Source of the DNA: Acinetobacter rudis
GTDB lineage: Bacteria > Pseudomonadota > Gammaproteobacteria > Pseudomonadales > Moraxellaceae
Direction: 5' to 3'
Assembly: GCF_031157835.1 (NCBI RefSeq)
Contig: NZ_JAVIDR010000007.1
Coordinates: 62,001-126,000 of the forward strand
Length of the DNA stretch: 64,000 nucleotides
Under the pieces are notes generated by a model. The model was not told the DNA's origin. It searched no databases and was given only the letters and a program-made list of their open reading frames with translations. The position numbers and the translations under genes are program-made. Positions 1 through 64,000 of this stretch are shown piece by piece (position 1 is the first letter of the stretch; each line of letters opens with the position of its first letter).

Positions 1-552
1 CAAGATGAGGAGCTGGCAGAACGCATTAACCAATATGTTAGCGCTTTAGCCAATGCTAAACTTATTGATATTGATGCAGATGGTTTACTCAATAGTCCTG
101 TACGTAACACAGAAGATCATAATCAGCTTGCTGTTTTGGCCGCACCTGTTATTCATAGTTTAGAACGCTATTGCATGATGCTTGCGCTCATTACTCAGCG
201 TGGGCCTGGTAATATTTCTACACGTCAAGTTGAAGAACTAAGTCATTTGTTGGGGCAACGTTTATCCGTTCTACATGAGTTCAACTCACCTGAATTTTTT
301 GATAAAGCACTCTTCCAAAGCTTTATGAAAGTTTTAACACAACGCGGCTATATCAGTACTAATGAAGATGGTGGTTTAGTCTTTGACGAAGAGTTCCGTA
401 ATATTGCTAAGTATGCAAACCTAGTCTTGGATGATGCAACTTTACAAATGCTACAACACATTACTTCGTTTACAGATGAAGAGCTAAAAGAAGCACTAGA
501 TGCACTTGCTGCACAAAATGCGAAAAAACGTTTAAAACGCAAGAAAAAGTAA
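1..552 (+). CDS. plsB: Glycerol-3-phosphate 1-O-acyltransferase, C-terminal part
   Basis: The reading frame is open from base 1, so only the last 183 residues are present and the start lies outside the window. PlsB is a membrane-associated enzyme that acylates sn-glycerol-3-phosphate at position 1, the first step of phospholipid synthesis. The fragment has the helical character of the PlsB C-terminus, including the segment LAAPVIHSLERY and a lysine/arginine-rich tail ending in KKRLKRKKK. The acyltransferase HX4D motifs would be upstream and cannot be checked. The identification rests on the pattern of this C-terminus. A strong hairpin terminator follows directly. Confidence 0.8.
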   Translation, partial: QDEELAERINQYVSALANAKLIDIDADGLLNSPVRNTEDHNQLAVLAAPVIHSLERYCMMLALITQRGPGNISTRQVEELSHLLGQRLSVLHEFNSPEFFDKALFQSFMKVLTQRGYISTNEDGGLVFDEEFRNIAKYANLVLDDATLQMLQHITSFTDEELKEALDALAAQNAKKRLKRKKK

Positions 553-556
553 ATTC

Positions 557-590
557 AAAAACGCCTTATTCATTTGAATAAGGCGTTTTT
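557..590. terminator. Bidirectional Rho-independent terminator
   Basis: A perfect inverted repeat with 15-bp arms (AAAAACGCCTTATTC and its complement) closes on a 4-base ATTT loop. It has A-tracts on the left and T-tracts on the right. It lies between the convergent plsB and the secreted-protein gene and can end both transcripts. Confidence 0.9.
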
Positions 591-597
591 CATAGGG

Positions 598-1176
598 CTA
601 TTCTTTTGGTAGTTTTTCAGCCATAAAATGCGCGAAGCTATCTATGTCTGAAAGCTCATTATTTTCATTCGCCGCACCAGATAAATCTCGTACAATTTTC
701 CCTAGACTGCCTTTATTCCCCATCGAAATCTGTTCACCAACCACTAATTTTGCCAGTTCAGCATTTCCTGATTGTAAGGTTGAGCTATACTGTAAAGTAC
801 TGTGTGCATACTTTCCAACAACTTTAGAGCTTATGAACTTAAGTCCTTCACCAGCAAATACTCGGGTCTGTTTGATATCAAAATCAACATAAATTGGCTG
901 CTTGGTTTGTGCTGTTGCAAGCATATTTCTTTGTTTTAATTCATCATTAAGTTTTTCAATATAACGCGCTTTAATTTGATCTTGATTTAAAAAGCTTGGA
1001 GCATCAATCTTACTGTTCAATGTGACGTTCACAGCACGAATAACATACTGTTTGGGCTGTATATTCTCAACAGTATTGCTACTCACATAAGGTTTATAAA
1101 ACTGTTCGGGCTTTGCTTGAGCCAATGTTGTACATAGCAATAAACTTAGAGACAGAATGAATTGTTGATTTCTCAT
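598..1176 (-). CDS. Secreted protein of unknown function
   Basis: This 192-residue protein has a clear Sec signal peptide: MRNQQ, a leucine-rich core and a likely cleavage after TLAQA near residue 21. No cysteine lies near that site, so a soluble periplasmic protein is more likely than a lipoprotein. The mature part alternates predicted strands and helices (YVIRAVNVTLNSK, QPIYVDFDIKQTRVF) and ends in an acidic helix. I do not recognise the family with confidence. The layout recalls small envelope proteins of the DUF4410 type, but that is a guess. The gene stands alone, convergent with plsB, and shares its terminator. Confidence 0.65.
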   Translation of the reverse strand: MRNQQFILSLSLLLCTTLAQAKPEQFYKPYVSSNTVENIQPKQYVIRAVNVTLNSKIDAPSFLNQDQIKARYIEKLNDELKQRNMLATAQTKQPIYVDFDIKQTRVFAGEGLKFISSKVVGKYAHSTLQYSSTLQSGNAELAKLVVGEQISMGNKGSLGKIVRDLSGAANENNELSDIDSFAHFMAEKLPKE

Positions 1177-1343
1177 AATAGTTATTCAATTATCATATAT
1201 TAAATATTATATGGAATTATCCACACTTCCATAATTTAATCAATAATACACAATATGAAATATAATCTGTTTTTTACTTGACCAAATAATCTCAACTATT
1301 GCATGCTGCTTGGTTCTCTACACTTCTAGACTCATTGCAATAT

Positions 1344-2252
1344 ATGAAACTCAGCATTGAAACTCCGCTCATTCATAGCCCTAAATTAAGTCAACTGAAT
1401 CACTGTCAAGTTTGGCTAAAAATGGAATCTAGCCAACCAACAGGGTCCTTTAAACTGAGAAGTATTGGGCGCGCTTGTCAGACACACGCTGAACAAGGCG
1501 CCAAACACTTTATCTGCTCTTCAGGAGGAAATGCTGGTATTGCTGTAGCCTATGCTGCACGTATGCTTAATCTTAAAGCAACGATTGTTGTACCAGAAAC
1601 CACATCAAATAAAGCTCAAGATTTAATTAAACAACAAGGTGCTCATTTAATTGTACATGGCGCTTCATGGGTTGAAGCAAATAGTCTAGCCTTATCTCTT
1701 GTAGATAAAGATAGTGTTTATATTCACCCTTTTGATGACCCACTGCTGTGGGAGGGTGTTTCAGATTTAATTGATGAAGTAATACAAGCTGGCCTTAACC
1801 CAGATGCAGTTGTTTTATCTGTAGGTGGCGGTAGCTTACTCTCTGGGGTTATTCAAGGGCTTGATCGACATAATATTAATATCCCAATTTATGCAGTTGA
1901 AACTGAAGGTACGGCATCCTTAAATGCTGCAATGCAAGCAGGAAAACATATTGCTTTAGAAGAGGTCACAGGAATTGCAACAACACTTGCTGCCAAACAA
2001 GTATGTAAACAAGCATTTGAACTGAGCCAAAATCATCAAGTTCATAGTCTAAAAGTAACAGATCAAGAAACAGTAAGTAGTTGTTTCTCATTTTTAGATG
2101 ATCACCGTACTTTAGTGGAACCTGCTTGTGGTGCTTCACTTTCAATTCTGTATCAACAAAAAATCCAATTCGAGCCACATGAAAACGTCCTCGTCATTGT
2201 TTGTGGTGGTGCTGGAATTGATTTAAAACAACTCACTGCATATACACAGTAA
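1344..2252 (+). CDS. PLP-dependent serine/threonine dehydratase-like protein
   Basis: This is a fold-type II PLP enzyme of the catabolic serine/threonine dehydratase group, 302 residues from the ATG at 1344. The family deaminates L-serine or L-threonine to pyruvate or 2-oxobutyrate. The N-terminus runs ETPLIHSPKLS, then QPTGSFKLRSIG with the Schiff-base lysine at residue 37. The phosphate-binding SSGGNAG loop, a second glycine loop (VGGGSLLSG) and a terminal VCGGAGID follow. An upstream in-frame ATG at 1299 would add 15 residues absent from typical relatives, so I prefer 1344. There is no regulatory ACT domain, which fits a catabolic rather than an IlvA-type enzyme. Substrate preference cannot be read from the sequence. 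Confidence 0.85.
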   Translation: MKLSIETPLIHSPKLSQLNHCQVWLKMESSQPTGSFKLRSIGRACQTHAEQGAKHFICSSGGNAGIAVAYAARMLNLKATIVVPETTSNKAQDLIKQQGAHLIVHGASWVEANSLALSLVDKDSVYIHPFDDPLLWEGVSDLIDEVIQAGLNPDAVVLSVGGGSLLSGVIQGLDRHNINIPIYAVETEGTASLNAAMQAGKHIALEEVTGIATTLAAKQVCKQAFELSQNHQVHSLKVTDQETVSSCFSFLDDHRTLVEPACGASLSILYQQKIQFEPHENVLVIVCGGAGIDLKQLTAYTQ

Positions 2253-2279
2253 AAAAAGAGCGAGCAATTTTTTGCTCGC
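2251..2279 (-). terminator. Rho-independent terminator of the minus-strand arabinose-donor genes
   Basis: An 8-bp stem GCGAGCAA/TTGCTCGC (2260-2279) with a TTTT loop follows the minus-strand gene ending at 2288. On that strand it leads into a T-tract formed by the A-run at 2251-2257. It directly abuts the stop of the plus-strand dehydratase gene. Confidence 0.8.
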
Positions 2280-2287
2280 GATCTATG

Positions 2288-3952
2288 CTAGTTTTTTACT
2301 TTATTAACCGCAGGGCGATAACCTAAAATTGCAGCCTTTTTAAACCAGATTTGTGCCTCTTTTTTATCTTGCTTTAAACCATTTAACCCATGTGAATAGC
2401 TGATGCCAATATTATACATTGCAGCAGCAGAGCCTTGCTCAACCGCTTGATGGTAATAAATTAAAGCTTTTTCACCGTTAGCTTCTACACCAAGACCATT
2501 CGCATACATTACACCTAAGTTATTAGTTGCGTCGGGATCTATTGAGCTTATGGACTTCAATAAACTTAGTGCTTTTTGATAATCAATCTGTATAAATCCA
2601 CCCCGTGTATAGATTAGCGCTAAGTTATTTTTTGCCTGTGGATTTCCTTCAGCTGCCTCAACTTCATACCATTGAATAGCTTTCTCAATATTGTGATCTT
2701 GAATAAAATTGGTTTCCAGTCTCCACCCAGCATTATTTGTACTGACTGAGAATAGTTGTCCTTGAGTTGACGCTTCTAAATTTAGCTTGAGCAAAACCTC
2801 GCTAGGTAAGCGGGTAGTTGCTAAACCACCTGAATTGGCACTATAAATATTCGGTAAAAATCTCACCACGCCAAATGGCCCAACAAATAAACAAATTGCA
2901 GCATATACAATAAAAAAACGTTTGTTTTGTTCAAAATATTCCTTAATTCTAACACCACTTATTTTTTCGGAATTAATTAAATAGAATGTCAAAATAGTTA
3001 TATTAAACAAGGCCAATGCGACCCAACGATAATAGTCAAAAGCAATTAAAGCCAAAGCTAAAGGTGTTAAAGTTGGTATAAGCACATATAATTTAATATT
3101 TTTATAGTAACAATGCTTTAAAAAAGAAAAAACAGGATAAATAAAAATAAAACTTAATATTAAGGGTATATAAGTTTTATTATCGAAGAATGAATAATAG
3201 CTTGATAAAAAATTATCTCTAAAGCTTAAAGTTGTTGTTCTCACAGCATATAAATTAAATTTTTTATCTGCCTGATGTAACTCTACGATATGATTAGCCT
3301 GCGAAATTGAAATTTTACCGAATACCAGCATCAACAGCACTGCCAGTAATAAAAAAGATGACAATAAAATTGTTAAATAAATATTTTTAGATTTAAGATA
3401 GAAAATTAAAATAAGCGTTGGAATAAAAATAATTAAAGAAGCTTCATGAATTAAAGCAGAAAGAACAATAACGACACAAATACAGAGAAATGAAAAAATA
3501 TAATTATTTATTTTTAATGATACATATAAAACAATCAAACTTAAGATTTGTAAAATTTGATCAAACCTACCCAATTCTAGCAACCACTGAGATGTAAAAA
3601 AAGAAAAACTTAATATACATCCCACATATAAGTACAAACCATCAACTTTAACTTTCTTCAAACTTTTTACTAAAAAAACTGAAAAAATAAAAAAGAGAAC
3701 AATATATATAATCAAAGAAATAAAGCGAATTACTTTATAATCATAGGAAAAACCTAACAATGAAATTAACTCACCAATTAAGGCTCTCCTCATAAACCCA
3801 TAGTCATAATTAAACAACCATGATGTATAAAGATAATCATCTATATTTATTTTAAAACTAAAGCCAAATCCATCACTATGAATAAAAATGACCACAATTA
3901 AAATTAAAAATATAAAAAAAGATAATTTTAAAAAAGGCATAGCTAATTTCAT
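2288..3952 (-). CDS. Polytopic membrane protein (GT-C-like) with C-terminal Sel1 repeats
   Basis: This protein has 554 residues in two parts. Residues 1 to about 375 are about ten hydrophobic segments. A short loop after the first segment carries the acidic pair D38-D39 in NIDDYLY, followed by YDYGFMRRALIGE. An early acidic motif in the first outer loop is typical of GT-C glycosyltransferases that use polyprenyl-phosphate sugars. Residues about 415-554 hold three to four Sel1-type helical repeats such as KAIQWYEVEAAEGNPQAKNNLA. The gene overlaps the downstream-facing end of the PAP2 gene by 4 bases, so the two are probably cotranscribed. It is much more AT-rich than neighbouring genes. I infer that it may transfer the sugar made by the flanking pathway, with the Sel1 part docking a partner. 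An unrelated polymerase or transporter role is not excluded. Confidence 0.7.
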   Translation of the reverse strand: MKLAMPFLKLSFFIFLILIVVIFIHSDGFGFSFKINIDDYLYTSWLFNYDYGFMRRALIGELISLLGFSYDYKVIRFISLIIYIVLFFIFSVFLVKSLKKVKVDGLYLYVGCILSFSFFTSQWLLELGRFDQILQILSLIVLYVSLKINNYIFSFLCICVVIVLSALIHEASLIIFIPTLILIFYLKSKNIYLTILLSSFLLLAVLLMLVFGKISISQANHIVELHQADKKFNLYAVRTTTLSFRDNFLSSYYSFFDNKTYIPLILSFIFIYPVFSFLKHCYYKNIKLYVLIPTLTPLALALIAFDYYRWVALALFNITILTFYLINSEKISGVRIKEYFEQNKRFFIVYAAICLFVGPFGVVRFLPNIYSANSGGLATTRLPSEVLLKLNLEASTQGQLFSVSTNNAGWRLETNFIQDHNIEKAIQWYEVEAAEGNPQAKNNLALIYTRGGFIQIDYQKALSLLKSISSIDPDATNNLGVMYANGLGVEANGEKALIYYHQAVEQGSAAAMYNIGISYSHGLNGLKQDKKEAQIWFKKAAILGYRPAVNKVKN

Positions 3953-4389
3953 AGATATCCCCCCAAAAAGCTCTTGATGATTATAGCAACGAATATACCA
4001 ACAACTATTCCAGCGACAATTTCAACTTTACTATGCCCCATACGCTCTCGAAGTGGTTTAACTTCAATATTGTCTTTTACCAGCTGATTAATGAGTACTG
4101 CATGCTGACCTACAGCACGTCTTAAACTATTTGCATCTAATAACACAATAAAACTCAGTGTCAGTGCCACACCAAATGCTGGACTATAAATACCCTCGTT
4201 TAAAACAATTAAAGCAGTCATGCTACTCACTATTGCACTATGATTACTGGGTAATCCACCATAGCCAATCAGCGAAAATGCTAACTTTTTCGCCCGAATC
4301 GAATTAATTAAAAATTTTATACAGCCGGCTGCTAACCACGCCAAAAAAGGAGTAATCAAATAACTATTATTATTCACAACAAAATCCAA
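3949..4389 (-). CDS. Divergent PAP2-family membrane phosphatase (YuiD/COG1963-like)
   Basis: This 146-residue membrane protein belongs to the divergent PAP2 family. The diagnostic stretches are GGLPSNHSAIVSSMTA (residues about 44-59), LDANSLRRAVGQHA, and RERMGHSKVEIVAG near the C-terminus. Together these give the SNHSA and GHS phosphatase-type signatures. In mycobacteria a PAP2-type protein (Rv3807c) is encoded beside the phosphoribosyltransferase Rv3806c. It is proposed to remove the 5-phosphate from polyprenyl-phosphoryl-5-phosphoribose. The same pairing is seen here: the gene lies 4 bases downstream of the UbiA-type gene and overlaps the next gene by 4 bases. The family call is firm; the substrate is inferred from context. 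Confidence 0.85.
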   Translation of the reverse strand: MDFVVNNNSYLITPFLAWLAAGCIKFLINSIRAKKLAFSLIGYGGLPSNHSAIVSSMTALIVLNEGIYSPAFGVALTLSFIVLLDANSLRRAVGQHAVLINQLVKDNIEVKPLRERMGHSKVEIVAGIVVGIFVAIIIKSFLGGYL

Positions 4390-4393
4390 AAAA

Positions 4394-5281
4394 TTAAACA
4401 GCTAATAAAGCCCAAGTACAAATAGCAGCCCAAACCAAAACGGTCATCATGATTTGCCAATCTTGTAAAAGTACATCAGTAGGAGACTCACCACCTTTTA
4501 AAGTTTCAACAATGAACCAATATCGAAATAAACCAAACATGACCAAAGGTATGCTAATGATGAGCTTGGGCTGTACTTGCATAACATAGAGGCTATAAAA
4601 CACAATTGAGCTAATTGCAGACATCTCAGCAAAACGGTCAATCAAAGAGACTGAGTAATATTCAAGTACACCTCTACCCTGAATCCCACTCTCAACCAGC
4701 TCTTGACGGCGTTTAATCGAAGCTAAATACAAAGAAATGCTCAAAGTAGTAATAAACATCCAATCAGAAACAGGAACACTCAGTGCAACAGCCCCTGCAT
4801 AAACTCGCAGCACAAACCCTACAGCAACAACAAATATTTCAATTACAGGTGCATGTTTTAATTTAAAGGTATATGCCCAATTAAGTAATAAATATAATGC
4901 AACCACATAAATAACTTTAGCAGAGATAAACCAAGAAAATGCGAGCAGAATATAAATAACAACCAATAATATAATGGCGCTTTTAGGACTTACAGCACCT
5001 GATGCAAGTGGACGTTTTTTTGATTTTTGTGGGTGAGCCCTATCTTTTTCAATATCTCTTAGATCATTTACAATATATACAGCCGATGCAGCCAAGCAAA
5101 ATACAAAAAATGTAAAAAATGCGGAATAAACTGCATTAATATTTAAAAACTGACTAGAAAATATCAATGGTGCTAAAACAAAGAAATTCTTGACCCATTG
5201 TTTTATCCTAACTAGCTTTATTAATCCATCAAGCTCCACTAGAAATGGGCTCTTCTGTATTATATTATGTATCTGTTTCAT
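4394..5281 (-). CDS. UbiA-family decaprenyl-phosphate phosphoribosyltransferase homologue
   Basis: This 295-residue integral membrane prenyltransferase-fold protein has about eight to nine membrane segments. The first aspartate-rich motif is NDLRDIEKDRAHP, followed by KKRPLASG, as in Rv3806c-type enzymes. These transfer 5-phosphoribose from PRPP to a polyprenyl phosphate, committing it to the D-arabinofuranose donor. The N-terminal LVRIKQWVKNFFVLAPLIFS is also typical of this subgroup rather than of ubiquinone-pathway UbiA. It heads the minus-strand arm of the locus, divergent from gtrA/dprE1/dprE2. The annotated ATG at 5281 leaves only 18 bases to the divergent start. A GTG further in (near residue 15) is an alternative start. 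Confidence 0.85.
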   Translation of the reverse strand: MKQIHNIIQKSPFLVELDGLIKLVRIKQWVKNFFVLAPLIFSSQFLNINAVYSAFFTFFVFCLAASAVYIVNDLRDIEKDRAHPQKSKKRPLASGAVSPKSAIILLVVIYILLAFSWFISAKVIYVVALYLLLNWAYTFKLKHAPVIEIFVVAVGFVLRVYAGAVALSVPVSDWMFITTLSISLYLASIKRRQELVESGIQGRGVLEYYSVSLIDRFAEMSAISSIVFYSLYVMQVQPKLIISIPLVMFGLFRYWFIVETLKGGESPTDVLLQDWQIMMTVLVWAAICTWALLAV

Positions 5282-5299
5282 AAAAATCTAAACTACAAA

Positions 5300-5719
5300 A
5301 TGATTAATTCAATTAAAATTGCAACGTTCTATGGTTTATTTGCCATAGTTGCCACACTCACAAACATATCCACACAGATTATTTCCATGCATTTTTATAC
5401 AGGATTATTCCACATCCAAACCTCAATTATTATGGGAACCGCTACAGGACTTATAATTAAGTACCTATTAGATAAAAAATTTATTTTTAAATACCAAACT
5501 AAAAACCTAAAACATGAATCAAAAGTATTTATTCTCTATCTAATAATGGGAATATTTACTACTTTTATATTTTGGGCTTTCGAATTTGGTTTTCAAATTA
5601 TATATGAAAGTGATGCCATGCGATATTTAGGTGGAGCAATTGGTTTAATTATTGGTTATATATTAAAGTACTTTCTTGATAAATTTTTTGTTTTTCAAAC
5701 GGTTTATTTTTATGAATAA
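5300..5719 (+). CDS. GtrA-family small membrane protein
   Basis: This is a 139-residue protein from the ATG at 5300, with four membrane segments in the GtrA pattern: YGLFAIVATLTNIS at the start, KYLLDKKFIF in the middle and LKYFLDKFFVF at the end. GtrA proteins are linked to moving or organising polyprenyl-linked sugars. Mycobacterial Rv3789, next to dprE1 and dprE2, is of this family, and the gene order here is the same (GtrA, DprE1, DprE2). An in-frame ATG at 5267 would overlap the divergent gene and adds 11 residues with no family support. Its end overlaps the start of the dprE1 homologue by 8 bases, suggesting translational coupling. Confidence 0.85.
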   Translation: MINSIKIATFYGLFAIVATLTNISTQIISMHFYTGLFHIQTSIIMGTATGLIIKYLLDKKFIFKYQTKNLKHESKVFILYLIMGIFTTFIFWAFEFGFQIIYESDAMRYLGGAIGLIIGYILKYFLDKFFVFQTVYFYE

Positions 5720-7019
5720 AATTCAATCATGGGGTAGATTAACAAATAATAAACACAGAGTAATTTCACTCATTAATTCAAATAGTGTTATTAATCAAAT
5801 TAATTTAACTTCAAATAAGGGTATTTCACATGGCATGGGTAGAAGTTATGGAGATGTCGCATTAAATCGGAATAATACAATATGGTTAACAACCCAACTG
5901 AATCATTTTATTTCTTTTAATCTCAAAACAGGCATTTTACAGTGTGAAGCAGGAGTGATATTACAAGATATTCAACGTAGTTTACTGCCTCAAGGTTGGC
6001 TGCTTCCCGTAACACCTGGCACGCAAATGATTACTGTGGGTGGTGCGATTGCCAATGATATTCATGGTAAAAACCATCATCATTTTGGTTCTTTTGGTGA
6101 TCATTTAATTTCAATAAAGCTGGTTCGAACCAATGGTGAGGTTATCAATTGTTCGCGCTTAGAAAATCCAGAATGGTTTTTTGCAACATTGGGTGGTATC
6201 GGATTAACTGGTGTCATCGTTGAAGCGACTCTTCAACTACGTGCAATTGAGGGGGGGTGGATTGAAGCAGAGACTGTTCCCTACTATAGCTTAAATGACT
6301 TTTTCACTTTATCTGATCAGTCTATAGCAGACTGGGAGCATAGTGTTTCTTGGATTGACTGTGTGCAAGGAAAAGAAGCAAACGGCTTATTTATACGTGG
6401 TAATTTTGCTAATCAGCAACATCAATACCCACATCTCCCCACTATTCAAGATAAAACCTTTCCTATTTCTCCTCCTTTTTCTTTAGTTAATCGTTTGAGT
6501 TTACCTCTATTTAATTTTGCCTATTTTCATAACAATAAACGTAAAACAAAAACGCAACGACTTCATTATGAAAAGTTTTTCTATCCATTAGATGCACTTC
6601 AGCAGTGGAATAAAATGTATGGAAAAAAAGGCTTTTATCAATATCAATGTGTAGTACCTCGTCATATCGGCCAAGAGGCAATACATGAAATGCTGAAAAT
6701 CATTAAAAAATCAGGTGAGGGTTCTTTTTTAGCTGTTTTAAAGACTTTTGGAGATCGGGAGTCTGGTGGTCTACTCAGTTTTCCTCGCTCTGGTGTAACC
6801 CTTGCACTTGATTTCCCTAACCGAGGTGACAAAACATTAAAGTTGTTTAATGAATTAGACCGTATCACTGCAGAAGCAGAAGGACGGCTCTATTTAGCTA
6901 AAGATACACGAATGTCTCGTGATTTATTTGAGATGGGTTATCCACGTTTTAACGAATTTTTTAAATATATTGATCCAGGCATAAGTTCAGAAATGTCTCG
7001 TCGTCTATTAGGTGTATAA
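5712..7019 (+). CDS. dprE1: DprE1-like polyprenylphosphoryl-ribose 2-epimerase, FAD oxidase subunit
   Basis: This FAD-dependent oxidoreductase (435 residues from the ATG at 5712) has the vanillyl-alcohol-oxidase fold. DprE1 oxidises the ribose 2-OH of polyprenyl-phosphoryl-ribose to a keto intermediate. The FAD site is visible as SHGMGRSYGDVALN (residues about 37-50) and TPGTQMITVGGAIANDIHGK. The C-terminal end GRLYLAKDTRMSRDLFE...YPR...M-RRL closely follows mycobacterial DprE1 as I recall it. At the position of the benzothiazinone-reactive cysteine (Cys387 in M. tuberculosis) this protein has Ala365, in the stretch GVTLALDFPN. The gene overlaps gtrA by 8 bases and its stop abuts the dprE2 start, so the three genes form one unit. 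Confidence 0.85.
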   Translation: MNKIQSWGRLTNNKHRVISLINSNSVINQINLTSNKGISHGMGRSYGDVALNRNNTIWLTTQLNHFISFNLKTGILQCEAGVILQDIQRSLLPQGWLLPVTPGTQMITVGGAIANDIHGKNHHHFGSFGDHLISIKLVRTNGEVINCSRLENPEWFFATLGGIGLTGVIVEATLQLRAIEGGWIEAETVPYYSLNDFFTLSDQSIADWEHSVSWIDCVQGKEANGLFIRGNFANQQHQYPHLPTIQDKTFPISPPFSLVNRLSLPLFNFAYFHNNKRKTKTQRLHYEKFFYPLDALQQWNKMYGKKGFYQYQCVVPRHIGQEAIHEMLKIIKKSGEGSFLAVLKTFGDRESGGLLSFPRSGVTLALDFPNRGDKTLKLFNELDRITAEAEGRLYLAKDTRMSRDLFEMGYPRFNEFFKYIDPGISSEMSRRLLGV

Positions 7020-7775
7020 ATGTCAAAAAAAATAAAGATTTTAATTATTGGTGCTACATCAACCATTGCTGAACATTGTGCTAGACAATGGCTAAAACAA
7101 CAGCCTTGCGAAATCATTTTATGTAGTCGTAATTTAGAAAAATTGCAACGTGTTAGTCAGGACTTAAAAGTGAGATATCCTGAGGCAGAGTTACATCTAA
7201 AAACACTTAATTTTCTCGATGCTGTAGAAATAGAACAATATATTAATACGCTCTACCAACATCACACCATTGATATTGCGCTTATCGCTCATGGCGTATT
7301 ACCAGACCAAGAAAAGTGTCAAACGAATCTTGAATCATGCCAATATACTATGCAGGTGAATGCGATTTCCCCCCTATTATTTACAGAAACAATCATCAAA
7401 CACATGATAGAAAAAGACCATGGAAAATTGGCTATTATCAGTTCAGTCGCAGCAGATCGTGCTAGAAAATCTAACTATATCTATGGCTCTGCCAAAGCGA
7501 TGATTGATAAATACATACAAGGTCTACAACATCGTTTGGCCCTACTTCACTCATCAGTAGATGTTACTTTAGTTAAGCCTGGCCCAACTGCAACAACCAT
7601 GACACTTGGTATGACTAGCAAAGGAAAACTCGCTTCTGCTGAAGATGTTGCTCAAGATATTGTACAGGCGATTCAAATCAGTAAACCAACACTTTACACC
7701 CCAAGCAAATGGCGTTTACTAATGTTTATTATTCGCCACATTCCTTTCTTTTTATTTAAAAAAATTGATATTTAA
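7020..7775 (+). CDS. dprE2: DprE2-like polyprenylphosphoryl-2-keto-ribose reductase (SDR)
   Basis: This 251-residue short-chain dehydrogenase/reductase has the nucleotide-binding loop GATSTIAEHCA near residue 11 in place of the classic TGxxxGIG. It also has IAHGVLPDQ (the NxAG-like position), a catalytic serine in AIISSVAADR and the YxxxK motif in YGSAKAMID. DprE2 reduces the keto intermediate made by DprE1 with NADH to give the arabinose epimer. The start codon follows the dprE1 stop with no gap, which implies tight coupling. Alone it could be any SDR; its position after DprE1 makes the assignment strong. Confidence 0.85.
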   Translation: MSKKIKILIIGATSTIAEHCARQWLKQQPCEIILCSRNLEKLQRVSQDLKVRYPEAELHLKTLNFLDAVEIEQYINTLYQHHTIDIALIAHGVLPDQEKCQTNLESCQYTMQVNAISPLLFTETIIKHMIEKDHGKLAIISSVAADRARKSNYIYGSAKAMIDKYIQGLQHRLALLHSSVDVTLVKPGPTATTMTLGMTSKGKLASAEDVAQDIVQAIQISKPTLYTPSKWRLLMFIIRHIPFFLFKKIDI

Positions 7776-7835
7776 CAGCTTAATGTACTTCGTATCATTT
7801 ATATCTATAAAGAGACAGTTCATCTATTTATGAAG

Positions 7836-7866
7836 TAAATGAGCACTTTGAGAGGGTGCTCATTTA
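7836..7866. terminator. Hairpin terminator between convergent genes
   Basis: The 11-bp stem TAAATGAGCAC/GTGCTCATTTA has a 9-base loop and is followed on the plus strand by GATTTT. It lies between the dprE2 stop and the stop of the convergent epimerase-like gene and can serve both. Confidence 0.65.
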
Positions 7867-7884
7867 GATTTTAAACACCTTCAA

Positions 7885-8694
7885 TTAACTTAATTCATCT
7901 AAAGCCACTTTATAGTCCGCAAAACAATCAATATGTTTAAGCTGAAAACCAGACTGCTGAAGCCGGGTAGCATAAATCCTCTTTCCTGTGCACACTTCGC
8001 TTTCTAAATTTAACTGTGGCAAAGATAATTGTTGTTGAAACCATTGCAGAGTTAAATGTAGAGGCATGGGCTGTTGGTTGCTTACAATATAACTGGCAGC
8101 ATGAGGTTCCACGTGAAGTAAATATGCAAGAAAAGCTGCTAAATCATTTATATGAATCCGATTCGTCCAATGAATATTGGGATAACTATGGGTCCTTTCA
8201 GCTAACTTACACATTCGTTGAATCGAACGACCATAAATGCCACTTGGACGCACAATAATACTTTGCATTGGATAAGCCATTTGCCAAGCTTGCTCCATCT
8301 TCAACAAAATCTGTCCTTGTGCATCGTTTGGAATAATCACAGTTTCATCATTAATAATTTCACCCTGATGTTCACCATACACACGTGTAGAAGATACAAT
8401 AATGATCCGCTGTATTGGATGCAAAGCAAGTGCTTTGCGCATTGCCGGTATACTGTCAAGAAAACAATCTTGATAGGCTTCTACACTTGAGTTTTCAGGA
8501 CTAAGTAATATATAAACAACATCTATAGGAGAAAGTTCACTTAAATCAAGGGAATGAATATCCTGAATCAGATGATTTGCACCATCAGCAACTTTCGGGC
8601 TACGGCTGATTGTGCTAATTTGGTGACCGTGACCAATTAAATGTTTGGCAACACGTTGTGATGTTTTACCATAACCAATGAATAATATATGCAT
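7885..8694 (-). CDS. NAD(P)-dependent epimerase/dehydratase-like protein (YeeZ type)
   Basis: This 269-residue extended-SDR protein starts with a Rossmann motif in a very short N-terminus (MHILFIGYGKTSQRVA). It then shows SSTRVYGEHQG (residues about 101-111) and RPSGIYGR, the usual sugar-epimerase-like blocks. It lacks a clear catalytic YxxxK, so the activity may differ from true NDP-sugar epimerases. The closest pattern I recall is E. coli YeeZ and similar NAD(P)-binding proteins of unknown substrate. It is divergent from recG, with 35 bases between the two starts. Confidence 0.75.
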   Translation of the reverse strand: MHILFIGYGKTSQRVAKHLIGHGHQISTISRSPKVADGANHLIQDIHSLDLSELSPIDVVYILLSPENSSVEAYQDCFLDSIPAMRKALALHPIQRIIIVSSTRVYGEHQGEIINDETVIIPNDAQGQILLKMEQAWQMAYPMQSIIVRPSGIYGRSIQRMCKLAERTHSYPNIHWTNRIHINDLAAFLAYLLHVEPHAASYIVSNQQPMPLHLTLQWFQQQLSLPQLNLESEVCTGKRIYATRLQQSGFQLKHIDCFADYKVALDELS

Positions 8695-8729
8695 TGCATT
8701 CCCTAGATGACATACGAAGATGAGAGGAC

Positions 8730-10775
8730 ATGGCAGCAGTCCATCAATTAAAAGGGGTTGGTTCAGCCTCTACAGCTTTACTTGAAAAGCTACATATATT
8801 TAACACAGATGATCTACTGTTTCATCTTCCTCGTGACTATGAGGATCGTAGCACGATTATTGCGATGAACCAGTTACAAGTTGGTCGTAGTTATCTACTA
8901 GAAGGAATTGTTAAATCTACTGATTTTCCACCTGGAAAACGCAAATCTATGGCTGTTGCATTACAAGATGAATTCGGCAGCATTACTTTACGTTTTTATC
9001 ATGTTTATCAAGCACTCACTGAACGTGCTAAAGTGGGTAATCGTCTTCGTGTATTTGGTGAAGTCCGAGTTGGTGCTCGTGGCTTAGAAATGTATCATCC
9101 AGAAATGCAAGTTATTACAGCATATACACCACTACCAGATACTCAGCTCACAGCAATTTACCCAAGTACAGAAGGCTTAACTCAACCCAAATTACGTCAT
9201 TATATTCATCAAGCACTTGAGCAATATAGTCATGAGCTAGAAGAGCTACTGCCAAAGCGTTATTGTAATGGTTACGAACTTAAACAAGCCTTACATTATA
9301 TTCACCACCCTCCTGTCGATGCCAATATGCTACAGCTGACACAGGCTGTGCATCCTGCACAACAGCGCCTAATTTTTGAGGAGCTCGTTGCACATCAACT
9401 GAGCTTACTCACTCGCCGAGCTTATATTCAGCATATTCAAGCACCTGCTTTTGCATCAAGTCAAAAATTTGCAGCACAGTTATTACAAAGTCTACCTTTT
9501 GAAATGACTCAAGCTCAAAAGCGTGTGAGTCAGGAAATTGCCAACGATCTTGCACAAAATAAACCGATGCTTCGCTTAGTTCAGGGAGATGTTGGTGCAG
9601 GTAAAACCTTAGTTGCTGGCATTGCTGCCTGTCATGCCCTGGAGGAACACTGGCAAGTGGCGCTGATGGCCCCTACTGAGATTTTAGCGGAACAGCATTA
9701 TTTAAATTTTAAAAAATGGTTTGAGCCTTTAGGAATCAAGGTGGTGTGGTTAGCAGGTAAGCAAAAAGCCAAACAACGTGCAGAAGCAGAAACACAAATC
9801 AAAACTGGTGATGCTCAACTTATTGTAGGTACTCATGCCCTATTTCAAGAACATGTGGAATTTCATAAATTAGGCTTAGTCATTATTGATGAGCAACATC
9901 GTTTTGGTGTTGATCAACGTTTAGCATTACGTAATAAAGGACAAAACAATACAACACCTCATCAACTTGTCATGACAGCAACCCCAATACCACGAACACT
10001 TGCAATGTCTGCCTATGGCGATTTAGACACGTCGGTAATTGATGAGTTACCTCCCGGACGAACACCCATTCAAACGGTCACTATTCCTTTAGATCGTCGT
10101 GAACAAGTATTAGCACGTATTGCAACAAACTGTGGTGAAGGGAAACAAGCCTACTGGGTGTGTACTCTCGTGGAACAGTCTGAAACTTTAGATGCACAAG
10201 CAGCAGAAGCAACATTTACAGATATTCAAACTCGTTATCCTGATCTAAAGATTGGTTTAGTCCATGGCAAAATGAAAGCGGATGATAAGCAAAGTGTCAT
10301 GCAGCAGTTTAAGAATAATGAACTACAATTATTAATTGCAACCACTGTAATTGAAGTTGGGGTTGATGTACCCAATGCTTCAATTATGGTGATTGAAAAT
10401 GCTGAACGTTTAGGACTCTCTCAATTACATCAATTACGTGGTCGTGTTGGACGAGGCGCTCAAGCCAGCTTCTGTGCTCTGCTTTATAAGTATCCACTAT
10501 CGCAAAATGGTCAGGAACGTCTCAGAATTTTACGTGAAAGTAATGATGGTTTTGTTATTGCAGAAAAAGATCTTGAGATTCGAGGTCCAGGCGAGCTTCT
10601 AGGTACGAAACAAACAGGTGATTTAGGTTTTAGAGTTGCTAAACTTGAACGTGACCAACACTTGCTTGATCAGGCGCATCAGGTCGCAGGAAAAATTTTG
10701 GCTGAACATCCAAATCAAGTCGAAGCACTGCTTAAACGCTGGTTGCCACAAGCACCTCGCTATGCCTATGTTTAA
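8730..10775 (+). CDS. recG: ATP-dependent DNA helicase RecG
   Basis: This 681-residue superfamily 2 helicase remodels stalled forks and Holliday junctions. It has an N-terminal wedge/OB domain (residues about 1-230, beginning with LKGVGSASTALLEKL). Helicase motifs follow: Walker A GDVGAGKT, motif II DEQH in VIIDEQHRFGVDQR, motif III MTATPIPRTLAM and motif VI QLRGRVGRG. The C-terminal RecG signature EIRGPGELLGTKQTG is present. Length and domain order match the family. The start ATG is preceded by GAGAGGA at a suitable distance. Confidence 0.97.
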   Translation: MAAVHQLKGVGSASTALLEKLHIFNTDDLLFHLPRDYEDRSTIIAMNQLQVGRSYLLEGIVKSTDFPPGKRKSMAVALQDEFGSITLRFYHVYQALTERAKVGNRLRVFGEVRVGARGLEMYHPEMQVITAYTPLPDTQLTAIYPSTEGLTQPKLRHYIHQALEQYSHELEELLPKRYCNGYELKQALHYIHHPPVDANMLQLTQAVHPAQQRLIFEELVAHQLSLLTRRAYIQHIQAPAFASSQKFAAQLLQSLPFEMTQAQKRVSQEIANDLAQNKPMLRLVQGDVGAGKTLVAGIAACHALEEHWQVALMAPTEILAEQHYLNFKKWFEPLGIKVVWLAGKQKAKQRAEAETQIKTGDAQLIVGTHALFQEHVEFHKLGLVIIDEQHRFGVDQRLALRNKGQNNTTPHQLVMTATPIPRTLAMSAYGDLDTSVIDELPPGRTPIQTVTIPLDRREQVLARIATNCGEGKQAYWVCTLVEQSETLDAQAAEATFTDIQTRYPDLKIGLVHGKMKADDKQSVMQQFKNNELQLLIATTVIEVGVDVPNASIMVIENAERLGLSQLHQLRGRVGRGAQASFCALLYKYPLSQNGQERLRILRESNDGFVIAEKDLEIRGPGELLGTKQTGDLGFRVAKLERDQHLLDQAHQVAGKILAEHPNQVEALLKRWLPQAPRYAYV

Positions 10776-10787
10776 CTCATAAAAGCT

Positions 10788-10814
10788 GACCTGTTTAAGC
10801 CTCTACAACAGGTC
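10788..10814. terminator. Hairpin terminator after recG and the VOC gene
   Basis: The 8-bp stem GACCTGTT/AACAGGTC has an 11-base loop, with AAAAGCT to the left and TTTCAC to the right. It overlaps the stop codon of the convergent VOC-family gene. The flanking T-runs are short, so efficiency is uncertain. Confidence 0.6.
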
Positions 10815-11217
10815 TTTCACCTAATACTTCAACTAAACGTAGTAAATAACCATCAGGATCTTGCACAAGAAACTGCCGTTGACCATGCTCTATTTGATCT
10901 GCACGATACCAACGTTCTTCTGGCTCAGCAAAAAGTGGCCAATGAGCAGCAGATAATCGATTCAAAATAGGTGCTAAGGCCAATACTTCAATTTGAAAGT
11001 TAATACCACGTCCTAAAGGTGCTTCTAATGCTGCTGTAATCCATTGACCTTCCTGAACTTGTTCAAGCATAAATTGCACACCATGAAGATCGAGATAGAT
11101 GAAATCTTCTTCAACGCGTTCATAGCTCAGCTCAAAACCAAGGTAATCTATCCAAAAGACTTTACTGGCAGCAAGATTACTCACGATGAGTTCTGGAACC
11201 AATTTATTATATTGCAT
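10795..11217 (-). CDS. VOC-family (glyoxalase/bleomycin-resistance-like) protein
   Basis: This 140-residue protein has two paired beta-alpha-beta-beta-beta modules. The N-terminal module runs KLVPELIVSNLAASKVFWIDYLGFELSYE. The C-terminal one ends with HGQRQFLVQDPDGYLLRLVEVLG, where DPDGYLLR is the usual last-strand signature. Members include bleomycin-binding proteins, glyoxalases and dioxygenases. The true function cannot be told, and drug binding should not be assumed. It converges on recG. Confidence 0.8.
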   Translation of the reverse strand: MQYNKLVPELIVSNLAASKVFWIDYLGFELSYERVEEDFIYLDLHGVQFMLEQVQEGQWITAALEAPLGRGINFQIEVLALAPILNRLSAAHWPLFAEPEERWYRADQIEHGQRQFLVQDPDGYLLRLVEVLGERPVVEA

Positions 11218-11239
11218 GGTGCTCTGTTATCCTGATCAA

Positions 11240-12103
11240 CTAAGATAATGTAGTACACATTTTCACATTATTTTGTAAAATTCTTAATAACTTTTCAGCA
11301 TTGGCATCGCCTTGCTGAGCTGCCTTTTGGAACCACTGTTCTGCTTGAGCACGATTGGTACTTAATCCATTTTTGCCATAACAGTTGTTTAATCCCAAAT
11401 TAAGTTGTGCGTCTTTATTTCCCTGTTGAGCTGCTGCCAAATACCATTGATTCGACAATTTAGGATTTTTATCCAACCCCATTCCCTCTTGGTACATTAC
11501 AGCAAGGTTAAACTGAGCAACAGCAAACCCATCTTCAGCAGCTTGGCTATACCAATAAAATGCCTTTTGATAATCTTGTTTGACAAGCTGCCCCTGATCA
11601 TACAAAAAACCGAGTTTCAAACGCGATTCATTAGAGCCTAATGCCGCAGCCTGTTCCAACAAAGAAATTGCTTTAGCCATATCTTGTTCACCACCCATCC
11701 CTTGTTCATACAAATAGGCCAAGCCTCGTATTGCTTCACGATCCCCTTGATCCGCTGCCTTTTGAATATATTGACGGGCTTTTAATGCATTAATACTTGT
11801 CCCTTGCCCTTGCTGATACATAAGGCCTACATTCAGTAAAGCTGTTGCATTACCCTTTGCCGCAGCTTTTTCAAACCACTTTAAAGCCTGAGCATAGTTT
11901 TGCTGTACACCATCACCAGTATAATAACGTCCTGCTAAATTGAACTGTGCCTGCTGATCGCCTTTACGTGCCTTGTGTTGTAATTCAACAAAGTCCCATT
12001 GCGGCGTCACAGCCCAAGCAAACTGCATCCATATAGATAATCCAAAAATAATGAGCAGTTGTTTTCGCATTTTTTTCATATCTAAACTGACCAATTTTAA
12101 CAT
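11240..12103 (-). CDS. Secreted Sel1-repeat protein
   Basis: This 287-residue protein has a signal peptide in the first about 31 residues (KQLLIIFGLSIWMQFAWA) followed by about six Sel1-type repeats of 36 residues, each with the A-x-x-x-Y/L-x-x-G-x-G pattern (for example FNLAGRYYTGDGVQ). Sel1 repeats form an alpha solenoid that binds other proteins, here in the periplasm. The ATG at 12103 has AAGGTG just upstream and overlaps the end of the preceding gene by 7 bases. An ATG at 12079 also leaves a good signal peptide. It forms a two-gene unit with the secreted protein upstream. Confidence 0.8.
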   Translation of the reverse strand: MLKLVSLDMKKMRKQLLIIFGLSIWMQFAWAVTPQWDFVELQHKARKGDQQAQFNLAGRYYTGDGVQQNYAQALKWFEKAAAKGNATALLNVGLMYQQGQGTSINALKARQYIQKAADQGDREAIRGLAYLYEQGMGGEQDMAKAISLLEQAAALGSNESRLKLGFLYDQGQLVKQDYQKAFYWYSQAAEDGFAVAQFNLAVMYQEGMGLDKNPKLSNQWYLAAAQQGNKDAQLNLGLNNCYGKNGLSTNRAQAEQWFQKAAQQGDANAEKLLRILQNNVKMCTTLS

Positions 12104-12561
12104 GCACCTTGTTTTGCTATATGCTTCAATTTCTGTTTGTAGCTTTGGGGATCATAAAGATCATTAATTTTACAGCGTTGGTGATCACACTTTAATTCAT
12201 AATCAATTTGAAACTTTTCACCAAAGTTTGTTCCTTGTACACGAACACGACCATTATGCAAAATAGTATATTTTAATTGATTTAAACGAATGTCATGGTC
12301 TTGTCCTGGCAGCATCGGATCATAGACCCAATCACACATCTCACCCAAATGAGCATCTGCAATTGCATCAGTTTTCTTAATCCACTGATTGAGATCAGTA
12401 GTACTAAACTTTTTGAGCACATCTATACCCGACAATTGATTATTCAATAAGTGGGTATATGTTGTTTTCATAAAATTTATTTGTATTGAACTTTGATCAT
12501 CTGCATGGGTAAGTGTTGAGGTTAATGCTGTGAGTAGGCTCAGTAATAAAAAACGCTGCAT
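12097..12561 (-). CDS. Secreted protein of unknown function
   Basis: This 154-residue protein begins with a signal peptide (MQRFLLLSLLTALTSTLTHA, cut near residue 20). The mature part has four cysteines (in LGEMCDWVYD, YELKCDHQRCKIND and the terminal GAC) that could form two disulfides in the periplasm. I do not recognise a family. It overlaps the Sel1-repeat gene by 7 bases, so the two proteins probably work together. Confidence 0.7.
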   Translation of the reverse strand: MQRFLLLSLLTALTSTLTHADDQSSIQINFMKTTYTHLLNNQLSGIDVLKKFSTTDLNQWIKKTDAIADAHLGEMCDWVYDPMLPGQDHDIRLNQLKYTILHNGRVRVQGTNFGEKFQIDYELKCDHQRCKINDLYDPQSYKQKLKHIAKQGAC

Positions 12562-12765
12562 TGTAGTTTCTCTAAATGGAAATATTACATAGGCTTAAGT
12601 GAATGATGTAAAGTAATAAATAGATAATTCTATATTTTCCTCAATGATTACCCCCCCGATATTACTTTTGTCGATTAACACACAATTGGGCTAGTTTTAA
12701 GCATAAAACAAAGGATATAAAGTCAACAGCTGGTCTTAAACCTAAAATGAACTGAATACAACAAA

Positions 12766-13413
12766 ATGAGTCTATGGCAACCATTACATCAACTCTGTAA
12801 GCTGAAATACTTCATGCCCTGTCAATTATGTGGTTTGGATCATCAACAAGCACATACACTCTGTCATGATTGTTGGAATGATTTACCTTGGTTGAAACAA
12901 CATGTTCAGCGTCAACATTGTCAAATTTTAGCGGCCTGTCATTATCAATTTCCAATCGACCGTCTAATTCATCATTATAAATATCAACAACAGTTACATT
13001 ACCAGACTGTGTTAAGCCACTGTTTACTTCAACTTAGCTTACCCAAAGTAGATGCGATTGTAGCCATGCCGATTTCCAAGCAACGCTTGATACAACGCGG
13101 CTACAACCAAATGCAAATTATTGCCAAAAATATTGCCACACAACAAAAAATCGCCCTATGGCAACCAATCATTCGCACTGCTCAGCATTCACAAAAAGGA
13201 CTGTCTCGATTAGAACGTCTACAAGCAATTCATCAACAATTTAAAATTAAGGCCGAAGAATACAAACGCTATCAACGGGTATTGGTTATAGATGATGTCG
13301 TGACAACAGGCAGCTCATTTGTTGCTATGCGTGATGCACTACAACAATTAGGCTGCACACAAGTTGAATTTGCCTGCATTGCGGTAGCAAACTCTAAAAT
13401 ACGTCCTACATAA
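12766..13413 (+). CDS. comF: ComF-family phosphoribosyltransferase-like protein
   Basis: This 215-residue protein has the ComF layout. An N-terminal zinc-ribbon-like cysteine cluster (CQLCGLDHQQAHTLCHDC, residues about 20-37) is followed by a type I phosphoribosyltransferase domain with the PRPP loop VLVIDDVVTTGSSF. ComF (GntX in E. coli) is required for natural transformation in several bacteria, acting on incoming single-stranded DNA. Acinetobacter species are often competent, so that role is reasonable here. No clear ribosome-binding site precedes the ATG. Confidence 0.9.
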   Translation: MSLWQPLHQLCKLKYFMPCQLCGLDHQQAHTLCHDCWNDLPWLKQHVQRQHCQILAACHYQFPIDRLIHHYKYQQQLHYQTVLSHCLLQLSLPKVDAIVAMPISKQRLIQRGYNQMQIIAKNIATQQKIALWQPIIRTAQHSQKGLSRLERLQAIHQQFKIKAEEYKRYQRVLVIDDVVTTGSSFVAMRDALQQLGCTQVEFACIAVANSKIRPT

Positions 13414-13430
13414 AACCACATGCTCAGTGT

Positions 13431-13823
13431 TCACTTTACATGTTCTTGATACCACGGAATAACAATCTCTTTCGTTAAAGGTGCCAAGGGAAGTGTACTG
13501 TTATCAGGATCAATCCACTGCATTTCTGCAATTTCAGCTGCAATTTTAGGCTCTCCCTTTAAATGCACCTGATAAAGATAACTCACCAAAAGATGGTTGG
13601 CTTCATTCGCTGCCGCGGTTTCAAAACGACCTACAAATTGTACGATCTCAGCTTCCACCCCAACTTCTTCAGCAATTTCACGCAACATGCTCTGCTCTGC
13701 AGTTTCATTAATTTCTAATTTACCACCGACTTGCATGAAGTATTGCGTTTTATGCTTGCGTACCAAGAGTAATTGTCCTTCCGCATTACTAATAATGGCA
13801 GCTGCAACAGTAATCGTATTCAT
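13431..13823 (-). CDS. NUDIX hydrolase
   Basis: This 130-residue protein carries a complete Nudix box, GGKLEINETAEQSMLREI followed by AEEVGV (G-x5-E-x7-REUXEEXGU). The box coordinates Mg2+ for hydrolysis of nucleoside diphosphate-X compounds. N-terminal VAAAIISNAEGQLLLVRK is the usual first strand pair. The substrate is not predictable. The gene overlaps the end of the upstream LOG-family gene by 4 bases (ATGA), so the two are cotranscribed and may share a nucleotide clean-up role. Confidence 0.9.
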   Translation of the reverse strand: MNTITVAAAIISNAEGQLLLVRKHKTQYFMQVGGKLEINETAEQSMLREIAEEVGVEAEIVQFVGRFETAAANEANHLLVSYLYQVHLKGEPKIAAEIAEMQWIDPDNSTLPLAPLTKEIVIPWYQEHVK

Positions 13824-14419
13824 TCATTGCTCGATGTATATTGAGGACGCTCTTGCTGCCCCCATTTAGGTTCTGGTGCAACATAATCTTCAAAAGCAGA
13901 TAAAATATCTTCAACACGATCTGAATAAATTAAGCCATCAACAAAACGTTGTTTAGTAAATTCTTTTTCAGCAGTTAACTGAATAAAACGGATTAAATCA
14001 TCGTAGAAGCCATCAACATTTAAAAATGCACATGGTTTTAAATGTATTCCCAATTGACCCCAAGTCCATTGCTCAAAAATTTCTTCTAAAGTTCCAGAAC
14101 CACCAGGCATCGCAATAAAGCCATCTGCAAGCTCTGACATCTTTGTTTTACGCTGATGCATATCATCCACAACATAAAGTTCTGCCAAACTAGGATGAGC
14201 CAGTTCTGCATCTACCAAATGCTTGGGAATAACCCCAATCACTTTACCACCAGCAGCAATTGCACTATCGGCAACAACACCCATTAAACCAGAACGACCA
14301 CCACCATAGACCAAGGTTTTACCTTGCTTTGCGATCATTTCACCAGTTTGTCTTGCTTGTACTGTAAACTCTGAAACTGAACCAAAAGAAGAGCCGCAGT
14401 AAACTGCAATAGACTTCAT
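13820..14419 (-). CDS. LOG-family (TIGR00730) nucleotide phosphoribohydrolase-like protein
   Basis: This 199-residue Rossmann-fold protein has the two family signatures: YGGGRSGLMG (residues about 39-48) and the catalytic PGGSGTLEE near residue 97. Members cleave nucleoside 5-monophosphates, such as AMP or cytokinin ribotides, to base and ribose 5-phosphate. The start has a good ribosome-binding site (AAGGTGATG, 5 bases upstream). The downstream Nudix gene overlaps it by 4 bases. Confidence 0.9.
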   Translation of the reverse strand: MKSIAVYCGSSFGSVSEFTVQARQTGEMIAKQGKTLVYGGGRSGLMGVVADSAIAAGGKVIGVIPKHLVDAELAHPSLAELYVVDDMHQRKTKMSELADGFIAMPGGSGTLEEIFEQWTWGQLGIHLKPCAFLNVDGFYDDLIRFIQLTAEKEFTKQRFVDGLIYSDRVEDILSAFEDYVAPEPKWGQQERPQYTSSNE

Positions 14420-14495
14420 AAATCATCACCTTTTCGAGATGTTAAATTGAAAAATTATCGAGCATGCAAGTTTTTTAATCATTTAACGATACAAA

Positions 14496-14526
14496 TTGTG
14501 CTTTTAGGCAATTCCTTGTCTAAAAT
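14496..14526 (+). promoter_or_regulatory. Possible sigma-70 promoter of corA
   Basis: TAAAAT at 14521-14526 matches the -10 consensus at five of six positions and lies about 50 bases before the corA start. The best -35 candidate is TTGTGC at 14496-14501, with a long 19-base spacer. A strong ribosome-binding site GGGGAGAG precedes the ATG at 14575. Confidence 0.4.
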
Positions 14527-14574
14527 ACACTCGTCCCATTAAGAATCAATACTGCACTGGGGAGAGAAGTCAAT

Positions 14575-15588
14575 ATGCTCGAAGCCTTTTATGCCACTGA
14601 ACGCGGTAGCTTGGTAGATGCCACCATTAATGGCGGCTTTGACTTACACCCAGAATTGGTGTGGGTAGACCTAATCGCGCCTACACAAGAAGAACAACAA
14701 TGGGTATTAGATGCATACCAACAAAATTTACCTACGCTTAAATCTCTTGAAGACATCTCATCATCTGCGCGTTTTTATCGCGATGATGATGGCATCTTAC
14801 ATATCAGCACGTATTTTCTAACGAAGAATAAAAACTATCAAGTTGATACTGACAGTGAAGACCATAACAATATGTTAGCTACAGTGCAAACTGTTGCATT
14901 CATTTTGCATAAGGATCGTTTATTTACGCTTCGTGGTGAAAAACTCGTTGCGTTTCGTGCCTTTCGCGCACGTACTCGACGTAATGACTATGACATGGAC
15001 TATAAAGATCCTGTTTGGTTACTATTAGGTTTATTAGAAGCAAAATTGGATGAATTGTCAGATATTCTTGAAGACATTCATAAAGACTTAGAAATTTACT
15101 CCACGGAAGTACTTAATAACCGTCATCGTGAACAAATTTTAGATTTGGACGATATGATTACTCGACTCGCTCAGAAAGAAGACATACTTGGTAAAGCTCA
15201 ACTCTGTTTGATTGATTTACGCCGAGTACTCACCTTTTTATCTCGACCACGTGCGCTTGGTAGTCATATTTATGACGCAGATATTCGAGAGCTCAGTGAA
15301 GATGTCCGCTCACTGGTTGAACACGATGCATTCTTATTCCAAAAAGTACGTTTTTTACTTGATACAACCTCTGGATTCATTAATACAGAGCAAAATGACA
15401 CGATTCGTCGCTTCTCCATTTTACCAAGCATGTTAGCCCCTCCAATGCTGGTTGCTAGTATTTATGGTATGAATACAGAGATCTTGCCTTTTGCTCACGG
15501 CGCAACAAGTTTTATGGTAGTCATCACGATCTTAATTATGTTCTTTGTTGGCCCTATTATTTATTTCAGATGGAAAAAATGGATTTAA
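14575..15588 (+). CDS. corA: CorA-type magnesium/divalent-cation channel
   Basis: This 337-residue protein has a large N-terminal cytoplasmic domain with a long helix around residues 150-270. Two C-terminal membrane segments flank the diagnostic YGMNTEILPF loop (GMN near residue 300), and a basic tail (RWKKWI) follows. CorA proteins are homopentameric channels for Mg2+ and Co2+ or Ni2+. The GMN motif is intact and the length is typical, so it is probably a functional Mg2+ channel. Confidence 0.95.
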   Translation: MLEAFYATERGSLVDATINGGFDLHPELVWVDLIAPTQEEQQWVLDAYQQNLPTLKSLEDISSSARFYRDDDGILHISTYFLTKNKNYQVDTDSEDHNNMLATVQTVAFILHKDRLFTLRGEKLVAFRAFRARTRRNDYDMDYKDPVWLLLGLLEAKLDELSDILEDIHKDLEIYSTEVLNNRHREQILDLDDMITRLAQKEDILGKAQLCLIDLRRVLTFLSRPRALGSHIYDADIRELSEDVRSLVEHDAFLFQKVRFLLDTTSGFINTEQNDTIRRFSILPSMLAPPMLVASIYGMNTEILPFAHGATSFMVVITILIMFFVGPIIYFRWKKWI

Positions 15589-15615
15589 GCTATTCATTTA
15601 TATAGATTTGACTGC

Positions 15616-15652
15616 ATAGTCACCATGCGTTATTTTTCGCCATTGTGACTAT
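15616..15652. repeat. Imperfect inverted repeat between corA and the patatin gene
   Basis: The arms ATAGTCAC/GTGACTAT pair perfectly over 8 bp, and the interior (CATGCG against CGCCAT) extends the stem with mismatches. No T-run follows on either strand. It could be a weak transcript-end structure or an intergenic repeat. Confidence 0.5.
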
Positions 15653-15699
15653 AAATGGCTTTGTTAATATGCCATTGGTTTCTTTTTAAGTGATGTATT

Positions 15700-16782
15700 A
15701 TGTTCCAAATTTTGCAAAAACAACCCGCTGCTTTGGATATTCGTGCAGGCTCTACCGCAACACGTCTCATTCAGCAAAATGGATTATATGCAGAACAGAT
15801 TGATGTTATTCCTGGCGCTGCAGGTGGTCCTAAAGGTTTAGGTTTACAAGGTTTGGACCGAGCAATTTTTGCAAATTTTTTACCACAGAGTCCTAAACGC
15901 CGAACTTTAATTGGTTCTTCCATTGGTAGTTGGCGTTTTGCAAGCATTCTCGCTTGGGGTGCAGAAAAAGGGACTGAACGTCTAGCAGAACTTTATACTC
16001 ACCTAGACTTTCCCCAAAAAGCCAAACGCAATGAAATTAGTCAAATTTGCGCAGAAATGCTGCAAAATCTCCTTGCTGATCGTGCAGACAAACTTTTAAC
16101 CAACCCTGATTATCATCTAACGATCATTTCGGCAAAAGCACGGCATTTGTTTCAAAGTGATCATAATCTAGCTCTACTTACCTCAATTGCAGGAATCGTA
16201 GGCAGTAATGCTATAGCACGTAAACACTGCCAATATTTTATGCAACGTGTTATTAGTCAACCGCTCCATGAACAGCAGTTTAGGGTCACACCTGATGATT
16301 TTGAAACCCACTATCAAACGCTCAATCATGAGAACTTACAAGCATGGTTAATGGCTTCTGCATCTATTCCAGGTGTAATGAATGCTGTACGCCATATTCC
16401 CCACGCACCAACTGGAAGTTACCGTGATGGTGGTTTAATTGACTATCATTTAGATCTTGACTTTCACAGTAAAGGGATTGTGCTCTATCCACATTTTGTG
16501 AACCAAATTGTGCCAGGGTGGTTCGACAAAATGTGGAAATCAAGACAATCCAACCCGAACAATCAAGCACGCACACTCTTAATTTCACCCTCTGCAGAAT
16601 ACCTCAAACGCTTACCTTTAGGACGTCTACCCGATCGTAAAGACTTCACTTTAAAAGGAATGACACGTCAGAAACGCATTCAACTTTGGCAACAATGTAT
16701 TGCTGAAAGTCAGCGTATGGGCGATGAGTTTTTAGAGTTACAACAGCAACAAAAATTTGCTGAACGCTTGCAAGTCCTTTAA
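15700..16782 (+). CDS. Patatin-like phospholipase family protein
   Basis: This 360-residue protein has the patatin catalytic layout. A glycine-rich oxyanion segment (PGAAGGPKGLGL, residues about 38-49) comes first. The nucleophile elbow GSSIGSW (GxSxG, serine near residue 73) and the dyad motif DGG in SYRDGGLIDYH (near residue 245) follow. Such enzymes hydrolyse acyl esters of lipids. There is no signal peptide, so action is cytoplasmic or at the inner membrane face. The substrate is unknown. Confidence 0.85.
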   Translation: MFQILQKQPAALDIRAGSTATRLIQQNGLYAEQIDVIPGAAGGPKGLGLQGLDRAIFANFLPQSPKRRTLIGSSIGSWRFASILAWGAEKGTERLAELYTHLDFPQKAKRNEISQICAEMLQNLLADRADKLLTNPDYHLTIISAKARHLFQSDHNLALLTSIAGIVGSNAIARKHCQYFMQRVISQPLHEQQFRVTPDDFETHYQTLNHENLQAWLMASASIPGVMNAVRHIPHAPTGSYRDGGLIDYHLDLDFHSKGIVLYPHFVNQIVPGWFDKMWKSRQSNPNNQARTLLISPSAEYLKRLPLGRLPDRKDFTLKGMTRQKRIQLWQQCIAESQRMGDEFLELQQQQKFAERLQVL

Positions 16783-16883
16783 CTTGTACGCAAAATTGAT
16801 TGGGTAAACACTTTCTTTACCTTACACTAGTACACTGGTGCAATCAGATACCGCTTTTGATCAATTATTTTGGTGATATTTCT

Positions 16884-17666
16884 ATGAACAATCTGCAATG
16901 GCTTGATGAAGTAAAATTTAACTCACAAGGTTTAATTCCTGCAATTGCTCAAGAGCATCACACTGGGCGAGTTTTGATGGTTGCATGGATGAACCGTGAA
17001 GCGTTACAACTGACAGCTGAAAAAAATCAAGCCGTTTATTTTTCACGCTCCCGTTCTAAGTTATGGCATAAAGGTGAGGAATCTGGCCACTTTCAAACCG
17101 TACATGAAATCCGTTTAGACTGTGATGCAGATGTGATTATCCTTCAAGTGGAACAGCATGGTGGTATTGCATGTCATACAGGTCGTCATTCTTGTTTCTA
17201 TCGCAAGCTTACCCCTCAAGGCTGGGAAATTGTAGATGCTCAAATCAAGGACCCAGAGCAAATCTATGCTGAGAAATCGACTAATCCTCATACTCTCGCA
17301 ATGCAAAATTCAACAGCAAAAGCTGAGGCTGTAGAGGTACTCGACTACCTAGGCAAGATGATGGCTGAGCGTAAACAAGCGAATCCAGATTCATCATATA
17401 TAGCAAAGCTCTATCATAAGGGTTTAAACAAAATTTTAGAAAAAGTGGGTGAAGAAAGTGTAGAGCTCATTTTGGCAGCAAAAGAATATCAACAAGAGAA
17501 AAGTGCTGACAACAAAAATGACCTCATCTATGAAATCGCTGACCTTTGGTTCCACTGTATTGTAATGATGGGTTATTTTGATCTAGAACCTCATACAATA
17601 TTAGATGAGCTTGCACGTCGCCAAGGATTATCTGGTCTCACTGAAAAAGCCAACCGTACACACTAA
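16884..17666 (+). CDS. hisIE: Bifunctional phosphoribosyl-AMP cyclohydrolase / phosphoribosyl-ATP pyrophosphatase
   Basis: This 260-residue fusion enzyme performs the second and third steps of histidine synthesis. The N-terminal HisI domain shows [26 protein letters not shown] and the zinc-binding [12 protein letters not shown]...CHTGRHSC. The C-terminal HisE domain (from about residue 150) shows the MazG-like EExxE in [14 protein letters not shown] and later EIADLWFH. The ATG at 16884 ([12 protein letters not shown]) matches the family start. The TTG- or GTG-initiated extension upstream (from 16800) has no family support. The gene is a singleton here, away from other his genes. Confidence 0.95.
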
Positions 17667-18064
17667 CCATAATTCTCCCCACAGACATGATTCTTCTGTA
17701 TGTGGGGGGAAAAGTCATAATACTTTGTTTGTTTTATTTCAAATGATCTTATACACACATTTAGTTTAACGACTGTAATATAAGTTCAATCATTTATATC
17801 AATTCGATTCAACATCATCTTGAATAAATCTGCCCCCTATCACAAGTTACACACTCATTAAGCCAGTCAAAATCTCACTTCTCAAATATTGGTATAACCT
17901 GCTTACTTAAATTATTTTTCTTGCTGTCAGATCAAATCTAAAATTTATCAACATGATGCTACAAGTATTGCAGAACTCATGCTGAGCTACCTAAAAAACA
18001 AACAGTTTCCCCCTAGCACAACCATTAGATTGAAAACTTGTTTTTGAGTATTGATCACAAGATT
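17667..18064. other. Non-coding gap between hisIE and a LysR-family gene
   Basis: This is a gap of about 400 bases. It holds an 11-bp hairpin (17673-17711) just after hisIE and then AT-rich sequence upstream of the LysR-family start. I see no convincing ORF, tRNA or repeat in the remainder. The region presumably carries the lysR promoter. Confidence 0.6.
17673..17711. terminator. Hairpin after hisIE, probable transcript end
   Basis: The stem TTCTCCCCACA/TGTGGGGGGAA has 11 bp with one G-T pair, and shorter self-complementary sequence (ACAGA/TCTGT) in the loop. No clear T-run follows on the plus strand, so it is a terminator-like hairpin of uncertain strength. Confidence 0.5.
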
Positions 18065-18922
18065 ATGGCTTTAAAGTTATCTCAACTTGCAATATTTTGT
18101 GCCCTTGTTGAAGAAGGAAGTATCTACGCTGCTGCAGAAAAAGTATATTGTGTCCCTTCCAATATTACCTCACGCATTAAAGACTTAGAACAAAGTCTAA
18201 ATGTTGCTTTATTTTATCGTGAACATCGAAAATTAAATATTACGCCAGAAGGGCGAATCTTTTATTTCAAAGCCAAAGCAATTTTAGAACAAACACAACA
18301 GTGTCAAAATTTATTTCGCTCACCACATGCAATTGGCACCCTTCACATTGGTGGATTAAATTCCTTATTCCATTGCTATATTCAGCCACAAAGCATGATA
18401 TTTTTACAACAGCAACATCAGGTTCAACTCAACCTACATACTGGCACAAGCAAGGACTTGATAGATAAACTCATTCAAGCTGAACTGGATATCATTTTTA
18501 TCGACCATCCAATCTATCGAGATCATATTCAATCGCTATGTATTGCCACTGAACCTTATTACTTACTCAGTCAAGCAGCCAGTTTAGTTGAACTACAGCA
18601 TCACTCAACTGCATATACCTTATTCACAAGTCAATCGACCAACCAACACCCCACTCATCTACATGCTTGGTTAGAACAGCAACTACAGTACCAACGCCAT
18701 TGTCAACTCGACAGTGACAGCCATGTTATAGATGCAGTACAACAAGGCTTAGGGTTTGGCATCATTCCATCTACTATGATCACAGAAGCAACAAAGCATC
18801 AACTATATTGCTTTGCTATTCCCGACCTAAGTCAAAACATTTATATGTTATGGCATAACGCTCACCCATCTAAGCTGCTGCAAGCATTTGTGCACCTTTA
18901 CGACATAGAAAAATCCTCCTGA
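18065..18922 (+). CDS. LysR-family transcriptional regulator
   Basis: This 285-residue protein has an N-terminal winged helix-turn-helix: LSQLAIFCALVEEGSIYAAA, then SNITSRIKDLEQSLNVALFYR. A LysR-type effector domain follows (HIGGLNSLFHCYIQP onward, with VIDAVQQGLGFGIIP near the end). I start it at the ATG at 18065, which puts the helix-turn-helix at the usual position. A TTG at 18038 is possible but less likely. The helix-turn-helix has a cysteine (VYCVPSN) where serine is more usual. Effector and targets are unknown. Its nearest neighbour is the convergent phoX-like gene. Confidence 0.85.
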   Translation: MALKLSQLAIFCALVEEGSIYAAAEKVYCVPSNITSRIKDLEQSLNVALFYREHRKLNITPEGRIFYFKAKAILEQTQQCQNLFRSPHAIGTLHIGGLNSLFHCYIQPQSMIFLQQQHQVQLNLHTGTSKDLIDKLIQAELDIIFIDHPIYRDHIQSLCIATEPYYLLSQAASLVELQHHSTAYTLFTSQSTNQHPTHLHAWLEQQLQYQRHCQLDSDSHVIDAVQQGLGFGIIPSTMITEATKHQLYCFAIPDLSQNIYMLWHNAHPSKLLQAFVHLYDIEKSS

Positions 18923-18943
18923 CCACTGCGTGATCAGGAGGAT
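18911..18943 (-). terminator. Rho-independent terminator of the phoX-like gene
   Basis: A perfect 10-bp stem ATCCTCCTGA/TCAGGAGGAT with an 11-base loop is followed, on the minus strand, by TTTTTC. It overlaps the stop codon of the convergent lysR gene. Confidence 0.8.
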
Positions 18944-18963
18944 CATTGTCATTCAATCAGTTA

Positions 18964-20955
18964 TTATTTGCTGACTTTGTTCTCAAGTGATGGTGCAACT
19001 GGGTCTGCGGTCAAATACCCCACTTCAGCTGCAAAACGATCATTAAAGCTTGCACGAATCAATGGATCTAATTGGTCTTTTACTTCATTATGAAGGCTAG
19101 TCCAATCCCCTGCATGTTGGAAATTACTCATAATATAAGTCCAACCATTGATTGAATCTACGGCATGTAAACCTGTAGATTCTGCACCAGCAGGACAAGA
19201 TAACAAACGGTCAAGTTGTCCACTTTCCACGTTATACGCCCATAAATAGTTATTTACGTGGTTACCACTATCTTCACCAATAAATAGGGTGCGTAATGTT
19301 TCAGAGAACTTCAAGTTATCTGGACTTGCAATTTTATCAGGATGTGCAGTGTTACCAATTTTTAAAGGATCAGTATTGGCAGCAATATCTTGTCCCATCA
19401 ACAGCATTTTAGATTGGTAAGGCACCCAGTCGCTTTTCATAGCAGCATTTTTGTCATCAAACATATTACCTTTCATATCATGTGCCAAAACACCACCCGC
19501 TTTAAGCGTACTGGCAAACGCCACATTATGCGCTGCAACCCATCCTTTACCGTCTTTAATCATTGAGTCTTGGATATTTGCAAGTGCAGAATAAGCAACT
19601 TTATCTTTAATATTAATCGTTGTACCTTCCATCTTAGTGAAGGCCATACTTGCACCTTTAAGTGCCGCATAACGATGTGTTTCTAGGAAAGCAGCTGCTT
19701 TTTCCATACCCGGTTTAACTTTAACCCAGAGCTTAACTTTATTTAGAACAATTTCCGTGAAGCTCGCATCATTTGGATTAACTACAACACTTTCCATGAT
19801 GTCTTCAGGTTTAATGCCTTTTTTAACAAGATCTTCAATTTCTTTACTTGTTGCATGGCCTAAATGAATCCATTTCATTTGTGCAGTTGAAGTTTCTGTA
19901 AGCTGTGATGTGTATTTAGCGACATATAAATTACCAGCTGACAAATCTTTTTCTTTATCTGCAATAAATAAGAATAAGCCACCGTTGGTATAGTCATCAC
20001 CCATCAAAGCCGTACGTTGGTCTGGCATTACATGAATTAATTCATGTGAAATACGGCCCATACAATAGTGTTTTTTAATGCTACCTGTACCATCTTTATT
20101 TACGATTACTTCAGGCATATGACCATAGTTATAAGGATTTGCTTTATTCTCATCACCATAGAGGTTTTTACTAAAAGCTTTTAGTACTTTCAGTCCAGTA
20201 CCAATGTCTTGGTCAAAAGCATCAGGTTCATATTCTTCACTTGATAAATGCGTACCCCATGGCGATAGACTCGCACCACATGTAATCCACAAACCATTTA
20301 CAGCAGAAGTATTTACATTGTGATATTTCACTAGTTCTAAATGACCCGTTTTAGGATCTTGGTCTAAGCTCAAAATCGCAATAGGTGATGGCAACTTACC
20401 ATACATATCATTGCCACCTTGGTCACGTGTTGTATATTCAAACTGTACAACAGCAAATACTGGATTACCTTTAACACCAGCAACTTTTGCATCGTTAACA
20501 GTCAACATTGAGCTACCATCTGGACAATCTGAGAAGAACTGTCGTGGTGTTCCTGTTTTATCCATAATTGGCTGTTGATTAATATCAACATAACCACCAG
20601 CAATCACTTTATTACCAGCATGGTCAACAACCAATTCACCAGTTTTAAAGAAGGTTTTATGTGCCAACTTAAAGTCTGTTTTGCTGTTGTCATCCCAAGT
20701 CAATGAAAGTCCTGAAGCAACGGCTGTCATTGCCATTGCTGCCGGATTTTTTAATGACGGCGCATCCATAGGTGTAAATGTTGCTGATTTTAATTTCGCA
20801 GGCTTAATCGGGGGTACTACGGTTGCTGTATCTTTGTCATCACCACAACCGGTTAAAGCTGCTGAAGTTGCCATTACCCCAAGTGGTAAGAAAGGAATAC
20901 TGGCTAACCATTTAATCACTTCACGACGTGTATGTTGGCTGGCTGGTTGAGTCAT
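18964..20955 (-). CDS. PhoX/DUF839-family protein, Tat-exported lipoprotein
   Basis: This 663-residue protein is of the DUF839 (PhoX-like) family: Tat-secreted Ca/Fe-dependent alkaline phosphatases and relatives. The N-terminus has a twin-arginine signal (TRREVIKWL, R10-R11), a hydrophobic stretch and a lipobox LTGC with Cys37. The mature protein is therefore probably a lipid-anchored periplasmic or surface protein. Family stretches include CGASLSPWGTHLSSEEYEPD, MGRISHELIHVMPDQ and LFIGEDSGNHVNNYLWAYN. The metal ligands cannot be confirmed by eye. A Pho-box-like site lies upstream. It is monocistronic, with its own terminator. Confidence 0.85.
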   Translation of the reverse strand: MTQPASQHTRREVIKWLASIPFLPLGVMATSAALTGCGDDKDTATVVPPIKPAKLKSATFTPMDAPSLKNPAAMAMTAVASGLSLTWDDNSKTDFKLAHKTFFKTGELVVDHAGNKVIAGGYVDINQQPIMDKTGTPRQFFSDCPDGSSMLTVNDAKVAGVKGNPVFAVVQFEYTTRDQGGNDMYGKLPSPIAILSLDQDPKTGHLELVKYHNVNTSAVNGLWITCGASLSPWGTHLSSEEYEPDAFDQDIGTGLKVLKAFSKNLYGDENKANPYNYGHMPEVIVNKDGTGSIKKHYCMGRISHELIHVMPDQRTALMGDDYTNGGLFLFIADKEKDLSAGNLYVAKYTSQLTETSTAQMKWIHLGHATSKEIEDLVKKGIKPEDIMESVVVNPNDASFTEIVLNKVKLWVKVKPGMEKAAAFLETHRYAALKGASMAFTKMEGTTINIKDKVAYSALANIQDSMIKDGKGWVAAHNVAFASTLKAGGVLAHDMKGNMFDDKNAAMKSDWVPYQSKMLLMGQDIAANTDPLKIGNTAHPDKIASPDNLKFSETLRTLFIGEDSGNHVNNYLWAYNVESGQLDRLLSCPAGAESTGLHAVDSINGWTYIMSNFQHAGDWTSLHNEVKDQLDPLIRASFNDRFAAEVGYLTADPVAPSLENKVSK

Positions 20956-21011
20956 AATGTGGCCTAATCATAAGAATTTCCTAAAGATACAAAGCAATCT
21001 AAGAAATTTAG

Positions 21012-21029
21012 GTGACATTTCAATTGCAG
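21012..21029 (-). promoter_or_regulatory. Pho-box-like direct repeat upstream of the phoX-like gene
   Basis: Read on the minus strand, CTGCAAT and ATGTCAC are 11 bases apart start to start. Together they match the PhoB box halves (CTGTCAT-N4-CTGTCAT) at about 10 of 14 positions. TTAGAT, 9 bases further on, could be the -10. The site lies about 60 bases upstream of the start at 20955. The match is imperfect. Confidence 0.35.
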
Positions 21030-21212
21030 CAATCCTTCAATTTCAAGACAATTATCATTCGAACAAAAATATCGATATAAAAAAGACGCTTATTTTTATA
21101 CAACTCACCACTGATAGCCTGAGATACGCATAGCAGATAAACACCTCTTTGTGCTTCTGCTTCTTTAGTTATTCTTTGCTATACTCGGTATGCCCATAAC
21201 GACCCATAAATC

Positions 21213-22721
21213 ATGACTGCTTCTGAACTGCTTCATCCTACAGCCGAACAAGTACTTGCGATTAATCAAGCACAACAAGGTCAATCCTTCAAAGTGATTG
21301 CTTATGCTGGTACAGGTAAAACCACAACCTTACAAATGATCAGTGCTGCTATGCCTCAGCGCCGTGGAATGTATTTGGCTTTTAACAAGGCAATTGCTAG
21401 TGAAGCCCAACAAAAGTTTCATCGTAATGTGGACTGTCGTACTTTTCACTCCTTGGCATATCGAAGTGTAGCCCGTGGCATTACCGATAAACTGCGTTTA
21501 CCTCGTTTAAGCCCAAGTTTTATGGCCAAAGCGTATCGTTTAGAACCAATAACCTTACGTCGGTTAATGGGGGGGCGCTATGAAAAATTTGTTTTGATGC
21601 CGAGTCGTTTAGCAAGTCTCGTTGCTAATGCTGTCAGTTATTTTTGTTCAACCAGTTCACAATATCCCGCACCACGACATATTCAGGCTCCATCTTGGTT
21701 ACATGCCGATGATATTGAAACACTGCAACAGTATCTTTACCCAGCTGTAGAAAGACGCTGGTTAGAATCTACTGACTCACAGCATCAAGCAGGTATTGGG
21801 CATGATGTGTACTTAAAACTTTGGGCACTTTCTGACCCTAATATTCCAGCCGATTATGTTTTGTTTGATGAAGCTCAAGATGCAGATCCACTCATGTTAG
21901 GTATCTTGTTACGTCAGCGTAATACACAGGTTATCTATGTTGGTGATGCACATCAGCAAATTTATGCATGGAGAGGTGCAGTCAATGCCATGCAACAACT
22001 TCCCTTACCTGAGTCTCGTTTAACAACCTCATTTCGTTTTGGTGAAGATATTGCTCATGTTGCCAATGCTCTTTTAGGGGCACTTGATGAGAAAGTTCCT
22101 TTGCTGGGAAATCCTGAGCTTAAATCACGTGTTGTCAATAAGCCTCATACGAAAATGCGTGATGCAATTTTATGCCGTACCAATGCCCGTGCAATGGAGC
22201 TGTTACTCTCTGGCTTAGTTCAAGGAGATAAAGTCAGTTTGCAAGCCGATCATGTCAAACTCAATCGCTTTGTTGATGCAGCAAGTTTGTTAAAACAGGG
22301 CAAAAGGGTCGTTGATGTTCCAGAATTAGCTTGGTTTAACTCATGGCATGATGTTCATGAATATTGCGAAACAAATGATGGTAGTGATATCAAACCTTTG
22401 GTAAAGTTAGTTGATGAACATGGTACAGACCCATTGAAAAAGGCACTTGCAAAGATCACACCGATCACAGAAGCAGATTACGTGATTTCAACTGCACATA
22501 AAGCCAAAGGCCTAGAATGGAACCGTGTGCATCTAGAAGATGACTATCAATTTAAAATTAATGGCTTAGAACATAAAATTAGTGATGAAGAGCTGAGATT
22601 ATTATATGTGGCGTGTACTCGAGCTAAAGTTAGCTTAAATATTCACCATATTTATGATTTAGTACAACAACTTAAAATCAAAACGACATCCGATCGTTCC
22701 AAGAATAAAGTCACAGTCTAA
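21213..22721 (+). CDS. UvrD-like superfamily 1 DNA helicase
   Basis: This is a compact 502-residue SF1A helicase. Motifs in order: Walker A AYAGTGKTTTL (residues about 30-40), an insertion with TFHSLAYRS, motif II VLFDEAQDADP, motif III VYVGDAHQQIYAWRGA, a motif IV-like FRFGEDIAH, motif V STAHKAKGLEW and motif VI LRLLYVACTRAK. All are intact, so it should be an active ATP-driven translocase. It is shorter than UvrD or Rep (about 670-720 residues) and closer in layout to FBH1-like helicases. It lies 38 bases upstream of an ABC-type ATPase gene, and the two are probably an operon. Confidence 0.85.
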   Translation: MTASELLHPTAEQVLAINQAQQGQSFKVIAYAGTGKTTTLQMISAAMPQRRGMYLAFNKAIASEAQQKFHRNVDCRTFHSLAYRSVARGITDKLRLPRLSPSFMAKAYRLEPITLRRLMGGRYEKFVLMPSRLASLVANAVSYFCSTSSQYPAPRHIQAPSWLHADDIETLQQYLYPAVERRWLESTDSQHQAGIGHDVYLKLWALSDPNIPADYVLFDEAQDADPLMLGILLRQRNTQVIYVGDAHQQIYAWRGAVNAMQQLPLPESRLTTSFRFGEDIAHVANALLGALDEKVPLLGNPELKSRVVNKPHTKMRDAILCRTNARAMELLLSGLVQGDKVSLQADHVKLNRFVDAASLLKQGKRVVDVPELAWFNSWHDVHEYCETNDGSDIKPLVKLVDEHGTDPLKKALAKITPITEADYVISTAHKAKGLEWNRVHLEDDYQFKINGLEHKISDEELRLLYVACTRAKVSLNIHHIYDLVQQLKIKTTSDRSKNKVTV

Positions 22722-22759
22722 ATATAATAAATTAGCTGTGGCTCTCATAAGGTGAATTT

Positions 22760-24130
22760 ATGAAGCTAAACAGCATACAGTTAAAACAAACTTATTGCTT
22801 TCAACATATCAAAATTGATTTCCAACACAATCAGTACCCTATTACCGCATTCATCGGTACACAAGCGAGTGGAAAAACGGCCATTCTTAAAAACATTTAT
22901 CATGCGCTCAGTTGGTTCCCTGCCCGTTTTAAAGATTTACGCACTTCAGGCATTGTGATGCCAGATCAAGACATTCGACATGATGCTACTTACTCTAAAA
23001 TTGATATTTGCATAGAAATTCCAAATGAAATTGGTCAACTTCCAGAGTCAAGCAATGCAAAAAGTAATAGCCTTAATCAGTGCCAATGGCAACTTTTTAA
23101 AGTCTTACGTCAAGATGGCTTAGGTGTAAGCAAAGTTGAGTGTACCCAACTCGAACAATGTATAACGCTCTATCACCACGCACTTAAACAAGATCCATTA
23201 CAAGGCATGCCCTTAATTGCTTATTACCCAAGTGCACGTTTTGTTAATGAAATTAGTTTGATGAGTAAGAATACTCCCAATATTTGGCAAACACATTCTG
23301 GCTATGAACTCACCGCCCTTACCGTTACCACATTTTCTCGTTTTTTTGAGTGGTTACGTGAAAGCTCCGACATCGAAAATGCCCAAAGCACTTATCTATT
23401 ACAACAACTACTGAATATACCGCAAATTGAAGGTCAGACAGAAAATCAACTTGAACAAAAAATTATGCAACTTCGATCACAGCAGCATAGTTCAAGTCTC
23501 TTTATTTTAAAAAATGCACTCAATCAAATTTTTCCAGAACTGACCGATATTTATCTTGAGTATTATCCTAAACTTCAATTAGTCGTCTGTTATCAACAAC
23601 AAACGCTGAACTATCTACAGCTTTCTAGCAGTTTAAAAATTTGGATTGCATTAATTGGTGATGTTGTTCGACGTCTTTGTTTACTTAATCCAATGAGCAT
23701 CACCCCCTGTCAAGAAGGTGAAGGGATTTTGATTATTGATCAAATTGATGCAGAGTTGGACCCTGAGTTTTGCAGTATTATACTTGATCGCTTACATACA
23801 ACCTTCCCTCAACTGCAAATTATCGTCAGCGCACAACATCAGGCTATACTTGAAAACTCTGCATATTTTCAATACTTTAATCTGAATAAAAATGGAATTA
23901 GTGAAATTCCACGCCAGAAAATTTGGCAAGAACATCAACATTATTATGATCAAATCATTCAAGAAGAGCTCTCGTCTGTAGAAGTTGAACAATTAAACAA
24001 TCAAGATGAATTATCCAAAGCACAAGAAATTTTCGACCAAATTCAAAAACTAAACCATCAACAACAAGCTGAACTACAACGCTTATTACAAGCCGATGAT
24101 GATTGTTCTACAGAAATAAGCACTTATTAG
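22760..24130 (+). CDS. AAA/ABC-type ATPase with altered Walker B, partner of the helicase
   Basis: This 456-residue RecF/SMC-like ATP-binding protein has N-terminal Walker A AFIGTQASGKTAILKN (residues about 30-45). A middle region with YYPSARFVNEI follows, then a signature-like LSSSLKIW (normally LSSGE) and Walker B GILIIDQIDAELDP (residues about 322-335). The usual catalytic glutamate after the Walker B aspartate is glutamine (codon CAA in GAT CAA). The H-loop is present as IVSAQHQAIL. No TOPRIM or nuclease domain follows; the C-terminus is a coiled-coil-like, glutamine-rich tail. It should bind ATP but may hydrolyse it poorly. The function is unknown; context suggests DNA processing with the upstream helicase. 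Confidence 0.8.
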   Translation: MKLNSIQLKQTYCFQHIKIDFQHNQYPITAFIGTQASGKTAILKNIYHALSWFPARFKDLRTSGIVMPDQDIRHDATYSKIDICIEIPNEIGQLPESSNAKSNSLNQCQWQLFKVLRQDGLGVSKVECTQLEQCITLYHHALKQDPLQGMPLIAYYPSARFVNEISLMSKNTPNIWQTHSGYELTALTVTTFSRFFEWLRESSDIENAQSTYLLQQLLNIPQIEGQTENQLEQKIMQLRSQQHSSSLFILKNALNQIFPELTDIYLEYYPKLQLVVCYQQQTLNYLQLSSSLKIWIALIGDVVRRLCLLNPMSITPCQEGEGILIIDQIDAELDPEFCSIILDRLHTTFPQLQIIVSAQHQAILENSAYFQYFNLNKNGISEIPRQKIWQEHQHYYDQIIQEELSSVEVEQLNNQDELSKAQEIFDQIQKLNHQQQAELQRLLQADDDCSTEISTY

Positions 24131-24318
24131 TTGGTGTTTTGTACAAATCTGCGTTGTTTAGCTAGATGCTCCACATTATCGGCATATAATTTAAAACTGT
24201 GCGCAAAAACATTTGATGTTGTTTTTCCCCTGTAATAAGATTTAGTTACTTAGTTCACTCTCAACAGGGTGAATTTGTTTTTTTGTTTTTTTACAAGTCG
24301 CGCAACACAACTTGTTCT

Positions 24319-24353
24319 TTTACTGTAGAAAATTAAACACTTTCGACAGTAAA
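24319..24353 (+). promoter_or_regulatory. Stem-loop in the mrp operon leader
   Basis: The arms TTTACTGT and ACAGTAAA pair over 8 bp. After one mismatch the stem continues with GAAA/TTTC, giving about 12 pairs with an 8-10 base loop. It lies about 75 bases before the proposed mrpA start and could be part of a structured regulatory leader. Confidence 0.4.
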
Positions 24354-24405
24354 CACTTGGACCTCTCATTGAGCTCCTTTAATTACCGAAAATTAACATT
24401 CATTC

Positions 24406-24419
24406 TAGGTTTCGACCTA
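24406..24419 (+). promoter_or_regulatory. UUCG tetraloop hairpin just before mrpA
   Basis: TAGGT and ACCTA close on a TTCG loop, an exceptionally stable RNA tetraloop. It ends 9 bases before the TTG at 24429. Its 5-prime arm contains the only AGG near this start, so it may hide a ribosome-binding site. Confidence 0.4.
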
Positions 24420-24428
24420 TACACGACA

Positions 24429-27266
24429 TTGGATACGAGTGTGCTACCCATTATTATTTTGTTACCGCTTATACTCGGTACAACCTTAGTTTCGTGGCTG
24501 AAGAACGCTTCACGTGGGGTAATGGCTATAGCGGCAGTTGGCGTAAGTCTCAGTTCGTTTTTATTATTACTTAGCCAAGCGAAATCAGTTTTTCAAGGCA
24601 ATAGCTTAGTTCAAAGCTGGCCCTGGTTCAGTCAAGTTGGTATTGACCTTAGTTTCAGGCTTGATGCCTTAGGCTTAGTATTTTCTTTATTAATCACAGG
24701 TATTGGTACTTTAATTTATATTTATGCCTACTATTACCTGAGCCCGAAAAACTCACTGAGTAAGCTATATCTGCTATTGATGCTGTTTATGGCTGCCATG
24801 CTCGGCATCTCTTTGTCGAATAACTTAATTATATTATTGGTATTTTGGGAACTCACCAGTATTTCCTCCTTCTTATTGGTTGGCTATTGGAGTAATTACG
24901 AGGCTGCTCAACAAGGCTCAAGAATGGCACTGACCATTACAGGCATGGGTGGACTTGCAATGCTGGGGGCCTTTGTCTTGCTGGGCCAAATTACTGGCAC
25001 CTATCAAATTGATCAAATTTTAGCTTTAGCTCCTCAAATTCAACAAGACCCTTTATTTACACCAATATTATTGTTGGTTTTATTGGGTGCATTTACCAAA
25101 AGTGCGCAATTTCCATTTCACTTTTGGTTACCTAATGCCATGGCTGCACCTACACCTGTATCTGCGTATCTGCATTCCGCCACAATGGTAAAAGCAGGGA
25201 TCTTTTTATTGGCGCGCTTATTGCCAATCTTTGCAGGTGCAGCGCTCTATCACAACATTGTCACCAGTATTGGTCTGTTTACCCTTTGCATGGCTGCATT
25301 CTTTGCAATTTTCAAAGAAGATCTTAAGGGACTTTTGGCATATTCAACAATCAGTCATTTAGGCTTAATTGTTTGCCTCTTAGGCATTGGTTCACCTTTG
25401 GCAGTTGCAGCAGCAATTTTCCATATTATCAATCATGCGACCTTTAAAGCGGCCTTATTTATGATCGCTGGCATTATTGATCATGAGACACAAACCCGTG
25501 ATCTCAGAAAGCTCAGTGGAATTTGGCAGCTGCTCCCATTTACTGGCACATTGACCATGATCACTGCTGCAAGTATGGCTGGTGTTCCTCTAACCAATGG
25601 CTTTATCTCTAAAGAAATGTTCTTTACTGAACTCTTATCGAGTCTTTCAGGCCCTGTTATGGTTTTGGCTGCTGTGGTTGCAACTTTTGCAGGCTTATTT
25701 GCAGTCGCCTATTCGACTCGACTTGTACATGGCGTATTTTTTGATGGCGAGATTGGTAAAAACGTACCGAATAAGGCTGCTCATGAGCCTGCCTTTGGTA
25801 TGCGTGCACCTGCTTTACTCTTAGCAAGCTTATGTATTTTAGTTGGTATTTTCCCTGCACTATTGGTTGAACCTATAGTCAATGCAGTAACTTTAGCAAG
25901 CACTCAACGCGCTGATTTTACTGGTGTACATTTGGCTATTTGGCATGGCTTTAATTTGCCACTGCTTATGAGTTTGATCGCTTTAGTTGGCGGAGTGCTA
26001 TTTTACTTTGCTTTGGCACGAGGGGGACGTATTCGTCGAATCGACCTTGACCCCGCACTTGGGCCATTACAAGGTAAATTAATATTTGAATCACTTTTAC
26101 GACAACTGTCCAACTTGGCGCTTAAATTAAAAAAATTTACCGAGTCGGGTTCATTACAGAATTACTTCTTCTGGATCATTATATTCAGTGTCGCCATTGT
26201 TGCTGCACCTCTATTTAATCAAGGCATTAGTGCTGGTGGTCGTGAATTAACCCAAGCAACGTGGATTGCCATCGTGTTGTGGTTATTGCTTTTCTCTGCT
26301 TGTTGGATGTTACTTTGGTTTCATCATGAACGCATTAAAGCGGTACTTATTAGTGGTGCGATTGGGTTGGTTGTAACTATGGCTTTCTTGACCATGTCAG
26401 CACCAGACTTAGCACTTACACAAATTAGTGTTGACGTTGTAACAACGGTATTACTCCTGATGAGTTTATCGCTACTACCACAGCTTACCCCTTATGAGTC
26501 ACAGCGTACACGCCGTTGGAGTGATGCAATCATTGCTATACTTGCAGGGCTTGGTATTGGTTGGATCACTTGGATGTTACTTACACGTGATCACGATTCA
26601 ATTTCATGGTTCTTCATTCAGCAATCCTTACCACTCGGTGGTGGCAGTAACATCGTTAACGTCATCTTAGTTGATTTTCGTGGCTTTGATACCTTTGGGG
26701 AAATTACCGTACTGGGGATCGCTGCAATTGGTGCGATGTGTATGATGGATGGTATGCGTGCTCATGGTACTGCGATTACACCAGGTCTAACGCATCGTTT
26801 TAATCCATCACCATTAATGTTCCGTATGACGGCAGCATGGATCTTACCTTTAGCACTGGTTGTCAGTCTTTACATTTTCCTTCGTGGGCATAACGCACCT
26901 GGTGGTGGTTTTATTGCAGGTCTCATCACTGCAATGGCACTCATTGTTCAATATATCGCACTCGGACAAGATCGCGCTGAGCAATTGCTCAGAGCAAACT
27001 CTGGCCGTCTCTATGAATCTTGGATAGGTACAGGACTCTTAATCGCAGGTGGTACTGGTGTAGCCGCGTGGTTCTGGGGACGTCCATTCCTGACCAGCGC
27101 CCACATTTATGTTGATCCACCTTTGTTTAGTACCATGCATTTAGCTTCAGCTGCAGCGTTCGACCTTGGTGTCTATTTCACTGTTGTTGGTGCAAGTATG
27201 TTGTTAATTTCAGTACTTGGTGACTCACGACACTCCACCATGTCTGGTCCATTACCAAAGGAGTAA
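24429..27266 (+). CDS. mrpA: Mrp-type monovalent cation/H+ antiporter subunit A, fused to subunit B
   Basis: This is the large NuoL-like subunit of the multi-subunit Na+(K+)/H+ antiporter, about 945 residues with about 20 membrane segments. The Complex-I-like core has FWELTSISSFLLVGYW, PFHFWLPNAMAAPTPVSAYLH and GVPLTNGFISKEMFF. The C-terminal part carries an MrpB domain (MSAPDLALTQISVDVVTT, RGHNAPGGGFIAG), so A and B are fused as in PhaAB-type systems. No ATG is available. I choose the TTG at 24429, directly before the first membrane segment. GTG at 24441, with GGA 7 bases upstream, and a TTG at 24312 are alternatives. It heads the six-gene operon. Confidence 0.9.
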   Translation: MDTSVLPIIILLPLILGTTLVSWLKNASRGVMAIAAVGVSLSSFLLLLSQAKSVFQGNSLVQSWPWFSQVGIDLSFRLDALGLVFSLLITGIGTLIYIYAYYYLSPKNSLSKLYLLLMLFMAAMLGISLSNNLIILLVFWELTSISSFLLVGYWSNYEAAQQGSRMALTITGMGGLAMLGAFVLLGQITGTYQIDQILALAPQIQQDPLFTPILLLVLLGAFTKSAQFPFHFWLPNAMAAPTPVSAYLHSATMVKAGIFLLARLLPIFAGAALYHNIVTSIGLFTLCMAAFFAIFKEDLKGLLAYSTISHLGLIVCLLGIGSPLAVAAAIFHIINHATFKAALFMIAGIIDHETQTRDLRKLSGIWQLLPFTGTLTMITAASMAGVPLTNGFISKEMFFTELLSSLSGPVMVLAAVVATFAGLFAVAYSTRLVHGVFFDGEIGKNVPNKAAHEPAFGMRAPALLLASLCILVGIFPALLVEPIVNAVTLASTQRADFTGVHLAIWHGFNLPLLMSLIALVGGVLFYFALARGGRIRRIDLDPALGPLQGKLIFESLLRQLSNLALKLKKFTESGSLQNYFFWIIIFSVAIVAAPLFNQGISAGGRELTQATWIAIVLWLLLFSACWMLLWFHHERIKAVLISGAIGLVVTMAFLTMSAPDLALTQISVDVVTTVLLLMSLSLLPQLTPYESQRTRRWSDAIIAILAGLGIGWITWMLLTRDHDSISWFFIQQSLPLGGGSNIVNVILVDFRGFDTFGEITVLGIAAIGAMCMMDGMRAHGTAITPGLTHRFNPSPLMFRMTAAWILPLALVVSLYIFLRGHNAPGGGFIAGLITAMALIVQYIALGQDRAEQLLRANSGRLYESWIGTGLLIAGGTGVAAWFWGRPFLTSAHIYVDPPLFSTMHLASAAAFDLGVYFTVVGASMLLISVLGDSRHSTMSGPLPKE

Positions 27267-27270
27267 TTCA

Positions 27271-27636
27271 ATGAGCTTAGAATTTTTAATGGCATCAGCA
27301 ATTGGATTACTCGTTGCCACTGGTGTTTATCTGATTTTACGTGCACGTACTTTCCCTGTTGTGCTTGGCCTTGCTGTCATTGGTTATGCTGTCAATTTAT
27401 TTTTATTTATGACTGGGCGTATCCAAATCAATGCGCCTGCCCTACTCATTAAATCAGATACAGTGACAGACCCTCTACCTCAAGCCTTAGTATTAACTGC
27501 AATTGTTATTGGCTTTGCTACGACCGCTTTTATTGTGCAACTTGCATTGCGTAGTCGCTTCGAAACAGGTTCAGACCATGTAGATGGTAAAGAACTTCAG
27601 ACTCAAGACAACAGCAATGAGGATGTGGATCAATGA
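27271..27636 (+). CDS. mrpC: Mrp antiporter subunit C
   Basis: This 121-residue NuoK-like subunit has three membrane segments (ASAIGLLVATGVYLIL, FPVVLGLAVIGYAVNLFLF, PLPQALVLTAIVIGFATTAF). The motif DPLPQALVLTAIVIG is diagnostic for MrpC/MnhC. The ATG at 27271 is preceded by AAAGGAG at ideal spacing, 4 bases after the mrpA stop. An upstream in-frame GTG start at 27217 would run inside mrpA and is rejected. The hydrophilic tail is acidic. Confidence 0.93.
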   Translation: MSLEFLMASAIGLLVATGVYLILRARTFPVVLGLAVIGYAVNLFLFMTGRIQINAPALLIKSDTVTDPLPQALVLTAIVIGFATTAFIVQLALRSRFETGSDHVDGKELQTQDNSNEDVDQ

Positions 27637-29438
27637 TGGGTTTTTTCGAATTTTGGTATAGTCATGCACCTATATTTGCCATTTTAATCCCAGCCTTCAC
27701 TGCTTTTATATTGGTATTACTTGGCAACCCTGGTGCTGGGGCATTAACACATGATTGGCGTCAACCTTGGCGTCGCGGGTTAAGTTTACTCTCTGTTGGC
27801 TTGGGTCTAGCGACTGCAATCAATTATCTACTCCTTGCCAACACTGGACAAATTACAGTTTATCAATTGAGTGAGTGGTCAGCCCCATTTGGTATTGTAC
27901 TGGTTCTTGACCGCCTTTCTGCCATGATGCTGCTGCTCACCTATACGCTTGCTGCACCTGTATTGTGGTTTGCAAGTAAGGGATGGGATGCACGTGGCCG
28001 TTTCTTCCATGCCATGTCTCACTTTCTATTAATGGGCCTAAGTGGCGCATTTCTCACAGGTGACTTATTTAACCTCTTTGTCTTCTTTGAAATTTTATTA
28101 ATGGCATCTTATGTGTTGTTGATTCATGCGCAAGGCAAACCACGTTTCCAATTAGGCATTCACTACGTCAGTATCAATTTACTCGCATCTGCTTTATTTC
28201 TTATTGGATTAGGCATCATTTATGGCAGTGTCGGTAGCCTAAATATGGCAGATGTCGCACGTATTATGCCAACACTTCCAATTGAGCAGCATCGTCTTGC
28301 AACTGCAGGCAGCTTATTACTCTTTGTTGTCTTTGGCATAAAAGCCGCGATGTTACCTTTAGGATTTTGGTTACCTAAGACCTATGCCGTGGCCAGTACA
28401 CCTGTTGCAGCATTATTTACCATCATGACCAAAGTTGGGATTTATGCAATTTTACGTGTCAATGGAACAGTTTTCCAAGATGAACTGAGCCAAAATATTT
28501 TCAGTACATGGTTATTACCTATTGCGCTGCTTACCTCACTCTATGGTGCATTAGGGGCTCTTGTTGCCGCACGTTTACGCCGTTTTGTCGGCTTTATGGT
28601 GTTATCTTCAGTCGGAACAATTTTAATTGCATTGTCGATGATGAACACTGCGGCATGGGCAGCCGCCCTGTACTATCTGGTGCATAGTACACTCATCGCA
28701 GCTGCTTTTTATCTGCTTTGTGGTTGGATCACTTCACAAAGAGGCGAACATACTGATCATCTTTATGTTGCCCCTAAAATGAAGCAAGCACATGTGGTCT
28801 CACTCTGTTTCTTTGCCATTGCATTAATGATGGCAGGCCTTCCCCCTTTTAGCGGTTTCTGGGGCAAAGTACTCATCTTAGGTGCTACAGCTCAATTCCA
28901 CGCACAGGCTTGGGTGATTGCGATTGTTCTTTTGGTGAGTTTAATCAGTATCCTTGCTTTTACACGCGCAGGCTTTGTGCTGTTTTGGCAAGCCAGTGCT
29001 CCTGAGGATGATCCTCAAGAAAAAGCATATGCTGCATACCAAAAACTGCCAGAACATGCCCCCCCACGTAATGATAAGGCCATTTATCTTTTACTCTCTG
29101 CTTTAGTTATCTATGTGGTCTGCGCTGCACCAATCTTCAATTATGTTGAACAAACAGCTATACAGTTGAAAAACTCTCAACAGTACATTGATACAATCCT
29201 AAAACAGGATCAGCAAGGCGAAGTTATTTCTGTTCAGCCTTTTGATCCTAACTATGTTCCAGAAACAAAATATAATGGTGAGCAAGCAGACCCTTATGCA
29301 CAGTTGATTCCAGACTTAGTCAGTGAAGATACTTGGCAAGGTCCACATATATCACCGTATAAGAAACAACAAGCTGAACAACAGAATCAGCAGGCAAATA
29401 CGCCTGATCAAGCTCAGCTCAATGCAGTGGAGCCCTAA
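27633..29438 (+). CDS. mrpD: Mrp antiporter subunit D
   Basis: This 601-residue NuoM/N-like subunit has about 14 membrane segments. Signature blocks are LTGDLFNLFVFFEILLMASYVLL, FGIKAAMLPLGFWLPKTYAVASTPVAALF and GLPPFSGFWGK, which include the conserved glutamate and lysine for proton transfer. It starts with ATG overlapping the mrpC stop by 4 bases. After the last membrane segment there is an unusual soluble tail of about 95 residues rich in glutamine, asparagine and proline, longer than in typical MrpD. Confidence 0.93.
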   Translation: MMGFFEFWYSHAPIFAILIPAFTAFILVLLGNPGAGALTHDWRQPWRRGLSLLSVGLGLATAINYLLLANTGQITVYQLSEWSAPFGIVLVLDRLSAMMLLLTYTLAAPVLWFASKGWDARGRFFHAMSHFLLMGLSGAFLTGDLFNLFVFFEILLMASYVLLIHAQGKPRFQLGIHYVSINLLASALFLIGLGIIYGSVGSLNMADVARIMPTLPIEQHRLATAGSLLLFVVFGIKAAMLPLGFWLPKTYAVASTPVAALFTIMTKVGIYAILRVNGTVFQDELSQNIFSTWLLPIALLTSLYGALGALVAARLRRFVGFMVLSSVGTILIALSMMNTAAWAAALYYLVHSTLIAAAFYLLCGWITSQRGEHTDHLYVAPKMKQAHVVSLCFFAIALMMAGLPPFSGFWGKVLILGATAQFHAQAWVIAIVLLVSLISILAFTRAGFVLFWQASAPEDDPQEKAYAAYQKLPEHAPPRNDKAIYLLLSALVIYVVCAAPIFNYVEQTAIQLKNSQQYIDTILKQDQQGEVISVQPFDPNYVPETKYNGEQADPYAQLIPDLVSEDTWQGPHISPYKKQQAEQQNQQANTPDQAQLNAVEP

Positions 29439-29441
29439 GTT

Positions 29442-29960
29442 ATGATGCAAAATTTATTTAACCGCCTTTTGCCATATCCTTTTGTGAGCACCTTGGTGAC
29501 AGTCAGCTGGTTAATGCTTAATCACAGCTTAGACCCATTTGATATTGTCGTTGCAGTAATTTTAGGATTAATTATCCCCAAATTAGTACAACCCTTTATT
29601 ATTCACACACCCGAAATTCAATGGGCAAAAGCTGCTGCACTCTTTCTCGTGGTACTAAAAGACATCATTCTTTCAAACCTTCGTGTTGCTAAACAAGTAT
29701 TGGGACCTATTGATCAACTACATCCCAAATGGTATCGCGTTCCACTCGATACAGATGATGATTATGTTAATACTTTATTGGCAATGATCATTACAACCAC
29801 ACCTGGCACGGTCACAGCAGGTATTGATCAAGAACGTGGTGACATCTTAGTGCATGCGCTAAGCTGTGATGATACCGAAGCAGATATCATAGATATTAAA
29901 ACTCGCTACGAAGCGCCACTCATTGAAATATTCAATGTAAAACAAGGAGATAATGCATGA
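29442..29960 (+). CDS. mrpE: Mrp antiporter subunit E
   Basis: This 172-residue subunit has N-terminal membrane segments (PFVSTLVTVSWLMLNHSLDP onward) and a cytoplasmic C-terminal domain. The family signature is MIITTTPGTVTAGIDQERG, followed by LSCDDTE. MrpE is needed for stable assembly of the Mrp complex. It begins 3 bases after mrpD and overlaps mrpF by 4 bases. Confidence 0.93.
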   Translation: MMQNLFNRLLPYPFVSTLVTVSWLMLNHSLDPFDIVVAVILGLIIPKLVQPFIIHTPEIQWAKAAALFLVVLKDIILSNLRVAKQVLGPIDQLHPKWYRVPLDTDDDYVNTLLAMIITTTPGTVTAGIDQERGDILVHALSCDDTEADIIDIKTRYEAPLIEIFNVKQGDNA

Positions 29961-30232
29961 TTATTCTACCTTATGTCTTAGGACTGTGTACGCTTGCAGT
30001 CACCATTTCTATGTTTTTATGTCTGATTCGCATGATTATGGGACCCTCGATTGTAGACCGACTACTTGCTTTGGATACTTTGTTTTTAAATGCGACTTGT
30101 TTGATTATTATTTTGGGAATTTTCTGGAGTACCACTTCATTATTTGAAGGTGCTTTGTTAGTTGCAATGCTAGGCTTTATCTCAACAGCAGCTTTAGCCC
30201 GCTACTTTACGACTGGACATGTCATCGACTAG
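29957..30232 (+). CDS. mrpF: Mrp antiporter subunit F
   Basis: This 91-residue subunit has three membrane segments and the MrpF motif RMIMGPSIVDRLLALDTL (residues about 26-43), which carries conserved acidic and arginine residues for ion coupling. The start overlaps the mrpE stop by 4 bases (ATGA). mrpG begins 11 bases after its stop. Confidence 0.93.
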   Translation: MIILPYVLGLCTLAVTISMFLCLIRMIMGPSIVDRLLALDTLFLNATCLIIILGIFWSTTSLFEGALLVAMLGFISTAALARYFTTGHVID

Positions 30233-30243
30233 GAGCACAACTT

Positions 30244-30651
30244 ATGCAACTTGCAATGGAAATTATTGTTTCTTTTTTCTTGCTCGTCGGTGCATTTTTT
30301 ACACTGGTTGGCGCAGTAGGAATGATTCGTTTGCCTGACTTATTCATGCGTTTACACGCACCCACTAAGTCCAGCACATTAGGTCTAGGAAGTTTTTTAA
30401 TTGCAGCAATGATTTATGCTGCATTTCATGGCCGTCTTGGATTTGCTGAGCTACTGATTACTTTCTTGGCTTTTGTAACAGCACCAGTATCTGCAAATTT
30501 AATCGCACAAGCCGCAATTCACCTTCGTTTGCGCTCAAAAGGTGGTGACGTACCAGAATCTATTGATCGTTTATTGCCTTGGCAAAAACAGCGTCGTGTT
30601 CCTAAGTTTGACATCCTCCCCGACCTAAAGGACGGTGATTCCTCCTGCTAG
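30244..30651 (+). CDS. mrpG: Mrp antiporter subunit G with an end supplied by a transposon
   Basis: This 135-residue final subunit of the Mrp complex has three membrane segments and the motif GMIRLPDLFMRLHAPTKSST (residues about 28-47), diagnostic for MrpG. The last codons (DILPDLKDGDSSC and the stop) are encoded by sequence that begins TGACATCC at 30609. That sequence is the outer end of the adjacent IS605-type element on the other strand. The native C-terminus has therefore probably been replaced. The loss affects only the hydrophilic tail beyond the family core, so the antiporter is likely still functional. Confidence 0.9.
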   Translation: MQLAMEIIVSFFLLVGAFFTLVGAVGMIRLPDLFMRLHAPTKSSTLGLGSFLIAAMIYAAFHGRLGFAELLITFLAFVTAPVSANLIAQAAIHLRLRSKGGDVPESIDRLLPWQKQRRVPKFDILPDLKDGDSSC

Positions 30652-31700
30652 ACGCTTATGTCCAAGCGCAAGTATGTTCAGTGCGGAATTTATATCCCGA
30701 TCATGGAGTGTACCTGAGCAGCACTGCTGCGCAAGATGCACTGCCATGCTCTTATTCCAAGCCCTGATCTACCTTTCGGACTACTGCTTGATATACTCTT
30801 GCAGTACGAACAAGTTTGGGTGGTATAGGATTCATTGACTTCTTCAAACGATACCCCTGCGTTCTCGCATTTATACTTGAGCATTGTTTTTAGTGCCGAA
30901 AAACCAGCATCTAAAACAGACTTAGCCATTTTAGTTTTTACCAGTTTGGCTGCACTTAAATTACCAACGACTATCAGTGCATTATTCTTAACAAGCATCG
31001 TACTTGCCTTATGCAAGTGGTCTTTGCGACAGTTTACAATCTTGGCATGTAAGGCACGTACACGCTTTTTATTCCTTGCTCGTTGGGCAATCCCGAGTTG
31101 CTGTTCATATTTTCGATAGAATTTAGGATTAGATATGACTGTGCCATCAGAACAAGTCGCCACATCCTTTAAGCCCAGATCAATACCTATAGATTGCTTT
31201 GCAGTGGATTGTTCTTGCTTCGGTGAGTCCACAACAAGGCAAACATACCAACGACCACGACTATCTTCAACGAATGAACCAGTCTTAACACTGTATTTGC
31301 TTAAGCCGTAGCTATCCCATACTTTGAATTGACGCTTGCCATATTGAACAGATCCATCCGTGCATCTAATTGCAGCCTTTTTAAAGGGTATCCATCCAAG
31401 TGAACGTCTAGCAGATTTCTTGTTACTCACACGCCATTTAAGTTTTGCTTTTTTGAATTGCGTTCTACGTGTGACCAATTCCTCGGTAATTGCTTGAATA
31501 GTTTGGCTATGCAAATTACACAGTTTTGATGTACCTGAAGTATATTCATTGACATCGTAGGCACTAAAAAAATGCCCTGTACGTTTAAGATGTTTGAAAC
31601 ACAAATCATTAACATAGTTCCAGACAAAATTAACCTCTGATGCAAGTTGATCTAGCATCTTACAATGTTTGTCTTTTATTCGTAATTTAAGGGTTTTCAT
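30625..31700 (-). pseudogene. tnpB: Frameshifted tnpB (RNA-guided nuclease of IS605 family)
   Basis: The open frame from ATG 31700 gives the TnpB core: RuvC-I in IGIDLGLKDVATCSDG, AKLVKTKMAKSVLDAG, and the zinc-finger half TQTCSYCKSISSSSPKGRSG. After GLGIRAWQC the frame drifts into a short unrelated tail ending at 30690. The expected end (GTLHDRDINSALNILALGH followed by KRLAGG) is present in another frame, stopping at 30625. The junction holds about 16 extra palindromic bases (30714-30729), apparently with a 2-base loss nearby. The RuvC-III aspartate (HDRDIN) is thus out of frame and the protein should be inactive. Sequencing error is possible, though a 16-base insertion is unlikely as one. 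Confidence 0.75.
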
Positions 31701-31748
31701 AGCCAAATTATAGCAATTTAATATACCAAAAGCTTTATAGCATAAGGT

Positions 31749-31789
31749 TAAGCGACGAAATGTGTCATATGGCTTACGCCAGTCGCTTA
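31749..31789. repeat. Stem-loop, possible left end of the tnpB element
   Basis: Perfect 8-bp arms TAAGCGAC and GTCGCTTA are separated by 25 bases, just upstream of tnpB on its strand. The place and size suit a terminal hairpin of an IS605-type left end, but the cleavage site cannot be defined. Confidence 0.45.
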
Positions 31790-31820
31790 TATCCTCATCC
31801 TGAACGATGAGGTTTTACGC
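31789..31820. repeat. Transposon-end-like repeat, copy 1
   Basis: ATCCTCATCCTGAACGATGA followed by GGTTTTACGC contains a 7-bp stem CCTCATC/GATGAGG with a CTGAAC loop. It shares ATCCT, CCTGAACG and GTTTTAC in the same order and spacing with the copy at 33281. The two copies have the same orientation and lie on either side of the PACE/LysR pair. Confidence 0.55.
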
Positions 31821-31868
31821 TCCATCGGATAAAGATGAACTCTAATCCCCTATAGGATACCGCAGTAC

Positions 31869-31878
31869 CCTCATGAGG
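31869..31878. repeat. Palindrome resembling a collapsed copy of the end repeat
   Basis: CCTCATGAGG followed by TTTTATG looks like the repeat at 31793 with the loop (CCTGAACGAT) removed. It is short, so chance is possible. Confidence 0.3.
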
Positions 31879-31886
31879 TTTTATGA

Positions 31887-31915
31887 CTTTCAGCTCAAAC
31901 TTATTGAGCTGAAAG
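31887..31915 (-). terminator. Hairpin at the end of the PACE efflux gene
   Basis: The perfect 12-bp stem CTTTCAGCTCAA/TTGAGCTGAAAG with a 5-base loop includes the last codons and stop of the minus-strand PACE gene. The sequence after it on that strand (TCATAAAACC) lacks a T-run, so it may stabilise or only weakly end the transcript. Confidence 0.5.
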
Positions 31916-32320
31916 TGGAACACCAAAAATTCGATCAAAACTCCAATTAAATACAAATGTGTACACTGGAATAATCACAATGAGTGCCGCATCCAATATA
32001 AATGCTTGAATTAAAGAGATATTCATCCACCAAGCAATCAAAGGAATTAAAAATATAATCAGCGTCAATTGAAATCCAACTGCATGAAGTAATCGACGTT
32101 TAAAGGTTCGTTCTCTCGATATTTGTTTACTTTCCCAAGCTTCAAATATGAAGTTATAAATTAAATTCCATAGCACTGCGATTGTCGTTATCGCTACAGA
32201 TAATAATGCAGTATGACTCAACTGCGATTGTGAAAGTATGGCAAGAATTGAAGAAGATATGACGAGTCCAAATATTTCATATGTACTGACATAAACTAAT
32301 CTGCGTTTGATACCTTGCAT
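31901..32320 (-). CDS. PACE-family efflux transporter (AceI-like)
   Basis: This 139-residue protein has four membrane segments arranged as two bacterial transmembrane pair (BTP) domains. The first has RRLVYVSTYEIFGLV and WNLIYNFIFEAWE. The second has RRLLHAVGFQLTLIIFLIPLIAWWM and YTFVFNWSFDRIFG. This is the PACE layout, whose founder AceI exports chlorhexidine and short-chain diamines in A. baumannii. The ATG at 32320 has GGGGGA upstream. In-frame starts further out add residues unlike the family. A divergent LysR-type gene lies 89 bases away, as aceR does for aceI. Substrates cannot be predicted. Confidence 0.88.
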   Translation of the reverse strand: MQGIKRRLVYVSTYEIFGLVISSSILAILSQSQLSHTALLSVAITTIAVLWNLIYNFIFEAWESKQISRERTFKRRLLHAVGFQLTLIIFLIPLIAWWMNISLIQAFILDAALIVIIPVYTFVFNWSFDRIFGVPLSAQ

Positions 32321-32409
32321 TTTTTCCCCCAATAAATAACTTTGGGTCATTCTAATTTCAGTTATACTCACACATAAAGACAACAGCTTTCAGTTAGACT
32401 GATACCAAA

Positions 32410-33297
32410 ATGAATTTTACGACTGAAAATATAGACGTATTTCTAAAAATTTTAGATACAGGATCATTTTCTGCTGCAGCACGTGCCCTAAATCGGGTGC
32501 CCTCTGCAGTTAGTATGAATATCGCAAATATAGAAGCTGAATTAGGAATCGACTTATTCATACGCACCCCACGTAAAGTCATTCCTACAGCAGAGGCACT
32601 TGCCTTAGCGCCACAAGCTCGAATTATTTCGGAACAATTAAAACAGTTAAATAAACATGCTTATGAAATGTCATTGGGCTTAGAGAGCACACTCAAGCTA
32701 GGTATTGCCTCAGATGTAAATCATCAAAAAATGCTGTGTGCCATTCAACAACTTTCACTTAAGTATCCCTTATTAAACATTGAAATTATCACTGCTCCTC
32801 AAGATGATCTCTTTAAATTACTCTATTCTGAAAAAATTGCGCTTTGCCTTTCTAGCGCGCCAATCCGTATAAATATTGAAGAACACCTGCAATTGGTCAC
32901 CACTGAAACTATTGTTGCAACAATCTCACCAAAGCATGTTCTGATTAAAGATATACTCAAAAAAGATATAAATATCGAAGACTTAATCAATATTAGGCAA
33001 ATTGTTGTCGCAAGTAGTGAATTAGAAATCAGTGATGTCAGACCCGTTGTGGCAGCGTCTTATTGGAAAACAAATGATATCAATACAGCAATTAACATGG
33101 TGGAAACTGGCCTTGGCTGGGGTAACTTCCCACTCTCACTGGTACAGCCTTTAATTAAAAGTGGGCGCCTTATTCAACTCAATTTTCAAAATACTCAAAA
33201 CCATTTACCAACTGCCATATATCTTATTGGATTAAAAAGGAAAGCATTATCAAAAGCTTCTAGGGAATTAATAGACTTACTGACATCCTTTCCCTGA
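32410..33297 (+). CDS. LysR-family regulator divergent from the PACE gene (AceR-like)
   Basis: This 295-residue regulator has helix-turn-helix FLKILDTGSFSAAARALNRV, SAVSMNIANIEAELGIDLFI, and an effector-binding domain starting at LKLGIASDVNHQK. Position and type suggest it controls the divergent PACE gene, as AceR controls aceI. The shared 89-base gap would hold both promoters and the LysR site. The last codons (TSFP and stop) fall in the transposon-end-like repeat that begins at 33281, so the original C-terminus may have been changed. Confidence 0.85.
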   Translation: MNFTTENIDVFLKILDTGSFSAAARALNRVPSAVSMNIANIEAELGIDLFIRTPRKVIPTAEALALAPQARIISEQLKQLNKHAYEMSLGLESTLKLGIASDVNHQKMLCAIQQLSLKYPLLNIEIITAPQDDLFKLLYSEKIALCLSSAPIRINIEEHLQLVTTETIVATISPKHVLIKDILKKDINIEDLINIRQIVVASSELEISDVRPVVAASYWKTNDINTAINMVETGLGWGNFPLSLVQPLIKSGRLIQLNFQNTQNHLPTAIYLIGLKRKALSKASRELIDLLTSFP

Positions 33298-33318
33298 ACG
33301 TGAAGTTTTACACGTCAT
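33281..33318. repeat. Transposon-end-like repeat, copy 2
   Basis: TGACATCCTTTCCCTGAACG followed by TGAAGTTTTACACG begins with the same TGACATCC as the tnpB element end at 30609. It shares CCTGAACG and GTTTTAC with copy 1 at 31789. The hairpin is degraded here, suggesting an old solo end. Confidence 0.5.
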
Positions 33319-33427
33319 TGAATAAAGTCCTTCAAACATGCCAAAACGCATACGATTTAGTTGTCGTTAGTTGATTTTATCTACTGAAGTAAAAAACCAA
33401 CAATTAATCACATGTTAATCAAATTTC

Positions 33428-33457
33428 TTGACAGTATATACACAATTTTCCTTTATG
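33428..33457 (+). promoter_or_regulatory. Possible promoter of the YcgJ-like gene
   Basis: A perfect -35 hexamer TTGACA (33428-33433) is followed 18 bases later by TTTATG, a weak -10. It lies about 40 bases before the ATG at 33498. Confidence 0.4.
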
Positions 33458-33497
33458 CTTTGAAGCACTACAAATAAATCATCAGAAGTACCCAATC

Positions 33498-33848
33498 ATG
33501 AAAACAATACCACTTATGTTTACCTGTGTAGCATTGTTATGCAGTGCTAACAGTTTTGCTAAAACAACACCATTAAAATCACCGACAGCAGGTGTGGTCT
33601 GTGATCAATATATCTGTGCTGATAAAAAAGGTGTTTCTAAAACATTAACAACTAAATATTTAGGTAAAAAACAGGCGAATAAAGCTTTTTCTCAAGGTGA
33701 GTTTGATACCACACAATTTACCTTTGCTAATGGTGTATTCTGTGACACTAAAACACAGTTATGCCATGTAGATCGTTATTTTGAAGCTAATAACCAACGT
33801 AGTGCAATTGACCCTAAAACAACCAAACTTCTTTTTCCTAAAAAGTAG
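33498..33848 (+). CDS. YcgJ-family (Fels-1 prophage-like) secreted protein
   Basis: This 116-residue protein has a signal peptide (MKTIPLMFTCVALLCSANSFA) and a small mature domain. The domain has four cysteines in the pattern GVVCDQYICADKKGVS, then KYLGKK, FSQGEFDTTQFTFANGVFCD and QLCHVDRYF. The set matches the YcgJ/Fels-1 prophage-like family of periplasmic proteins. Two disulfides are likely. The molecular function is unknown. It stands in the accessory patch after the transposon-end repeat and has its own likely promoter. Confidence 0.8.
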   Translation: MKTIPLMFTCVALLCSANSFAKTTPLKSPTAGVVCDQYICADKKGVSKTLTTKYLGKKQANKAFSQGEFDTTQFTFANGVFCDTKTQLCHVDRYFEANNQRSAIDPKTTKLLFPKK

Positions 33849-33890
33849 CATTCAACAGATTAAATAACGCGTTAAACTAAATACAACCCT

Positions 33891-35222
33891 ATGAATACTC
33901 TGCCCAATTCTCTCTCTAAGTCTAGCCTTCCTATTATTGTTGTTGGTGCTGGTGCTGCAGGTCTAAGCTGCGCCAAAATGCTTCAGGATGCTGGGCAGAA
34001 TGTTCATATACTTGAAGCTAGATCACGTCTTGGTGGTCGAATTCACTCGATTCAACAACAGCTTAGCGTATTTGATCTTGGCGCCTCTTGGATTCATGGC
34101 ATTCAAGATAATCCTATCTGGGAAATCACTCAGCGCAATCGTATTAAAACAACCGTATTTAACTACATTGAAGCAGATTTTTATCATACAGGTGGTCGGT
34201 TATTTTCTATTGAAGAAAAGTCAGTTTTTTTACAGTATATAGCTGAAATTGAAAAACTTTTATCAATTAGTCAAGCCAGCAATGCCGCTCTCGCAATTGA
34301 ACAAATTTTACCAAAGCTAAAACCACAGCATCAGCATTTCTCTAAATCACAGTTAGATGATCTAGCAAGACTTTACTTTGAACGCTTTGCCAATGATCCA
34401 TTCGCAACAACCCTGACGCAGCTTTGTACTCACTTTAATGACTTTGAAGGTTATTTCACTGGTGATGAAGTTATTTTTCCAGATGGTTATATGCAACTCA
34501 TTGATGCGATTGCTCAAGATATCCATATTCAATGTAATGTCGAAATCAAAGAAGTGATTAGACATGCAAATCATGTAGAACTTATTGACCAACATGGAAC
34601 AAAACATTTGGCAAAGCAAGTTGTACTGAGTATTCCATTAGGTGTACTCAAACAACAAGTGATTAAGTTTGAACCCATTTTGCCTAAATATCTCAATCAT
34701 GCCATTGAAAACTATGGGTTTGGTTCTTTTAACAAGGTTTTTATTGAGCTAGAACAGGAATTACCCCTACAGAAAGCCTCAAAGCAACAGCAGAAAAGTA
34801 TTTTTTATTTTCATGATCAAGTTTGTTATAACATATTGGATCTTTTCTTTGTTTATCAAAAACCTGTCTACTTATTTTTATTTGGTGGCCCACAATCGAA
34901 GTGGATTGACCAAAATACAGATGAAGCTGTTTGGCAGCAAATTCGAACAGGACTTGTGGATAACTTCATAGATATCCCCACATCCCCCAAAGCACTACAT
35001 ATTACACGCTGGGGAAGTGATCCTTATAGTTATGGCAGTTTCAGTTTCCCTCTGCCAGAACATAATGTAATGCTAAGTCAGGCATTTCAACAATCAATTG
35101 ATCAACAACTTTATTTTACAGGCGAACACTGCCATGAACGCTTTTCAGGTACGGTACATGGCGCTTATATCAGTGGCCAAGACACTGCTCAACAGATATT
35201 GCAAGATCTCACGCCTAAATAA
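33891..35222 (+). CDS. Flavin-containing monoamine oxidase-family protein
   Basis: This 443-residue FAD-dependent amine oxidase has an N-terminal dinucleotide-binding fold (IIVVGAGAAGLSCAKMLQDA, then ILEARSRLGGRIHS). A substrate domain contains FDLGASWIHG, and the C-terminal FAD block is YFTGEHCHERFSGTVHGAYISG. It has no signal peptide, so it is cytoplasmic. Related enzymes oxidise biogenic amines, polyamines or amino acids; the substrate is not clear. A bidirectional terminator separates it from gltD. Confidence 0.87.
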   Translation: MNTLPNSLSKSSLPIIVVGAGAAGLSCAKMLQDAGQNVHILEARSRLGGRIHSIQQQLSVFDLGASWIHGIQDNPIWEITQRNRIKTTVFNYIEADFYHTGGRLFSIEEKSVFLQYIAEIEKLLSISQASNAALAIEQILPKLKPQHQHFSKSQLDDLARLYFERFANDPFATTLTQLCTHFNDFEGYFTGDEVIFPDGYMQLIDAIAQDIHIQCNVEIKEVIRHANHVELIDQHGTKHLAKQVVLSIPLGVLKQQVIKFEPILPKYLNHAIENYGFGSFNKVFIELEQELPLQKASKQQQKSIFYFHDQVCYNILDLFFVYQKPVYLFLFGGPQSKWIDQNTDEAVWQQIRTGLVDNFIDIPTSPKALHITRWGSDPYSYGSFSFPLPEHNVMLSQAFQQSIDQQLYFTGEHCHERFSGTVHGAYISGQDTAQQILQDLTPK

Positions 35223-35285
35223 AACAATTTACTTCAAGCTTTTGTTCGCATGATTATAGATGATTTACAAATGCCTTATTCCAAC

Positions 35286-35318
35286 AAAAAGCCCACTGCA
35301 TAATGCAGTGGGCTTTTT
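35286..35318. terminator. Bidirectional Rho-independent terminator
   Basis: A perfect 15-bp stem (AAAAAGCCCACTGCA and its complement) with a TAA loop lies between the convergent amine oxidase and gltD genes. It has A/T tracts on both sides. Confidence 0.92.
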
Positions 35319-35333
35319 GTTAGTCAGCAATGA

Positions 35334-36791
<1,458 letters not shown>

Positions 36792-36826
36792 TTATCCACA
36801 CCTGCCTGAAATTTTGAGTCGTAAAA

Positions 36827-39800
36827 TTATTGAGGGTCAGCCTGAGTTGTTTTAAGCAAGGTTTGTAAATTCGCAGCCTTAGGTTTAACTAACCAGAATT
36901 TACGGCTGTAATAGTCAAACTCATTACGAATTTTATAAGCCCAAGCACTACCTGTTTCAGCAATATGCTCATCTAAAATACGGCCCAAGAATTCTTTGTG
37001 TTCTTCCATCGCTTCTGTCGAAATACGATTTAACTCAATCAATTCATGGTTGTAATGATCTACAAAATCATTATCTAAATCGAGTACATAAGCAAAACCA
37101 CCCGTCATACCTGCACCAAAGTTATGGCCAACTTTACCTAGCACAGTCACAATACCGCCAGTCATATATTCACAGCAATGGTCACCTGCCCCTTCAATTA
37201 CAGCAAATGCACCAGAGTTACGCACCGCGAAACGTTCGCCTGCTGTACCCGCAGCAAATAATTTACCGCCAGTAGCACCATATAAACATGTATTACCAAT
37301 AATCGCGGTCAATTGTGTTTGGAATGGAGATCCTTTTGGTGGGAAGATCGATACACGACCACCAGCCATACCTTTACCCACGTAATCGTTAGCATCGCCT
37401 TCGAGTTTAATATGTAAACCACCTGCATTCCACACACCAAGCGATTGACCTGCAGTACCAACTAAATTGAGTTTAATTGGATGTGCTTCCATACTCAAAT
37501 TACCATAACGACGAGCAATTTCACCTGAAATACGTGCACCAATCGAACGATCACAGTTACTCACTGTATAGTGGAATTCACCACCCATACTCGCTTCTAA
37601 TGCTGGCAACATATCGCTTACCATTTTTTCAGCCAAGATGCCTTTATCAAATGGTGCGTTACCCTGTACCTGACAGTACTGTGCTTTACCATCAGCAGCA
37701 GGATGCGATTGCAATAATGCTGACAAATCTAGATGAGCATGTTTTTCAGTATTACCAGGTAAAATTTCCAACAAATCTGTACGGCCAATCAAATCTTTAA
37801 GACTTGATACACCAAGCGCGGCAAGCCATTCACGTGTTTCTTCTGCAATAAAATGGAAGAAATTAATTAACATTTCAGGTTCGCCAATGTAATGACTATC
37901 ACGTAAGTGATCTTGTTGAGTCGCTACACCAGTTGCACAGTTATTCAAGTGACAAATACGTAAGTATTTACAACCTAAAGCAATCATTGGTGTTGAACCA
38001 AAGCCAAAACTTTCAGCACCTAAAATTGCCGCTTTAACAACGTCAAGCCCTGTTTTTAAGCCACCATCTGTTTGTACACGAACTTTGCCACGTAAATCAT
38101 TCACACGTAAAGCTTGGTGTGCTTCAGATAAGCCAAGCTCCCACGGTGAACCAGCATGATGAATTGAAGATAATGGTGATGCTGCTGTACCACCGTCATA
38201 ACCAGAAATAGTAATAAAATCAGCATAGGCTTTAGCTACACCAGCTGCGATAGTTCCCACACCAGGTTCAGAAACCAATTTCACCGATACCATTGCCTTA
38301 GGATTAACTTGTTTTAAGTCAAAAATCAGCTGTGATAAGTCTTCGATTGAATAAATATCATGATGTGGTGGTGGAGAAATTAATGTAACCCCAGGCACAG
38401 AGTAACGTAAACGTGCAATAAGACCATTTACTTTACCGCCAGGTAACTGACCACCTTCACCTGGTTTAGCACCCTGCGCAACTTTAATTTGAAGTACTTC
38501 AGCAGATGTCAAATAAGCAGGTGTTACACCAAATCGACCAGAAGCAATCTGTTTGATTTTCGAATTACGAATTGTACCGTAACGCGCTGGATCTTCACCG
38601 CCTTCACCTGAGTTAGAACGTCCACCAATCGTGTTCATTGCAATGGCAATGGCTTCATGTGCTTCTGGTGACAGAGCTCCTAAAGACATCCCTGCTGAGT
38701 CAAAGCGAGGTAAAATGTCTTCAACAGATTCTACTTGATCAAGTGCAATCGATTGATCTGTTTTTAATTTAAATAAATCTCGAATCGTTGCAATTGGACG
38801 TGTATTTACTAGCTCAGCATAGGCTTTAAAATCAGCGTAATTACCACTACGTACAGCTTTATGCAGTGCATTAATTACATCTGGATTGAAAGCATGGTAT
38901 TCCTTATCAAATACAAACTTCAGTAAGCCGCCCTGATCGATAGGTTTACGAAGCTTCCATGCAATTTCTGCAAGTTTTTTCTGATCATTCTCGAGGTCAG
39001 CAAAAGTCGCACCCTGAATTCGGCTCGGTACACCACTGAAACATAGATCAACAACTTCAGAAGATAAACCAACCGCTTCAAAAAGCTGCCCACCACGATA
39101 AGATGCAACAGTAGAAATACCCATTTTGGATAATACTTTCAGCAAGCCTTTTTCAATCCCTTTGCGGAAATTCGCTTGGGCATGAATTGGATCACCTAAT
39201 AACTCACCCTTCGCAATCAAATCATTAATTACGTCATAAGCCAAATATGGGTAAATTGCAGTCGCACCAAAGCCTAAAATAACTGCAAATTGGTGAGGAT
39301 CACGTGCTAATGCTGTTTCAACAATGATATTGGCATCAGTACGTAAACCTTGTTTAATCAAGTGGTGATGCACAGCACCTGTTGCCATTAAGGCATTGGC
39401 AGGTAAATAACCTTCACGAATTTTTTTGTCAGATAAAACCAATAAAGTTTTACCATCACGAATTGCTTGAGCCGCTTCTTCACAAATACGTTGAATTGCT
39501 GTCTGTAAGCCTTCAGCTCCTGCATAATTCAAATCAATATCTGCAATTTCATAGCCTTTACGTCCCAGCGTACGAATCTGGTGCATTTTTGAGTTTGACA
39601 AAACTGGGCTTGAGATAATTAAGCGATCTGCATGCTCAGGGCCTTGTTCAAAGACATTTTGCTCACGACCAATGCATGTCTCTAAAGACATCACAATCGA
39701 TTCACGTAAAGGATCAATAGGTGGATTAGTTACTTGTGCAAATTGTTGACGGAAATAATCTGACACGTGACGAATCTGACGTGATAATACTGCCATTGGC

Positions 39801-41305
39801 GTATCATCACCCATTGAGCCTACCGCTTCCTGACCACTTTCTGCGATCGGACGTAATAATTGATCACGTTCCTCAAAAGTAACCATAAACATTTTTTGTG
39901 CAGACTTAAGTGCATCGCCTTTTAAGCCCTGATCACATAAATATTCTTCAAGTTCTGGACTACCTTGGACACGAATCGAATTATCTCGTAGCCATTCACG
40001 ATAAGGACGCATCTTTTTCAAATGATGACTGACATCCTCTGTATCGAGCATTTTTCCAGTTAATGTATCAACAACCAAGATTTGCCCAGGACCCACTCGG
40101 CCTTTGGAAAGTACATCCTCTGGCTCATAGCCCCAAACACCAATCTCAGAAGCTAAAGTAATATAACCGTTTTTGGTAATCACCCAACGCGCAGGACGTA
40201 AACCATTACGGTCCAGCATACAAATGGCATGACGACCATCTTGGATAACCAAACCAGCTGGGCCATCCCATGCTTCCATATGCTTAGAGTTGAATTCATA
40301 AAATGCACGAAGATCTGCATCTAATGTTTCAACATTCTGCCAAGCTGGTGGTACGAGCATACGTAGGGCACGGAATAAGTCCATGCCACCGCCAACTAAA
40401 ATTTCAAGCATATTATCAAGACTTGAAGAGTCAGAACCTGTACGGTTTACAATCGGATTTAGCTCAGTTAAACCAGGCAGTAATGGGTTAGCAAACTTTG
40501 GTGTACGTGCCATAGCCCAGTTACGGTTAGCAGTAATGGTATTAATTTCACCATTATGTGCCAAATAACGAAATGGTTGAGCCAATGGCCAACGAGGCAA
40601 AGTATTTGTAGAAAAACGCTGATGGAAGACCACAATGTGCGATGCTAATCGCTCATCTGCTAAATCAGTATAAAAATCTGCAATTGCTTCAGGCATCATC
40701 AAGCCTTTATAGCTAATCACAGTTGAACATAGCGTTGTTACATAAAAAAGCGGATCTTGTGTTAACTGTTGTTCTGCACGACGACGTGCAAGGAATAACT
40801 TACGGTTAAACTCAACCTCTGTTACCCCCATAGGACAATTGACAATAATCTGTTCAAAAACAGGTAAAGATTGTAGTGCAATTTCACCCAAAGCAGCATT
40901 ATTGGTTGGCACGACACGCCAAGCCAATACTCTTAGACCTTCAGTTTCAATTTCTTTGTTTAAAACCGACTTCGCATGAGCCGCAAGTGCAGGGTCTACA
41001 TTTAAAAATACTGTACCCACTGCAAAAATTTCGCTTAAAGTAATATCGCTAAGCTTTTTCGCCTCTTCTTTGAAAAATGCCTTAGGCATCGCTAAGAGCA
41101 GACCACATCCATCTCCCGTTTTACCATCAGCAGCAATCCCGCCACGGTGGGTCATACAACTCAGACTATGGATTGCTGTCTTAACAAGATGATGGCTCTC
41201 ATCACCTTGCATATGGGCAATTAATCCAAATCCACAGTTATCTTTAAATTCATCCGGTTGATATAAACCTTGGGGGGCTATAGTATTCGGCGATGGCATG
41301 TGCAT
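36827..41305 (-). CDS. gltB: Glutamate synthase (NADPH), large subunit
   Basis: This 1492-residue subunit converts glutamine and 2-oxoglutarate to two glutamates, the GS-GOGAT route of ammonium assimilation. The N-terminal amidotransferase nucleophile is Cys24 ([12 protein letters not shown]), preceded by a short propeptide. The FMN-binding synthase domain has [11 protein letters not shown] and [15 protein letters not shown]. The 3Fe-4S cysteines are in [18 protein letters not shown]-terminal glycine-rich beta-helix domain follows ([22 protein letters not shown]). All parts are present. Its stop is 71 bases before gltD. Confidence 0.97.
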
Positions 41306-41735
41306 AGCGTACCCTTATATTAGAGGCCCTGAACTAGGGCGAATCGTTTAGTATATTACTTATGTAGCATAACAGTGATAGTGAAACCGCTAGGTTTTAG
41401 TAAAGCATGAGACGGACACTTTGCTGTAATTTACATTTACTTTAATTGCAAACAGATTTTTCAAAACTGCACTTATTTAAAGCAAGTAAAACGTCTTAAA
41501 TTACACACCAATAGGCTTGACCGCGCCAAAATAGGGAGATTTCCGTCTATTAGCACGCTATAGAAGCAAAAATGATGCCAATAAAATTATTCAATAAAGT
41601 GCTTTAATTTTTCAAGATAAATTTGAATGAGTAGATGTTAACTTTAGTTATATTAAAAAAATTGCACTTTGAAAGTGCAATTTAATAAAAACCGATCAAA
41701 ATGATGCTCTATTTTAGCACCTAAAAATCATATTT
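41306..41735. other. Non-coding gap upstream of gltB
   Basis: This is a gap of about 430 bases. It carries the gltB leader, with a small GCCCT/AGGGC inverted repeat at 41326-41340 and AT-rich promoter-like sequence, and at 41659-41683 the terminator of the SPOR gene. I see no credible ORF or RNA gene in the rest. Confidence 0.6.
41652..41683 (-). terminator. Rho-independent terminator of the pil/aro/SPOR operon
   Basis: The stem AAATTGCAC/GTGCAATTT with a TTTGAAA loop (41659-41683) is followed on the minus strand by a run of T residues. It lies about 50 bases after the SPOR-domain gene. Confidence 0.85.
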
Positions 41736-42608
41736 CTAATTGAACGGATCAATTGACTCATGACTGTTATGGTTATTTGATGCTGGATTACGTGCTGCAG
41801 CAGGTCTATCGGGATTAGAAGATACGCTTGGCTTTGGCTCCGTTTTCACTTTTGGTGCTTCAACAACTGGATCTGACTTCGGTTTATCAACAGGAGAAGG
41901 TGTTGGTGTTGACCGTACTGCATCAGTAATGATCGTTGGTGCTGCCTTAATTTGAGCTAAAACAGATTCATCTATGACGGGTAATGGCGCATTTCTCAAA
42001 TTAATTTCATAAATCTTCTGATTACTTGCCATTTCTTCGCTCCCAAGATCATTCACCAGACCAGCATATTGCTTTAACTGGCGCACTTGAGGGCGTACTG
42101 AACTTGGCAACTTAATATTAAGTTGATCCATTAATGGTTTAAAATCAGCCTGTTTTTTAAAGAGCCCATATACGAGAACATATTGTTCAGCCTGATTTTC
42201 ACCACTTAAGCGAAAGTAGATAAAGTTCTTACGTTCTGGTTGACGTTGTAAGAAGCTTTTAATGACATCTTCTTCACTAGCGCGAAATAGTTCAATGGTC
42301 CAACTTTTTTGGTTTTCTTCGATAAAACGCGTGCCTCGAAATTCAGGATCATGATTGCCTGATGCGACCACCCGAGTCGTTATCTCTAATGGTCGAACTT
42401 CATCACTTAGCACACCTAAATCTGTACTTGCTGCAACTTTTTCTGGTTGTATTTGAACCTGAACCTCTTCAATAGGCTCACTAACTTCAACTAATTTAGA
42501 GGTGTCTGTAATTGCCCAAAATATCAGTGCGCTAAATAAACAAACTACGCCTCCAATCAACCATACTGAAGATCGAATATTTTGCCAAATTGAATGAGAT
42601 GCCTGCAT
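41736..42608 (-). CDS. SPOR-like domain membrane protein (DamX position)
   Basis: This 290-residue protein has one N-terminal membrane anchor (VWLIGGVVCLFSALIFWAI, residues about 14-32). A SPOR-like module of about 80 residues follows (SWTIELFRASEEDV onward, ending near PQVRQL). The C-terminal tail is proline/serine-rich and disordered (PTPSPVDKPKSDP). SPOR domains bind glycan strands lacking stem peptides at the division site. Its place after aroK-aroB is that of damX in enterobacteria. The order of anchor, domain and tail differs from DamX, where SPOR is C-terminal. It is probably a division-associated envelope protein. Confidence 0.7.
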   Translation of the reverse strand: MQASHSIWQNIRSSVWLIGGVVCLFSALIFWAITDTSKLVEVSEPIEEVQVQIQPEKVAASTDLGVLSDEVRPLEITTRVVASGNHDPEFRGTRFIEENQKSWTIELFRASEEDVIKSFLQRQPERKNFIYFRLSGENQAEQYVLVYGLFKKQADFKPLMDQLNIKLPSSVRPQVRQLKQYAGLVNDLGSEEMASNQKIYEINLRNAPLPVIDESVLAQIKAAPTIITDAVRSTPTPSPVDKPKSDPVVEAPKVKTEPKPSVSSNPDRPAAARNPASNNHNSHESIDPFN

Positions 42609-42621
42609 GCAATAAAAATCC

Positions 42622-43722
42622 TTAACTTAAGTTTTGATTGGCTAATATCGCTTGATGCATATGTTCAACATCAAAATCTTTGCAGATTATAGCTTGACCA
42701 AGTCGTTTCAACAAAACTAATCGTAATTGACCATTTAATACTTTTTTATCATGCGACATATATGCCAAGAATTCTGTTAACGGAATAGCAGGACAAGTCA
42801 CAGGTAATTGAGCACGTTCAATAATATCTTTAACACGATCTAGATCTGCTTGGTCAATCCATCCCATACGCATAGATAAATCAGCAGCCATAACCATACC
42901 CGTAGCGACAGCCTCACCATGCAACCACTGACCATAGCCAAGATATGATTCAATTGCATGACCGAAAGTATGACCTAAATTAAGCAATGCACGTTCACCT
43001 TGCTCTTTTTCATCTGCTGCTACAATACGTGCTTTATGTGCACATGAGCGATAAACTGCCTCAGCAAGTAAATTGAGATCACCCTCAACCAATTGCTCCA
43101 TATGCGTCTCAAGCCAGACTAGAAAATCTAAATCACCAAGAAGTGCATATTTAATCACTTCAGCTAATCCAGCTGACAATTCACGTTTGTCTAATGTCTT
43201 TAAGTGAGACATATCAGCCAAAACCACTTGCGGCTGCTGAAATGCCCCAATCATATTTTTACCCAGTGGATGATTAATCCCTGTTTTGCCACCTACACTT
43301 GAATCAACTTGTGACAAGAGTGTGGTAGGAACCTGTATAAAATACACACCACGCTGAAAACATGCCGAAGCAAAACCAGCCATGTCTCCAATCACACCAC
43401 CACCCAGTGCAAGTACAGTACAGTCGCGATTAAAACCAGCTTGTAATAAAGCATCAAAAATTAACTGCAAATGTTCAATATTTTTATATTTTTCACCATC
43501 TGGCAAAACACATGTCGACACATCTTTACCCAAGCCTTGTAAAGCTGAACGATATTGCTCTAAATAAAGTGCAGCCACAGTGGTGTTGGTCACGATCATA
43601 ACTTGTTTCCCCATAATATAAGGAGCAAGCAATTGAGCAGTATCTAATTCACTACCAATAAAAATAGGATAACGACGATCGCCGAGTTCAACATGAAGTG
43701 TTTGCATGAGGTGTTGTGCCAT
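42622..43722 (-). CDS. aroB: 3-Dehydroquinate synthase
   Basis: This 366-residue NAD- and Zn-dependent enzyme makes 3-dehydroquinate from DAHP, the second shikimate-pathway step. Visible blocks are [26 protein letters not shown] (NAD loop), [19 protein letters not shown], and [12 protein letters not shown] with the metal-binding histidines. A second ATG five codons in (MQTLHVELG) is an alternative start. It lies between aroK and the SPOR gene, the standard order. Confidence 0.97.
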
Positions 43723-43790
43723 TCCAGAAAATCCAAACCGCCCTCTAGATTAAACTAAAGAACGGTTGCTTAAAAACAGATCATCACAAT

Positions 43791-44333
43791 TTATTTAATT
43801 TTCTTGTCAATGATCATTTGTAAAATGCGCTGTGCAAGATCACGCGCAGCACCTTGATTTGTTTCAATAATATAATGTGCTACATCTCGATATAACGGGT
43901 CTCGTGCCGCGAGAAGACTGCTTAACTTTTCTGCTGGATTTTCCACTTGTAATAGTGGTCGATTCTTATCCCGATATGTTCTTTGTAGCTGAATTTCCAC
44001 AGGAGTATAGAGATAAATAACAATACCTCGCTGCTTCAGAAACTCTCGATTAGCTGCTTGAGTAACAGCACCGCCACCAGTTGCAAGCACAATACCAGAC
44101 TTATTGGTTAACTCGTCAATCACCGTGGTCTCACGTTGGCGAAATCCGACCTCACCTTCTTTCTCAAAAATCCACGGAATATTTGCCCCAGTTTTACGTT
44201 CAATTTCATGATCACTATCTAGAAACTGCCGATCTAAGAAGTCAGCCAGATGACGTCCTACTGTGGTCTTCCCTGCACCCATAGGTCCGACCAAATAAAT
44301 ATTGGGCAGACTATTAAACTCTTTGCTTGGCAA
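43791..44333 (-). CDS. aroK: Shikimate kinase
   Basis: This 180-residue P-loop kinase phosphorylates shikimate in aromatic amino acid synthesis. It has Walker A GPMGAGKTTVGR (residues about 17-28), the shikimate-binding DSDHEIERKTGANIPWIFE, the GGGAV loop in LATGGGAVTQ, and the lid DKNRPLLQ. Length and motifs are typical. It sits directly downstream of pilQ and upstream of aroB. Confidence 0.97.
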   Translation of the reverse strand: MPSKEFNSLPNIYLVGPMGAGKTTVGRHLADFLDRQFLDSDHEIERKTGANIPWIFEKEGEVGFRQRETTVIDELTNKSGIVLATGGGAVTQAANREFLKQRGIVIYLYTPVEIQLQRTYRDKNRPLLQVENPAEKLSSLLAARDPLYRDVAHYIIETNQGAARDLAQRILQMIIDKKIK

Positions 44334-44369
44334 GGAGTCACCTATTTTATTACTGCGTTGAAATCCATC

Positions 44370-45905
44370 TTAATGATTTATCTGCAAACTGTCATTAACA
44401 ATTCTTGGTGTCACAAAAATCAATAGCTCACTTTTCTTATCAATTTTCTCTGTACGTCTAAATAATCCACCTATTCCCGGAATATTGCCCAATAATGGAA
44501 CTTTAGTCTTAGTATGCCTATTATCTTGCTCAAATATTCCACCAAGCACCACTGTTTCACCATCCTTTACCAAGACATTTGTATTAATCTGATTTTTATT
44601 CAAAATAAACTCACCATTTGGAGCAAGTTCGCCAGGAGAATCACTGGTAATATGCAATTGCATTTCTACACGACCATCAGGGGTAATACTTGGTGTTACA
44701 TCTAAACTGAGTAATGCATCTTTAAATGATGTTGCGGTATTTGTTACCCCTCCTGTGTTTTCCCGAGTTTGATAAGGTACTTGTCGGCCTGCTGCGACAT
44801 TGGCTTTTTGTTTATCCGCAGTTAAAACTTTAGGGCTCGAAATCACTTCGGCAGTACCATCTGCTTGTAAGGCAGATAACTCTAAATCCAATACAGTATC
44901 TGCTAAATGAATTAAGCCAAATGCAATTTTACTTACACTCGCACTACTCACTCCCAAATCTATATTTAAGTTGCTGGTTAAAAAACCACGATCACCACCT
45001 TTAGTCACAGCGCTCCATTTCACCCCTAGCTCTTTAGTAAAATCCGTAGAAGCACGTATAACGCGTGCCTCAATCATGACCTGACGTACAGGTACATCAA
45101 GTAGTTCAATCATTTTACTGATTTGTTCTAATTTAATTTTGGTATCTATAATAATTAAAGTATTGGTCCGTTGATCTACCGAAACACGTCCTCTATGACT
45201 TAATAAACTGCTCCACTCATCTTCTGTATGCGCTGTAGATTTAGTCGCATGTTCACTACCAGATGCCTGTGAATAATTTGCTTGGTTTCGATCAATTAGT
45301 TTTTCAATATCGCTTGCTTTAGCATATTTCAGTTGAATATAAACAGTATGCAGCAGCGCAGTTTTTAAACGCTGTGTTTCTGCACGCGCCTCTTCATCCT
45401 CAACTTTATTTAATTCTGCAGCAGGCGCAATCCAAATCACATTTGCCTGCTGACGCTTCGCCAACCCCTTACTTTTCAATATCAAATCCAGTGCATGATC
45501 CCAAGGAATATCCTTTAAAAGTAAAGTAATATTGCCTCGCACCGAGTCTGCAACGAGTATATTTTGTCCAGTATAACTGGCTAAAAGCTGTAAAACACGG
45601 CGAATATCAATGTCCTGAAAATCTAAAGAAATTTTTTTACCTGTATAAACAGGGGTGCTTATAGCTTCTGTCAGCCCTTCCGTATCAGCCAGCTTATCTT
45701 CAGCTAAATTTGACTTAGATTGAGCTAATTGCTTATTCAAAACATTTACACCCACTTCTGTCGCTTCAAGTGCCTTGGATTCTAATGTTAAATCCTTGTC
45801 TTGGTGGTGTGCTGATGGTATTTGATCAATCACTTGTGGCTGAGCCTCTATCTCTCCTCCCCAAACCAAGAAAAGAACGCCCCATAGCACTTTAAGCTTC
45901 ATCAC
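44370..45905 (-). CDS. pilQ: Type IV pilus/competence secretin, short form
   Basis: This 511-residue outer-membrane secretin extrudes type IV pili and, in competent Acinetobacter, serves DNA uptake. It has a signal peptide (LKVLWGVLFLVWGGEIEA), a linker of about 65 residues, an STN/N0 module (ISLDFQDIDIRRVLQLLASY), an N1 domain ending in VMIEARVIRA, and the secretin core with VPYQTRENTGGV, VLGGIFEQD and VPLLGNIPGIGGLFRR. It has no room for the AMIN peptidoglycan-binding domains found in classic PilQ (about 700 residues). The flanking pilMNOP and aroKB order supports the name. Confidence 0.88.
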   Translation of the reverse strand: MMKLKVLWGVLFLVWGGEIEAQPQVIDQIPSAHHQDKDLTLESKALEATEVGVNVLNKQLAQSKSNLAEDKLADTEGLTEAISTPVYTGKKISLDFQDIDIRRVLQLLASYTGQNILVADSVRGNITLLLKDIPWDHALDLILKSKGLAKRQQANVIWIAPAAELNKVEDEEARAETQRLKTALLHTVYIQLKYAKASDIEKLIDRNQANYSQASGSEHATKSTAHTEDEWSSLLSHRGRVSVDQRTNTLIIIDTKIKLEQISKMIELLDVPVRQVMIEARVIRASTDFTKELGVKWSAVTKGGDRGFLTSNLNIDLGVSSASVSKIAFGLIHLADTVLDLELSALQADGTAEVISSPKVLTADKQKANVAAGRQVPYQTRENTGGVTNTATSFKDALLSLDVTPSITPDGRVEMQLHITSDSPGELAPNGEFILNKNQINTNVLVKDGETVVLGGIFEQDNRHTKTKVPLLGNIPGIGGLFRRTEKIDKKSELLIFVTPRIVNDSLQINH

Positions 45906-46005
45906 ATTTGCCTCCTTTTCATTATTTTTATTTAGACACGCTAACTGACTGAATATTTTTATGATTTACTGCTAAATGCTCTAGCAATGAAAAATTTAGT
46001 TTTCA

Positions 46006-46530
46006 TTACTTGGCACTCAGTGCAATATTTTTTTTGACCTCAATATATCCTTGCTTTGCATCATATTTTTTTTCTACTAAGCAAATTTTCGAGGCATCAA
46101 TGTGTACTACTTTTGCTTGGTTAGGCCCTAAAGTTGCTCCGCGATGTACCCATTCCAAATCACCTTCTGGTGTTTGAACTAACGCAACATATTCACCTGT
46201 AGCATTACGTAGACTGCCCTTAAAAAGTAAGCTCTCCAAAGAAAACAGTGCCAATGGCTGTGATCTTTCTGATGGTAAATTCAAAGGCTTTTGCAGCGCC
46301 GATTCAGTTAAAACTGTGCTCGGTACAAATGGGCTTCTTAAATGCTGTGCATTATATTGAAAATGTGGGGCTGGCTGAAAAGTGTATAGAGCCACATCAT
46401 TTTTTAATTTTAGCTGGTGAATTTCTGCTAAATCATGACTCACCGTATCAATTTGAGAGCTGCACGCAGAAATCAAAAGTGGCAAGGCATAGAAAGTACG
46501 TCTTATTTTTTCTATCAAAGGTATTTTCAT
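46006..46530 (-). CDS. pilP: Type IV pilus assembly lipoprotein PilP
   Basis: This 174-residue lipoprotein has signal sequence YALPLLISAC with the lipobox cysteine near residue 23. PilP couples the inner-membrane PilNO complex to PilQ. The C-terminal beta domain includes LESLLFKGSLR, EYVALVQTPEGDLEWVHRGATLG, the usual PilP fold. The N-terminal unstructured region has RSPFVP, the common PilP linker motif. It lies 100 bases upstream of pilQ. Confidence 0.88.
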   Translation of the reverse strand: MKIPLIEKIRRTFYALPLLISACSSQIDTVSHDLAEIHQLKLKNDVALYTFQPAPHFQYNAQHLRSPFVPSTVLTESALQKPLNLPSERSQPLALFSLESLLFKGSLRNATGEYVALVQTPEGDLEWVHRGATLGPNQAKVVHIDASKICLVEKKYDAKQGYIEVKKNIALSAK

Positions 46531-46602
46531 ATATCACTTTTTATTTATACACTGATCTTTAATTTTTCATGTCATTTACACACCTACACATCGGCTATTA
46601 TT

Positions 46603-47226
46603 TTACAAGTGAGCTTGATGATAAGTTTTGATCTGCAATTGATATTTGAGTAATGTCGCTGCTGAATGTTGGTTGGCTTCACTCTCCAACTCAATACTAA
46701 AATCATGCAAACTTATTAACTGTGGCAGCTTAGCTATTTCACTTACAAAGTGCCCCAAAGCATGATAGTCACCTTGTGCTTCAATCAAAATGGGCTGTAT
46801 CAATAAAAAATCCTGCTGAACTGTTGTCTCTAACTGTATATTTTTAATCTTTAGACCCGATACTCGTGCGCTTTGATGCAGTGTTGCAATGAGCTCAGGT
46901 AACTGCTCAGGCCTAACTAATAGTTGTAATTGTTTTGAAAAATAAGCTCTTAACTGCTGCATATTTTGCTGTTCATACCTTGCACGCATCAGTCGATAAT
47001 AACGAGAACGATAGGTGTTAAGTAACTTCTGTTGATGAATTCTTGCCTGCTCAATTTCCACAACTTTAGGATAAACAAATAAACCATAAGCTAGAGCCAA
47101 CACCACAGTAAAAAGTACAATCAAATAACAAAACTTAAGTAAACGTGGCCAATGAGCATAATCCTGCAAATCGATTTTTTGTAAGGCATGGATATAGAAA
47201 ATTAACTTTTGTTTTATGCTTTTCAT
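46603..47226 (-). CDS. pilO: Type IV pilus inner-membrane protein PilO
   Basis: This 207-residue protein has one membrane segment (FCYLIVLFTVVLALAYGLFV, residues about 31-50), a coiled coil and a C-terminal ferredoxin-like domain with LIQPILIEAQGDYHALGHFV. It pairs with PilN to form the alignment platform. The spacing from pilN (about 50 bases) and to pilP (about 70 bases) is looser than usual for this operon. The sequence is divergent, but layout and order make the call firm. Confidence 0.85.
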   Translation of the reverse strand: MKSIKQKLIFYIHALQKIDLQDYAHWPRLLKFCYLIVLFTVVLALAYGLFVYPKVVEIEQARIHQQKLLNTYRSRYYRLMRARYEQQNMQQLRAYFSKQLQLLVRPEQLPELIATLHQSARVSGLKIKNIQLETTVQQDFLLIQPILIEAQGDYHALGHFVSEIAKLPQLISLHDFSIELESEANQHSAATLLKYQLQIKTYHQAHL

Positions 47227-47275
47227 AACTTAAGGTATCGAAATTTCCTAATATTCAGCAGTTCTATTTTTTTCG

Positions 47276-47881
47276 TTAAGGAGACTTAGAATGCGGCAAA
47301 TCAAGTGCAATATTACTTAAATCAACAGTAACCACATAACGTCCATAACGGCCCTCATGATGCACATCAGCAGACTGTGAAGACGGAAGTTCATCTGGCA
47401 TGACAAAGGAGCGTATTACTGCATTTTGAAACCAGATCGAATGTTCCAATTGACGCAGTAAAGTAGAGACTGTACTTGGATGAACTGCTTTGCCTTCTAA
47501 TGTTAAACCACTACCATTTCGACTCACTTTCTCAAGATGTAAATCTTCAGGTAATAAACGTACTAACTCATCCATCAATCGTGCAGTTACTGGTCTTTGT
47601 CCTTGTAAATGGTGAAGAAACTGTATTTGTTTAAATTGTATTTGATCGTTTGTATTTATCTGCTCAATCTGTTTGAGTTCTATATCCAAATCTTGCTGGG
47701 CACTTGAAATCAACTGATTCGCTTGAATCTGGTCGTCTAATCTATACGCTTGATACGACCAGTCAATGAATGCCAAAAACAATGCCAAGAAACCTGCCCC
47801 TCCAGAAATCATCACAAAATTTTTTTTCTGTTCTTCTCTCTGTCGTTCACGCCACGGAAATAAATTAATTTCACCCTTCAC
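47276..47881 (-). CDS. pilN: Type IV pilus inner-membrane protein PilN
   Basis: This protein has about 201 residues. The N-terminal motif GEINLFPWRERQREEQKK corresponds to the IN(L/F)LPWRE peptide that binds PilM. A membrane segment, a coiled coil and a ferredoxin-like domain follow (LPEDLHLEKVSRNGSGLTLEG). I choose the GTG at 47881, which overlaps the pilM stop (GTGA) and has TAGG upstream. A GTG at 47890 adds three residues. It is coupled to pilM. Confidence 0.87.
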   Translation of the reverse strand: MKGEINLFPWRERQREEQKKNFVMISGGAGFLALFLAFIDWSYQAYRLDDQIQANQLISSAQQDLDIELKQIEQINTNDQIQFKQIQFLHHLQGQRPVTARLMDELVRLLPEDLHLEKVSRNGSGLTLEGKAVHPSTVSTLLRQLEHSIWFQNAVIRSFVMPDELPSSQSADVHHEGRYGRYVVTVDLSNIALDLPHSKSP

Positions 47882-48945
47882 GTCGCACACCTAAGTGCTA
47901 AACCACAAGCTAATAGCATGGCTGGTGCATCATGCATTAATTGTGTTTTATCCACCTGCGCAGATATATTCATTTGCATGAAGGGGTTTACAAGCGAAAC
48001 GGTATAAGCCAACTTTTGCTGTAGCAATACCACTAGACCTGCAAGTTGAGCACTACCTCCAGCTAACCATATATGTTGAATGGGTCGTGCAACCTCAGAA
48101 GCTTGAAAAAGATGTAATGCACGAGCAGCTTGTTGTACTGTTGCTTGTAGAAAAGGCGATAGTACTTCAACTTCATAATCTTTAGGTAAAGCCTTCACAC
48201 CTTGTTGTTTTGCACGTTGAGCCTCACTCAAAGACAAGCCATAGTAACGCTGAATATGTTGAGTCAATTGTTGTCCACCAAACAGCTGTTCATGGCTATA
48301 AATTGTTTTGTCTTGTGCAAATACGGTAAGTGTTGTGTTGTAATGTCCAATATCAAGTAAAGCAACCGTGTCGATTTGTTCAGGCAACAGCATCATTAAA
48401 TACCGATAAACACGTTCTAAAGCATAAGCTTCTACATCAACAATCTGAGCATTTAGACCAGCCAACTCCAATAACTCAATACGTGTATCTACATGTTCCG
48501 TTGGCGTCGCAGCCAAGAGTACTTTATAACGACCAGACAAAAGCTCTTGCTCTTTTAAATAAGTAAAATCCAAATTGACTTGATTCAAAGGGAAAGGAAT
48601 ATATTGCTCAGCCTCAATACGTATTTGTAATTCACGTTGATGTGTTGTTAGGTTTGCATCAATTTCAATTAATTTATCAATAACTAAGGCCGTTGGAATT
48701 GCAATAGCTGCACTCGAACTTCGAGGGTTGGCAATCCGTAAAGCCTGCCTTAATGCCTCAATAACAGCATCTGAATTGAGAATATTTTTTTCAAACACAC
48801 AGCCTTCATCTAAAAGGCTTACACCATAACTTTCAACTTGATATCGCCCATTTTTTTTAGAAAGTTCTAGTATTTTTACAGCTGTAGAACTAATATCTAC
48901 ACCTATTAGTAGCCGCTTGTTTCGCCTATGGAATAGTCTAAGCAC
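47878..48945 (-). CDS. pilM: Type IV pilus assembly actin-like protein PilM
   Basis: This 355-residue cytoplasmic ATPase-fold protein related to FtsA has LLIGVDISSTAVKILELS (phosphate-1), VALLDIGHYNTTLTVF (phosphate-2) and IWLAGGSAQLAGL (adenosine) motifs. PilM binds the PilN N-terminus and links the platform to the cytoplasmic motor. It is the first gene of pilMNOPQ and is divergent from ponA across 157 bases, the typical gammaproteobacterial order. Confidence 0.93.
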   Translation of the reverse strand: MLRLFHRRNKRLLIGVDISSTAVKILELSKKNGRYQVESYGVSLLDEGCVFEKNILNSDAVIEALRQALRIANPRSSSAAIAIPTALVIDKLIEIDANLTTHQRELQIRIEAEQYIPFPLNQVNLDFTYLKEQELLSGRYKVLLAATPTEHVDTRIELLELAGLNAQIVDVEAYALERVYRYLMMLLPEQIDTVALLDIGHYNTTLTVFAQDKTIYSHEQLFGGQQLTQHIQRYYGLSLSEAQRAKQQGVKALPKDYEVEVLSPFLQATVQQAARALHLFQASEVARPIQHIWLAGGSAQLAGLVVLLQQKLAYTVSLVNPFMQMNISAQVDKTQLMHDAPAMLLACGLALRCAT

Positions 48946-49102
48946 GGTTTTTTCCTTTTTATTTTGCCCAGTAACCTAAACGCAAAGCTGTTGGTCTTAT
49001 TTTTATCTTAGACTGGCATCTTCATCTAACAATCAATTAGATGAGAAGTTATACTGACCAGCAATTATGCTTGCCAAGAGCTCATATTAAAACTTACTTG
49101 TT

Positions 49103-51724
49103 ATGAAAAAGCTATCCAGTTCAGGTTCAGTCCATCCGTTTTTTTTGCTGATCATCATCTTGTTGATTGCGATTCCTATGGGCTTTTATGGGATGTATCT
49201 TTACATCGCTCCATCGCTCCCTGATATGAAATCGTTAAAAAAAGCGCCATTGATTAAACCTCTGCAAGTTTACAGTGCTGATAATCAATTAATTTCTGAG
49301 TTTGGCGGTAAATTGTCAGTTCCAGTTGAATATGAACAAATACCACCACACTTTATTCATGCCTTCCTTGCCGCTGAAGATTCATCATTTTTTGAACACA
49401 GTGGTATTAGCTTTAAAAGCTTGGGACGTGCATTAAGTGAAAGCTTATCTGGCTCTGATGTGCAAACAGGTGGTTCAACCATCACCATGCAGGTTGCAAA
49501 GAACTATTATCTAAGCCCTGAAAGAACATTAAAGCGTAAACTTACAGAAGTATTTTTGGCACGTAAAATTGAACAAAACCTAACTAAGCCAGAAATTTTA
49601 TCTTTATATGTAAATAAAATTTTCTTAGGTAAAAATGCTTATGGTATTGCTGCAGCAGCCAAGATTTACTATAACAAAAACTTAAATGAGCTCAGCATTG
49701 CCCAAATGGCGATGATCGCAGGTCTCCCTAAAGCACCATCAAAATACAACCCAGTGGTAAATCCAGAGCGAGCATTAGAACGTCGTAATTGGATTTTAGG
49801 GCGTATGCTACAGTTAGGTTATATTAATCAAACCGAATACCAAAAAGCAGTTGCTGAACCGATTAACCTAGATATGCCCGATCGCAGTGTCAACAACCGT
49901 TTCCTTTATGTAGGGGAAATGGTTCGCGCTGAAATGATCGACAAATTTGGGGAACAAGCGATCGATTCTGGGTATAAAGTATATACAACTATTGACTCAA
50001 AACGTCAGGAATACGCTGAAGAATCGGTACGTAAGGGCTTAGAAGCTTATGATATTCGTCATGGTTGGCGTGGTGCTGAGGCACATGACAAACCACTAGA
50101 AGAATTCTATCCATATGCCAACACTTTCCCAGCTAAGGTGGTTAAGGTAAATAGCAATAGCTTTGAAGCCTTAATGCAAAATGGTAAAACCGTTACTGTT
50201 GCATGGTCTGGAATGTCTTGGGCTCGTCGTTATATTAATGCAAATAGTGTCGGTGGTGCTCCAAGCAATGCCTCACAAATTGTAAAAGTAAAAGATATTA
50301 TTCGCCTACGCCCAAATGCTGAACAAACATCATGGGCTTTGGTGCAAGTACCGAATGTACAAGGACAGTTAATTTCTATCAATCCAAATGATGGATCAAT
50401 TGTCGCTATTGTTGGCGGTTATAATTTCCACCAATCTAAATTTAACCGTGCCATTCAAGGTTGGCGTCAACCAGGTTCGATTATCAAGCCATTTGTTTAT
50501 ACATTGGCTCTAGAACGCGGCATGACACCTTATACCATGCTAAATGATAGCCCGATTACCATTGGTGGTTGGTCACCTAAAAATGCGGATGGCCGTTATT
50601 TAGGGATGATTCCTTTACGTCGTGCCTTGTATTTATCACGTAATACTGTATCTGTACGTCTACTTCAAGACGTGGGTATTGAACGTACTCGCCAATTATT
50701 CATGGACTTTGGTTTACAAGAAGATCGTATTCCACGTAACTACACAATTGCTTTAGGTACACCGCAAGTACTACCAATCCAAATGGCAACTGGCTATGCC
50801 GCAATTGCCAATGGTGGGTATCGCGTTCAACCTTACTTCATTAATAAAATTGAAGATGCATATGGTAAAGTCATTTATCAAGCCAAGCCTGAATATGCGT
50901 GTATTCAATGTATTGCTCAAGATGCAGCAGTGAAAAAAGATGCCGAGAGTGCGAGCGGTGCAACACCTGACGATGAAGTGATACAGGAAAACAAACCAGC
51001 ATCTGCACCAGCTTCCGCAGTGGTTACAACAAATCGTCAGTTGACTAAAGAAGAGAAGAGCCAATATCGCCAAGCACAACGGATCATTAAGTCGAGTTCT
51101 GCATTTGACATGGCCAACATCCTCCGTGATGTAATTGTACACGGTACAGGTCGTGCGGCACTTAAGATTGGTCGTGATGATATTGCAGGTAAAACTGGTA
51201 CAACCAACGACGCAAAAGATGCTTGGTTTGCCGGCTTTAACGGTAAATTAGTGACTGTAACATGGGTTGGTTTTGACCGACCAACAACATTGGGTCGTCG
51301 TGAATATGGTGGTATTGCAGCTTTACCGATCTGGATTAACTATATGGACCAAGCTTTAAAAGGTACACCTTCAGCTTGGGTTAGCCTAGATGTCAACGCT
51401 AAAGCACCATTAACGCGTGAAGAACGTGGTCATCCTCAGCAACAGGTTATTGAAGGACAAAAAGATGAATACCGTACTTCACCGCCTCTCGCTCGTCCAC
51501 TGTATCGTCCTGCTCCAGTGACACCACCACGTAATCCTTCAAACGACTTTGCAGACTTACCTGCTCCAACAGCACCAAAACCAGTGGTTCGTAATAACAC
51601 CAGTACCACTACAACAACACATACCACTACGAGCATTACAACTCGTCCAGCAAATAGTGGCAATAACAGTACCCCAACGCGTAAACCTGACTCACTTGAA
51701 AACTTGATTAATGAAATTCAATAA
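49103..51724 (+). CDS. ponA: Penicillin-binding protein 1A
   Basis: This 873-residue bifunctional peptidoglycan synthase has an N-terminal membrane anchor (FFLLIIILLIAIPMGFYGMY). The glycosyltransferase domain has AAEDSSFFEHSGIS and TGGSTITMQVAKNYY. The transpeptidase domain has SIIK in RQPGSIIKPFVYTL, SRN in YLSRNTVSVR and KTGT in AGKTGTTNDAKDAWF. The C-terminal tail is threonine/asparagine-rich and low in complexity. Length and motifs match Acinetobacter PBP1A. It is divergent from pilM and followed by a strong terminator. Confidence 0.96.
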   Translation: MKKLSSSGSVHPFFLLIIILLIAIPMGFYGMYLYIAPSLPDMKSLKKAPLIKPLQVYSADNQLISEFGGKLSVPVEYEQIPPHFIHAFLAAEDSSFFEHSGISFKSLGRALSESLSGSDVQTGGSTITMQVAKNYYLSPERTLKRKLTEVFLARKIEQNLTKPEILSLYVNKIFLGKNAYGIAAAAKIYYNKNLNELSIAQMAMIAGLPKAPSKYNPVVNPERALERRNWILGRMLQLGYINQTEYQKAVAEPINLDMPDRSVNNRFLYVGEMVRAEMIDKFGEQAIDSGYKVYTTIDSKRQEYAEESVRKGLEAYDIRHGWRGAEAHDKPLEEFYPYANTFPAKVVKVNSNSFEALMQNGKTVTVAWSGMSWARRYINANSVGGAPSNASQIVKVKDIIRLRPNAEQTSWALVQVPNVQGQLISINPNDGSIVAIVGGYNFHQSKFNRAIQGWRQPGSIIKPFVYTLALERGMTPYTMLNDSPITIGGWSPKNADGRYLGMIPLRRALYLSRNTVSVRLLQDVGIERTRQLFMDFGLQEDRIPRNYTIALGTPQVLPIQMATGYAAIANGGYRVQPYFINKIEDAYGKVIYQAKPEYACIQCIAQDAAVKKDAESASGATPDDEVIQENKPASAPASAVVTTNRQLTKEEKSQYRQAQRIIKSSSAFDMANILRDVIVHGTGRAALKIGRDDIAGKTGTTNDAKDAWFAGFNGKLVTVTWVGFDRPTTLGRREYGGIAALPIWINYMDQALKGTPSAWVSLDVNAKAPLTREERGHPQQQVIEGQKDEYRTSPPLARPLYRPAPVTPPRNPSNDFADLPAPTAPKPVVRNNTSTTTTTHTTTSITTRPANSGNNSTPTRKPDSLENLINEIQ

Positions 51725-51755
51725 TCAATATTGAGAAAAGGAAAAATTTACCCAT

Positions 51756-51783
51756 AAAAAAGCCAGCAAATGCTGGCTTTTTT
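51756..51783. terminator. Rho-independent terminator after ponA
   Basis: A perfect 13-bp stem (AAAAAAGCCAGCA and its complement) has an AA loop, with T-tracts readable from both strands. It separates ponA from the convergent flavin reductase gene. Confidence 0.92.
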
Positions 51784-51862
51784 ATGGCGTTGTCGGTGTA
51801 GCATGACACTTAAGAAAATTATTATTCATGTAACATTGTCTACGAATGAATATTACACACGT

Positions 51863-52360
51863 TTAAGCGAGTTCCAACTGTTCTACACCCACATGATGAT
51901 AAGCACGATTAAAATACACCAAACTTTGTTCTTGTTGATTTTGTTGTATTGCAACAATAGGACAAATAAAAATCGTATGTGTTCCAACTTCTTGAATCTG
52001 TTCAATATGACAGTCAAAGCTCACTAAAGCATCTTTGAGTACTGGTGCACCTGTTTCGAGTGTAGTCCAGGTTCCATGTTCAAAGCGCTGTTCTGAACTC
52101 ATTTTCGATGCAAAAACATTTGAAATATGCTGATGCTGCGCGGCTAACACATTTACTGTTAAAATCTTATTTTCTACAAAATGGTGATGTGATCGGGAAG
52201 ATTTATTCATACAGACCAATAAAGTTGGAGGTGTATCTGTGACACTACACACAGCAGACGCTGTGAATCCATGGCTGCCAGTCTCCCCAGTTGTCGTTAC
52301 AACATTAACCGCACTGGTTAATGAAGACATTGCATTTTTAAAGTCTGTAGCATCTACCAT
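51863..52360 (-). CDS. Flavin reductase-family protein
   Basis: This protein has about 165 residues from the ATG at 52360, which is preceded by AGGAA. It is a FMN-binding split-barrel flavin reductase. Visible family blocks are FKNAMSSLTSAVNVVTT, HGFTASAVCSVTDTPPTLLVCMNKSSRSH and FASKMSSEQRFEHGTW. Such enzymes reduce free FMN or FAD with NAD(P)H for a partner monooxygenase. It lies downstream of mesX-mesD on the same strand, which suggests it could supply reduced flavin to that oxygen-dependent system. This link is inference. Confidence 0.85.
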   Translation of the reverse strand: MVDATDFKNAMSSLTSAVNVVTTTGETGSHGFTASAVCSVTDTPPTLLVCMNKSSRSHHHFVENKILTVNVLAAQHQHISNVFASKMSSEQRFEHGTWTTLETGAPVLKDALVSFDCHIEQIQEVGTHTIFICPIVAIQQNQQEQSLVYFNRAYHHVGVEQLELA

Positions 52361-52552
52361 CACTTTATTCCTAAACTGAATGTACTTGTGCATTATCCTC
52401 GGCTATGCGCTATCTTTCTACAAAAGTACATCTCGATCTGCGTTCTAAATAGAACCAACATTGATCTTCATAAAATAAGGGTCAGTTGTTTGAACTCTAT
52501 TTTTCAATAGCACAAACGGACCAACCCTCTTTACATCACCAATAACAGCAGC

Positions 52553-53587
52553 TTAACCTGCTAGTTCTTGTCGAATAATCTCAGCACCTGCACTGAGTGC
52601 ATTAAGCTTAGCTCTTGCCACTTGGCGAGATAAAGGCGCCATACCGCAGTTTGTAGATGGATAAAGTTTATCTGCATCGACAAATTGCAGTGCTTTACGT
52701 AGCGTATTGGCTACCTCTTCGGCAGTTTCAATTGTGTTGCTTGCTACATCAATAGCACCAACCATAACTTTCTTGCCACGAATAAGCTCAATCAAATCCA
52801 TTGGAACACGAGAGTTTTGGCATTCTAGTGAAACAATATCAATATTCGATGCTTGTAGCTTTGGAAAAGCCTCTTCATATTGACGCCATTCTGAGCCTAA
52901 AGTCTTTTTCCAATCAGTATTTGCCTTAATACCGTAGCCATAACAAATATGTACAGCTGTTTCGCATTTTAGACCTTCAAGAGCGCGCTCTAGCGTTGCA
53001 ACGCCCCAATCATTTACTTCATCAAAGAATACATTAAATGCTGGTTCATCGAATTGAATAATATCAACGCCTGCTGCTTCTAACTCTTTCGCTTCTTGGT
53101 TTAAAATTTTGGCAAATTCCCAAGCAAGTTTTTCACGGCTCTTATAGTGATTGTCATAAAGCGTATCAATCATCGTCATTGGGCCAGGCAAAGCCCACTT
53201 TATGGGTTGATCAGTAAGTGAACGCAAAAATTTAGCATCTTCAACGAATACTGGCTTTTGACGAGCTACCTCACCAACGACTGTAGGGACACTTGCATCA
53301 TAACGATTACGGATTCGTACCGTCTCACGTTTTTCAAAATCAACACCGCTCAAGTGCTCAATAAATGTTGTGACAAAATGCTGACGAGTTTGCTCACCAT
53401 CACTCACAATATCAATGCCAGCTTGCTGTTGTTCATGTAGTGCCAAACGTAAAGCATCTTGCTTGCCGTCAATCAATTGCTCATCTTGCAGCTTCCATGG
53501 AGACCATAGTTTTTCAGGCTCTGCAAGCCATGAAGGTTTTGGTAGGCTGCCAGCGGTTGAAGTTGGTAACAATATTTTCATATTCAA
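52553..53587 (-). CDS. mesD: Folate-independent methionine synthase MesD
   Basis: This 344-residue homologue of the catalytic C-terminal half of MetE lacks the folate-binding N-terminal half. Zinc/thiol ligands are visible in VHICYGYG (His, Cys), LECQNSR (Glu, Cys) and STNCGMAPL (Cys). PTSTAGSLPKPSW and IQFDEPAFNVFFDE are further family blocks. MesD forms a known folate-independent methionine synthase family that needs oxygen and the partner MesX. The mesX gene lies directly upstream here, with a gap of 22 bases, as in A. baylyi. It probably makes methionine from homocysteine with an unusual methyl donor. Confidence 0.88.
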   Translation of the reverse strand: MNMKILLPTSTAGSLPKPSWLAEPEKLWSPWKLQDEQLIDGKQDALRLALHEQQQAGIDIVSDGEQTRQHFVTTFIEHLSGVDFEKRETVRIRNRYDASVPTVVGEVARQKPVFVEDAKFLRSLTDQPIKWALPGPMTMIDTLYDNHYKSREKLAWEFAKILNQEAKELEAAGVDIIQFDEPAFNVFFDEVNDWGVATLERALEGLKCETAVHICYGYGIKANTDWKKTLGSEWRQYEEAFPKLQASNIDIVSLECQNSRVPMDLIELIRGKKVMVGAIDVASNTIETAEEVANTLRKALQFVDADKLYPSTNCGMAPLSRQVARAKLNALSAGAEIIRQELAG

Positions 53588-53609
53588 TAATCTTTTATCT
53601 TTAGGTTAA

Positions 53610-54587
53610 TTAAAGTGCGTAAGTCGCTGCCCACTGTTCCAAAACATTTTGGTATGGCTTGATAAAGCTCTCTTCAGTGAACTTGCCTTGCTTAACCGCT
53701 AACTGGCTGCGTTCTTCTCGATCGTAAACAATTTGAGTAAGTGAATAATCAGAGTTCTTCAAACTCGGTTGATAGCACTTACCTGCTGCTGCATTGGCAT
53801 TGTAAATTTCGGGACGATAAATCTTTTGAAAGGTTTCCATTGTGCTAATTGCACCAATGAGTTCCAAGTTCGTGTAATCTGCAAGCAAATCTCCACGGAA
53901 ATAAAATGCCAGTGGTGCAACACTATTTGCAGGCATAAAGTAGCGAACTTCTAAGCCCATTTTGCCAAAATATTGATCTGTTGAAGAAAACTCATTCTGT
54001 TGGTATTCAACACCTAAAATCGGGTGTACATTTTCAGTGCGGTGATAAGTCTTACTGCTTGAAACACTGAGGCAAATTACAGGAGCCTTCGTAAAGTTTG
54101 CTTTATAAGCATCGGAATTTACAAAGTACTTAAACAGCTTGCCATGTAAATCACCAAAATTTTCTGGAAGGCTAAATTTTGCCTGATCTTTATTGTGTTC
54201 CAAAAGCAACACACTAAAATCGTAATCTCGAACATAAGAAGAGAAACTATTGCCAACAATACCTTCAATACGTTGGTCATTCTTATGATCAATAATATTT
54301 GTTTTTAAAATTTCAATAATAGGAAAGGTTTCACCCTTACCTTCAATGTCCATATCTACAGAAATAATTTCAAGCTCAATTGCATAACGATCTGCATTAG
54401 GATTATCCCAATGAGCTAAGTCATTGAAACGATTGTTCATCATCTTAAGCGTATTACGCAAGTTCTCTTGACGACTTTCTCCTCGAGCCAAATTGGCAAA
54501 GTTAGTCGTAAGACGTGTGCTATCCGCAGGATGATAATTTTCATCGAAACTAATGCTCTTAACCGAGCATGTAAACTCATTACTCAT
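53610..54587 (-). CDS. mesX: DUF1852 protein, MesD partner MesX
   Basis: This 325-residue DUF1852-family protein starts MSNEFTCSVKSISFDENY and has ADSTRLTTNFANLARGESR and LEVRYFMPANSVAPLAFYF. DUF1852 genes occur beside mesD, and MesX is required for MesD methionine synthesis. The exact reaction is not settled to my knowledge. The gene leads the mesX-mesD unit. No membrane segment or signal peptide is seen, so it is cytoplasmic. Possible MetR-like sites lie in the gap upstream. Confidence 0.87.
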   Translation of the reverse strand: MSNEFTCSVKSISFDENYHPADSTRLTTNFANLARGESRQENLRNTLKMMNNRFNDLAHWDNPNADRYAIELEIISVDMDIEGKGETFPIIEILKTNIIDHKNDQRIEGIVGNSFSSYVRDYDFSVLLLEHNKDQAKFSLPENFGDLHGKLFKYFVNSDAYKANFTKAPVICLSVSSSKTYHRTENVHPILGVEYQQNEFSSTDQYFGKMGLEVRYFMPANSVAPLAFYFRGDLLADYTNLELIGAISTMETFQKIYRPEIYNANAAAGKCYQPSLKNSDYSLTQIVYDREERSQLAVKQGKFTEESFIKPYQNVLEQWAATYAL

Positions 54588-55056
54588 TGTGATCTCTACC
54601 CTAATTTCTGAGATAAAACCTAAATTTATTAACTACTCTTTCCAATTGCTTTCTGGTTCTCCCAGTCAAGCCTAATGTCAGTTTTAACGCTGTGCCTCTT
54701 GGCTCAACTGCAGATCAATGATCAAACTGTTTATATCTAAGAGCGATGTTGAGATTTATACCCGAATCACGACACCAATAAAAACGAGTTAATTTCACAA
54801 AAAAATGAGCTAAATTCATGATGAGCTTTTATTATGAAAAATTGTTCATCTTTTAATACCGTTGTAAATTTATCTTTCTCTCATTAACCCCTTCTAAAAA
54901 TTAGATATTCTGGCAGTGTCTTGCTGTACTTATTTATAATTAAATTTGATCCTTACCTACTACTGGGCGTTCTTTTCTAAAGCTAAAAATTTTTATTGAT
55001 TATTAATTTAAATTACACTATGAATAACATCACAACAAAAACCTTGGAAATAAAAA
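54588..55056. other. Non-coding gap between mesX and the DUF1460 gene
   Basis: This is a gap of about 470 bases between divergent genes. It contains two MetR-like dyads (54806-54848) and AT-rich promoter-like stretches. I find no riboswitch-like conserved core, no ORF with a plausible start and no RNA gene. Confidence 0.55.
54806..54848. promoter_or_regulatory. Two MetR-like dyads upstream of mesX
   Basis: TGAGCTAAATTCA (54806-54818) matches the MetR consensus TGAA-N5-TTCA with one mismatch. TGAAAAATTGTTCA (54835-54848) has perfect half-sites but a spacer of 6 instead of 5. Both are about 220-260 bases upstream of mesX. They are short and imperfect. Confidence 0.3.
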
Positions 55057-55857
55057 ATGAAAAAACGACCAATAATAGCAATAATTACATGCTTGTTGGC
55101 TGGTTGTCCTTCAGATAAAAATACTCACTACTCGACCCTGACTAGCGAGCACTCTAAAGAAAAAATTAATAAGATTATCGAACATGAGGTCAAACCAAAC
55201 ACTCACTTAAATTCTGGAGATTTAATTGATCGTGTTTCAGCCCCTTTCCTCGGGACTCCTTATCTTGCCAACACACTCGTGGGCGGACCAGACCAACAAG
55301 AAATTCTGGTGATTAATCTTGATGCTGTTGATTGTTTTACTTACCTTGATTATGTTGTTGCACTGACAAAATCACATGATGAATCTTCTTTTGAACATGC
55401 ACTCATTAATGTACGATATAAAAATTCAGATGTAACTTACTATAACCGCAAGCATTTTTTCACTGATTGGTATGCAAGCTCGCCACAGAATGCAGTAGAT
55501 ATCACCTCCACGTTAAGCTCAGATGCCATTACTGTAGAAAAAGTATTAAACCAAAAAGAGGATGGTAGTGAGTATATCAAAGGACTTGGAGCAATTCCCC
55601 GTACAATTACCTATATACCTGGACAAGCAATTCATCAGCAGCTGCTTGATAATCTAAGAAATGGTGATTTAATCGGTATCTACTCTCCAATAAGTGGATT
55701 GGATGTGTCACATACAGGTATTGTCATTAAAAAGAATCGACAAGTTTTTTATCGCAATGCCTCATCTTTAGCTAAAAACAATCAAGTTGTAGACACGCCT
55801 TTTCTCGAATATATGAAGTCAAAACCAGGAATTGTAGTGTTGCGTGTTATGAACTAA
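55057..55857 (+). CDS. DUF1460 amidase-like lipoprotein
   Basis: This 266-residue protein has a lipoprotein signal (IIAIITCLLAGC, Cys near residue 17) and a DUF1460 domain, an NlpC/P60-related fold with predicted N-acetylmuramoyl-L-alanine amidase or peptidase activity. The catalytic cysteine is likely in VDCFTYLDYV, after FLGTPYLANTLVGGPDQQE, and the histidine in DVSHTGIVIKK. It would act on peptidoglycan from a membrane anchor in the periplasm. The gene is monocistronic and divergent from mesX. Confidence 0.85.
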   Translation: MKKRPIIAIITCLLAGCPSDKNTHYSTLTSEHSKEKINKIIEHEVKPNTHLNSGDLIDRVSAPFLGTPYLANTLVGGPDQQEILVINLDAVDCFTYLDYVVALTKSHDESSFEHALINVRYKNSDVTYYNRKHFFTDWYASSPQNAVDITSTLSSDAITVEKVLNQKEDGSEYIKGLGAIPRTITYIPGQAIHQQLLDNLRNGDLIGIYSPISGLDVSHTGIVIKKNRQVFYRNASSLAKNNQVVDTPFLEYMKSKPGIVVLRVMN

Positions 55858-55890
55858 TCAGCGATTGTTCTTTGTAAAATAACAGTACAT

Positions 55891-55924
55891 CAGTGCCATG
55901 CGTTTGAGATACAACATGGCACTG
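55891..55924. terminator. Hairpin between the DUF1460 gene and rlmA
   Basis: The perfect 10-bp stem CAGTGCCATG/CATGGCACTG has a 14-base loop. Outer sequence GATTGTT/AACAATC (55863 and 55927) can extend it. No long T-run follows on either strand, so terminator strength is uncertain. Confidence 0.5.
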
Positions 55925-55949
55925 AAAACAATCAATACACAGAAGACAC

Positions 55950-56753
55950 TTACTTCTTCTGGAATAAATAAAGCTGAAAGCTTGCTTTGACATCTAACAT
56001 ATCACGTTGCTGTAGCGCTTCACGTCTTTCTGCCTTTGCTTTGTAAGCATATGGTGTCATCGCAATCAGCTGTCCAAGTTGTTGTTGATTCAAATGCAAG
56101 TCAGCATCAATCACCTGTTGTTCAACCAAATCAAAGTTATCTTGTAACTGTGCAATAAATTTCTCTGGTTGATGTGGGCTCACCTGATCAAATAGAGCTT
56201 CACGCATAGCATAGAGGTGGTCTGTTGCAGGTGTAACTACCAATAAGTACCCCTTAGGCTTCAGTACACGCAAAATTTCTGCTTCTGGAATAGGACTAAA
56301 CAAGCTACTACATACATCTATACACTCATCTAATACAGGCAAAACAGCACCAGTAGCCACCACCCAAGTCACTTTTGAATTAAGCTTTGCCGCAATCTGC
56401 ACTGCATTTTTAGCAATATCCACAGCCACACACTGCATCACCTCAGCTTGCATAGCACTGGTATAGTAGCCCTCACCACAACCAATATCGAGTAAGTTTT
56501 CTACACGCAGCTGATGTAATCGTTGTACAACTGCTTGTTGCAAAGGTGCGTAAAAACCAGCAGATAGAAATGCACGGCGCGCTTCAACCGATTGAGGAGT
56601 ATCACCTGGCTGCTTACTATGTTTGTGTTGTACAACATGTAAATTAACATAGCCCTGCTTCGCCACATCATAACTATGATTATGCTCACAGTACCAACGT
56701 TTACCTTCCTGTTGTAATGCCGAATCACAAATAGGGCACATCAGTAAATTCAT
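55950..56753 (-). CDS. rlmA: 23S rRNA (guanine-N1)-methyltransferase RlmA-type
   Basis: This 267-residue SAM-dependent methyltransferase has an N-terminal zinc finger (C6, C9, C22, H26 in MCPICDSAL...WYCEHNH). SYDVAKQGYVNLHVVQHK follows, the RlmA signature. The SAM motif is LLDIGCGEGYYTSAM (residues about 86-100). RlmA(I) methylates G745 of 23S rRNA helix 35. RlmA(II), which methylates G748, is mainly Gram-positive. The gene is upstream of the dcw operon end and has its own transcript. Confidence 0.88.
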   Translation of the reverse strand: MNLLMCPICDSALQQEGKRWYCEHNHSYDVAKQGYVNLHVVQHKHSKQPGDTPQSVEARRAFLSAGFYAPLQQAVVQRLHQLRVENLLDIGCGEGYYTSAMQAEVMQCVAVDIAKNAVQIAAKLNSKVTWVVATGAVLPVLDECIDVCSSLFSPIPEAEILRVLKPKGYLLVVTPATDHLYAMREALFDQVSPHQPEKFIAQLQDNFDLVEQQVIDADLHLNQQQLGQLIAMTPYAYKAKAERREALQQRDMLDVKASFQLYLFQKK

Positions 56754-56782
56754 GTTTTACTCCACAAAATCGATATTTTTAT

Positions 56783-56820
56783 CCATTAAAAAAGTCGGCA
56801 AATGCCGACTTTTTTAATGG
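56783..56820. terminator. Strong terminator of the dcw operon
   Basis: A perfect inverted repeat with 18-base arms (CCATTAAAAAAGTCGGCA and its complement) has an AA loop. It lies 6 bases after the mraY stop. On the minus strand it has a GC-rich core followed by TTTTTT. Confidence 0.93.
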
Positions 56821-56826
56821 ATTTGA

Positions 56827-57945
56827 TTAACGTAATTTTAACGTCATTAGACCCAAAACAACTAATATAATGGTAATAATCCAAAAACGGATTACAACTT
56901 GTGTTTCACGCCAGCCTTTTTTCTCATAATGATGGTGTAAAGGTGCCATTAAAAACACACGTTTGTTTCGAGTTCGCAAAGAACCAATTTGTAAGAATAC
57001 AGAAATTGCCTCTACCACAAACACACCGCCCATGATCGCAAAAACAATCTCTTGGCGTACCATAACGGCAATCGTTCCAAGCATTGCACCAAGGGCCAAT
57101 GCACCTACATCCCCCATGAAGACTTGCGCAGGATGAGCGTTATACCAAAGGAAGGCTAAACCAGCACCCACCATAGCTGCACAAATCACCACAAGCTCTG
57201 AAGCATAACGTACATATGGAATATGTAAATATTCAGCAAAACGGAGATCACCAGCCAAGTAAGCAAATACACCAAGACCTGCAGCAACTAAAACAACAGG
57301 CATAATGGCTAGGCCATCTAAACCATCTGTTAAGTTCACTGCATTGGAACCACCATTAATGACCAAATAAGTAAACAAGATAAAGCCAATTCCCATTGGT
57401 ATTGCAGACAATGGAATGCTGAGGTTCTTAAAGAATGGAATCAGTAGATCCAACATATCTGAGGAATGCTCTGGACTATGTTGCCCCTTCGCAATCACAT
57501 AAAGCGCAATACCAGCGGCTAAAGATCCGACTGAAGTCCAGAAGAACTTCTTACGCGCAGGCAAACCAGCATTATCCTTATAACGTACTTTAATCCAGTC
57601 ATCGGCCCAGCCTACTGCACCAAATACCACCATAACAAATAACACAATCCAAACATATGGATTTGAAAGATCCGCCCAAAGCAGTGTACTCAAACCAATA
57701 GAGAGCAAAATTAAAATGCCCCCCATAGTTGGTGTGCCCATTTTTTTGGCATGATTTTCTGGTGCGAAGCTACTAACAGCCTGACCATATTTTAGTGCGT
57801 GTAATTTGCGAATCATGATTGGTCCCAGTGCCAAACCAATGATTAGCGCGGTCAATACACTAAGTAATGAGCGTAGTGTTAAATATCGAACTACCTGAAA
57901 CGAACTGTTATAGCCCGAGAGTTGTTCAAATAACCATAACAGCAT
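56827..57945 (-). CDS. mraY: Phospho-MurNAc-pentapeptide translocase MraY
   Basis: This 372-residue polytopic membrane enzyme makes lipid I from UDP-MurNAc-pentapeptide and undecaprenyl phosphate. Family motifs: [26 protein letters not shown] (DD motif), [13 protein letters not shown] (catalytic Asp), [11 protein letters not shown] and [13 protein letters not shown] (HHH). All are intact. The start overlaps the murF stop by one base. It is the last gene before the terminator; the usual murD and ftsW that follow in many gammaproteobacteria are not here. Confidence 0.97.
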
Positions 57946-59354
57946 TAAAATTTCTCCATCAGATCAGTCATCAACGTTTCCATATGGGTAAAACGAGATC
58001 CTTTGAACAAGAAACTCATCTGTTGGTGTTGATGCTGGTCAATTAATTGTATTAAATACTTTAAAGCATCCGCCTGTGTTGCAAAGGCATGTATATTGTT
58101 CTGTGCAGAATTTGATGCGGCACCAGCTGCTGTTTGTATGGCATAAGCCCCAACAGCAATTACAGCATCTAAAGCCAAAGTTGAGATATCTCGGCCTAAA
58201 TCATGATGCTCTTGTTCTGATGCATCACCGAGTTCACCAATATCTCCCATCACCATCACTTTAAATCCGGCTTGTTGAGTCAGAACTTGAGCTGCTGCAC
58301 GCATTGAGCTTGGATTAGCATTATAAGTATCGTCGATGAAAAGTGTATTTCTTTTATAAATAAAGTTTAATCGCCCTTGCGCATTTTTTGCAGCGACTAA
58401 ACCATCAATAATTTGTTCTAAACCAACTCCAATTGCTAAAGCAAATGCAGTAGCTGCTTCAGCATTATGCACGTTATGTAAACCAGCAAAAGGTAATTCT
58501 AACTGACGATGACCCACTGGTGTATGCAAGACAAAACGAGAAGATTGAGCGAGAAGTTCAATATCAGAAGCATAAACATCTCCGCCTTCACCAAAACTCA
58601 GACGTTGTTTGCTTACAACTGCTTCGGTGATTTGAGCTGTATAATCATCTGCTGCAGGCACAATTGCAGTACCATTCGCTTGGATATGTGCATATATTTC
58701 AGACTTTGCACGACAAATTCCATCGCGCCCACCAAACTCACCTAGATGTGCTGTGCCAATATTCAAAATCCCTGCAACATGTGGTTGTACCATCTGTGCG
58801 GTATAATCGATCTCACCGGCATGACTAGCACCAAGCTCCATTACTGCGTATTGATGATCAGCATTCAGCTCAAGTAGCATCATCGGTACGCCAAGATCAT
58901 TATTCAAATTGCCCCGTGTAACCAAAGTAGGGGCACAGCGTGACAAAATACTGCCTAACATTTCCTTAACAGTGGTTTTACCACTACTGCCAGTAAGGGC
59001 AATCACTTTTAATTGCGGATACTCACGACGACGATAAGCACCCAAATGCCCCAAGGCTAAACGCGTATCGGCCACAATCAATTGACAAATATCAAGATTT
59101 TCAATTGGTTCGCTCACAATCGCAACTTGACAGCCTTGTTTAGCGACCTGTGGTACAAAATTACGTGCATCGAAACGCTCACCTTTGAGCGCTAAAAAAG
59201 CATCACCTGCTTCCGCATGGCGAGAATCTGTCAATATACGTTTAATGGGGTGACTCGGTATTCGATCTAAATACCATCTACCTTGCGTCGCTTGTTCTAA
59301 TTGTTGCGCCGACCAAGGCACTAAAGCCACAGTACTTGTCGTCGAAGTATGCAT
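57945..59354 (-). CDS. murF: UDP-MurNAc-tripeptide D-Ala-D-Ala ligase MurF
   Basis: This 469-residue Mur ligase adds D-alanyl-D-alanine to the UDP-MurNAc-tripeptide in the cytoplasm. The ATP loop is [15 protein letters not shown] (residues about 118-132). [27 protein letters not shown] and [16 protein letters not shown] are MurF signatures, the last being specific for MurF. It is 8 bases downstream of murE and overlaps mraY by one base. Confidence 0.96.
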
Positions 59355-59362
59355 GCTAGCTC

Positions 59363-60853
59363 CTAGAGTGCTGGATATGAATGAGTAGAACCATTGCTGT
59401 GATCTAGTGCGCCACGCACTTCCACCACATCATCAAACCAATGACGTACACCATCGATTTCTTGGTAGTTTTCATGCCCCTTACCTGCAATTACCACAAT
59501 ATCACCTGCTTGAGCATGTTTTACGGCATATTTAATTGCTGCACGGCGGTCATGAATTTCCTCAACATCGTGTCCAGAAAAATTAATACCTTGCTTCATA
59601 TCTGCAAAAATCTGAGCTGGATCTTCAGTACGAGGGTTATCTGAAGTTAAAATCAATTGATCCGCAACAGCCAATGCTGCTTGGCTCATTAATGGACGCT
59701 TGCCTCGGTCACGGTCACCACCACAACCAAAAATTGCCCATAGACGATGATTTACATGGCGTTTTAATGTATTCAAAACCTGAGTTAATGCATCAGGAGT
59801 ATGAGCATAATCAACGACAAATAGGCGTTCAGCATCACGAATGACTTGCATCCGTCCAGGCGCACCCTGTAACTTTGGCACAAGACGTATTAATTCAGCT
59901 AAATCATAACCTGCCTGCTCCACCATAATGAGACTTGCTATGAGGTTCTCAATATTAAAATGGCCTAACAATGGGCTATGAACTTGGTATTCAGCTTCTC
60001 GTGTTTTCAAATGGAAGCTTACGCCATCTAAACTATATTGAATTGCAAAGACCTGATAGTCAGCAGATTGGCGTGTAGAATATGTTAAGACTTTTACATG
60101 TGATGGATTATGACTAATCGCATCTAACATGACATTTGCATATGCATCATCTGCATTAATCACTGCAACTTTTAGGCTTTTAAAAGCAAATAACTGTGCC
60201 TTGGCTTCAGCATAAGCTTCAAGTGTTCCATGATAATCAAGATGGTCACGACTCAAGTTACTATATGCAGCTATTTCTATATCACAACCTGACAAACGCC
60301 CCTGTTCAAGACCATGCGAACTCGCCTCAATTGCTGCAAATTTTGCACCTTGCTGCGCATATTGATGTAATGCATTCTGTAAATGGATTGCATCAAGTGT
60401 GGTATGACTAGAAGCTTCAAGCTCAGGTAAGATGCCATTTCCTGTTGTACCCATGACCGCACAGGCTTGACCAGACAAGGTCAATAGTTCCGCAACCAAT
60501 CGAGAAATTGTTGTTTTACCATTGGTGCCCGTCACCGCTAAAATACGTGCAGCCGCAAGCTCAGGCTCAGCCATTGTTAGATATTGGCGTTGCCAAATGC
60601 CCATTCGTTGACGTACATCTGGACAAACCCAACTTTCTGATATATCCAAAGCTGTTTCGCTGATTACGCCAATTGCACCATGCGCTAGAGCATCTTGAGC
60701 AAACTGATATGCACGATCTGTATGCGCATAACTGTTAAGTGCGATAAATATTTGCCCTGCTTGTAGCTGACGACTATCTAGACAAAAACCTTTAAATGCC
60801 GAATGCATCCATGGCAATGGTGCTTCAACCGCTTGTATTTCTAAAAAATTCAT
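59363..60853 (-). CDS. murE: UDP-MurNAc-dipeptide meso-diaminopimelate ligase MurE
   Basis: This 496-residue Mur ligase adds meso-DAP as third residue of the peptide stem. It has the ATP loop VTGTNGKTTISRLVAEL (residues about 104-120), the carbamylated-lysine region IEASSHGLEQGRL, YAHTPDALTQVL and GCGGDRDRGKRPLM. The DNPR motif in TSDNPRTEDP selects meso-DAP over lysine, as expected for a Gram-negative. It lies 13 bases after ftsI. Confidence 0.96.
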   Translation of the reverse strand: MNFLEIQAVEAPLPWMHSAFKGFCLDSRQLQAGQIFIALNSYAHTDRAYQFAQDALAHGAIGVISETALDISESWVCPDVRQRMGIWQRQYLTMAEPELAAARILAVTGTNGKTTISRLVAELLTLSGQACAVMGTTGNGILPELEASSHTTLDAIHLQNALHQYAQQGAKFAAIEASSHGLEQGRLSGCDIEIAAYSNLSRDHLDYHGTLEAYAEAKAQLFAFKSLKVAVINADDAYANVMLDAISHNPSHVKVLTYSTRQSADYQVFAIQYSLDGVSFHLKTREAEYQVHSPLLGHFNIENLIASLIMVEQAGYDLAELIRLVPKLQGAPGRMQVIRDAERLFVVDYAHTPDALTQVLNTLKRHVNHRLWAIFGCGGDRDRGKRPLMSQAALAVADQLILTSDNPRTEDPAQIFADMKQGINFSGHDVEEIHDRRAAIKYAVKHAQAGDIVVIAGKGHENYQEIDGVRHWFDDVVEVRGALDHSNGSTHSYPAL

Positions 60854-60866
60854 ATCTATCTCAAAT

Positions 60867-62693
60867 TTATTTTGCAGCAGTCACTGTCGCAAGTGGCTTA
60901 TCTAAAGGCACATCAAGTAGTCTTAAGGACTCTTGCATAATTTTGGCAAATACTGGAGCCGCGACCAAACCACCATAATATTGACCACGTGGATTTTCTA
61001 CGACCACAATAATCGCTAAGCGTGGATCACTAATAGGTGCTACACCAGCAAAAAGTGCTCGATATTCTGTTTGAGAATACCCACGATGATCAGGACGTAG
61101 TTTATGTGCTGTACCTGTCTTACCACCAACACGATATCCTGGAATAACTGCTTGTTTTGCAGTCCCCCCTGGCATGGTGACCTGTTCCAACATCATTAAT
61201 ACATCATCAGCAATTTTCGCTGAAATAATCTGTTCGCCTTTGGGTTGTTGATTTAACTTATAAAGACTTAAATCATGTTTTACACCATGGTTAGCTAATA
61301 CTGCATAACCTTGGGCCAATTGTAAGATTGTCGCATTAAGACCATAACCATAAGCCATGGTTCCGACTTCTGAAACATTCCATTTGCTTGGTGGCAAAAT
61401 TAAGCCCGCACTTTCACCTGGAAATCTTACAGCGGAACGCTGGCCAAAGCCCAATCGTTTAAAGAATGTTGGTAATGTTGAATACGGCATTGATAAAGCA
61501 ATTTTTGCAGAACCAACGTTGGATGACTTAATAATGACCCCTGTCACTGTGAGTGAACCATAGTTATGTGTATCACGAATCGTGTGATTACCAATACGCA
61601 TACTACCTGGGCTCGTTACAATCACGGTGTTTGGTGTGTATTTTCCACTTTCCAAAGCTGCCGCCACAGTAAATGGTTTCATGGTTGAACCAGGTTCAAA
61701 CATATCCACCGCACCACGGTTACGCATCGCATCTTTATTATTTAAACCATCTTTATCATTTGGATTATAAGATGGCCAACTTCCCATAGCCAAAATTTCA
61801 CCCGTTTTTACATCTACAGCAATTGCTGATGCTGAACGTGCATTATTGGTTACACCCACTGCTGTCAATTCACGATACAAAATATACTGTAAGCGTGAAT
61901 CAATACTTAAATGAATATCTTCACCAGGTGTCACCTGTTTAATAACTTCAGGACTTTTTAACCGATTTCCATGCTTGTCTCTTACAATGGTTTGCGCCCC
62001 ATCTGTACCAGATAGGCGCTCATTGAGCTGCATTTCTAAACCTTCAATCCCTGTCCCTTCACTATTGGTCATGCCAATAATCTGTGCATTGGCCTGTGGC
62101 TGAGGATAGTATCTTTTATAAGCTTTCTCAGCATATACACCAGCAAAATTACGCGATGAAATCAAATCAGCTTGTGCAGGCGGTACTTCCTTTTTTAAAA
62201 CCAAATAACGTGAACGAGGCCGCTCATATAAACTCTTTTTCAATTCAGCCCGATCAATACCAACTGCATCTGCCAATTCATCTAGGTTTAAATTTTTCTT
62301 AGGTAACTGATATTTTAATTTGCTACTATTGGGCTGTTTCAGTAAGTCCGCACTTACCTCTTCAAAAGTTTGTTTGGTATCAAAATAATCACGTGGATCA
62401 ATTACTACCTTCATAATTGGCGTACTAATCGCTAACGGCACACCATTGCGATCATAAATTACACCACGCATGGCTTTTAATTTTTCTGTTCTTAAAATAT
62501 TGGCATTGGCCTTATTCTGCAGGAAATCCTTATTGATAACCTGCACATAAAAAGCACGACCAACCAGCCCAATAAAACAGGCAAGCACTACAAACCACAT
62601 AAAATAAAAACGCCACAAATCAAATTCAAGCGTAGGTTTAACGGAAATTGACTGCTTTGCCTTACGTATTGGCTTTCTTTGCTTATCTACCAT
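60867..62693 (-). CDS. ftsI: Penicillin-binding protein 3 (septal transpeptidase FtsI)
   Basis: This 608-residue class B PBP crosslinks septal peptidoglycan. It has one N-terminal membrane segment (LWRFYFMWFVVLACFIGLVG), a pedestal domain with MRGVIYDRNGVPLA, and the transpeptidase motifs STMK in FEPGSTMKPFTV, SSN in IKSSNVGSAK and KTGT in VGGKTGTAHK. The C-terminal PRGQYYGGLVAAPVFA is usual. No insertion or change at the motifs is visible. It follows ftsL by 10 bases. Confidence 0.97.
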   Translation of the reverse strand: MVDKQRKPIRKAKQSISVKPTLEFDLWRFYFMWFVVLACFIGLVGRAFYVQVINKDFLQNKANANILRTEKLKAMRGVIYDRNGVPLAISTPIMKVVIDPRDYFDTKQTFEEVSADLLKQPNSSKLKYQLPKKNLNLDELADAVGIDRAELKKSLYERPRSRYLVLKKEVPPAQADLISSRNFAGVYAEKAYKRYYPQPQANAQIIGMTNSEGTGIEGLEMQLNERLSGTDGAQTIVRDKHGNRLKSPEVIKQVTPGEDIHLSIDSRLQYILYRELTAVGVTNNARSASAIAVDVKTGEILAMGSWPSYNPNDKDGLNNKDAMRNRGAVDMFEPGSTMKPFTVAAALESGKYTPNTVIVTSPGSMRIGNHTIRDTHNYGSLTVTGVIIKSSNVGSAKIALSMPYSTLPTFFKRLGFGQRSAVRFPGESAGLILPPSKWNVSEVGTMAYGYGLNATILQLAQGYAVLANHGVKHDLSLYKLNQQPKGEQIISAKIADDVLMMLEQVTMPGGTAKQAVIPGYRVGGKTGTAHKLRPDHRGYSQTEYRALFAGVAPISDPRLAIIVVVENPRGQYYGGLVAAPVFAKIMQESLRLLDVPLDKPLATVTAAK

Positions 62694-62703
62694 GCCAGAT
62701 GCC

Positions 62704-63036
62704 TTATTGCTTTTGATCTTTTGCGTTTGCCAATGAAATTACGATGGTTTGTGCTGCGGGTGGAGAGTACATTCGCAACTGGGTTACCGCTCGTGTGCCA
62801 ATTTGTGCTGTTGCACCAAAGGTTTCCTTTTCAATTAAAAGACGCCCCCACTCTGCATTTAGATTTTCTTTTTCACGCACTACATCGTTATAACCTGAAT
62901 AGTCTTGACGATAACTATATACTTGCAATACCACCATAAAGGCACTGGCCAGCACCAAAATAAGCAAGCATGCAAAAACAAAGACTTTCTTAATTAATAA
63001 ATCGTGGGGCTGCACCACTTCTTTTTCAGGTTTCAT
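62704..63036 (-). CDS. ftsL: Cell division protein FtsL
   Basis: This 110-residue bitopic protein has an N-terminal cytoplasmic stretch, a membrane segment (VFVFACLLILVLASAFMVVL, residues about 18-37) and a periplasmic coiled coil with ENLNAEWGRLLIEKETFG, the FtsL signature. It forms the FtsQLB complex that activates FtsWI. Short and weakly conserved, it is identified by this motif and by its place between rsmH and ftsI. Confidence 0.94.
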   Translation of the reverse strand: MKPEKEVVQPHDLLIKKVFVFACLLILVLASAFMVVLQVYSYRQDYSGYNDVVREKENLNAEWGRLLIEKETFGATAQIGTRAVTQLRMYSPPAAQTIVISLANAKDQKQ

Positions 63037-63046
63037 GCTCTGCCTT

Positions 63047-63961
63047 TTAGTATGTTAAGCGTTCCGCTACTCTTAACCACGCACTACGAGAACGTGGGTT
63101 GGCTTGGACTTCCTCATTACTCGCTTTAATCCGATCAATTTTTTTCAAACGACGAGTATCAGGTGTTTGTTGTGGTAATCCCCAACCCTCATCTTCTGCT
63201 TTTGTTGATTCTTTTTGGATAAATTGTTTAATCATTCGATCTTCAAGAGAATGGAAACTAATGACTGCTAAACGTGCTTGAGATTTTAGCAAACTTACAG
63301 CTTGTGGTAAAAATAATTGAATGTCTTCTAATTCTTTATTTATTTCAATACGAATAGCTTGGAAAGTACGTGTTGCAGGATGTTTGTGTTTTTCCCACTT
63401 CGGGTGGGCTGCTTTGACAACCTCAGCCAATTGACCTGTTGTTGTCATATGGCCTGCATTTTTAATTGCTTTTGCAATACGACGACTATAGCGTTCTTCA
63501 CCATACTGATAAATCACATTAGCCAAGTGAGTTTCATCTACTTCAACCAACCACTCTGCAGCTGTTAGCCCTTGAGAGTTATCCATGCGCATATCCAATG
63601 GACCATCATGCATAAAACTAAAACCACGTTCAGCCTGATCAATTTGCGGTGAAGAAACCCCCAAATCCGCCATAATGCCATCGACTTGCGTAAGCCCTAC
63701 TGCAATCATTTCTTGTTCTAAATCAGCAAAACTGGCATGAATAATTTTAAAGCGAGCGTCTTCTTGTTCCAACTCTGCGGCAACAGCCAAAGCCTGTGGA
63801 TCTTTATCAAATGCATATACTTTTGAATTTTGATCTAATTTGGACAATAACAAACGGCTATGGCCACCTCGACCAAAGGTCCCGTCTATATAAACTCCTG
63901 TATTGCGACCTGCAAGTAAAGCATCAACAGTTTCATGTAGTAATACAGAAATATGGGACAT
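63047..63961 (-). CDS. rsmH: 16S rRNA (cytosine(1402)-N4)-methyltransferase
   Basis: This 304-residue SAM-dependent methyltransferase (MraW) methylates C1402 in the ribosomal decoding site. It has HISVLLHETVDALL, the SAM motif IDGTFGRGGHSRLLLSKL, GIMADLGVSSPQID, RTFQAIRIEINKEL and SFHSLEDRMIKQF. It is the first gene of the minus-strand dcw operon in this window. Only 39 bases of upstream sequence are visible, so mraZ, if present, would lie outside. Confidence 0.97.
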   Translation of the reverse strand: MSHISVLLHETVDALLAGRNTGVYIDGTFGRGGHSRLLLSKLDQNSKVYAFDKDPQALAVAAELEQEDARFKIIHASFADLEQEMIAVGLTQVDGIMADLGVSSPQIDQAERGFSFMHDGPLDMRMDNSQGLTAAEWLVEVDETHLANVIYQYGEERYSRRIAKAIKNAGHMTTTGQLAEVVKAAHPKWEKHKHPATRTFQAIRIEINKELEDIQLFLPQAVSLLKSQARLAVISFHSLEDRMIKQFIQKESTKAEDEGWGLPQQTPDTRRLKKIDRIKASNEEVQANPRSRSAWLRVAERLTY

Positions 63962-64000
63962 CTTTTCACATTCTATTTAATTAAAATACAGCCCACTATT

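Follow-up and report, generated by a model that had tools for sequence, protein, structure and literature searches.

A predicted D-arabinofuranose donor cassette with a candidate GT-C-like transferase in Acinetobacter

D-arabinofuranose is known above all from the walls of mycobacteria, and a six-gene Acinetobacter locus that resembles the mycobacterial route to this sugar raises the question of what the locus makes, whether it brings a transferase of its own and which surface molecule receives the sugar. We analysed it within a stretch of 64,000 nucleotides (the window). A sequence-only reading had described six adjacent genes in two divergent arms, and all six open frames are present at that place, between window positions 2288 and 7775 (ORF list; Table 1). 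We give about even chances to the reading that these genes make polyprenyl-phosphate-D-arabinofuranose and transfer its arabinose to an acceptor, likely type IV pilin, outside the inner membrane. If true, the well-studied genus Acinetobacter would gain a surface-sugar modification and the GT-C superfamily a new family.

The minus arm runs from the centre outwards through ubiA, the DUF212 gene and the polytopic gene, with neighbours overlapping or spaced by 4 bases, and likely ends at the terminator-like hairpin that follows; terminator-like sites in the region number 5, against 2.9 ± 1.8 in shuffles. Two genes of the plus arm likely start inside their longest frames, gtrA (open from 5267) at ATG 5300 and dprE1 (open from TTG 5676, i.e., 5676-7019) at ATG 5712. 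With this gtrA start only 18 bases separate the start codons of ubiA and gtrA, so that the two arms are probably regulated together. Promoter-like matches in the region are no more numerous than in shuffles, and Rfam gives nothing at gathering score in window 1-12000. The PALP gene at 1299-2252 was considered as a cassette member and rejected: homologues turn up in 24 of 175 genomes (E 1e-60), and among these 24 loci only those of the window's genome (G000) and G125 have the gene beside the cassette. At the edge of the window (1-552), the ORF listed from 136 forms the tail of a far longer frame, 868 aa in the genome, which is probably plsB.

Table 1. Features of the locus in window coordinates, with the evidence for each
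Feature	Position	Strand	Evidence
Terminator-like hairpin	2260..2279	-	Stem of 8 pairs and a run of T, directly beyond the polytopic gene
Polytopic protein, 554 aa; predicted D-arabinofuranosyltransferase	2288..3952	-	GT-C-like membrane domain (about residues 1-392) and C-terminal Sel1 repeats
DUF212 (divergent PAP2) protein; predicted 5'-phosphatase	3949..4389	-	PF02681 E 1e-34; TTG start; 4-base overlap with the polytopic gene
UbiA-type polyprenyl-phosphate phosphoribosyltransferase	4394..5281	-	8j8j_D E 2.6e-37; PRK12324 E 1.8e-62, below cut-off
18-base gap between divergent start codons	5282..5299	.	Sequence and start codons
GtrA-family protein; predicted lipid-linked-sugar flippase	5300..5719	+	PF04138 and NF037976, over cut-off
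DprE1-type FAD oxidase	5712..7019	+	Solved DprE1 E 6.5e-70; NCBIfam DprE1 4.2e-102, below cut-off
DprE2-type short-chain reductase	7020..7775	+	PF00106 over cut-off; NCBIfam DprE2 2.1e-47, below cut-off

That the locus encodes a D-arabinose donor pathway is very probable and well supported by sequence comparison. Its phosphoribosyltransferase, DprE1 and DprE2 belong to the same families as those of the mycobacterial decaprenyl-phosphate-arabinose pathway (Rv3806c, Rv3807c, DprE1, DprE2, Rv3789). Profile searches, which the sequence-only reading had proposed, matched the donor proteins to the expected families, and its assignments of UbiA (as Rv3806c), GtrA, DprE1 and DprE2 held. The UbiA protein aligns with the mycobacterial decaprenyl-phosphate phosphoribosyltransferase 8j8j_D, the metal-binding stretch ND..D..D included, and the PRK12324 model that it matches below cut-off bears that enzyme's name. 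The DprE2 protein scores better with an unnamed short-chain reductase model, PRK07102 (3.9e-70, also below cut-off), than with the DprE2 model. The phosphatase is indeed of a PAP2 type, namely the divergent one, but the claimed likeness to Rv3807c is loose: plain PAP2 reaches only E 0.11 (Pfam), and the window thus has a DUF212 phosphatase where the mycobacterial pathway has a plain PAP2. The lipid is probably undecaprenyl, unlike the mycobacterial decaprenyl. A GtrA-family gene lies beside dprE1 in Mycobacterium, as it does in the window. An alanine of the window DprE1, shared by all 8 Acinetobacter DprE1 aligned, stands opposite the cysteine of mycobacterial DprE1 that is the target of covalent inhibitors.

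The predicted product of the donor enzymes is polyprenyl-phosphate-D-arabinofuranose. In the proposed route the DUF212 protein would remove the 5'-phosphate, DprE1 would oxidise C2 and DprE2 would then reduce it, converting ribose into arabinose. The lipid-linked sugar would be flipped by GtrA, and the GT-C protein would move arabinofuranose to the acceptor outside the inner membrane, its C-terminal Sel1 repeats probably holding the acceptor or a partner protein. Gene content, homology, linkage and predicted fold are computed here, and from such data we infer every chemical step, which lipid is used, in which direction the sugar is transferred and what accepts it.

Surveyed across Acinetobacter, as had been suggested from the sequence, the five donor-side genes occur together in every phosphoribosyltransferase-bearing genome (11 of 11, among 175), a co-occurrence that exceeds chance. 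In one genome (G035, L021:9368-10689) dprE1 is split into two open frames of 297 and 134 aa, which reflects a sequencing error or a disrupted gene. By itself the donor cassette is not new, since its divergent layout is widespread in Proteobacteria. In 80 named loci, the best 80 among at least 494 DprE1 relatives and some of them truncated by contig ends, tblastn finds DprE2 in 79, UbiA in 73, GtrA in 33 and DUF212 in 26. The layout of the window, with ubiA divergent from dprE1, is found in 33 of these 80 loci (UbiA 52-74% identical, DUF212 in 26, GtrA in 23, all five genes in 19) and a colinear one in 40 (UbiA 26-43%, DUF212 in 0, GtrA in 6); 7 have no UbiA match. DprE1 relatives also occur in 71 plasmid records, all below 60% identity; plasmid records gave no match to the GT-C domain and phages none to DprE1. 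The donor pathway is known outside mycobacteria from the pilin systems of P. paraeruginosa and P. syringae (PMC12369383), and three-component pentofuranose systems have already been described (PMC11127046). Titles and abstract openings in the open-licence PMC literature gave no account of this pathway in Acinetobacter, and the available main text of PMC11127046 does not mention the genus.

The novel part is the cassette-linked GT-C-like polytopic protein, which the sequence-only reading had left unnamed and to which a fold model and a genomic linkage can now be attached. Its C-terminal Sel1-repeat domain (E 3.2e-23, Pfam) filled the match list of a whole-protein fold search, and the membrane domain was therefore folded alone (pLDDT 86.7, pTM 0.90). 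The model superposes on structures that are nearly all GT-C enzymes, including arabinosyltransferases and the protein-glycosylating Pmt, OST and PglB, whereby families missing from the superposition set are not excluded as relatives. All Foldseek matches of the domain lie above E 0.001, and the viral structure library gave the protein no match under that value. The domain matches no glycosyltransferase family of Pfam or NCBIfam, and the candidate transferase is unlike the mycobacterial Emb/Aft enzymes in sequence, as a PDB search matched only Sel1 chains. In 8 of 8 sequences from three genera, F47, Y49, G52, F53, R56, R129-F130-D131, H169-E170, D306 and R309-W310 are invariant.

The distribution of the GT-C domain follows that of the donor genes. 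It occurs in 10 of the 175 Acinetobacter genomes, all among the 11 with the phosphoribosyltransferase, and each GT-C gene adjoins its cassette; the eleventh genome, G057, lacks the protein. Among 299 genomes of the family it was found in 9, i.e., 7 Acinetobacter already known to carry it and two members of other genera, G312 and G175, whose homologues lie inside DprE1/DprE2 cassettes (profile comparison 99.5% and 99.0%). Donor genes are thus present at all 12 homologue loci, and pairwise distances of the GT-C domain correlate with those of UbiA, DprE1 and DprE2 (r 0.94-0.95, 11 genomes), as for genes travelling together. Given the GT-C-like model and the linkage in 12 of 12 fetched loci, the cassette probably brings its own transferase, and model and linkage together make the polytopic protein a likely dedicated D-arabinofuranosyltransferase of the cassette. 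The cassette would then be self-contained, combining donor synthesis with a candidate transferase, in 11 of 175 Acinetobacter genomes as counted by the phosphoribosyltransferase, and members of this transferase family occur in two other genera of the Moraxellaceae.

Several observations concern the relatives of this protein. Sel1 repeats are present in 7 of the 12 homologues (G000 by Pfam; G125, G104, G072, G010, G017 and G105 by alignment) and absent in 5 (G103, G312 and G175 by Pfam; G035 and G171 by protein length). Two protein-database searches, which scored the best 7998 and 7997 candidates by shared words, include A. haemolyticus, A. courvalinii and A. vivianii among their matches. The homologue of G175 (L242:5242-9937) lies between a HAD phosphatase gene and ubiA, so that the HAD protein appears to replace DUF212 there. 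In G103 the GT-C gene is followed by that of a second polytopic protein of 486 aa (L019:4800-6260) with no Pfam, NCBIfam or PDB match, possibly a second transferase; homology between the two proteins was not established.

Is the acceptor a type IV pilin? The sequence-only reading had noted that no pilin gene is adjacent, which is borne out: a prepilin-motif scan of the 64-kb window found none, and the pilA of this genome lies on contig C16 with a PglL/TfpO-type partner gene, while the cassette is on C54. Likewise, for 11 of the 12 GT-C homologues the surrounding 17-20 kb contain no prepilin motif, and a scan of the 80 named DprE1 loci gave a single motif that looks genuine (L154) besides a chance one (L137). 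Against this stand four lines of evidence from relatives. In G312 the GT-C homologue converges on a Pfam-confirmed pilin gene, with adjacent stop codons, and a pilin-like remnant lies past dprE2. In G057 the cassette is flanked by pglL and a pilin gene, with TfpX/TfpZ and a second GT-C-like protein encoded alongside. The pilin locus of G072 holds a second phosphoribosyltransferase, a relative of the GT-C-like protein of G057 and an AftB relative. In G510, from another family of the order (L244:7173-16186), pilA, a GT-C-like gene, a phosphoribosyltransferase, an unlabelled membrane gene, DprE1, DprE2, a HAD phosphatase and a further polytopic gene are consecutive and adjoin genes resembling pilBCD (named by eye), likely a complete pilin-arabinose operon. 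The separate pilA and the pilin-free surroundings weighed against these four lines leave the pilin with an evenly balanced chance of being the acceptor. The pilA of the window's genome (L071:10059-10568) encodes a threonine-rich C-terminal tail that was not seen in the other pilins compared and is a possible site for sugars.

The same donor pathway and transferase could instead modify a surface polysaccharide (LOS or capsule) as a periplasmic side branch, similar to the Citrobacter O-antigen pentofuranose systems. Three-component systems are described mostly for O-antigens, and those that add arabinose include DprE1/E2 (PMC11127046); the window's cassette lies away from pilins in a genome whose pilA has another ligase. 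No O-antigen or capsule gene was seen by eye beside the cassette, however (window's first 14 kb, ORF lists L012-L021), and together with the pilin-linked cases of G312 and G057 this makes a polysaccharide acceptor possible but rather improbable. Less probable still is another exported protein, picked by the Sel1 repeats. Sel1 and TPR repeats are protein-binding folds, and Pmt, OST and PglB among the superposed enzymes glycosylate proteins, but the cassette has no candidate acceptor protein linked to it, and five of the 12 homologues lack the repeats. Finally, the lack of a glycosyltransferase family match and the Foldseek values would agree with the polytopic protein being a helper, e.g., in donor export, with the donor serving an unlinked enzyme, a reading made very unlikely by the GT-C superpositions, the identity of the charged motifs in all eight sequences and the different GT-C-like protein that G057 has in its pilin locus.

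The arabinosylation of pilin by a cassette-borne transferase would parallel, but not repeat, the P. paraeruginosa TfpW system with its island RGP80. Donor genes of one kind are present in both Gram-negatives, together with a GT-C transferase in P. paraeruginosa and a predicted one here, and the acceptor there is type IV pilin (PMC12369383 and PMC11841053). In P. paraeruginosa the transferase is encoded next to pilA, and the island carries the donor genes; in the window a probably different GT-C-like protein is encoded in the donor cassette, at a distance from pilA. A TfpW-like query of 629 aa has no match in G000 at E 0.01. The pilA-adjacent GT-C-like proteins of G057, G072 and G510 share with the window protein a polytopic build, a long C-terminal region and the same donor pathway. 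Their group includes P0082 (646 aa, labelled Pseudomonas aeruginosa group), which its label suggests may be TfpW and which as a query matched 1 of 390 order-wide genomes (G510). GRFD and (K/H)E patterns appear in the weak overlap between this group and the window protein, and homology was not established (hhalign probability 22-23%). Homology was likewise not established with the relative of mycobacterial AftB in G072 (L075:9195-10829; PDB E 3.5e-11, NCBIfam 1.1e-14, far below cut-off), which is found in 1 of 175 genomes. The GT136 systems of Citrobacter youngae O1/O2 resemble the predicted window system in having a UbiA-type synthase acting from PRPP, a flippase and a periplasmic GT-C transferase (PMC11127046). 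Their synthase, however, carries a fused HAD phosphatase and their flippase is of MATE/EmrE type, where the window has separate DUF212 and GtrA proteins plus DprE1/DprE2. We tentatively suggest, as a wider reading that may well prove too broad, that the GT-C protein founds an unrecognised Moraxellaceae family of D-arabinofuranosyltransferases which travels with the donor genes as a six-gene unit, arabinosylates type IV pilins independently of TfpW and, in one branch, selects the acceptor through an arm of Sel1 repeats. In P. paraeruginosa, pilin arabinosylation reportedly makes the cells resistant to pilus-specific phages (PMC12369383), and assays of D-arabinofuranosidases on the pilin sugars of PA7 have been reported (PMC10115798).

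The genes had been called markedly AT-rich, suggestive of acquisition. The cassette is low in total GC (0.330, where downstream stretches of 5.5 kb have a mean of 0.396 with sd 0.012), but at third codon positions its GC of 0.21-0.28 does not differ from the 0.22-0.27 of three neighbours; low GC was therefore rejected as proof of acquisition. The acquisition itself finds its support in the surroundings. The cassette occupies differing sites across Acinetobacter lineages, and among the other ten cassette genomes only G125 has the window's flanking genes. The site was surveyed in 30 loci that hold the upstream gene, 29 of them from relatives and one from the window itself. In 18 this gene is followed by a homologue of the gene at 7885-8694 and recG, which leaves no space for the cassette; 1 further locus has recG alone, 3 have the 7885-8694 homologue further off, and 7 are uninformative. 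Together with the varied sites of the cassette, the empty sites in relatives point to its gain in one piece by the lineage of G000 and G125, or else to its loss elsewhere, and the empty site argues better for insertion than the low GC does.
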